26,956 nucleotides of DNA from positions 1 through 26,956 of IMG/VR virus record IMGVR_UViG_3300017783_000166. One strand, 5' to 3'. The position numbers and the translations under genes are program-made. The notes under the pieces are model-generated. The model had not been told where the DNA came from. It saw nothing but the letters and a program-made list of their open reading frames with translations, and searched no databases. This document shows positions 1 through 26,956 of the stretch, one piece after another (position 1 is the stretch's first letter; each line of letters opens with the position of its first letter). Origin of the DNA: a virus.

Positions 1-7
1 AATAAAT

Positions 8-286
8 ATGAAGTCTTTTAAACAACTACGTATTGACATCACCGAAGCAGCAGCCTGGACCAAAAAGTCAGGAAAGAAAAAGTCTGGAGGACTCAACGAA
101 AAAGGACGAAAGTCTTACGAAAAGGAAAATCCAGGATCTGACCTTAAAGCACCAAGCAAAAAAGTTGGAAACCCCCGTAGGGCATCGTTCTGCGCTAGAA
201 TGAAGGGTATGAGAAAGAGACAAAAGAAATCTAATAATACTGGCGAAGATCGTCTATCTAAATCACTAAGAGCTTGGAATTGTTGA
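8..286 (+). CDS. Small basic conserved phage protein (DUF6321-like)
   Basis: The 92-residue product is very rich in Lys, Arg and Ser and has no membrane segment or signal peptide. The central part (GGLNEKGRKSYEKENPG, then KKVGNPRRASFCARMKGM) matches, from memory, a family common in T4-like cyanophages and carrying the DUF6321 label. Function is unknown; the charge would suit nucleic-acid binding or packaging with DNA, but that is inference. ATG at 8 is the only Met near the N terminus, so the start is fairly safe. It lies just upstream of the terminase gene among small late genes, and the 45-residue gene starts 2 bases after its stop. Confidence 0.75.
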   Translation: MKSFKQLRIDITEAAAWTKKSGKKKSGGLNEKGRKSYEKENPGSDLKAPSKKVGNPRRASFCARMKGMRKRQKKSNNTGEDRLSKSLRAWNC

Positions 287-287
287 T

Positions 288-425
288 ATGTCAAAGCATG
301 ATACTGAGTGGTATAAAAAAATATCCGAAGGAAATAAAAATTATCCTCTCCCATTATATGCTCCTTGGACTGCCGTTTATGAGGGAAAGCACAAATTTAA
401 AGACAAAAAATTAAACAATAGTTAA
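288..425 (+). CDS. 45-residue hypothetical protein
   Basis: A short frame opens with ATG one base after the previous stop codon and ends with TAA, giving a 45-residue product. The middle is aromatic- and proline-rich (NYPLPLYAPWTAVYEG) and the C terminus is Lys-rich. I do not recognise a family. The tight spacing after the upstream gene and the unbroken frame with non-random composition suggest a real gene translated by coupling, but evidence is limited to position and composition. No Shine-Dalgarno sequence is apparent, consistent with coupling. Confidence 0.5.
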   Translation: MSKHDTEWYKKISEGNKNYPLPLYAPWTAVYEGKHKFKDKKLNNS

Positions 426-454
426 TTTACAGGTTATATAATATAACGTGCTAT

Positions 455-462
455 AATAAATA
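455..462 (+). promoter_or_regulatory. Late promoter octamer AATAAATA
   Basis: AATAAATA fits the NATAAATA late-promoter motif known for T4-like cyanophages (T4: TATAAATA), the site read by gp55-bound RNA polymerase. It lies 23 bases before the ATG at 486, in the only sizeable gap of this part of the window, and a GGAG ribosome site (475-478) follows. Confidence 0.7.
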
Positions 463-485
463 TTATACTACTATGGAGTAGCACT

Positions 486-752
486 ATGTCAGAACGTTTA
501 TTTTCTGATCTATCTTTGTCTAGATCCGAATGTCCAAAGTGCGGAGCTATCTGGATTAATGGAAATCATATGTGGGCTACTGGTGCAAAAGGAAATGAAA
601 AAGATCTTGCCAGTCTTGTCTGTAATAAACTAGGAAACGATCAATGCCTCAATTCTATGAGAGGTGATGATACTGGAGACACTTGGGAAAAACGTTTAAA
701 AGATCTTGATAAGTTTTCTGAACAAAAAGAAGGTAAGTGGTGGGATAAATAA
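486..752 (+). CDS. Small Cys-containing protein upstream of terminase
   Basis: The 88-residue product has a CPKCG knuckle (Cys17, Cys20) and two further cysteines (Cys46, Cys54) that could complete a zinc site. The C terminus is charged and ends in WWDK. Start is supported by GGAG 7 bases upstream and a late promoter further up. It occupies the position directly before the large terminase gene, where T4 has gp16, but I see no small-terminase coiled-coil signature and do not call it gp16. It is probably a conserved cyanophage protein of unknown function. Its last two codons (GAT AAA) and stop form most of the next late promoter. Confidence 0.75.
   Translation: MSERLFSDLSLSRSECPKCGAIWINGNHMWATGAKGNEKDLASLVCNKLGNDQCLNSMRGDDTGDTWEKRLKDLDKFSEQKEGKWWDK
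744..751 (+). promoter_or_regulatory. Late promoter octamer GATAAATA (for gp17)
   Basis: GATAAATA overlaps the final codons and stop of the upstream gene and lies 22 bases before the gp17 ATG. It matches NATAAATA. The following bases (ATTATACTATA) resemble those after the promoter at 455. Confidence 0.7.
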
Positions 753-773
753 TTATACTATATTTGTTTCGTA

Positions 774-2426
774 ATGGGTGCATCTGACGACATTTATCTT
801 GGTAATCCGTTACTAAAAAAATCTAATGTAAATATTGACTTCACCGAAGAACAGGTGACAGAGTATGTTAAGTGTGCTAAAGATCCAGTATACTTTACAA
901 AAAATTATGTACAAATTGTTTCTCTTGATGAAGGTCTAGTCCCATTTAAGATGTGGGACTTTCAAGAAGAACTTATTAAAAAATTTCATAAAAACCGATT
1001 TAACATTGCTAAACTACCTAGGCAGACTGGCAAGTCTACTACAGTGGTTTCTTATTTGCTGCATTATATTCTGTTTAATGACAACGTTAACATTGGTATT
1101 CTAGCAAACAAAGCATCCACCGCCAGAGACCTTTTGGCAAGATTAGCTACAGCATATGAAAACCTACCTAAATGGATCCAGCAAGGTGTGGTAGTATGGA
1201 ACAAAGGAAACATCGAGTTAGAAAATGGCAGTAAAATATTGGCAGCTTCTACATCTGCGTCTGCTGTCCGAGGTATGTCGTTTAACATCATCTTCCTCGA
1301 TGAGTTTGCATTCGTTCCAAACCATATTGCAGAGTCCTTCTTTGCCTCTGTTTATCCTACTATTACTTCTGGTAAATCAACGAAAGTAATTATCATCTCT
1401 ACCCCACAGGGTATGAACCACTTCTATAAGATGTGGACAGATGCTGTTAATGGTAGGAATGGATACACTTGGCATGAAGTACACTGGTCACAGGTCCCTG
1501 GTAGAGATGACGACTGGAAAGAACAAACAATTAAGAACACATCTCAAAGGCAGTTTACTCAAGAATTTGAGTGTGAATTTCTAGGATCTGTTGATACATT
1601 AATTTCTGCTCCCAAACTAAGATCACTGGCGTTTGCAGATCCCATTTCTCAAAGTAAAGGACTCGACATTTATGAAAAACCAAATGACAAGTCTGAATAT
1701 CTTATTACTGTTGATGTTAGTCGGGGTATTGGTGGAGACTATTCTGCTTTTATTGTATACGATATTACTACAGTTCCCTACAAAATAGTAGGAAAATATA
1801 GGAACAACGAAATTAAACCGATGCTGTTCCCTAACGTTATCAATGACGTATCCCGTGCATATAACAATGCATGGGTTCTCTGCGAAGTCAATGACGTTGG
1901 AGATCAAGTAGCATCTATTCTAAACTACGATCTAGAATATCCTAACGTTCTTATGTGTGCTATGAGAGGACGTGCTGGTCAAATTGTTGGACAGGGATTC
2001 TCTGGTAACAAGACACAACTAGGTGTCAAGATGAGTGTTACAGTAAAGAAGGTTGGTTGTGCTAACCTCAAACAGATTATTGAAGATGACAAACTTATCT
2101 TTAATGACTATGACATTATCAATGAACTGACTACATTCATCCAGAAGAAACAATCGTTTGAAGCAGACGAAGGATTCCATGATGACCTTGTGATGTGTAT
2201 GGTTATCTTTGCATGGTTAGTTCAGCAGGATTACTTCAAAGAACTAACAGACAATGATATCAGAAAAAGAATTTACGAAGATCAAAAAAATCAGATTGAA
2301 CAGGACATGGCACCGTTTGGATTTATCACATCAGGTTTAGAAGGTGATGAGGGATTTGTTACTGATGGTACTGTGTGGTATGGAGATACCCAAGAAAATG
2401 TTGGATATATGTGGGACTACCGATAA
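774..2426 (+). CDS. gp17: Large terminase subunit (gp17)
   Basis: This is the DNA packaging motor: an ATPase that drives DNA into the prohead through the portal and a nuclease that cuts the concatemer. The 550-residue protein (T4: 610) has Walker A PRQTGKST at 82-89, Walker B IIFLDEF at 172-178 with catalytic Glu177, and STPQG at 209-213 as the coupling motif. The RNase H-like nuclease half shows Asp314 (ITVDVSRG), Glu371 (LCEV) and Asp470/471 (HDDLV), the usual acidic triad. No Shine-Dalgarno is evident before the ATG, but a late promoter lies 22 bases upstream. The stop overlaps the next start (TAATG). Both domains look intact. Confidence 0.97.
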   Translation: MGASDDIYLGNPLLKKSNVNIDFTEEQVTEYVKCAKDPVYFTKNYVQIVSLDEGLVPFKMWDFQEELIKKFHKNRFNIAKLPRQTGKSTTVVSYLLHYILFNDNVNIGILANKASTARDLLARLATAYENLPKWIQQGVVVWNKGNIELENGSKILAASTSASAVRGMSFNIIFLDEFAFVPNHIAESFFASVYPTITSGKSTKVIIISTPQGMNHFYKMWTDAVNGRNGYTWHEVHWSQVPGRDDDWKEQTIKNTSQRQFTQEFECEFLGSVDTLISAPKLRSLAFADPISQSKGLDIYEKPNDKSEYLITVDVSRGIGGDYSAFIVYDITTVPYKIVGKYRNNEIKPMLFPNVINDVSRAYNNAWVLCEVNDVGDQVASILNYDLEYPNVLMCAMRGRAGQIVGQGFSGNKTQLGVKMSVTVKKVGCANLKQIIEDDKLIFNDYDIINELTTFIQKKQSFEADEGFHDDLVMCMVIFAWLVQQDYFKELTDNDIRKRIYEDQKNQIEQDMAPFGFITSGLEGDEGFVTDGTVWYGDTQENVGYMWDYR

Positions 2427-2680
2427 TGGATGCAGACGATCTTTTTTCTCTAGAAGAACTTATCTTCCAGGAAAGGGAGTGTAGGACTTGTAAAAAAACT
2501 AAAAGTCTTATGGATGACTTCTACTTGACTAGAAAAGATAGAGGATCTGCATCGTCAGCATATTCATACGAGTGTAAAGAGTGTACGATTAAAAGAGTTA
2601 TAGAATCTAGAAAGAACAAACCAGATATACCATATAATCCTGTTCCTAGGTTCGGACCAGAAATTTATCCTGACTGGTAG
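2426..2680 (+). CDS. Small zinc-binding protein downstream of gp17
   Basis: The frame also runs upstream inside gp17, but ATG at 2426 overlaps the gp17 stop as TAATG, giving an 84-residue product that is probably translated by coupling. It has two CxxC knuckles (Cys19/Cys22 and Cys50/Cys53), a four-Cys zinc site with 27 residues between the pairs. The spacing recalls endonuclease VII-type zinc modules, but the intervening His/Asp catalytic residues are absent, so a nuclease is unlikely. The stretch between the knuckles (DFYLTRKDRG) is basic-aromatic. Function is unknown; a DNA- or protein-binding adaptor of the late region is an inference. Confidence 0.8.
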   Translation: MDADDLFSLEELIFQERECRTCKKTKSLMDDFYLTRKDRGSASSAYSYECKECTIKRVIESRKNKPDIPYNPVPRFGPEIYPDW

Positions 2681-2720
2681 TGTGTTCACGCTCAGTTTCC
2701 CCACTCAAGCAGTCTAAAAT

Positions 2721-2728
2721 AATAAATA
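2721..2728 (+). promoter_or_regulatory. gp18: Late promoter octamer AATAAATA (for gp18)
   Basis: AATAAATA lies 37 bases before the sheath ATG in an 85-base gap. With T4 late-promoter geometry, transcription would begin about 2734, within the inverted repeat at 2731-2755. Confidence 0.75.
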
Positions 2729-2730
2729 AT

Positions 2731-2755
2731 TCTAGATTACACATGGTTATCTAGA
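2731..2755 (+). repeat. Inverted repeat in gp18 leader
   Basis: TCTAGAT (2731-2737) and ATCTAGA (2749-2755) are perfect 7-base complements separated by 11 bases. The right arm runs into the gp18 ribosome site (GAGGAGA, 2754-2760). It could form a hairpin if the transcript begins at or before 2731. Confidence 0.6.
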
Positions 2756-2765
2756 GGAGAAAAAC

Positions 2766-4703
2766 ATGGCAAGTCAAGTCTCGCCTGGGATTGTTCTGAA
2801 AGAGCGTGATCTAAGTAATGTAGTTGTCACTGGATCCCTTGCAATCACTGCTGCTGTAGCAGGTTCGTTTGCTAAGGGCCCCGTTGGAGAGATTGTTAAT
2901 ATTAATTCCCAGAAGGATTTTTTAAACATTTTTGGTAGTCCTGCTGAAGGTAATGCCGCTGATTGGCACGTAGCAAACGAGTTTCTCGCTTATGGCGGAA
3001 GACTTGCAGTTGTTCGTACAGAAAGTGGTGTTAAGAATGCAGGTTCTACGCAAGGCGTACTAGTTAAGTCGGCAAGCGACTTTGTAGCAGGAGCAGGTGG
3101 TTCTGAAGCATTCATTGCTAGATCCGCTGGAACCTGGGGTAACGGTCTAACCGTCGTTGTCGTAGACAGAGGCGCTGATCAGATTGTTAACCTGGACGCA
3201 GCATTCGCAGCAACTCCTGCACCTGGAGATGCTATCACTATTGGTGGTAAAGCAGGTAAGGTTCTTGAAGCAAGTTCACAAAGCGTATCGGTCATCTTAG
3301 ATGCACCTGGAGATGGTTTAATTGCCGCTGCAGATGTTATCGTTGGTGCTGGTGCAGCATCCGCAGATTTAAACGTTACCAGCGTAAGCAATTGGTATCT
3401 CAATACAGAGATTGGTACTACTGGTCTTAAACTTTCTGCAATTGGTCCCCGTCCTGGCACTTCAGAATTTGCTTCTGCTAAAGGATTTTCTTGGGACGAA
3501 GTACACGTAGCACTTATTGATAAGACTGGTGCTGTTAGCGGTACTCCAAACACTATCGTTGAAAGACTTACATATCTTTCCAAATTGTCTGATGGTACTG
3601 GTTCAGAAGGTTCCAAGTCTTACTACAAGGATGTAATTAACGAAGAGTCTCGTTACGTATTCAATGGTAATCATCCTCCTGTAGATGTTACATTCACCAC
3701 AAATTTGGGTGATGATTCATCACAAACTGGAGCAATGTTCGACATTGTTGGTCTTCATACTGATGACCTTACTGGTGGCGTTGATGACTATGGTTACACT
3801 ACTGGAGAAATTTCAGACGCATTTGATCTATTCGGTGATACCGAAGAAGCTACCGTCGATTTCATTCTCATGGGTGGATCCATGGGAACAGAAGCAGACA
3901 CCAAAGTTAAAGCAAACAAAATTATTGCTATTGCTGCAGCAAGAAGGGATTGCATTGCATTCGTTTCTCCACATGTCGGCAATCAGATCGGATCTAGTGG
4001 TGCTCTAAGTGCTGCGACACAGAGAGACAACACTGTAGATTTCTTCAGTACATTATCTTCCACTTCATTTGCTGTATTTGATAGTGGTATCAAATATGCT
4101 TATGATCGTTTCGGTGACAAGTATCGTTGGATTCCTTGCAATGGTGACATTGCTGGTCTTTGCGTTAATACTTCCGCTACCGTAGACGACTGGATTTCCC
4201 CTGCTGGTGTCAACAGAGGATCTCTTCGTAATGCAGTTAAACTTGCATACAACCCAAACAAGGCAGACAGAGACGAACTATACCAGAACAGAATCAACCC
4301 AATTGTTGCATTCCCTGGTCAAGGAATCACTTTATTCGGTGACAAAACTGCTCTCGCATCACCTTCTGCTTTTGACAGAATCAACGTTCGCCGTCTCTTC
4401 CTGAATGTTCAGAAAAGAGCAAAGGGCCTCGGTCAACAGGTACTCTTTGAAATCAATGACGAGATCACAAGATCTGGTTTTGCTTCCGCAATGACTTCAT
4501 ACCTTACCGAAGTACAGGCACGTAGAGGCGTCACCGACTTCCTAGTTGTGTGTGACGAGACAAATAACACCCCTGACGTTATTGATAGAAATGAGTTTGT
4601 TGCTGAACTTTATATCAAACCAACACGCTCCATTAACTTCATCACTATTACGTTTACCGCAACTAAGACTGGTGTTTCATTCAGCGAAGTTGTCGGACGA
4701 TAA
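2766..4703 (+). CDS. gp18: Contractile tail sheath protein (gp18)
   Basis: The sheath subunit polymerises around the tail tube and contracts during infection. The 645-residue length is close to T4 gp18 (659). The N terminus (SPGIVLKERDLS, then AAVAGSFAKGPVGE) and C terminus (INFITITFTATKTGVSF) are the conserved sheath ends that interlink subunits; the middle, rich in Ala, Gly and Thr, corresponds to the variable outer domains. A strong ribosome site (GAGGAGA) precedes the ATG and a late promoter lies upstream. It is followed by gp19, the same order as in T4. Confidence 0.97.
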   Translation: MASQVSPGIVLKERDLSNVVVTGSLAITAAVAGSFAKGPVGEIVNINSQKDFLNIFGSPAEGNAADWHVANEFLAYGGRLAVVRTESGVKNAGSTQGVLVKSASDFVAGAGGSEAFIARSAGTWGNGLTVVVVDRGADQIVNLDAAFAATPAPGDAITIGGKAGKVLEASSQSVSVILDAPGDGLIAAADVIVGAGAASADLNVTSVSNWYLNTEIGTTGLKLSAIGPRPGTSEFASAKGFSWDEVHVALIDKTGAVSGTPNTIVERLTYLSKLSDGTGSEGSKSYYKDVINEESRYVFNGNHPPVDVTFTTNLGDDSSQTGAMFDIVGLHTDDLTGGVDDYGYTTGEISDAFDLFGDTEEATVDFILMGGSMGTEADTKVKANKIIAIAAARRDCIAFVSPHVGNQIGSSGALSAATQRDNTVDFFSTLSSTSFAVFDSGIKYAYDRFGDKYRWIPCNGDIAGLCVNTSATVDDWISPAGVNRGSLRNAVKLAYNPNKADRDELYQNRINPIVAFPGQGITLFGDKTALASPSAFDRINVRRLFLNVQKRAKGLGQQVLFEINDEITRSGFASAMTSYLTEVQARRGVTDFLVVCDETNNTPDVIDRNEFVAELYIKPTRSINFITITFTATKTGVSFSEVVGR

Positions 4704-4714
4704 TTTCTTTATAG

Positions 4715-4722
4715 AATAAACA
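4715..4722 (+). promoter_or_regulatory. Possible variant late promoter AATAAACA (for gp19)
   Basis: AATAAACA differs from AATAAATA at one base and is 19 bases before the gp19 ATG, a normal late-promoter distance. No exact octamer exists in this gap, so gp19 may depend on this variant or on read-through from gp18. Confidence 0.35.
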
Positions 4723-4741
4723 CAACAAGAGGATAAAGTAA

Positions 4742-5344
4742 ATGGCACTAACTAGTAAAATTTCCAACTTTATTGAAAAGGTTGGACAGGGCGTAAAGCC
4801 CAATATGTTCCAAGTGGAACTATTCTTCCCACAGCAACTTTCTCTCGCCGCTGGCGATCAGGAGACCATGAACTTGCTCTGCAAGTCTGCTGCTCTTCCT
4901 GCTTCCAATATCGGTGTTATTGAAGTTCCTTTCCGTGGAAGAACAGTTAAAATCGCAGGAGACAGAACCTTCGATACCTGGAGCCCAACATTCATTGTCG
5001 ATAGAGACATGAAGACTCGCTCCCTTATGGAGCAGTGGATGGAGTACATCAATGGCAACGCTGGTAACACAGCAGACCTTCTTACTCCCGACAACAGCAA
5101 CGGTTATACTGCAGATCTTCTAGTTCATCAACTAGAAAAAGGTGCAGAACCTACAAGCTCCGCTTACGTAAGAACATACAAACTCTGGTATGCATTCCCA
5201 ACCAATGTTTCCCAGATTGATCTTGCTTACGACAGCAATGATCAAGTAGAAGAGTTCTCGGTTGAGTTCCAATATTCTTATTGGACTACCGAAGATCAAA
5301 ACGGAGTTCGCTCCGCTCCCCAAATCAACCAAGACGTGAGTTGA
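4742..5344 (+). CDS. gp19: Tail tube protein (gp19)
   Basis: This is the inner tube subunit through which DNA passes. The product has 200 residues (T4 gp19: 163), beginning ALTSKISNFIEKV, with VKPNMFQVELFFP at 18-30. The motif LCKSAALP (46-53), EVP (61-63) and Asp87 with Trp99 twelve residues later mark the tube fold. The ribosome site AGAGGA lies 8 bases before the ATG. It sits between sheath and portal as in T4. The same spaced motifs recur in the tail protein at 13149, suggesting paralogy. Confidence 0.95.
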   Translation: MALTSKISNFIEKVGQGVKPNMFQVELFFPQQLSLAAGDQETMNLLCKSAALPASNIGVIEVPFRGRTVKIAGDRTFDTWSPTFIVDRDMKTRSLMEQWMEYINGNAGNTADLLTPDNSNGYTADLLVHQLEKGAEPTSSAYVRTYKLWYAFPTNVSQIDLAYDSNDQVEEFSVEFQYSYWTTEDQNGVRSAPQINQDVS

Positions 5345-5350
5345 TAAATA
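5343..5350 (+). promoter_or_regulatory. Late promoter octamer GATAAATA (for gp20)
   Basis: GATAAATA overlaps the gp19 stop codon and lies 30 bases before the gp20 ATG. The next bases closely resemble those after the promoter at 7022. Confidence 0.7.
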
Positions 5351-5380
5351 GTACATTAACAGACTATTTACCTTCTCATT

Positions 5381-7030
5381 ATGAGTCAACTTTTTGGGTT
5401 CTTAATTAATAAGGATGGGTCGAACAAGGGTCAATCTCCTGTTCCTCCCAACCAAGACGATGGTGCCACTATAGCCGCTGGCGGTTATTTTGGCACCTAT
5501 GTTGATGTTGAGGGTGTGCATAAAAATGAGTTTGATTTAATCAAACGTTACAGAGACATGTCTCTTCACCCCGAGTGTGACTCTGCTGTTGACGAAATCG
5601 TCAACGAATTTGTAGTCAGTGATGCTGACGATAGTCCTGTTGAAATTGAACTTACTAATCTAAATGTTGGTGCTGGAATCAAAAATAAGATTAGAGAAGA
5701 GTTTGAAACCATTAAAAAAATGATGCGTTTTGATAAAAAAGCGCATGAAATTATTCGTAATTGGTATGTGGACGGTAGAATTTTCTACCATAAAGTTATC
5801 GATCTCGAAAACCCAAGGAAAGGTATTTTAGAATTAAGGTATATCGATTCTTTAAAAATTCGTAAAGTTAGGCAACAGATAAAAGATAAGAACAAACAAC
5901 AAGAAGAAAGAGGAACGGCACTCCAGTATGACTGGGGTGATTACATTGATTACTATGTCTACAACCCCAAAGGTTTTGGTGGTAGTATGACCGCTAACTC
6001 TGCTTCAGATTATAGTAGTTCTAATGGAATTAAAATTGCAGCAGATTCTATTGCTACATGCCATTCTGGATTACAAGATCTTAATAAAAAAATTACCCTA
6101 AGTTTTTTACATAAAGCAATTAAGTCTCTCAATCAACTACGAATGATTGAAGACTCTCTTGTTATCTACAGACTATCAAGAGCACCCGAGCGTAGAATTT
6201 TCTACATCGATGTAGGCAATCTACCTAAAGTTAAAGCGGAACAATATCTCCGTGATGTCATGGCACGTTATCGTAACAAGATGGTTTACGATGCAAACAC
6301 TGGTGAGATTCGTGACGATAAAAAGCATATGAGTATGCTTGAAGACTTCTGGTTGCCTCGTAGAGAAGGTGGACGTGGTACTGAAATTACTACATTGCCT
6401 GGTGGTCAGAACCTAGGTGAGCTCAAGGATGTTGAGTATTTCAAAAAGAAACTATACAACTCACTGAACTTACCACCTTCACGTCTCACTGACGATAACA
6501 AAGGATTTAATCTCGGTAAGACCACCGAAGTCCTACGTGACGAACTTAAGTTCAGTAAATTTATTGGAAGACTCCGTAAAAGATTTAGCGAAATCTTCCA
6601 AGATGTCCTAAAAACTCAACTCATTCTTAAAGGAGTAATCACTCCTGAAGATTGGGAGGACATGGAAGAGCATATTCAATATGACCTCCTGTTCGATAAT
6701 CACTTCAATGAACTCAAAAAAATTGAGATGATGAAAGAGCGTCTTTCTGTAGTAGCAGAGATGGATGCTTTTGTCGGTAAGTATGTTTCATCTGAATTTA
6801 TTCGTAAAAACGTTCTCATGCAAACTGAGAAAGAGTATAAAGAAATGGAACGTCAGATGAAGCAAGATATCGATAGTGGTTTAGCATTAAACCCTGTAGA
6901 TGTCAATACTGCAGACATGATGGTTAAGCAAAATGATGCAATGCAACCTGAATTAGATGCTGCAGCTGCTGATGCAGATGCGGAACGTCAGGCAAAATTG
7001 CAGTCCGCAAAACCACAAACCAATAAATAG
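5381..7030 (+). CDS. gp20: Portal vertex protein (gp20)
   Basis: The portal forms the dodecameric ring at one capsid vertex, nucleates prohead assembly and docks the terminase. The product has 549 residues (T4: 524). Landmarks are YRDMSLHPECDSAVDEIVNE (57-76), WYVDGRIFYHK (128-138), the RLSRAPERRIFYIDVGNLP segment and LYNSLNLPPSRL, all typical of T4-type portals. The C terminus is Ala/Asp/Gln-rich. The first 35 residues are flexible and Gly/Pro/Asn-rich. No Shine-Dalgarno precedes the ATG; the leader ends CTCATT, as does that of the next gene. Confidence 0.97.
   Translation: MSQLFGFLINKDGSNKGQSPVPPNQDDGATIAAGGYFGTYVDVEGVHKNEFDLIKRYRDMSLHPECDSAVDEIVNEFVVSDADDSPVEIELTNLNVGAGIKNKIREEFETIKKMMRFDKKAHEIIRNWYVDGRIFYHKVIDLENPRKGILELRYIDSLKIRKVRQQIKDKNKQQEERGTALQYDWGDYIDYYVYNPKGFGGSMTANSASDYSSSNGIKIAADSIATCHSGLQDLNKKITLSFLHKAIKSLNQLRMIEDSLVIYRLSRAPERRIFYIDVGNLPKVKAEQYLRDVMARYRNKMVYDANTGEIRDDKKHMSMLEDFWLPRREGGRGTEITTLPGGQNLGELKDVEYFKKKLYNSLNLPPSRLTDDNKGFNLGKTTEVLRDELKFSKFIGRLRKRFSEIFQDVLKTQLILKGVITPEDWEDMEEHIQYDLLFDNHFNELKKIEMMKERLSVVAEMDAFVGKYVSSEFIRKNVLMQTEKEYKEMERQMKQDIDSGLALNPVDVNTADMMVKQNDAMQPELDAAAADADAERQAKLQSAKPQTNK
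7022..7029 (+). promoter_or_regulatory. Late promoter octamer AATAAATA (prohead genes)
   Basis: AATAAATA overlaps the end of gp20 and lies 19 bases before the ATG of the gp67-like gene. Confidence 0.7.
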
Positions 7031-7048
7031 TAAATAAACTGACTCATT

Positions 7049-7234
7049 ATGCCATCCAATACTGATGAAATCCGTGGAATTGTGGACCTCCTCCATGACT
7101 CTAAACGAGCGGATGCTCTTGAAAAAATTGAAGACATCCTAAACGCCAAAGCTGCTGAAGCATTAGATGTTTACAAAAAGGTTGTCGCTGACACATACTT
7201 CGATGAACCAACAGACGAACCAGAAGAACAATGA
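7049..7234 (+). CDS. gp67: Prohead core protein (gp67-like)
   Basis: The 61-residue product has two amphipathic helices (IRGIVDLLHDSKRADALEKI and AKAAEALDVYKKVVAD) and an acidic tail (EPTDEPEEQ). T4 gp67, an 80-residue prohead core protein, has the same plan and lies in the same interval between portal and protease, so the call rests on position, size and pattern, not on strong identity. In T4, gp67 is cleaved by gp21 and its peptides stay in the head. The last four bases overlap the gp21 start (ATGA), implying coupled translation. Confidence 0.75.
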   Translation: MPSNTDEIRGIVDLLHDSKRADALEKIEDILNAKAAEALDVYKKVVADTYFDEPTDEPEEQ

Positions 7235-7875
7235 AATTAATTACGGAAAATATTGAAGACGTAGAGATTCTTGTCGAAGAAAAAGACGGCAAGAAAAATC
7301 TTTATATTGAGGGTGTATTTCTCCAGTCGGAAACTAAAAACCGAAACGGAAGAGTATATCCATTCGATGTTTTAAATAATGAAGTTCAAAAATATAATGA
7401 ATCCTACGTGACTACTGGTCGTGCTCTTGGCGAACTTGGTCATCCTGATGGTCCATCTATCAACCTTGACCGTGTGTCTCATAAGATTGTTTCACTCAAA
7501 GCAGAGGGAACAAATTTTATGGGCAAGGCACGTATCCTAGATACCCCCATGGGTAAGATTGCAAAATCTTTACTTGGTGAAGGTGTCAAACTAGGAGTTT
7601 CATCTAGAGGCATGGGTTCTCTGGATGAAAAAAACGGTGTTAAATATGTACGTGACGACTTCATGCTCGCAACTGCTGCAGATATTGTAGCAGACCCTTC
7701 CGCTCCTGATGCTTTTGTTCAAGGAATTATGGAAGGAAAAGAATGGGTTTGGGACAACGGTCTCCTCAAAGAGTACCAAGTTTCAGAATACAAACAGTAT
7801 ATTTCTGAATCCACCCGCAGAAATCTAGAAGAGAGGAAACTAAAAGCGTTCTCCGCATTTATGTCAAGTCTCTAA
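7231..7875 (+). CDS. gp21: Prohead core scaffold and protease (gp21)
   Basis: This serine protease digests the scaffold and trims the capsid proteins before packaging. The 214-residue product carries the family's His segment GELGHPDGPSINLDRVSHK (His71), the Ser segment GVSSRGMG (Ser124/Ser125) and a downstream Asp region ADIVADPSAPDAF. N-terminal IEGVFLQSETKNRNGRVYP is the usual opening of this prohead protease fold. Length is close to T4 gp21 (212). It starts inside the end of the gp67-like gene and is followed by a late promoter and its scaffold substrate gp22. Confidence 0.95.
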   Translation: MKLITENIEDVEILVEEKDGKKNLYIEGVFLQSETKNRNGRVYPFDVLNNEVQKYNESYVTTGRALGELGHPDGPSINLDRVSHKIVSLKAEGTNFMGKARILDTPMGKIAKSLLGEGVKLGVSSRGMGSLDEKNGVKYVRDDFMLATAADIVADPSAPDAFVQGIMEGKEWVWDNGLLKEYQVSEYKQYISESTRRNLEERKLKAFSAFMSSL

Positions 7876-7879
7876 ATCT

Positions 7880-7887
7880 AATAAATA
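7880..7887 (+). promoter_or_regulatory. Late promoter octamer AATAAATA (for gp22)
   Basis: AATAAATA lies 43 bases before the gp22 ATG, in a 55-base gap; the ribosome site GAGGA (7918-7922) follows. The initial transcribed region strongly resembles that of gp23. Confidence 0.75.
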
Positions 7888-7930
7888 AACTATAGAATAT
7901 TACTACGGAAAAATTACGAGGAATACTCAA

Positions 7931-9088
7931 ATGTCAGATAAGTTAAACGAAAAGTTTGGGGAGCTTGTAACTGAAGCTGGAATTATTGTTGAAGCGGGGG
8001 ATCCTATGCCAACCGTAACAGCCGCAGTAATTCCTGGCGGTCAAGGTTCTTCTGCTCCTGGTCAAGTTAAAGATGCTCAAACCAGAGGCGGTGCTCAAGA
8101 TCCTCAGCCAACAGTTACAACTCAGGCAGTTGCTCCTTACCAACAGACTTCAGGCACCGATTTAGGTGGTCCTCGTCCAGACGGAAACGACGAAGGCGAA
8201 GATAATCCTGGTGCTAAGGCCGCTGCACCCGTATCTCAGGTAACTGGTGATGCACAACAGCGTCCTAATGGATCTGGAAAAGACGAGCCTTCTGGTTCCA
8301 CACCGAAGTTTGGTAGCGATATTGCTTACGGAACTTCTGAAGGTCCAGACGTTTCATATCCTATCAGTCCTTCTTATGAAGAGATTGACTTATCTGGCGA
8401 CGTTGCTGCTCTTACCGAAGGCGAAGAACTTTCTGAAGACTTCAAAGTAAAAGCAAAAACTATTTTAGAAGCTGCTGTTAAGTCTAAATTGACTGAAGAA
8501 GTAGCAAAACTACAAGAAAAATTTGACGCATGTGTTAACGAAAAAGTAGAAGAAGTTAAGTCTGCTCTTGCAGAGGAAGTTTCTGGCACTGTTAACTATG
8601 CTATCAATACTTGGGTCGAGTCCAACCAAGTTGCCATTGATCGTGGTATTCGTAATGAGATCACTGAAGATTTCATTGCTGGTCTTAAAAATCTCTTCAC
8701 CGAGCACTACATCAACATCCCCGATGAAAAGGTTGATGTTGTAGAAGGTTTGGCAGAAGATCTTCGTACGATGGAGGAACGCCTTGACGAGCAGGTCAAA
8801 GCAAATGTTGAATTAAATAACCGTCTTGCTGAGTCAAACAAAGATATTATTCTGAATCAAATTTCAGAAGGTCTTGCAGACACTCAAAAAGAAAAACTTG
8901 CTTCTCTTGCTGAGGGCGTAACTTTTGAATCGGTAGAGAAATTTACCGAGGCAGTTAAGACTCTCCGTGAGTCATATTTCCCTCAGACAGCTGCTACAGC
9001 AGAAGCAACTGATGAAACTCCAGTAGAAAGCGAGGATTGCTCACCACAAATGGCAGCATACCTCAACGCTATTACTCGCTGGAAGTAA
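7931..9088 (+). CDS. gp22: Major prohead scaffolding core protein (gp22)
   Basis: The scaffold shapes the prohead and is then destroyed by gp21. At 385 residues it is clearly longer than T4 gp22 (269). The extra length is an N-terminal low-complexity part (about 22-145) rich in Gly, Pro, Gln, Thr and Asp. The rest is mostly charged helix/coiled coil (about 150-345) including DFIAGLKNLFTEHYINIP, a typical gp22 segment. Several (L/I)xE followed by A/G/S sites are visible (for example after Glu21, Glu163 and Glu180), fitting extensive digestion by gp21. The C terminus (MAAYLNAITRW) is capsid-associated in relatives. GAGGA lies 8 bases before the ATG. Confidence 0.93.
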   Translation: MSDKLNEKFGELVTEAGIIVEAGDPMPTVTAAVIPGGQGSSAPGQVKDAQTRGGAQDPQPTVTTQAVAPYQQTSGTDLGGPRPDGNDEGEDNPGAKAAAPVSQVTGDAQQRPNGSGKDEPSGSTPKFGSDIAYGTSEGPDVSYPISPSYEEIDLSGDVAALTEGEELSEDFKVKAKTILEAAVKSKLTEEVAKLQEKFDACVNEKVEEVKSALAEEVSGTVNYAINTWVESNQVAIDRGIRNEITEDFIAGLKNLFTEHYINIPDEKVDVVEGLAEDLRTMEERLDEQVKANVELNNRLAESNKDIILNQISEGLADTQKEKLASLAEGVTFESVEKFTEAVKTLRESYFPQTAATAEATDETPVESEDCSPQMAAYLNAITRWK

Positions 9089-9093
9089 TAAAT

Positions 9094-9101
9094 CATAAAT
9101 A
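9094..9101 (+). promoter_or_regulatory. Late promoter octamer CATAAATA (for gp23)
   Basis: CATAAATA is 39 bases before the capsid ATG; GGAG (9131-9134) provides the ribosome site. Confidence 0.75.
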
Positions 9102-9140
9102 ATCTATAAAGAATCTTACTTTTTTTAATCGGAGTTACAA

Positions 9141-10547
9141 ATGTTTAACGCATCACAACTCCAGGAAAAGTGGGCTCCTGTTCTTAATCATGGTGAGGCT
9201 CCCTCCATCGGTGATAAGTACAAACAGGCAGTTACCGCTGTTCTCCTGGAAAACCAAGAAAGAGCAATCCGTGAAGAGCGTGGCATCCTCAATGAGGTTG
9301 CTGTAAACTCTCTCGGTGCTGGCACTGTAGACCCCGCAGGTTCTGCACTTTCTTCAGCTAATACTCAAGGTCTTGCTGGTTTCGATCCTATCCTAATCAG
9401 TCTCGTCCGTCGTGCAATGCCTAACTTGATGGCATATGACGTATGTGGCGTTCAGCCTATGTCTGGTCCTAACGGACTTATCTTCGCAATGCGTTCACGC
9501 TACGAAGATCAGAACGGCGAAGAGGCACTGTTCAACGAGCCCGACACTGGATTCTCTGCAGCACATGACGCTACTAAGGGTGCTTATACCCCTAGAACTG
9601 GCGCTGGTGTTGGTGGCGATTCCGAAGGCAACAACCCTGCTCTCCTTAACGATTCCTCCGCTGGCACCTACGAAGTAGGTCGTGGCATGGCTCGTGAAGA
9701 TCTTGAGCGTATGGGCGAGTCGGATCGTCTGTTCCGTGAGATGTCATTCAGCATTGAGAAGACTTCTGTGACTGCAAAGTCCAGAGCACTCAAAGCAGAA
9801 TACACCTTGGAACTGGCACAAGACCTTAAGGCAATCCACGGTCTTGATGCAGAGCAGGAGCTCGCTAACATTCTGTCTAGCGAAGTCCTTGCTGAGATCA
9901 ACCGTGAAGTCGTTCGTACCGTCTACACCGTTGCTAAGAAAGGTGCTCAGAACAACGTTGCTAACGCTGGTATCTTTGACCTAGACGTTGACAGCAATGG
10001 TCGTTGGTCCGTTGAGAAGTTCAAAGGACTTCTGTTCCAAATCGAGCGTGACGCAAACGCAATTGCACAAGACACTCGTCGTGGCAAAGGCAACTTCCTC
10101 ATCTGTTCTGCAGACGTTGCAAGTGCTTTGGCAATGGCAGGCGTACTTGACTACTCTTCAGGTCTTTCAGGCGCTGGTGGTCCTTCCATCGGTCAGGTTG
10201 ATGACACTGGTAACCTTGCAGTTGGTACTATCAACGGTCGCATTAAGGTCTTCATTGATCCTTACTCTGCTAACGTTTCCGACAAGCACTACTACGTCAT
10301 CGGATACAAAGGTACTTCACCTTATGACGCTGGACTATTCTACTGTCCTTACGTTCCTCTCCAGATGTTGCGTTCGATCGATCCTAGCACCTTCCAGCCT
10401 AAGATCGGTTTCAAGACCCGCTACGGCATGGTCAGCAACCCATTCGTCACCACTAACGGTGCATACAACGGTACTCCTGATGGCGAAACGCTTTCTGCGA
10501 ACGCCAACATGTACTACAGACGCACCCAGGTTATCAACCTTATGTGA
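9141..10547 (+). CDS. gp23: Major capsid protein precursor (gp23)
   Basis: This protein builds the icosahedral head. The 468 residues (T4: 521) show the T4-type signature FDPILISLVRRAMPNLMAYD, then CGVQPMSGPNGLIFAMRSRY and NEPDTGFSA, and the C-terminal RYGMVSNPF region. A candidate maturation site for gp21 is LNE|V at Glu52, in the region where T4 gp23 is cut after Glu65; homologues would settle it. Base use is markedly more GC-rich than in neighbouring replication genes (34 G/C in 60 at 9661-9720), fitting codon adaptation for very high expression. Promoter and GGAG site are upstream and a terminator lies downstream. Confidence 0.98.
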   Translation: MFNASQLQEKWAPVLNHGEAPSIGDKYKQAVTAVLLENQERAIREERGILNEVAVNSLGAGTVDPAGSALSSANTQGLAGFDPILISLVRRAMPNLMAYDVCGVQPMSGPNGLIFAMRSRYEDQNGEEALFNEPDTGFSAAHDATKGAYTPRTGAGVGGDSEGNNPALLNDSSAGTYEVGRGMAREDLERMGESDRLFREMSFSIEKTSVTAKSRALKAEYTLELAQDLKAIHGLDAEQELANILSSEVLAEINREVVRTVYTVAKKGAQNNVANAGIFDLDVDSNGRWSVEKFKGLLFQIERDANAIAQDTRRGKGNFLICSADVASALAMAGVLDYSSGLSGAGGPSIGQVDDTGNLAVGTINGRIKVFIDPYSANVSDKHYYVIGYKGTSPYDAGLFYCPYVPLQMLRSIDPSTFQPKIGFKTRYGMVSNPFVTTNGAYNGTPDGETLSANANMYYRRTQVINLM

Positions 10548-10588
10548 TCCTGGTTGTTGTGGGGCAGGATGTCCCACATGTCCATTCA

Positions 10589-10614
10589 GACCTCCTTCAA
10601 GGGGGTCTTTTTTT
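10589..10614 (+). terminator. Intrinsic terminator after gp23
   Basis: GACCTCC (10589-10595) pairs with GGGGGTC (10601-10607), seven pairs with one G-U, across a TTCAA loop, and is followed directly by seven T. It lies 42 bases after the capsid stop and separates the morphogenesis genes from the small-gene block. Confidence 0.88.
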
Positions 10615-10619
10615 ATGGA

Positions 10620-10627
10620 TCTAAATA
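10620..10627 (+). promoter_or_regulatory. Possible variant late promoter TCTAAATA
   Basis: TCTAAATA follows the terminator by a few bases and precedes the ATG at 10655 by 27 bases. It departs from NATAAATA at the second base; the same NCTAAATA form occurs at 13119. The position after a terminator supports a promoter here. Confidence 0.4.
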
Positions 10628-10654
10628 ACTATGGATGATTTTTTGCTATGACTT

Positions 10655-10855
10655 ATGACTTACAAACCATACTCGCCAGAATGGCACAGATACAGATACT
10701 TAAAAGAAGCAATTGATAAGTATATTGACGACTACGTTGACACTGATACTATCATGAATGATATCTTAGGCGTTGTATGTGACCGCCAAGAAAAAGCACA
10801 CGCTGAGTATCATAGATTAGAAGAACTAGAAATGAAACTTGACTTTAGAGACTGA
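10655..10855 (+). CDS. 66-residue conserved hypothetical protein
   Basis: The product is helical and charged, with Tyr-rich start (YKPYSPEWHRYRYLKEAID), an acidic middle and an RQEKAHAEYHRLEELE helix. No domain is recognised; small proteins of this appearance follow gp23 in T4-like cyanophages. An overlapping ATG at 10648 is in another frame and leads nowhere. It begins the run of ten small genes after the capsid terminator and is separated from the next start by a single base. Confidence 0.7.
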   Translation: MTYKPYSPEWHRYRYLKEAIDKYIDDYVDTDTIMNDILGVVCDRQEKAHAEYHRLEELEMKLDFRD

Positions 10856-10856
10856 C

Positions 10857-11171
10857 ATGTTATCTACTCAATACAGACTACGACTTGAATTTATCTGTAA
10901 GAAGATCGCTAACAAGGAGGAAGTTAAATTAGAAGATATGATCTGGGTGGAGAAACTCGCTAAGAGACACACCACTGCCAGGGACTGGTTGAAACAAGCT
11001 CGCCGTCAGGCAGCGCAGGACATCCAGGAAGGCACCATAGATGATTTCATGAATAGAATGGGGTTGGGCGATCCTGACCCCTCTAATCACCGCACAAGGT
11101 TCGATGGTGCGGATGATATTAAAGACTGGTTTCAGCAAGACAAACCTGATGATTGGAGACAACGTGACTGA
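10857..11171 (+). CDS. 104-residue conserved hypothetical protein
   Basis: ATG at 10857, one base after the preceding stop, is preferred to an upstream in-frame TTG at 10839. The product is a basic-then-acidic helical protein: YRLRLEFICKKIANKEEVKL, then a Trp/Arg-rich segment (RDWLKQARRQAAQDIQEG), a likely hinge (MGLGDPDPSNHR) and a Trp-Asp rich end (DWFQQDKPDDWRQRD). It has no recognisable enzyme motif or membrane segment. Function is unknown. It overlaps the following short gene by 8 bases. Confidence 0.7.
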   Translation: MLSTQYRLRLEFICKKIANKEEVKLEDMIWVEKLAKRHTTARDWLKQARRQAAQDIQEGTIDDFMNRMGLGDPDPSNHRTRFDGADDIKDWFQQDKPDDWRQRD

Positions 11172-11295
11172 TTTTATTTGTGTCCCCATGTGGGACCCCA
11201 TTTACGAGATGATGCGCTATCATTGGGTGCATAAGTCAGAAAAGGATCCTACCCAATTTGCCAAGAATCTTAATCCAGAGCAAGAACTGCTATGA
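11164..11295 (+). CDS. 43-residue hypothetical protein (GTG start)
   Basis: The open frame extends upstream to ATGs at 11149 and 11104, but those lie deeper inside the previous gene. GTG at 11164 has GGAG (11155-11158) five bases upstream, so it is the best-supported start. The 43-residue product begins VTDFICVPMWDPIYEMMRYHW, then a Lys-rich end with NLNPEQELL. It is aromatic- and Met-rich but too polar at the end for a membrane anchor. I do not recognise it. Its stop overlaps the next ATG (ATGA), as elsewhere in this operon. Confidence 0.5.
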   Translation: MTDFICVPMWDPIYEMMRYHWVHKSEKDPTQFAKNLNPEQELL

Positions 11296-11591
11296 GTAGT
11301 AAGATGCTATTCCTAGTTGACATTGGTAATGGTAGATGTGTCAGTCACGATGGGTACATTCAAATTGGTATTTTCTCTCATAGTGTAGAGAAGCACCTTG
11401 AGTTGTGTCCCGAACAAGAATGGCAGGTTACTTATTGGATGCCAGATCCATTCTGCATCAGATATCCAAGACCTAATTATCAGCATACTATGAAGGCGAA
11501 CGAAGGTTCTCCTAAGACTGATAATGCTACTGATAGTCGTCCTAGAGACTTCCCAGACCAAGCAACGAATCGACTTGAGAGAACATTATGA
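11292..11591 (+). CDS. 99-residue hypothetical protein
   Basis: The N-terminal half (about 1-66) looks globular, with beta-like segments (MLFLVDIGNGRCVSHDGYIQIG) and a Trp/Pro-rich stretch (WQVTYWMPDPFCIRYPRPNY). The last 30 residues are polar and probably disordered. Two internal cysteines occur but no CxxC pair. No family is recognised. The start overlaps the upstream stop by 4 bases (ATGA) and its own TGA overlaps the next ATG, so translation is probably coupled through this part. Confidence 0.65.
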   Translation: MSSKMLFLVDIGNGRCVSHDGYIQIGIFSHSVEKHLELCPEQEWQVTYWMPDPFCIRYPRPNYQHTMKANEGSPKTDNATDSRPRDFPDQATNRLERTL

Positions 11592-11803
11592 TGAATATTA
11601 TTGTCCCGATGAGAATAACTGGTAGTATCCTAGTGATTACTGCCTACTTTGTTGTTCTTCACATTAATACAACTCTTGGAGTTGCATTACATTTTGTTGC
11701 AGATATGATTTCAGTCCCATATTTTGTACGGACAAAATCGTGGGATGTGGTTATAATGCTTATGTTCCTCCTAGCAATCAGCTTTAGTAAACTTTTAGTA
11801 TGA
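11588..11803 (+). CDS. Small two-helix membrane protein
   Basis: The 71-residue product has two hydrophobic segments, about 10-37 (TGSILVITAYFVVLHINTTL and on) and 53-71 (DVVIMLMFLLAISFSKLLV), joined by a short loop with a conserved-looking YFVRTKSWD. It should sit in the host inner membrane. Similar small membrane proteins occur in T4-like cyanophages, from memory, without a known role; lysis timing, superinfection exclusion or transport are possible but not supported by any motif. ATG at 11588 or 11591 could be used; both are in frame. Confidence 0.75.
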   Translation: MMNIIVPMRITGSILVITAYFVVLHINTTLGVALHFVADMISVPYFVRTKSWDVVIMLMFLLAISFSKLLV

Positions 11804-12312
11804 ACATTTTTGTTACCGATGAATCGCCTTGGCAATCTGCTCAGGTTCTACCTGACAAGCACATCGTCAAGATGCCTCTAGAGACCTGCCAGATGCTCTC
11901 TATAGTCGCCTCAGACAAGTGGGGGCATGGTTATGGCACATTGCCTAAGAAAGACGGTACACCCTATGCTACGGACAAGGGAGCGTTCCGTAATCACCCT
12001 TGCACTATCTGGGCAAACGAAACTAGGTCAAACGCTAGATGGTTGCTTACTCATGGTATTGCATTATGTGAAGAGTATTTCACTCGATATGGTAAATGCC
12101 ATAGTTGCTTCAAGACTCTCATTGCTGCTGATGAAATTATTCCTTATGTAGCATGGGGCGATCACACTCCTTTTGTTCGTGCAATGCCAGAGGAGTATAA
12201 GTGGGATGATAGTATTTCTACTATCGATGCTTATAAGATGTACATTGCATCTAAACCATGGGTATCTGACAACTACCTAAGACTGCCACATCGTAAACCT
12301 GATTGGATTTGA
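11800..12312 (+). CDS. Conserved 170-residue protein, function unknown
   Basis: The N terminus MNIFVTDESPWQSAQ, then LPDKHIVKMPLETCQMLS, belongs to a widely spread phage and bacterial family I recognise by pattern but cannot assign a function. Further invariant-looking residues are KGAFRNHPCTIWA (about 60-72), NARWLLTHG and RYGKCHSC. His, Asp, Lys and Cys richness hints at an enzyme acting on nucleic acid or nucleotide, but no classical catalytic motif is seen. Some homologues may be labelled DNA-repair proteins; the sequence does not resemble T4 DenV. The start overlaps the membrane gene's stop by 4 bases. Confidence 0.75.
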   Translation: MNIFVTDESPWQSAQVLPDKHIVKMPLETCQMLSIVASDKWGHGYGTLPKKDGTPYATDKGAFRNHPCTIWANETRSNARWLLTHGIALCEEYFTRYGKCHSCFKTLIAADEIIPYVAWGDHTPFVRAMPEEYKWDDSISTIDAYKMYIASKPWVSDNYLRLPHRKPDWI

Positions 12313-12354
12313 TGTGGTCATGTTTCATATATACATACAAATTAGGAATTTATT

Positions 12355-12552
12355 ATGGCATTATCCAGTTCAGTTGAAAAATCACTTGAGGAGGCAACCT
12401 CATCATTACGTAATGCCCTAGCATTTGCTGCTAGACAAGAACGTCCACTAGTTTGCACACAAATTGCTAAACTACTTACTGATATTGAAAGTATAAATTC
12501 TTTTGATGAACTTCTCGATACACTTGACAGTTCATTAAATGAAAAAAATTAA
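12355..12552 (+). CDS. 65-residue conserved hypothetical protein
   Basis: A short helical protein (SSSVEKSLEEATSSLRNALA, ARQERPLVCTQIAKLLTDIE, FDELLDTLDSSL) of two or three amphipathic helices, resembling small conserved cyanophage proteins. Function is unknown. It follows a 42-base gap, the only one in this run of small genes; that gap has TAGGA 8 bases before the ATG and an AT-rich stretch (TATATACAT, 12328-12336) that might be a weak -10 element. The 3' end overlaps the following gene by 14 bases. Confidence 0.7.
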   Translation: MALSSSVEKSLEEATSSLRNALAFAARQERPLVCTQIAKLLTDIESINSFDELLDTLDSSLNEKN

Positions 12553-12772
12553 TATCACTCCTCAAACATATATCGATATGAATGAGGAGTTTGTTGAGGA
12601 AAATATTCCTTTCCGAATTGCTGTTCCTACACAAGAGGCAATCGATAAGTGGCAAGCGCAACCACCACAACATATTGGTGTTGTTCATGAACATGATATG
12701 GTTGCTGCAATGTGGGCAGAGCACAATAGAATAGAGGAAGAAAAAAAACTACAACTCGAGCTTGATTTATGA
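12539..12772 (+). CDS. 77-residue hypothetical protein
   Basis: The 77-residue acidic product begins KKINITPQTYIDMNEEFVEE and has a middle with His residues (HIGVVHEHDMVAAMWAEHNR) and a charged Leu-rich end (EEEKKLQLELDL). No known motif is visible and no membrane segment. It overlaps the upstream gene by 14 bases and the next by 4 (ATGA), which supports a real, coupled gene. It may interact with other proteins of this cluster, but that is only inferred from arrangement. Confidence 0.62.
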   Translation: MKKINITPQTYIDMNEEFVEENIPFRIAVPTQEAIDKWQAQPPQHIGVVHEHDMVAAMWAEHNRIEEEKKLQLELDL

Positions 12773-12963
12773 AGGACTTTAATACACCAGGATCCAATAA
12801 AAGTTGGATGGATGAAGGATTTAAAAAATATATTGTTGCATGGCAACTCGAAAACGTTCGTAATGTTTTAGATGGAGAATTAACACACTACATCTGTACT
12901 GATAAAAAAACAACTCACGAAAAAATTGTAATCGAATACAACCACAAGAAAAAAAATGATTGA
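12769..12963 (+). CDS. 64-residue hypothetical protein
   Basis: The product starts KDFNTPGSNKSWMDEGFKKY, has a mixed middle (IVAWQLENVRNVLDGELTHY) and ends in a run of Lys/His/Asn (EYNHKKKND). It is small, soluble and basic. No family is recognised. It overlaps both neighbours (ATGA at each end), in keeping with the rest of the small-gene operon. Confidence 0.6.
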   Translation: MKDFNTPGSNKSWMDEGFKKYIVAWQLENVRNVLDGELTHYICTDKKTTHEKIVIEYNHKKKND

Positions 12964-13123
12964 TAAAGAAAAATGGAATAGAGGTTTAGATCTCTTCATC
13001 GAAAGTGTTCACAAACCAGATCCTAAGTTAAGAGGATGTGCTCATAATCAAGAATGCTATCACGAACTTATGTGGGTTAGAGACAACGTTCTTGAGTATC
13101 TAGAGACTATACGATACCGCTAA
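12956..13123 (+). CDS. 55-residue hypothetical protein
   Basis: ATG at 12956 overlaps the end of the previous gene by 8 bases and the frame runs to TAA at 13121-13123, giving 55 residues. The composition is protein-like: DKEKWNRGLDLFIESVHKPD, a segment with GCAHNQECYHEL containing two Cys and two His that might bind a metal, and a C-terminal helix (RDNVLEYLETIRYR). No family is recognised. Its stop codon forms part of the candidate late promoter CTAAATA, the same arrangement as for gp17, gp20 and gp67-like. Confidence 0.6.
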   Translation: MIDKEKWNRGLDLFIESVHKPDPKLRGCAHNQECYHELMWVRDNVLEYLETIRYR

Positions 13124-13126
13124 ATA
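13119..13126 (+). promoter_or_regulatory. Possible variant late promoter GCTAAATA
   Basis: GCTAAATA overlaps the preceding stop and lies 22 bases before the tail-protein ATG. It has the same NCTAAATA deviation as 10620 and the same distance as the gp17 promoter. Confidence 0.45.
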
Positions 13127-13132
13127 GTTAGT

Positions 13133-13145
13133 AGCTTGGGAAGCT
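13133..13145 (+). repeat. Small hairpin just before a start codon
   Basis: AGCTT (13133-13137) and AAGCT (13141-13145) are perfect complements with a GGG loop, and a flanking T-G wobble extends the stem. The hairpin ends 3 bases before the ATG at 13149, where a ribosome site should be. No Shine-Dalgarno is otherwise visible. Confidence 0.5.
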
Positions 13146-13148
13146 GAC

Positions 13149-13661
13149 ATGACAGCACAGTGGTATGAAGAGCAACTAGAAAACAGGAACTATCTTATTC
13201 CATCAGGTTTTAAGTTAGATCTTGAGTTGTTTCCCTCTGTAGATTTCTTGTGTCAATCTACAAGTCTCCCAGACATCACAGTTCCTTCTACCGAGGTTCC
13301 TACCAGATTCCGTAGTTTCAATATCGTAGCTGGTGGTGGTGTTTCTTATGGAGACTTTACAGTTTCTTTTATAATCGATGAACAATTAATTAACTACAAA
13401 TCAATTCACAAGTGGATCAGGCAAAATGGTGCTTCGGAAGAGCACATGCCTACAATGGAACCACAATACTCTAGTGGTCGTTTGTTAATACTTACATCTC
13501 AATACAATGTCAATCATATTATTGACTTTGAAAATTTATTTCCAGTATCATTAACGCAACTAGATTTTGATGCTACTGCTACAGATGTAGATTATATTAC
13601 TGCTTCGGCTACATTTAAATTTTCCAATTTTACTATACGTGATCAAAACTTTAAAGTATGA
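13149..13661 (+). CDS. gp3: Tail-tube-fold protein, probable tail completion protein (gp3)
   Basis: The 170-residue length fits T4 gp3 (176), which caps the tail tube and stabilises the sheath, and T4-like cyanophages place a gp3 call between gp23 and uvsY. The sequence itself resembles the tube protein: LCQSTSLP (34-41), EVP (49-51), Asp77 and Trp89, matching LCKSAALP, EVP, Asp87 and Trp99 of gp19 with nearly the same spacing. So the fold call (tube-like) is stronger than the specific role; a gp54-like or second tube subunit is the alternative. The 3' end overlaps uvsY by 4 bases. Confidence 0.7.
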   Translation: MTAQWYEEQLENRNYLIPSGFKLDLELFPSVDFLCQSTSLPDITVPSTEVPTRFRSFNIVAGGGVSYGDFTVSFIIDEQLINYKSIHKWIRQNGASEEHMPTMEPQYSSGRLLILTSQYNVNHIIDFENLFPVSLTQLDFDATATDVDYITASATFKFSNFTIRDQNFKV

Positions 13662-14134
13662 AATTTGAAACCCTCGTTAAAACTTTTGAACACATTAAAC
13701 AGGAGTGGTCAAAAGATACTGAAATTGACTTTGAATTTAAAAATAAATCTTACTCAGAAGATCTAGCAAAGTTGTCCTTGGAGATTCCTTTCCAGCACAA
13801 CAAGTATCTCAATCACTACACAGATCTTACACAAATTAAAACTTCTCTAGAATTTGAAGTACGCAAATTAGTTAGAGAAAAAAGAGAATACTATGGTGGT
13901 GAAGCAGAAGCAAAAATTTATGCTGCCAAACCTTTTGGTTCGTATATCAAGACTGCAGAAAAAATGAAAGTCTACATGGAATCAGATGAAGATATTATTA
14001 ACATAGAAGGTAAGATTAAATATATTGAACAGATGATGTATTATCTTGATCAAGTTCTGAGAATGATTGCTCAACGTAATTATCACGTAAAGAATGCAAT
14101 TGAATGGGAAAAATTTATTAACGGTGACAAGTAA
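13658..14134 (+). CDS. uvsY: Recombination mediator UvsY
   Basis: UvsY helps load the UvsX recombinase on single-stranded DNA coated with SSB. The product has 158 residues (T4: 137) and is helical and charged. The segment KLVREKREYYGGEAEAKIYA (about 70-89), followed by a Lys-rich region, is the UvsY core for DNA binding and oligomerisation; a long C-terminal helix (IKYIEQMMYYLDQVLRMIAQ) would support the hexamer. It directly precedes uvsW with a one-base TAATG overlap, the conserved T4 order. UvsX is not in this window. Confidence 0.93.
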   Translation: MKFETLVKTFEHIKQEWSKDTEIDFEFKNKSYSEDLAKLSLEIPFQHNKYLNHYTDLTQIKTSLEFEVRKLVREKREYYGGEAEAKIYAAKPFGSYIKTAEKMKVYMESDEDIINIEGKIKYIEQMMYYLDQVLRMIAQRNYHVKNAIEWEKFINGDK

Positions 14135-15597
14135 TGTCCAGACTGGTAATTCGTAAAAAGAACGAAGTATATTTTCAAATTCAAGCAGAACCTCATATAC
14201 ATCGTGAGTTGTCTGACTATTTTGCTTTTGAAGTTCCAGAAGCAAAATTTTTAAAAAAGAATCCTAGATATCGTTATTGGGATGGAACTATCCATTTGTA
14301 TTCTCCTGGCACAGGTGAATTGTATGGGGGTCTTTTACCACACCTTAAAGAATGGTGTAAGGAAAGAGAGTATGCTCTTCAGTATGTTAAGAATGATTGG
14401 TATGGAGATGTAGAAGAACCTAATAAGTTCGTCTCCCCCAAAGGTGTTGCTGATTATATGAATTACATCTCTAAGTACAAACCTAGAGATTACCAATACA
14501 TGACAGTGTATAAAGCACTGAAGAACAACAGAGGATTGTTCTTGTCACCTACAGGTTCTGGTAAATCTCTAATGATTTACAGTATTGTGAGGTACTATAC
14601 TGCTGCAAATAAAAAAATACTATTGATTGTTCCTACTACATCTCTAGTAGAACAGATGGTAAAAGATTTTAAAGACTATGGATGGAATGCTGATGACTTT
14701 TGTCACACCATTTATTCAGGTAAAGATAAGTCTACAGATAAACCTGTAATTATTTCTACATGGCAATCTATTTACAAATTTCCTAAACGTTACTTTGATG
14801 ACATTGATTGTGTCATTGGTGATGAAGCTCACCTGTTTAAGTCAAAGAGTTTGACAGGCATCATGACCAAGCTACACAACGCTAAGTACCGCTTTGGGTT
14901 CACAGGTACTCTAGATGGTAGTAAGACTCACAAGTGGGTGCTGGAGGGTCTCTTCGGTGCCTGTGAGAACGTTACTAGAACAGATACCCTAATCAAACAA
15001 GGACACCTGTCTAAATTTAGAATTAAAATCTTAGTCTGTAAGCATGAACCTCAGTATTTTGAAGACTATCATTCTGAGATGGAGTACATTGTAACTAACC
15101 AAAAACGTAACAATCTAATTAAAAATTTAGTATGTGATCTAGATGGAAACAGTCTAGTGCTTTTTAATTATGTAGAAAAGCATGGAGAACCATTGTATGA
15201 TCTCATAAATACTGTTGTAGGAGCAGACAGAGAAGTATTCTTTGTACATGGTTCTACTGATACAGAGGACAGAGAAGAAGTACGTGCAATTACTGAGGAA
15301 CAGGATAACGCAATTATTATAGCTTCTTATGGTACATTTTCAACAGGCATCAATATAAAAAGTCTGCATAATATTATATTTGCATCGCCTTCAAAATCTA
15401 GAGTAAGAAATCTACAGTCCATTGGTAGAGTTTTAAGAAAGAAAGAGGGTAAAGAACTTGCTACTCTCTATGATATTGCTGATGATATTACTGTAGGTAA
15501 TCGTCAAAATTATACATTAAACCATTTAGTCGAGAGAATGAAAATTTATGAGGAAGAAAATTTTAAATACGAAACAATAAAAGTAGATCTAAAATAA
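14134..15597 (+). CDS. uvsW: Recombination helicase UvsW
   Basis: UvsW is a superfamily 2 helicase that unwinds branched DNA and R-loops, pushes stalled forks backward and shuts off early origins. The 487-residue product (T4: 503) shows YKPRDYQ (115-121), Walker A SPTGSGKS (138-145), DEAH (230-233), motif III TGTL (257-260) and motif VI QSIGRVLRK (428-436). The N-terminal 110 residues form the UvsW DNA-binding domain (KNPRYRYWDGTIHLY). All helicase motifs look intact. Start overlaps the uvsY stop. Confidence 0.97.
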   Translation: MSRLVIRKKNEVYFQIQAEPHIHRELSDYFAFEVPEAKFLKKNPRYRYWDGTIHLYSPGTGELYGGLLPHLKEWCKEREYALQYVKNDWYGDVEEPNKFVSPKGVADYMNYISKYKPRDYQYMTVYKALKNNRGLFLSPTGSGKSLMIYSIVRYYTAANKKILLIVPTTSLVEQMVKDFKDYGWNADDFCHTIYSGKDKSTDKPVIISTWQSIYKFPKRYFDDIDCVIGDEAHLFKSKSLTGIMTKLHNAKYRFGFTGTLDGSKTHKWVLEGLFGACENVTRTDTLIKQGHLSKFRIKILVCKHEPQYFEDYHSEMEYIVTNQKRNNLIKNLVCDLDGNSLVLFNYVEKHGEPLYDLINTVVGADREVFFVHGSTDTEDREEVRAITEEQDNAIIIASYGTFSTGINIKSLHNIIFASPSKSRVRNLQSIGRVLRKKEGKELATLYDIADDITVGNRQNYTLNHLVERMKIYEEENFKYETIKVDLK

Positions 15598-15598
15598 T

Positions 15599-16000
15599 AT
15601 GGAAGACATACAAGAATTTTATTCTACAATCAAACTAGCATCTGGAGAAGAAATCATCGCTAAGGTATGTACCTTACCAGATGAAGATTCTCTTTTATTA
15701 GATCATCCTAGGGTTGTAGAAACTATTAAAGGAAGAAATCAACAGGAAGCATTTATTTTAAAAGATTGGATTAAATCTAGTTATGATGAGATGTACATTA
15801 TTAAGATGGATCAAATTATTACTATGAGTGAACTGGATAAGAAAATTGAATCCTTTTATCTAAAAAATCTTAATAAAGAAGACATAATTGATTCAGATGA
15901 AACCAATATTAAACCTAAACAATTAAGTAGTAAGATGGGTTACTTAGGGTCTGTTAAAGAAACTAAGAGGTACTTAGAAAATCTATTTAATAAAAGCTAG
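15599..16000 (+). CDS. Conserved hypothetical protein after uvsW
   Basis: The 133-residue product begins with a beta-rich part, IKLASGEEIIAKVCTLPDED, then LLLDHPRVVE, a pattern reminiscent of Sm-like barrels in several phage proteins, followed by IIKMDQIITMSE and an acidic helical tail. The Sm-like idea is a weak reading from pattern only. It starts one base after the uvsW stop and is the last gene before the sigma-70 promoter, so it probably shares the uvsW transcript. No catalytic motif is visible. Confidence 0.75.
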   Translation: MEDIQEFYSTIKLASGEEIIAKVCTLPDEDSLLLDHPRVVETIKGRNQQEAFILKDWIKSSYDEMYIIKMDQIITMSELDKKIESFYLKNLNKEDIIDSDETNIKPKQLSSKMGYLGSVKETKRYLENLFNKS

Positions 16001-16050
16001 TATGTCTCTTGAACCCTAACAGAGTCATCCTACTCGGTTTCTGAGGATTT

Positions 16051-16066
16051 GTCAACCCCCCTTGAC
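16051..16066 (+). repeat. Inverted repeat over the gp55 promoter -35 box
   Basis: GTCAA (16051-16055), six C (16056-16061) and TTGAC (16062-16066) form a perfect 5-base inverted repeat. Its right arm is five bases of the -35 hexamer, so it may be an operator. Confidence 0.55.
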
Positions 16067-16090
16067 TATTTGAGGAATGTACGCTATAAT
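16062..16090 (+). promoter_or_regulatory. Host sigma-70 type promoter upstream of gp55
   Basis: TTGACT (16062-16067) and TATAAT (16085-16090) are separated by 17 bases, nearly perfect consensus. The 121-base gap has no late octamer. Transcription would begin about 16097 and read gp55, the small genes, gp47 and gp46 up to the terminator at 20357. Confidence 0.88.
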
Positions 16091-16121
16091 GTATGTGTGA
16101 TTAGAAACAAACCAATGCCTC

Positions 16122-16616
16122 ATGCCAAGGACAAAGAACAAAGAGTATTACGTTAACAACAAAGAGTTTCTTGCAGCACTCATAGAGTACAAGACTCTGG
16201 TGAAAAAAGCAGAAGCAGATAGTGCTCCTCGTCCCCGAGTCCCAAACTATATTGGGGAGTGCTTCTTGAAGATCGCTACACACCTATCATACAAACCAAA
16301 CTTTGTCAACTACATGTTCCGAGAGGACATGATCTGTGACGGCATTGAGAACTGTCTGCAGTATATTGATAACTTTAATCCAGAGAAATCGCAAAATCCT
16401 TTTGCTTACTTCACTCAGATTATTTGGTATGCTTTCTTACGTAGGATTCAAAAAGAAAAGAAACAACTAGAAATTAAAAATAAGATCTTAGAGAAGTCTG
16501 GTTATGATCAGGTAATGCACACAGACGACTATGGATCTGGTATGATTGGTATGAATTCTAGTTATGCTGATAATAATAGTATCAAAGAAAATATTGAAAC
16601 TAAAATGCACCGATGA
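16122..16616 (+). CDS. gp55: Late-transcription sigma factor gp55
   Basis: gp55 replaces host sigma and directs RNA polymerase to NATAAATA late promoters. The 164-residue product (T4: 185) has the sigma region 2 core: FNPEKSQNPFAYFTQIIW (about 86-103) and AFLRRIQKEKKQ, the part that contacts core enzyme and the -10 element. The C terminus is polar (NNSIKENIETKMHR), without an obvious hydrophobic clamp-binding tail. No Shine-Dalgarno is evident; the leader has ACAAACCA, also found before the CobS-like gene. An ATG at 16115 is out of frame. Confidence 0.95.
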   Translation: MPRTKNKEYYVNNKEFLAALIEYKTLVKKAEADSAPRPRVPNYIGECFLKIATHLSYKPNFVNYMFREDMICDGIENCLQYIDNFNPEKSQNPFAYFTQIIWYAFLRRIQKEKKQLEIKNKILEKSGYDQVMHTDDYGSGMIGMNSSYADNNSIKENIETKMHR

Positions 16617-16882
16617 AAGATCAAGCAATTACAGTTGAAGACTACAAATTAATTTCGGATGAATTCTTTCAGAAGTACAATTATGTAGTAGAACGTATGG
16701 GTCCTGGACCCACTAAGGCAGAGGATGTTCTTAAAATTATGGAAGCACTTACTGGTGCTGTTATGAAAGACAGAGCAAAGAACAAAGTAGGACCCTTTGG
16801 ATTTAATAAAAATGGACAAGACACCAACGGAACAGAGGATACCGACTCTTCAGGAGTCTCTGGGATCGAACCCAACGATTGA
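16613..16882 (+). CDS. 89-residue hypothetical protein
   Basis: The ordered part spans about 1-65 (VEDYKLISDEFFQKYNYVVE, a GPGPTKAEDVLKIMEALTGA segment and KNKVGPFGFNK), followed by an Asn/Asp/Ser/Gly-rich disordered tail. No family is recognised. It overlaps gp55 by 4 bases (ATGA), so it is translated with the late sigma. The tail-coding part overlaps the start of the next gene in another frame by 71 bases, which may explain its low complexity. Confidence 0.7.
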   Translation: MKDQAITVEDYKLISDEFFQKYNYVVERMGPGPTKAEDVLKIMEALTGAVMKDRAKNKVGPFGFNKNGQDTNGTEDTDSSGVSGIEPND

Positions 16883-17120
16883 GAAAAACATCCCTGATGA
16901 TGTAGAATGGATTGACGATGCGTTCTATATAAAAGAGACACGTTACGGTCTTTATACTAGTGTCTTGAAAGAACCTATTCTTGGTGCTAACTTTCTTACT
17001 GGAGGCACTAAAGAAGGTGTGACCATAACTACTCGTTGGCATCTCAAATGTCTGCAAGATGGTACACTTGGGGACTATACTAGAATTGTAAACAACGGTA
17101 TTGTAGGAGGTAAACTTTGA
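16812..17120 (+). CDS. 102-residue hypothetical protein
   Basis: ATG at 16812 is preferred to an in-frame TTG at 16797. The N terminus (about 1-25) is polar; the rest is globular-looking: DDVEWIDDAFYIKETRYGLY, NFLTGGTKEGVTITTRWHLK and a Gly/Asn-rich C terminus. Family is unknown. The first 71 bases overlap the upstream gene in a different frame; no later in-frame ATG exists before the globular part. It ends with an AGGAGG sequence that serves the next gene. Confidence 0.7.
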   Translation: MDKTPTEQRIPTLQESLGSNPTIEKNIPDDVEWIDDAFYIKETRYGLYTSVLKEPILGANFLTGGTKEGVTITTRWHLKCLQDGTLGDYTRIVNNGIVGGKL

Positions 17121-17320
17121 ACCAAAATGAAAAGTACGAGCAACTGCTTGAAAATTTTACTAAAAAACGCACAGAACTGAAAGCAAGACTTTTGGAACTG
17201 GAAAATATTAATATTGAATATGGTCGTACTATAGAAGAACTTGATCGGTTGTCTGGTTGTATTGAAACGGTAGAGTACCTTCTTCATGGTACACTGCCAC
17301 CAGATGGCATTGACGAATGA
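17117..17320 (+). CDS. 67-residue coiled-coil protein (TTG start)
   Basis: TTG at 17117 has a perfect AGGAGG (17105-17110) six bases upstream and overlaps the preceding TGA; a nearby ATG at 17127 is out of frame. The product is almost wholly alpha helical with Lys/Glu/Leu heptad-like pattern (ENFTKKRTELKARLLELENI), a likely coiled coil. No family is recognised. It directly precedes gp47 with a 4-base overlap, so it may work with the gp46/47 complex, itself rich in coiled coil, but this is inference from position. Confidence 0.72.
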   Translation: MNQNEKYEQLLENFTKKRTELKARLLELENINIEYGRTIEELDRLSGCIETVEYLLHGTLPPDGIDE

Positions 17321-18360
17321 CAGTTGCACTAATTACGGATCAGCATTTAGATGGTCGTAAAGGTAGCATTCAGTTTTGGGAATTTTTTCAAAAATTTTAC
17401 GATGATATCTTCTTCCCTAATCTAGAGAAGTATAAGATTAAGACTGTCATTGATCTTGGAGATACATTTGACAATCGAAAAACAATTGACTATAATGTAT
17501 GGTCACGTATTCGTAAAAACTATTTTGATCGTCTTTCTGAAATGAACATCCATGTACACATGATTGTTGGAAATCACTGTGTGTACTACAAAAACACTAA
17601 CGAGATTAACTCACCAGAACTCCTCCTTGAGGACTATGACAACATTACTGTTTACACAGAACCCACTGAAGTTAAGATCGAAGGTGAAAAAATTCTTATG
17701 TTGCCATGGATCAATGTAGAAAACCATGATAAAACCATGGCTATGATTGATCAGACCAAAGCACATATTGCTATGGGTCATCTGGAACTTGATGGATTTG
17801 AAGTTACTCCAGGTATGATTCATGAAGGTGGTATGAATCCTGACATCTTCTTTAAATTTCGTCAGGTTTTTTCTGGACACTTTCATCACAAATCATCTAT
17901 TGGAAACATTACATATTTGGGTAACCCGTACCAGATGTTTTGGAATGATTATAAGGAAGTTCGTGGATTTCATCTTTACGAACCTACAAAGAATACACTG
18001 GGGTTTGTAAAGAATCCTTATGAGATTTTTAAAAAAATCTACTACGATGATACCAAACCAATGGACATCGATATTGATGTCTTTAGGAATACATACGTTA
18101 AGTTGATTGTCGAAGAGAAGACAGACTTCCAACAGTTTGATAAACTTGTAGATGATCTGCATAACGTATCAGTTTTGGATTTAAAAATTATTGAGACATT
18201 GGTTGAAGATGACACTACAGATGTGGACATCAATCTTGAAGTTACTGATACTCTTTCACTACTCAATGAATACATTGATGAAGTTGAAATGAAGGTAAGT
18301 AAAACCGAACTCAAAAATATTATGCGATCCCTATATATTGAAAGTTGTGAAACAGTTTAA
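17317..18360 (+). CDS. gp47: Recombination nuclease subunit gp47 (Mre11/SbcD-like)
   Basis: gp47 is the metallophosphoesterase nuclease that works with gp46 to resect DNA ends. The 347 residues (T4: 339) show DQH (Asp8, His10), DLGDTFD with Asp49, GNH (85-87), GHLE (154-157) and GHFHH (187-191), in the expected order. The usual GNHD is GNHC here: Cys88 replaces the Asp next to the catalytic His. The C-terminal part after about 230 should hold the gp46-binding region. It overlaps the coiled-coil gene by 4 bases; the stop overlaps the following start (TAATG). Confidence 0.95.
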   Translation: MTVALITDQHLDGRKGSIQFWEFFQKFYDDIFFPNLEKYKIKTVIDLGDTFDNRKTIDYNVWSRIRKNYFDRLSEMNIHVHMIVGNHCVYYKNTNEINSPELLLEDYDNITVYTEPTEVKIEGEKILMLPWINVENHDKTMAMIDQTKAHIAMGHLELDGFEVTPGMIHEGGMNPDIFFKFRQVFSGHFHHKSSIGNITYLGNPYQMFWNDYKEVRGFHLYEPTKNTLGFVKNPYEIFKKIYYDDTKPMDIDIDVFRNTYVKLIVEEKTDFQQFDKLVDDLHNVSVLDLKIIETLVEDDTTDVDINLEVTDTLSLLNEYIDEVEMKVSKTELKNIMRSLYIESCETV

Positions 18361-18626
18361 TGTTTATACTCACATTACAAGGAGATGACCAAGGCGTGTT
18401 CTCAATCATCAGTGATGAGGGCGAGCAGATTATTCCTATCTTTGAATGTGAAGATGACGTAGAACGATATAACTTGCAGATGGATGAATACACAAAGCAC
18501 CCCAAACTTCAAATTGTTGAAGTGGACGGTGAAGTAATTGTCACAGCATGTGAGTCACGCCAACAAAAATACGCTATCATTGGCGTTGATGATTTCTTAG
18601 TACCACCAAAAGACCTTGAAGACTAA
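18360..18626 (+). CDS. DUF3110-like protein between gp47 and gp46
   Basis: The 88-residue acidic product reads as a small alpha/beta protein: ILTLQGDDQGVFSIISDEGE, IIPIFECEDDVERYNLQMDE, then LQIVEVDGEVIVTACES. The pattern of an IxxL strand, an FExEDDAxRY helix and a following V(E)xxDxE strand matches DUF3110, a domain mostly of cyanobacteria, so a host origin is plausible. Function is unknown. Being between the two nuclease subunits, with TAATG and zero-gap junctions, it is certainly co-translated with them. Confidence 0.72.
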   Translation: MFILTLQGDDQGVFSIISDEGEQIIPIFECEDDVERYNLQMDEYTKHPKLQIVEVDGEVIVTACESRQQKYAIIGVDDFLVPPKDLED

Positions 18627-20366
18627 ATGATTATTTTTAAAAAAATCCGATGGAAGAATTTTTTGTCTACAGGCAATCAGTTCATTGAAGTTGATTTGAC
18701 TAAGAACAAAACTAATCTGATTGTTGGAAAGAACGGTGCTGGAAAGTCTACCATTCTAGATGCTCTAACTTTCTCATTGTTTGGTAAACCATATCGAAAG
18801 ATTAATAAACCGAAACTAGTCAATAGTATCAATGAAAAGGATTGCATTTCTGAGACTGAGTTTTCTATTGGCAAGAATGATTACAAAATTATTCGTGGTA
18901 TCAAACCTGCAAAGTTTGAAATCTATTGCAACAATCAACTCTGGAATCAGGAATCATCTGCTATAGACCAACAGAAGCAGTTGGAACAAAACATTCTTAA
19001 GATGAATTATAAATCTTTCACACAGATTGTAGTTCTCGGATCTTCAAATTTTATTCCTTTTATGAGATTGCCTTTGGCATCACGTAGAGAAATTATTGAA
19101 GACATCCTTGATATTCAAATTTTCTCTACGATGAATGTTAATCTCAAAGAGAAAGTTAAATCTATTATGGAAGATTTAAAAGATCGTGATTATCAAATTG
19201 ATACTCTCGATCAAAAAATAGAAATGCAAAAGAGTTTTATCAATGATCTCCAAAAGAAAACCGAAGATCTGGTTGTATCTAAAGAAAACAAGATTACCGA
19301 GTTGTCTACCGAGCAAGGGATTCAAAGCAGTAACATTGAAGAGTTCACTAAAGAGATCACCCATCTTAGTAGTGAAGTCACCCAGTTTGCAGGTGCAGCA
19401 AAAAAACTAAAGACACTTAATACCTTTAAAGGTAAAATTCAACAGAAGTATTCAACTCATGAAAAAGAACATAAGTTCTTTACAGAGAATGAAAGTTGTC
19501 CAACCTGTGGTCAATCTATTGATGATCATGTTAAGGAAGATAGACTCTCTTCAATCATGAATGCTATCAAAGAACTTAATAAAGGATCTGAAGAGATCGA
19601 AACTGCTATTTCTGAAGAAGAAGAAAGGAACAAAACATTTACTGAACTGTCTACTAGTATCAATGATTACAGCTCTAAGATTTCTTTTGCTAACACTACA
19701 ATTAGCAGGATTCAGCGGCAGATTGATGAGACCAAACAAGAAGTGGAATCTCTTACAAAAACAAAAGGTAAAGAAACCGAAGCATATTCTAAACTTGAAG
19801 AATATGAATCTGAATTAAAATCAGCAAAAGAACATCTAGTCTTTGTAAAACAAGAACGAGAATGTCTGCAGGCAGCAGCGATGCTTCTTAAGGACAATGG
19901 TATTAAGACTAGAATTATCAAAAGATATTTACCAGTGATGAATAAACTCATCAATGAATATCTATCAAACATGGATTTCTACGTTAATTTTACATTAAAT
20001 GAAAATTTTGAAGAGACTATTAAATCAAGACATAGGGATATTTTTTCTTACGAATCTTTCTCGGAAGGAGAAAAATCTCGTATTGATATCGCTCTGTTGC
20101 TTACTTGGCGTTCTATTGCTAAGCTCAAGAATAGTGTGGATACTAACCTCCTCATTCTAGATGAAATTTTTGATGGGTCTTTAGACACAGAAGGTTCGTC
20201 TGATCTTGGTTGGATTCTTCGTAACTTTGATAAAAATACTAACGTGTTTATTATCAGTCATAAAGAATCAATGGATGATAAATTCCATGCAACTTGGAAA
20301 TGTGAGAAGGTCAAGAACTTTAGTATCATGAAGGAGTCAGTTAATGAACTGGCCGAGGAGGGGTAG
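18627..20366 (+). CDS. gp46: Recombination nuclease subunit gp46 (Rad50/SbcC-like)
   Basis: gp46 is the SMC-like ATPase partner of gp47. The 579-residue product (T4: 560) has Walker A GKNGAGKST (34-42), coiled coil about 170-410 broken by a zinc hook CPTC (291-294), signature FSEGEK (478-483) and Walker B LLILDE (508-513). All are in Rad50 order and look intact. It starts directly after the DUF3110-like stop. Base composition is AT-rich (16 G/C in 60 at 19201-19260). A terminator overlaps the stop. Confidence 0.97.
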   Translation: MIIFKKIRWKNFLSTGNQFIEVDLTKNKTNLIVGKNGAGKSTILDALTFSLFGKPYRKINKPKLVNSINEKDCISETEFSIGKNDYKIIRGIKPAKFEIYCNNQLWNQESSAIDQQKQLEQNILKMNYKSFTQIVVLGSSNFIPFMRLPLASRREIIEDILDIQIFSTMNVNLKEKVKSIMEDLKDRDYQIDTLDQKIEMQKSFINDLQKKTEDLVVSKENKITELSTEQGIQSSNIEEFTKEITHLSSEVTQFAGAAKKLKTLNTFKGKIQQKYSTHEKEHKFFTENESCPTCGQSIDDHVKEDRLSSIMNAIKELNKGSEEIETAISEEEERNKTFTELSTSINDYSSKISFANTTISRIQRQIDETKQEVESLTKTKGKETEAYSKLEEYESELKSAKEHLVFVKQERECLQAAAMLLKDNGIKTRIIKRYLPVMNKLINEYLSNMDFYVNFTLNENFEETIKSRHRDIFSYESFSEGEKSRIDIALLLTWRSIAKLKNSVDTNLLILDEIFDGSLDTEGSSDLGWILRNFDKNTNVFIISHKESMDDKFHATWKCEKVKNFSIMKESVNELAEEG

Positions 20367-20380
20367 GACCCTCCTTTTTT
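20357..20380 (+). terminator. Intrinsic terminator overlapping the gp46 stop
   Basis: GGAGGG (20357-20362) pairs with CCCTCC (20369-20374) across a 6-base loop and six T follow. The TAG stop of gp46 lies in the loop, so the terminator is embedded in the end of the gene. Confidence 0.88.
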
Positions 20381-20386
20381 ATGGCT

Positions 20387-20392
20387 TATAAT
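20387..20392 (+). promoter_or_regulatory. -10 element TATAAT upstream of the CobT-like gene
   Basis: A perfect TATAAT lies just after the gp46 terminator and 22 bases before the ATG at 20415. No good -35 is seen 16-18 bases upstream (TAGGAC), because the terminator occupies it. It may need an activator or be a weaker middle-type promoter. Confidence 0.55.
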
Positions 20393-20414
20393 ACCTTCAG
20401 TTCAAACGAAGCAC

Positions 20415-22568
20415 ATGGTTGATCATCAAGTCAAAGGTACTCTTGCCCGTCTGCTGGCAACTGAGAATCTTGTCATTGAGCACAAGAAAGTTTCTACTGC
20501 ATCTTTTGATGTTGTGAATCGTGTGTTGGTACTCCCTATTTGGGATGCCTCAGGGACTGTCTATGACCTTCTGGTGGGTCATGAAGTGGGTCATGCTCTC
20601 TTTACTCCTTCAGAAGACTGGAGACGCTCTACAAGCGTTCCTGTGCCTCCTGATTATGTGAACGTGATTGAAGATGCTCGGATCGAAAAACTGATGAAGC
20701 GTAAGTACGCTGGTCTTGCTAAGACTTTTTACAAAGGTTATCAGGAACTGAATGATCAAGATTTCTTTGACATTCAAGATGCTGATATGATGGATATGTC
20801 TTTCATTGATCGTGTCAACCTACACTTCAAAGTTGGAATCTATGTTAAGATCCCTTTCTTTGATGAATGGGAACAGAGTATTATCACTGATGTAGAATCT
20901 GCTGAAACTTTTGCTGACGTGCTTTTTATTTCTGAGGAAATTGTCAAGCACTTGAAATCAAAAGCACCTGAGGAAGAGTCTTCTAAAAATCAGGAAGGTG
21001 TTCCTAATGGAACTCTTAATGGTGGAGATAATTCTGACAATGGTGACGTTGATGAAGACGGAGAAAATGATTACTCCGATATGGCAGAAGATGGTGATAA
21101 TGTTTGTGATGGTAACCAAGGTGGTGGTCCTGATGAAGAAATTTCTGAAACTCAACGTTCCTTTGATGAGTCTCTGGAAGAACTTGCTCAAACAAAATCT
21201 TGGATGAGTGAAACTGAATACGTTGAAATTCCTAAGATTAATATTGATCGAGTCGTTGTTTCTAACCATGCTCTTCGTGATCACATTACCAGTACGTATG
21301 ATGTTTATGAGGAGCTGCGTATTAAGCACTTCGGAAGTCCCTTTGAAAAAGTTGATTCTCAGTACAAGCAGTATCGTAAAGATGCTCAGAAAGAAGTTAA
21401 CTATCTTGTTAAAGAATTTGAGATGAGGAAGTCTGCTGCTGCATATTCCAGAGCATCTACTTCAAAAACTGGAGTCCTGGACACTAAGATGCTGCACAGT
21501 TACAAATACAATGATGACATTTTCAAGAAAGTATCTGTTATTCCTGAAGGTAAAAATCATGGATTGATTTTTATTCTTGATTGGTCTGGTTCAATGAGTA
21601 ATTGTATGCAATCTACAATCGAGCAACTTTTGAATCTTGCTTGGTTCTGTCGTAAGGTCCACATTCCATTTGATGTGTATGCTTTTACGTATGAGTGGCA
21701 TGAGAGTATTCTGTGGAGAGATGATGATGAGGTTGATCCTGAAGAAGAGCTTGCTCCTAAGTGTGTTGCTAAAGATGGACATCTTGATATTCATAAAAGG
21801 TTCTCTCTTCTTAACCTTCTTACTTCAGACACTACAACGAAAAACTTTGAGGTTGACTGTTTGAATCTGTATCGCTTGGCATACAATGCTGATCGTCGTA
21901 ACTGGAGCGACTTAATTGTTCCTCCTGGGCTTTCTCTTTCTGGAACTCCTCTTAATGAGTCTATTGTTTGTCTTCATGAAATAATTCCTCAGTTCAAAAA
22001 GAAAAATGGTGTAGAGAAAGTAAATACTGTTATTCTTACTGACGGAGAAAGTGCAGGTATTTCTTACCGAGTAGATGTTAGTCGTAGGTATGGTGGTGAC
22101 AATCATTACCTTGGCCATAATAACGTGTGCGAACGTCATGCTCTTCGCTGTCGTAAAACTGGTAATGTGTATAAAAACTTTGATGACACTTATAAAGGTT
22201 GTGTGACCAACGTCTTGCTGCAAAATTTGAAAGATTGTTTCCCCGAAGTTAATCTTATTGGTTTCCGAATTATGTCTGGTAGTGACTTTGGTCATCTTCT
22301 ACGTGGTTCTTTGGGTGTTAGTACTTGGGATTCTCCTGAGTATTCTGCTGGAATGAAACTATGGCGTAAAAATAAAGCATATGAAGTCACTAAGTTTGCG
22401 TTTGATTCCTTGTATGTAATGGCTCATTCTAAACTGGATCAGAATACTGAATTTAATATTGAAGAATCTTTAACCGACAGAGACGTTGCTAAAGCATTTC
22501 GTGCTATGATGAAGACCAAGAGAACCAACAAGAAGATTCTCTCCTCCTTTGCAACCTTGGTCAGTTGA
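20415..22568 (+). CDS. CobT-like protein: HExxH metalloprotease motif plus VWA domain
   Basis: The 717-residue product joins an N-terminal HEVGH motif (56-60), with a likely third zinc ligand in VIEDARIE (84-91), to a C-terminal von Willebrand A domain with MIDAS DWSGS (389-393), Thr511 and Asp543 (LTDGES). An acidic Asp/Glu/Asn/Gly-rich linker spans about 180-245. This layout resembles CobT-type cobaltochelatase partners and VWA proteins that work with MoxR ATPases, and a CobS-like ATPase follows. No CobN is in the window, so cobalt chelation is unproven; remodelling or cleavage of host or virion proteins is the alternative. It begins after the terminator at 20357. Confidence 0.88.
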   Translation: MVDHQVKGTLARLLATENLVIEHKKVSTASFDVVNRVLVLPIWDASGTVYDLLVGHEVGHALFTPSEDWRRSTSVPVPPDYVNVIEDARIEKLMKRKYAGLAKTFYKGYQELNDQDFFDIQDADMMDMSFIDRVNLHFKVGIYVKIPFFDEWEQSIITDVESAETFADVLFISEEIVKHLKSKAPEEESSKNQEGVPNGTLNGGDNSDNGDVDEDGENDYSDMAEDGDNVCDGNQGGGPDEEISETQRSFDESLEELAQTKSWMSETEYVEIPKINIDRVVVSNHALRDHITSTYDVYEELRIKHFGSPFEKVDSQYKQYRKDAQKEVNYLVKEFEMRKSAAAYSRASTSKTGVLDTKMLHSYKYNDDIFKKVSVIPEGKNHGLIFILDWSGSMSNCMQSTIEQLLNLAWFCRKVHIPFDVYAFTYEWHESILWRDDDEVDPEEELAPKCVAKDGHLDIHKRFSLLNLLTSDTTTKNFEVDCLNLYRLAYNADRRNWSDLIVPPGLSLSGTPLNESIVCLHEIIPQFKKKNGVEKVNTVILTDGESAGISYRVDVSRRYGGDNHYLGHNNVCERHALRCRKTGNVYKNFDDTYKGCVTNVLLQNLKDCFPEVNLIGFRIMSGSDFGHLLRGSLGVSTWDSPEYSAGMKLWRKNKAYEVTKFAFDSLYVMAHSKLDQNTEFNIEESLTDRDVAKAFRAMMKTKRTNKKILSSFATLVS

Positions 22569-22578
22569 CAAACCGTCC

Positions 22579-22609
22579 ACTCTGCCCCTGACTCTGCCCC
22601 ACTCTGCCC
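22579..22609 (+). repeat. Three direct repeats of ACTCTGCCC
   Basis: ACTCTGCCC begins at 22579, 22591 and 22601, offsets of 12 and 10 bases, about one helical turn each. The array lies in the 70-base gap before the CobS-like gene and overlaps a promoter candidate, so it could be a protein-binding site. Confidence 0.75.
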
Positions 22610-22615
22610 TATACT
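22588..22615 (+). promoter_or_regulatory. Candidate sigma-70 promoter for the CobS-like gene
   Basis: CTGACT (22588-22593) and TATACT (22610-22615) are 16 bases apart, each one or two bases from consensus. The leader then contains ACAAACCA before the ATG at 22639, as in the gp55 leader. The second and third repeats lie within it. Confidence 0.5.
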
Positions 22616-22638
22616 ATTCACATCGATACAAACCAACT

Positions 22639-23715
22639 ATGACACGCTCTTCCAACATCGACATGATTCAACTACACAAGTTCTTTTCCGAAAACTATGG
22701 TAATGATTTTGGTGCTGATGCTGTTCGTGCTGCAGCAGAACGTGAGGGAGTTTCTTACCCCACTATCTGCAAACGTCTTGAGCAATACAAGGTAGGTCAT
22801 GGACGTTGGTCTTTGACTGCCGAACAACTGGAGCATACATATCAGGCACCTTCTGCTATTCCTGTTGTCGATCGGGAAGAAATGAATCTCATTCCCGCTA
22901 AGGATCATACCTTTGTCCCGTTCGGTAACTTCACTGATGTAAAAAAGATTATCAATTCTGGAATCTTCTATCCAATTTTCATCACTGGGATGTCTGGTAA
23001 TGGCAAAACTCTATCGGTAGAACAGGCATGTTCTGTACTAAATAGAGAACTTATTCGGGTAAACATTACCATTGAAACCGACGAGGATGATCTTATTGGT
23101 GGTTTCCGTCTTGTTGATGGCAACACTGTGTGGCACAATGGTCCAGTCATCGAAGCTCTGGAGCGGGGAGCTGTGTTGCTTTTAGACGAGGTAGACTTGG
23201 CATCTAACAAGATCCTATGTCTCCAATCTATCCTTGAAGGTAAGGGTGTCTTCCTTAAGAAGACTGGTCGCTATGTCCAACCTGCTCCTGGTTTTACAAT
23301 TGTGGCAACTGCCAATACCAAGGGTAAGGGTTCTGATGATGGTCGCTTTATCGGTACTAACGTGCTCAATGAAGCATTCCTTGAGCGTTTCGCTTTGACC
23401 TTCGAGCAAGCGTATCCAACCCCTACTATTGAACAACGTATCCTTGAAGGTATTTCTCTTGATCTAGGTATTGAGGATCGTGAGTTCTGTCAAAAACTTT
23501 CTTTTTGGGCAGACCAAATTCGTCGTACTTTCAAAGAGGGTGGTGTAGATGAGATTATTTCTACACGTCGCCTAGTCCACATTATCCGTGCTTACAGTAT
23601 TTTCGGTAAGCGTTCCAAAGCAATTGAAGTTTGTACTAACCGTTTTGATGATGAAACAAAAGAATCATTCATGTCCTTCTACGAGGCAATCGATGAAAAA
23701 GCAACAGAAGAATAA
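22639..23715 (+). CDS. cobS: CobS-like MoxR-family AAA+ ATPase
   Basis: ATG at 22639 is chosen; the frame is open back to a TTG inside the previous gene but that part overlaps the promoter and repeats. The 358-residue product has Walker A GMSGNGKT (117-124), Walker B VLLLDEVD (179-186), sensor-1 Asn226 (ATAN) and an arginine-finger ER (249-250). The N-terminal 60 residues look like a small helical DNA- or protein-binding part (GVSYPTICKRLEQ). A cobS call is standard in T4-like cyanophages: CobS is the ATPase of aerobic cobaltochelatase. The neighbour is its VWA partner type. Whether it acts in cobalamin synthesis or as a MoxR chaperone is open. Confidence 0.9.
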   Translation: MTRSSNIDMIQLHKFFSENYGNDFGADAVRAAAEREGVSYPTICKRLEQYKVGHGRWSLTAEQLEHTYQAPSAIPVVDREEMNLIPAKDHTFVPFGNFTDVKKIINSGIFYPIFITGMSGNGKTLSVEQACSVLNRELIRVNITIETDEDDLIGGFRLVDGNTVWHNGPVIEALERGAVLLLDEVDLASNKILCLQSILEGKGVFLKKTGRYVQPAPGFTIVATANTKGKGSDDGRFIGTNVLNEAFLERFALTFEQAYPTPTIEQRILEGISLDLGIEDREFCQKLSFWADQIRRTFKEGGVDEIISTRRLVHIIRAYSIFGKRSKAIEVCTNRFDDETKESFMSFYEAIDEKATEE

Positions 23716-23875
23716 ACCTGAATTCCATGGGTATGTCGGCAGTCTTGCAATGTTAAACAATGGCGAGACTGTCCGCATTATCGGTGGACATAACATGAAA
23801 CTCTTTGTCCGAAGACTTGACGGAACGATAAAAGAGTGCTATCATGATGACCTCAAACACATTTGGGATAATTAA
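23693..23875 (+). CDS. 60-residue hypothetical protein
   Basis: ATG at 23693 lies inside the end of the CobS-like gene (23-base overlap) with GAGG 6 bases upstream. The product starts KKQQKNKPEFHGYVGSLAML and then has short beta-like segments (GETVRIIGGHNMKLFVRRLD, TIKECYHDDLKHIW), suggesting a small SH3-like barrel; this is a guess from pattern. The overlap suggests it is made together with the ATPase. Confidence 0.65.
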   Translation: MKKQQKNKPEFHGYVGSLAMLNNGETVRIIGGHNMKLFVRRLDGTIKECYHDDLKHIWDN

Positions 23876-23878
23876 AGT

Positions 23879-24205
23879 ATGAGTGAACCCGTGAGTTATC
23901 TATTTCGCTATGACGAGGAGCAAATTCTAAAAGACATTAGGGAGTATGTGAGTGCTACTTACCGTAGTCACTACACTGCAACAGAACCTGGAAACTACAA
24001 AGACATACAAACCATCGATCTGATGGCAGTCAAAGATCTTGCTTCTGCCTTTTGTCAAGCAAACATCCTCAAGTATGGTAGTCGCTATGGATCTAAGGAT
24101 GGCAAAAACAAGAAAGACCTTATGAAGGTTATTCATTACGCCATGCTTCTACTCCACTTCGACGACCATTACAAAACACCTACTACTGAACCTTATAATC
24201 GATGA
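23879..24205 (+). CDS. DUF3310-like protein
   Basis: The 108-residue product contains AFCQANILKYGSRYGSKDGK (about 58-77), then DLMKVIHYAMLLLHFD, the arrangement of DUF3310 (a GNaiKYi.R motif, then a DlxKaxxYl helix), common in phages and present in the T7 nucleotide kinase gp1.7. Here it stands alone, without a kinase motif. A role in nucleotide metabolism is possible by analogy. It starts 3 bases after the preceding stop and overlaps gp45 by 4 bases, so it belongs to the replication operon. Confidence 0.7.
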   Translation: MSEPVSYLFRYDEEQILKDIREYVSATYRSHYTATEPGNYKDIQTIDLMAVKDLASAFCQANILKYGSRYGSKDGKNKKDLMKVIHYAMLLLHFDDHYKTPTTEPYNR

Positions 24206-24870
24206 GTAACGTTACTATTTCACCTGAAACTATGTCGGTGTTGAAAAACTTCTCCACCATTAATAGTTCAATTTTGATTCGTGAAGGTAACAAATTGAAG
24301 ACCATTAGTGTTGGTGAGAACGTAGTCGCTCAGTTTAATGCTGTAGAATCGTTCCCACAATCTTTTGGTATCTATGATCTAAACCAGTTCCTTACTGGTA
24401 TATCTCTTTTTGTTAATCCTATTTTAGTTTTTGGCAACAATGAGTACGTGACTATCAAGTCTGGTAGTCGTAGTGCGAAGTATTATTTCTCCAATCCAGA
24501 AATTACTTTGAAAGCAGCACCAGAGAGAGACGTTCGTTTCCCTGGTGCTGATATGGAATTCGCATTGACTCAAGAAGATATTCTTGCAATGCAGAAAGCA
24601 TCTGCTGTGTATGACATCAATGATGTGAAGTTCGAGTCTAGAGGAGATGGTTTTGTAACTCTAAGTCTTAATGACAAAGAGAACGAAACTAGCAATACAT
24701 TTTCTGTGACTGTTCCAGGTCAATGTACTGGAGAGTATGCGGTGTTTATGAAAATGGAAAACATTCGTCTTATGAATGGTGACTATAATGTCAAGATCTC
24801 TAAGCACTTGATTACCGAATGGAAGAATAAATCAATTGATCTTATGTACTACATCGCACTCGAACCTTGA
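24202..24870 (+). CDS. gp45: Sliding clamp gp45
   Basis: gp45 forms the trimeric ring that tethers DNA polymerase and, in T4, also activates late transcription. The 222-residue length is close to T4 (228). Recognisable parts are the N-terminal strand-helix SPETMSVLKNFSTINSSILI, GIYDLNQFLTGISLF (77-91 approx.), LTQEDILAMQKASAVYDIND and the C-terminal WKNKSIDLMYYIALEP. It overlaps the DUF3310-like stop by 4 bases and its TGA overlaps the TTG of the next gene. The clamp loader gp44 follows after one inserted gene. Confidence 0.95.
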   Translation: MSNVTISPETMSVLKNFSTINSSILIREGNKLKTISVGENVVAQFNAVESFPQSFGIYDLNQFLTGISLFVNPILVFGNNEYVTIKSGSRSAKYYFSNPEITLKAAPERDVRFPGADMEFALTQEDILAMQKASAVYDINDVKFESRGDGFVTLSLNDKENETSNTFSVTVPGQCTGEYAVFMKMENIRLMNGDYNVKISKHLITEWKNKSIDLMYYIALEP

Positions 24871-25421
24871 TTCGTATTCTTGATAATTTCTTGACTCCAA
24901 GTTATGCTGATCTTTTGGAACAGAAGATTGGTTCTCACGATCAACCATGGTTCTACATGTGTGATTCCACGGACGGCGAGGTATCAGAAATTTTAGACAA
25001 ACCACCTTCATATTCTTTCTCCTATAATATCTGGAGTTATGAGATGGGTATGATAGACACTCCTCTATCTAATATGATGATGCCATTCATTCATCAACTC
25101 ATGGATGAGATTGGAACCCGTGGTCTTATTAGGTGCAGACTTGATATGACTTTACACCATCCTGCCAATGTGCTTCATACTCCACACACAGATTTTAGTA
25201 TTCCTCACGTCACTTGCATTTATTATGTCAACAACTCGGATGGAGATACTTTAATCTATAATGAAAAAGAAGACTGTGGAGAGTTTACAATAAAGAAACG
25301 AGTTTCTCCTAAGAAAAATCGCCTAATAATTTTTGATGGTGACCAATATCATACAGGTCACTCACCTGTGAAGTATCGGAATCGCATTCTGATCAATACA
25401 AATTTTACTTTTATATCATGA
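24867..25421 (+). CDS. 2-oxoglutarate/Fe(II) oxygenase-like protein
   Basis: The 184-residue product has the iron-binding triad His107-x-Asp109 (HTPHTDFS) and His162 (FDGDQYHTGHSP), with Arg171/Arg173 as candidate 2-oxoglutarate ligand, in the order of prolyl-hydroxylase-like dioxygenases. Such proteins are common in T4-like cyanophages and may hydroxylate protein or modify DNA; the substrate cannot be read here. Start is a TTG overlapping the gp45 stop, without a visible Shine-Dalgarno; the first in-frame ATG is at residue 31, past conserved-looking ILDNFLTP, so TTG is favoured. Confidence 0.87.
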   Translation: MIRILDNFLTPSYADLLEQKIGSHDQPWFYMCDSTDGEVSEILDKPPSYSFSYNIWSYEMGMIDTPLSNMMMPFIHQLMDEIGTRGLIRCRLDMTLHHPANVLHTPHTDFSIPHVTCIYYVNNSDGDTLIYNEKEDCGEFTIKKRVSPKKNRLIIFDGDQYHTGHSPVKYRNRILINTNFTFIS

Positions 25422-26359
25422 CTGATTTTCTTTGGGTTGAGCAGTACCGTCCTAAAACGATTGAAGACTGTATTCTCCCATCACATATCAAAGAATCTTT
25501 TAATGGATTCCTTGAGCAAGGAGAGATCCCAAATCTCCTTCTTACTGGCACTGCTGGTGTTGGTAAGACAACTGTTGCTAAAGCAATGTGCGAGCAACTA
25601 GGGGCTTCCTACATCGTGATCAATGGATCTGATGAAGGACGTTTTTTGGACACAGTGAGAAACAGGGTCAAGCAGTTTGCTACAACTGTCTCATTGACCT
25701 CTGGAGCACCCCACAAGGTGGTCATTATCGATGAGGCAGATAATACCACTAACGACGTGCAACTGTCTCTTAGAGCAGCAGTAGAGGAGTATCACAGCAA
25801 CTGTAGATTTATCTTCACCTGCAACTTCATCAATAAGATCATCGAACCGCTACACTCACGTTGCACTGTCGTGGACTTCAGGATCAAACCTGCACAAGCA
25901 GTACAACTCCAAGGTGAGTTTTTTGAACGTATTCGTGGTATCCTTACTGAACTCGATGTTACGTTTGAAGACAAAGTTCTTGCTAAGCTCGTCAAGCGTT
26001 ACTATCCTGATTGGCGTCGTCTCATTAACGAGTGTCAACGTCATGCTGCTACTGGTTCCATCAATTCATCTATCTTGGTTGATGTTGCTGACATTACAGT
26101 TGACGTTCTCCTTTCTTCTTTGAAGAACAAGGAGTTTACTAACGTAAAGAAGTGGGTTGTTGAAAACATTAACAACGATCCTCATATTGTGATGAGAAAA
26201 ATTTATGATATTCTCTATGTAAATCTGAAACCAAATTCTATTCCCGAAGCAGTCCTGGTTCTGGCAAAGTATCAGTATCAGATTGCTTTTGTTGCCGACC
26301 AGGAGATCAACCTGTTAGCATGTCTTACTGAAATTATGATGAACTGTGAATTCCGATGA
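25418..26359 (+). CDS. gp44: Clamp loader ATPase subunit gp44
   Basis: gp44 with gp62 loads the gp45 clamp on DNA. The 313-residue product (T4: 319) has WVEQYRPKTIEDCILP at the N terminus, Walker A GTAGVGKT (44-51), Walker B VVIIDEAD (101-108) and the SRC arginine-finger motif (147-149), then the AAA+ lid and collar region. All motifs are intact. It overlaps both neighbours by 4 bases (ATGA). gp62 is not in the window and is expected beyond the end. Confidence 0.97.
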   Translation: MTDFLWVEQYRPKTIEDCILPSHIKESFNGFLEQGEIPNLLLTGTAGVGKTTVAKAMCEQLGASYIVINGSDEGRFLDTVRNRVKQFATTVSLTSGAPHKVVIIDEADNTTNDVQLSLRAAVEEYHSNCRFIFTCNFINKIIEPLHSRCTVVDFRIKPAQAVQLQGEFFERIRGILTELDVTFEDKVLAKLVKRYYPDWRRLINECQRHAATGSINSSILVDVADITVDVLLSSLKNKEFTNVKKWVVENINNDPHIVMRKIYDILYVNLKPNSIPEAVLVLAKYQYQIAFVADQEINLLACLTEIMMNCEFR

Positions 26360-26754
26360 TTATTAGAAACTTCCAAGCAGAAAGTAAAAAGTCTGGTAAC
26401 GAGTTTGAATCTCTGGTTGAGCAAGATTTGAAAGCTCGTCAAGGTGTTATTGTAGGTAAAGATTATAATGTCAAAGACATTGGTATCGAACTAGATTACA
26501 TCGCAGACTATCCAGATAGAACTGAGTGGGTAGAAGCAAAGGGTGGTAAGAAAGGTGGCAAGAAACGTCCAGGTGCAGAGCGTACAGATAATGTAAAGAA
26601 AGCAATTGCTAACGGAGCATTACTGAAAATTAAATACCCTGATGCATACTATGTAATTTATTTTTCTGCTCCACCAAAAGCGGGTAGTTATTCTGATCGA
26701 ATGATTGAGACTGCCTTAGAAGCAGGGTATGTTAATGAGGTTAGATTCTTATGA
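26356..26754 (+). CDS. PD-(D/E)XK nuclease-like protein
   Basis: The 132-residue product shows the PD-(D/E)XK pattern: Glu16 in a first helix (SGNEFESLVEQDL), Asp47 in a strand (GIELDYIAD) and Glu60-Ala-Lys62 (WVEAKGG), followed by a basic stretch (KKGGKKRPGAERTD) suited to DNA contact and a strand YYVIYFSA. It is about the size of small Holliday-junction resolvase or VRR-like nucleases. Activity and substrate are inferred. It overlaps gp44 by 4 bases and so is made with the clamp loader. Confidence 0.72.
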   Translation: MIIRNFQAESKKSGNEFESLVEQDLKARQGVIVGKDYNVKDIGIELDYIADYPDRTEWVEAKGGKKGGKKRPGAERTDNVKKAIANGALLKIKYPDAYYVIYFSAPPKAGSYSDRMIETALEAGYVNEVRFL

Positions 26755-26956
26755 TTAAGACAACTCCTGAAAATGTAAAGGAAGCAAACGAAGCACTGTT
26801 TCGTGCTACAATGAACCTTCCCCATGCTGCTGATCATTGTGGAATGACAGAGCGTGAAATGAAAATGATCTTTCGTGAATACCTAAAGTACCATGCCCCA
26901 GACTTTGAAATCCCTGAAAACACCTTTACGTTACCCAGGCGGGAAGAGTCGTGCCC
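26751..26956 (+). CDS. Hypothetical protein, cut by window end
   Basis: The first 68 residues are visible and no stop appears before the end of the window. The start overlaps the upstream stop (ATGA). Segments include ENVKEANEALFRATMNLPHA and CGMTEREMKMIFREYLKYHA, a helical pattern with a helix-turn-helix look, followed by a Pro-rich FEIPENTFTLPRR. Proteins like this lie between gp44 and gp62 in T4-like cyanophages, from memory. Function is unknown. Confidence 0.65.
   Translation, partial: MIKTTPENVKEANEALFRATMNLPHAADHCGMTEREMKMIFREYLKYHAPDFEIPENTFTLPRREESC

Follow-up and report, generated by a model that had tools for sequence, protein, structure and literature searches.

A conserved metallopeptidase-VWA and CobS-like ATPase gene pair of T4-like cyanophages is probably a pre-late protein-remodelling or processing machine rather than a cobaltochelatase

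Several described systems couple an AAA+ ATPase to a VWA domain. NorQ-NorD, CbbQ-CbbO and RavA-ViaA are MoxR-VWA pairs with a two-gene logic; to our knowledge they work without a protease, and their VWA partners NorD, CbbO and ViaA have no zincin domain. Midasin (Rea1/Mdn1), which contains dynein-type AAA_5 domains and a MIDAS domain, is as far as we know a single giant eukaryotic protein without a protease domain. In cobaltochelatase CobS-CobT of the aerobic B12 pathway, encoded by adjacent genes with cobS first in bacteria, an AAA_5 ATPase is combined with a protein containing an ExARxE N domain, an acidic linker and a MIDAS VWA domain. In minigluzincins and other zincins (selecase, ArdC, PprI/IrrE) an HExxH helix precedes a helix that bears a Glu, and no VWA domain or AAA+ partner is coupled to them. 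Group 2.2 jumbo phages encode a MoxR-type ATPase and a vWA protein with an N-terminal metallopeptidase, and this machine was proposed to function in virion assembly (PMC7824862). A core pair of this layout is known from T4-like cyanophages (PMC3037559, PMC8651126). It is present in nearly all T4-like marine cyanobacterial viruses and is usually labelled as vitamin B12 genes, the published reading being that the phage cobST co-opts host CobN (PMC8651126).

We analysed this pair in a 26,956-nucleotide stretch of viral DNA (IMG/VR record IMGVR_UViG_3300017783_000166, hereafter the window), the source of which is a T4-like marine cyanophage. As the initial annotation had recognized, the pair lies between recombination and replication genes, with gp46 on one side and gp45 on the other. 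The VWA gene comes first, which is the reverse of the bacterial order.

7231 to 7875, plus strand: gp21 head maturation protease, a virion protease encoded by the phage itself (context; phrog_207, E 6.8e-88)
18627 to 20366, plus strand: gp46/SbcC-like exonuclease subunit (context; profile match)
20415 to 22568, plus strand: metallopeptidase-VWA gene, 717 amino acids, phrog_459 'peptidase' (PHROG match, AlphaFold2 model)
22639 to 23715, plus strand: CobS-like AAA+ ATPase gene, 358 amino acids, phrog_249 (profile and sequence matches)
24202 to 24870, plus strand: gp45 sliding clamp (context; profile match)

Because the VWA protein matched phrog_459 with an E value of 2.8e-244 and the ATPase matched phrog_249 ('porphyrin biosynthesis/CobS') with an E value of 6e-133, the pair is not a chance assignment; both families are already known rather than new. 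The ATG at 22639 is most likely the ATPase start codon, since a start at the alternative TTG (22549) would make the ATPase gene overlap the one before it. A defence-system reading was dropped, as PADLOC returned no match for either protein.

Each gene had matches spanning at least 80% of it in 459 phage-collection records, and almost every cyanophage contig with enough space for both showed them side by side. Thus, an AAA+ ATPase gene adjoins a MIDAS VWA gene, as in MoxR-VWA pairs. In S-CRM01 the pair was relocated and inverted as a two-gene unit. The exception was one phage subclade, in which the ATPase gene was elsewhere or was not found on the contig fragment. Pelagiphages also have the pair, as reported previously (PMC7029224).

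The following features were identified in the VWA protein.

20580 to 20594, plus strand: zinc-site signature HEVGH, at residues 56-60 and within predicted helix 47-63 (conservation, model)
20670 to 20672, plus strand: E86, candidate third zinc ligand, within NVIEDARIEK in predicted helix 79-97 (conservation; helix in model)
20976 to 21134, plus strand: acidic disordered linker, residues 188-240 approximately (pLDDT <50; 16 D/E and 1 K/R in 53 residues)
21579 to 21593, plus strand: MIDAS DxSxS, D389 W S391 G S393 (conservation, sequence)
21945 to 21947, plus strand: MIDAS T511, in GTP
22041 to 22043, plus strand: MIDAS D543, in TDG

Conservation was counted across 164 distinct, divergent homologues that were about 28-100% identical. 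The HExxH residues were retained in nearly every case (H56, 162/163; E57, 163/163; H60, 162/162), the lone homologue with K56 being a truncated ORF, and E86 was kept in 163/163. The MIDAS was equally well preserved, with D389, S391 and S393 in 162/162, T511 in 158/160 (Ser in the other two) and D543 in 159/159. Hence the HEVGH site with a plausible third ligand, the intact MIDAS and the acidic linker described in the initial annotation were all correctly placed. Loss of HExxH or MIDAS residues in most homologues had been named there as grounds for abandoning the reading; we found the opposite, as these residues and E86 are essentially invariant. An HExxH motif followed by a helix-borne third ligand is the arrangement expected of a zincin, here seen in motif, conservation and predicted helices.

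An AlphaFold2 model of the VWA protein had a pLDDT of 82.3 and a pTM of 0.78, and the N domain modelled alone reached a pLDDT of 92.5. The best PDB neighbours of the N-domain model were zincins, with selecase at ranks 1, 2, 5, 6 and 8, ArdC at ranks 3-4, and PprI/IrrE, Wss1 and ZMPSTE24 lower, although each match was individually weak (E 0.1 or worse, none reaching E 0.001). The N domain is thus tentatively predicted to adopt a zincin-like fold. The top PDB neighbour of the whole model was the NorD VWA domain from the NorQD complex (E 2e-4), and the MIDAS domain of Midasin was also among the neighbours. A profile of the VWA protein searched against the PDB gave only low-complexity or chance matches.

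The HExxH motif could be a structural zinc site without cleavage. According to such an explanation, the pair would be a pure AAA+/VWA chaperone whose zincin-like site holds a metal for structure or target recognition. The protease-free MoxR-VWA pairs named above provide precedents, and a related N domain, of the HHDxxxH type, occurs in bacterial CobT, where it lacked HExxH in all eight proteins checked. However, the general base E57 is invariant although a site with a purely structural role could do without it, and XG4, which encodes the zincin domain as a protein of its own, retains HEVSH. We consider a pure chaperone unlikely.

The ATPase contains the motifs of an AAA+ protein, and its core is of the dynein-related AAA_5 type (PF07728, E 1.1e-18).

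22987 to 23010, plus strand: Walker A, GMSGNGKT (sequence)
23176 to 23190, plus strand: Walker B, LLLDE (sequence)
23305 to 23319, plus strand: sensor-1 region, ATANT (sequence)
23560 to 23571, plus strand: STRR, possible sensor-2 or arginine-finger region (sequence; role inferred)

Among families, CobS was closest to the ATPase in NCBIfam and in single-domain PDB matches; NorQ, CbbQ and the dynein-type AAA_5 domains of Midasin were also matched. This resemblance speaks for the published proposal that the phage proteins replace host ChlI/ChlD and drive host CobN, thereby increasing cobalamin during infection (PMC8651126). So does the CobT-like layout of the VWA protein, in which an N domain with an ExARxE motif, an acidic linker and a VWA domain follow one another, and cyanobacteria are without cobS and cobT of their own (PMC9227772). 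However, the ATPase scored 63.6 bits against the CobS equivalog TIGR01650, for which the cut-off is 558.55 and SAR11 CobS scored 571 bits, and a Pfam search found CobS_N (PF12556) in SAR11 CobS but not in the phage protein. The profile searches thus bear out a CobS-like ATPase that falls far below the equivalog level. The CobT-like label that had been given to its partner is justified by layout, but CobT (TIGR01651, PF06213, PF11775) and VWA models do not recognize the protein: it had no Pfam or NCBIfam match of any kind at E 1, PF06213 was matched by only 3/12 homologues at E 0.19 or worse, and domain-by-domain profile-profile comparison with CobT gave very low probability (N domain, E 0.056; C domain, E 0.004). 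A match of residues 156-430 to phrog_5298 'cobalamin biosynthesis protein' (E 2e-8) was not counted because it spans the acidic linker. The phage protein also keeps the HExxH that is missing from bacterial CobT.

The distribution of CobN bears directly on a chelatase role. TIGR02257 was used as the CobN marker in place of PF02514, because the latter also covers ChlH. CobN was not found within the window, as the initial annotation had noted; in a fragment of 27 kb such an absence is weak evidence by itself, and the point is carried instead by the whole collection, in which CobN-like proteins occurred in 2/50,697 phage records, neither from an organism with the pair. Pelagiphages carry the pair, yet CobN/ChlH-like proteins were found in none of 60 SAR11/Pelagibacteraceae genomes, 59 of which nevertheless encode CobT. 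A Nonlabens isolate with the pair and no CobN was rejected as host evidence because its contig was 98.2% identical to cyanophage P-TIM40 and is a contaminant. In contrast, 29/31 Prochlorococcus genomes and one Synechococcus genome contained CobN, so chelatase use is possible in cyanobacteria. Class I nrdA/nrdB are not known to need B12. T4-like cyanophages carry these class I genes (PMC5082946), a further point against a cobalamin helper. Because pelagiphage hosts lack CobN and bacteria keep CobT without it, the case for a chelatase is clearly weaker, and we regard a viral cobaltochelatase helper as improbable. The doubt first raised about cobalamin synthesis was thus well founded, and a phage remodelling or proteolytic machine, originally judged an equally good reading, was understated by that wording.

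Inspection of the upstream regions revealed the following elements.

20338 to 20356, plus strand: degenerate copy of the shared upstream element, 4 mismatches (pattern search)
20356 to 20375, plus strand: candidate terminator-like hairpin (AGGAGGG/CCCTCCT) followed by a T run, after gp46 (read by eye)
20387 to 20392, plus strand: TATAAT, -10-like box preceding the metallopeptidase-VWA gene (sequence)
22562 to 22580, plus strand: shared upstream element CAGTTGACAAACCGTCCAC, identical to the family pattern (pattern search)
22610 to 22615, plus strand: TATACT, -10-like box preceding the CobS-like gene (sequence)

A TATAnT box therefore precedes the start of both genes by 28-29 nt. The shared-element pattern was built from homologous loci and the 22562 to 22580 site itself, and its chance expectation was 0.07 per window at up to 3 mismatches. 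Within the window, the late motif NATAAATA was present upstream of gp17, gp18, gp20, gp22 and gp23 but was not found upstream of either gene of the pair, and it preceded just 5/155 homologues (background, 8/576). These sequences suggest that the promoters of the pair are not of the late type and that the pair is likely expressed along with the replication genes, ahead of the late phase.

This promoter class also bears on whether the pair is a virion assembly or processing machine, in which a MoxR-vWA chaperone and peptidase would mature structural proteins. The domain layout is as described for the jumbo phages, tail assembly in Acidianus two-tailed virus was reported to depend on a MoxR-vWA system (PMC7824862), and the HExxH motif is conserved. 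However, the likeness to the jumbo-phage proteins (ASV44728/ASV44729) is drawn from the described layout alone, and the cyanophage pair differs in belonging to the core of ordinary T4-like phages and in its promoters. In cyanophages, HTVC008M, DLP6 and XG4 it lies among genes for replication and recombination, and the available part of PMC3037559 does not name the pair among newly detected virion proteins. Because the late motif is missing at the pair and gp21 is already encoded, a host or replication-phase target appears more likely than a virion one, and we consider a virion machine improbable. Of the two targets first suggested, host or virion, the former is thus favoured, extended to replication-phase complexes.

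We conclude that the pair, a MoxR/CobS-VWA couple with an intact metallopeptidase site as first proposed, is probably a pre-late AAA+/VWA/zincin machine for protein remodelling or processing and not a cobaltochelatase. By analogy with its family, the ATPase would form an ATP-driven ring, which may dock on the MIDAS VWA domain of its partner as in NorQ-NorD and Midasin. ATP-driven motion would then pull on or shift the target bound there, which would be cut or trimmed by the zincin domain, with zinc presumably held by HExxH and E86 and with the acidic linker as tether. If the pair is made before the late phase alongside the replication genes, as seems likely, the target would more likely be a host or replication-phase complex than a virion part. 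A broader and more tentative proposal, which we put forward as possible although doubtful, is that T4-like cyanophages and pelagimyophages all encode a dedicated AAA+-driven metalloprotease that, ahead of the late phase, dismantles or cleaves one particular host or replication-phase complex. It would be the counterpart of a little-recognized cellular CobS-CobT-DnaJ remodelling module kept by SAR11 and other alphaproteobacteria without cobaltochelatase, and 'cobS' as an auxiliary metabolic gene would be a misreading.

Marine virome papers routinely list cobS as a B12 auxiliary metabolic gene, and this assignment underpins conclusions on how viruses control B12. Should the pair be a remodelling protease, those inferences fall, and a highly conserved, unexplained gene pair of T4-like cyanophages opens to direct tests. 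The retention of CobT by SAR11 genomes that lack CobN indicates in addition that the function conserved in cellular CobST may lie outside B12.

The window belongs to a T4-like marine cyanophage and comprises the 26,956 bases of its IMG/VR record. Among named phages, Synechococcus phage Sf-FR1 is closest, with a VWA protein 76% identical and an ATPase 91% identical. From left to right, the gene order is gp17, gp18, gp19, gp20, gp21, gp22, gp23, UvsY-like, UvsW-like, gp55, gp47, gp46, the VWA gene, the ATPase gene, gp45 and gp44. The initial annotation described a VWA protein with a zinc motif and a MIDAS, encoded beside a CobS-like ATPase gene, and we confirmed this arrangement:

20415-22568, VWA-zincin gene, 717 aa; HEVGH at residues 56-60, E86, an acidic linker (about 188-240) and a VWA domain with a MIDAS
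22639-23715, gene for the CobS-resembling ATPase, 358 aa; AAA_5 type

A 133 aa protein encoded at 15599-16000, between UvsW and gp55, matched phrog_471 'methylamine utilization', a doubtful metabolic label for a protein of the replication region.

We looked for loss of the zinc site or MIDAS in most homologues, using sequences from IMG/VR, genome assemblies and named phages with identities down to about 28%, and found that both were kept. Across 164 distinct sequences, H56, E57, H60, the candidate third ligand E86, and the MIDAS residues D389, S391, S393 and D543 were invariant but for a single residue, which lies in a truncated ORF; position 511 was either Thr or Ser. Pseudoalteromonas phage XG4 has the zincin and VWA parts on two different proteins, and its zincin protein retains HEVSH and NIVEDIRIEK. 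The XG4 locus (L083:3685-7220) adjoins gp45 and has separate ORFs for VWA, metallopeptidase and CobS, with CobS itself divided into a Walker A part (about 5991-6309) and a Walker B part (6311-7220).

The full-length AlphaFold2 model of the VWA-zincin protein was confident (pLDDT 82.3, pTM 0.78). Its closest PDB neighbour was the VWA domain that NorD contributes to NorQD (E 2e-4), and the MIDAS domain of Midasin was also among its neighbours; the phage VWA domain is thus similar to its counterparts in other MoxR-type partners. When the N domain was modelled alone (pLDDT 92.5), HExxH was placed on one helix and E86 on the next. The top PDB neighbours of this domain were the zincins selecase and ArdC, followed by PprI/IrrE, Wss1 and ZMPSTE24. 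Each match was weak (E 0.1 or worse), such that together they favour a zincin fold, short of proof.

The two genes adjoin in almost all cyanophage contigs long enough to show both, and in freshwater phage S-CRM01 they were relocated and inverted jointly, as a two-gene unit. Each protein was found in 459 records of the phage collection at 80% coverage or more, with equal counts for both (Synechococcus, 365; Cyanophage, 61; Prochlorococcus, 24). Since a gp45 clamp query returned similar numbers (372 Synechococcus and 61 Cyanophage records), the pair is present in nearly all T4-like cyanophages. In a divergent subclade the ATPase gene is not adjacent to the VWA gene, and was located in one long contig only, about 18 kb away. 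A 188 kb contig (L095) in the Nonlabens xiamenensis strain 1Q3 assembly closely matches cyanophage P-TIM40 (98.2% across a compared stretch of 8 kb), and because of this match is probably a contaminant of that genome record. Pelagimyophages were reported to carry cobS and cobT (PMC7029224), and the pair lies at the same genomic place in HTVC008M, a phage of Candidatus Pelagibacter ubique.

According to a published reading, viral cobST hijacks host CobN, the large cobaltochelatase subunit, and 'peptidase' is a wrong annotation (PMC8651126). Several of our tests argue against this use of host CobN. Phage CobS, at 63.6 bits, falls far short of the equivalog cut-off (558.55 bits) and lacks the CobS_N domain, and the VWA protein matched no CobT model in Pfam or NCBIfam. 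HExxH was absent from all eight bacterial CobT proteins, which retain only HHDxxxH-like and ExARxE sequences. In the collection of 50,697 phage records, CobN-like proteins occurred in only two, one from a Pseudomonas phage and the other from a faecal phage. With the E-value limit unchanged, neither Pseudomonas phages nor records of the faecal-phage kind were among the matches listed for the VWA-zincin protein. The two records with a CobN-like protein are OQ572414 and MT837301, and the copy in Pseudomonas phage Y13 is nearly full length.

Host genomes bear on the same question. CobN (TIGR02257) was found in 29 of 31 Prochlorococcus genomes, and neither CobN nor a ChlH-like match was found in any of 60 SAR11 genomes, yet SAR11 phage HTVC008M has the pair. 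As a check on SAR11 identity, the 16S genes of two of these genomes were compared with four SAR11 FISH probes and matched them exactly. CobT was present in 59 of the 60, and full-length cobS and cobT were adjacent in all four SAR11 loci read (G319, G229, G407 and G396; loci L207-L210), with a DnaJ-domain gene just upstream in both loci checked. One SAR11 CobS exceeded the CobS equivalog cut-off. Among 58 alphaproteobacterial genomes, 21 had CobN above cut-off and 43 had CobT, the latter comprising 20 of the 21 CobN-positive and 23 of the 37 CobN-negative genomes. In the control genome, Caulobacter vibrioides, CobT was matched, but CobN was not among the matches listed. As CobT persists without CobN in SAR11 and other alphaproteobacteria, even genuine CobST genes are not enough to infer a cobaltochelatase; the SAR11 arrangement suggests that cellular CobST has a function unconnected with B12.

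A vWA-metallopeptidase was proposed as a virion protease in jumbo phages (PMC7824862). In the window, the reported cyanophage late motif NATAAATA (PMC2984593) precedes gp17, gp18, gp20, gp22, gp23 and two small ORFs by 27-51 nt, whereas we found none upstream of either pair gene, which instead have boxes TATAAT at -28 (VWA) and TATACT at -29 (ATPase). Only 5 of 155 homologues have the late motif upstream. Because this motif is missing, the window encodes a dedicated head protease (gp21), and the neighbours are replication genes, as they are in HTVC008M, DLP6 and XG4, a late-acting virion protease appears the less likely reading of these sequences.

Both genes are preceded by a conserved 19-base element, CAGTTGAYAAASYGKCYAC, whose distance to the -10-like box is about 38-40 nt:

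20338-20356, degenerate copy of CAGTTGAYAAASYGKCYAC with 4 mismatches
22562-22580, exact copy of CAGTTGAYAAASYGKCYAC

Of the element's 52 hits across 1.97 Mb of loci, 35 precede the VWA gene and 9 the ATPase gene, figures that overstate its specificity because the loci were picked around these genes; long or whole records contained only a few further sites. A terminator-like hairpin often follows it in homologous loci. The element suggests co-regulation, and it may be a cyanophage activator site.

We consider it fairly probable that the pair is a non-chelatase machine for protein remodelling or processing that acts ahead of the late phase. In the likeliest mechanism, a ring of the ATPase would engage the VWA domain of its partner via the MIDAS and would move or unfold a target, while the linker-tethered zincin domain would cut or trim it. 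A chaperone without cleavage is a sub-case of this processing machine, sharing everything except the cut. Our confidences in the readings do not sum to one, as the rivals partly overlap. The gene families, their pairing and both competing readings are already in print; what is new are tests that separate these readings, chiefly the invariant zinc site, the SAR11 hosts without CobN and the promoter class.
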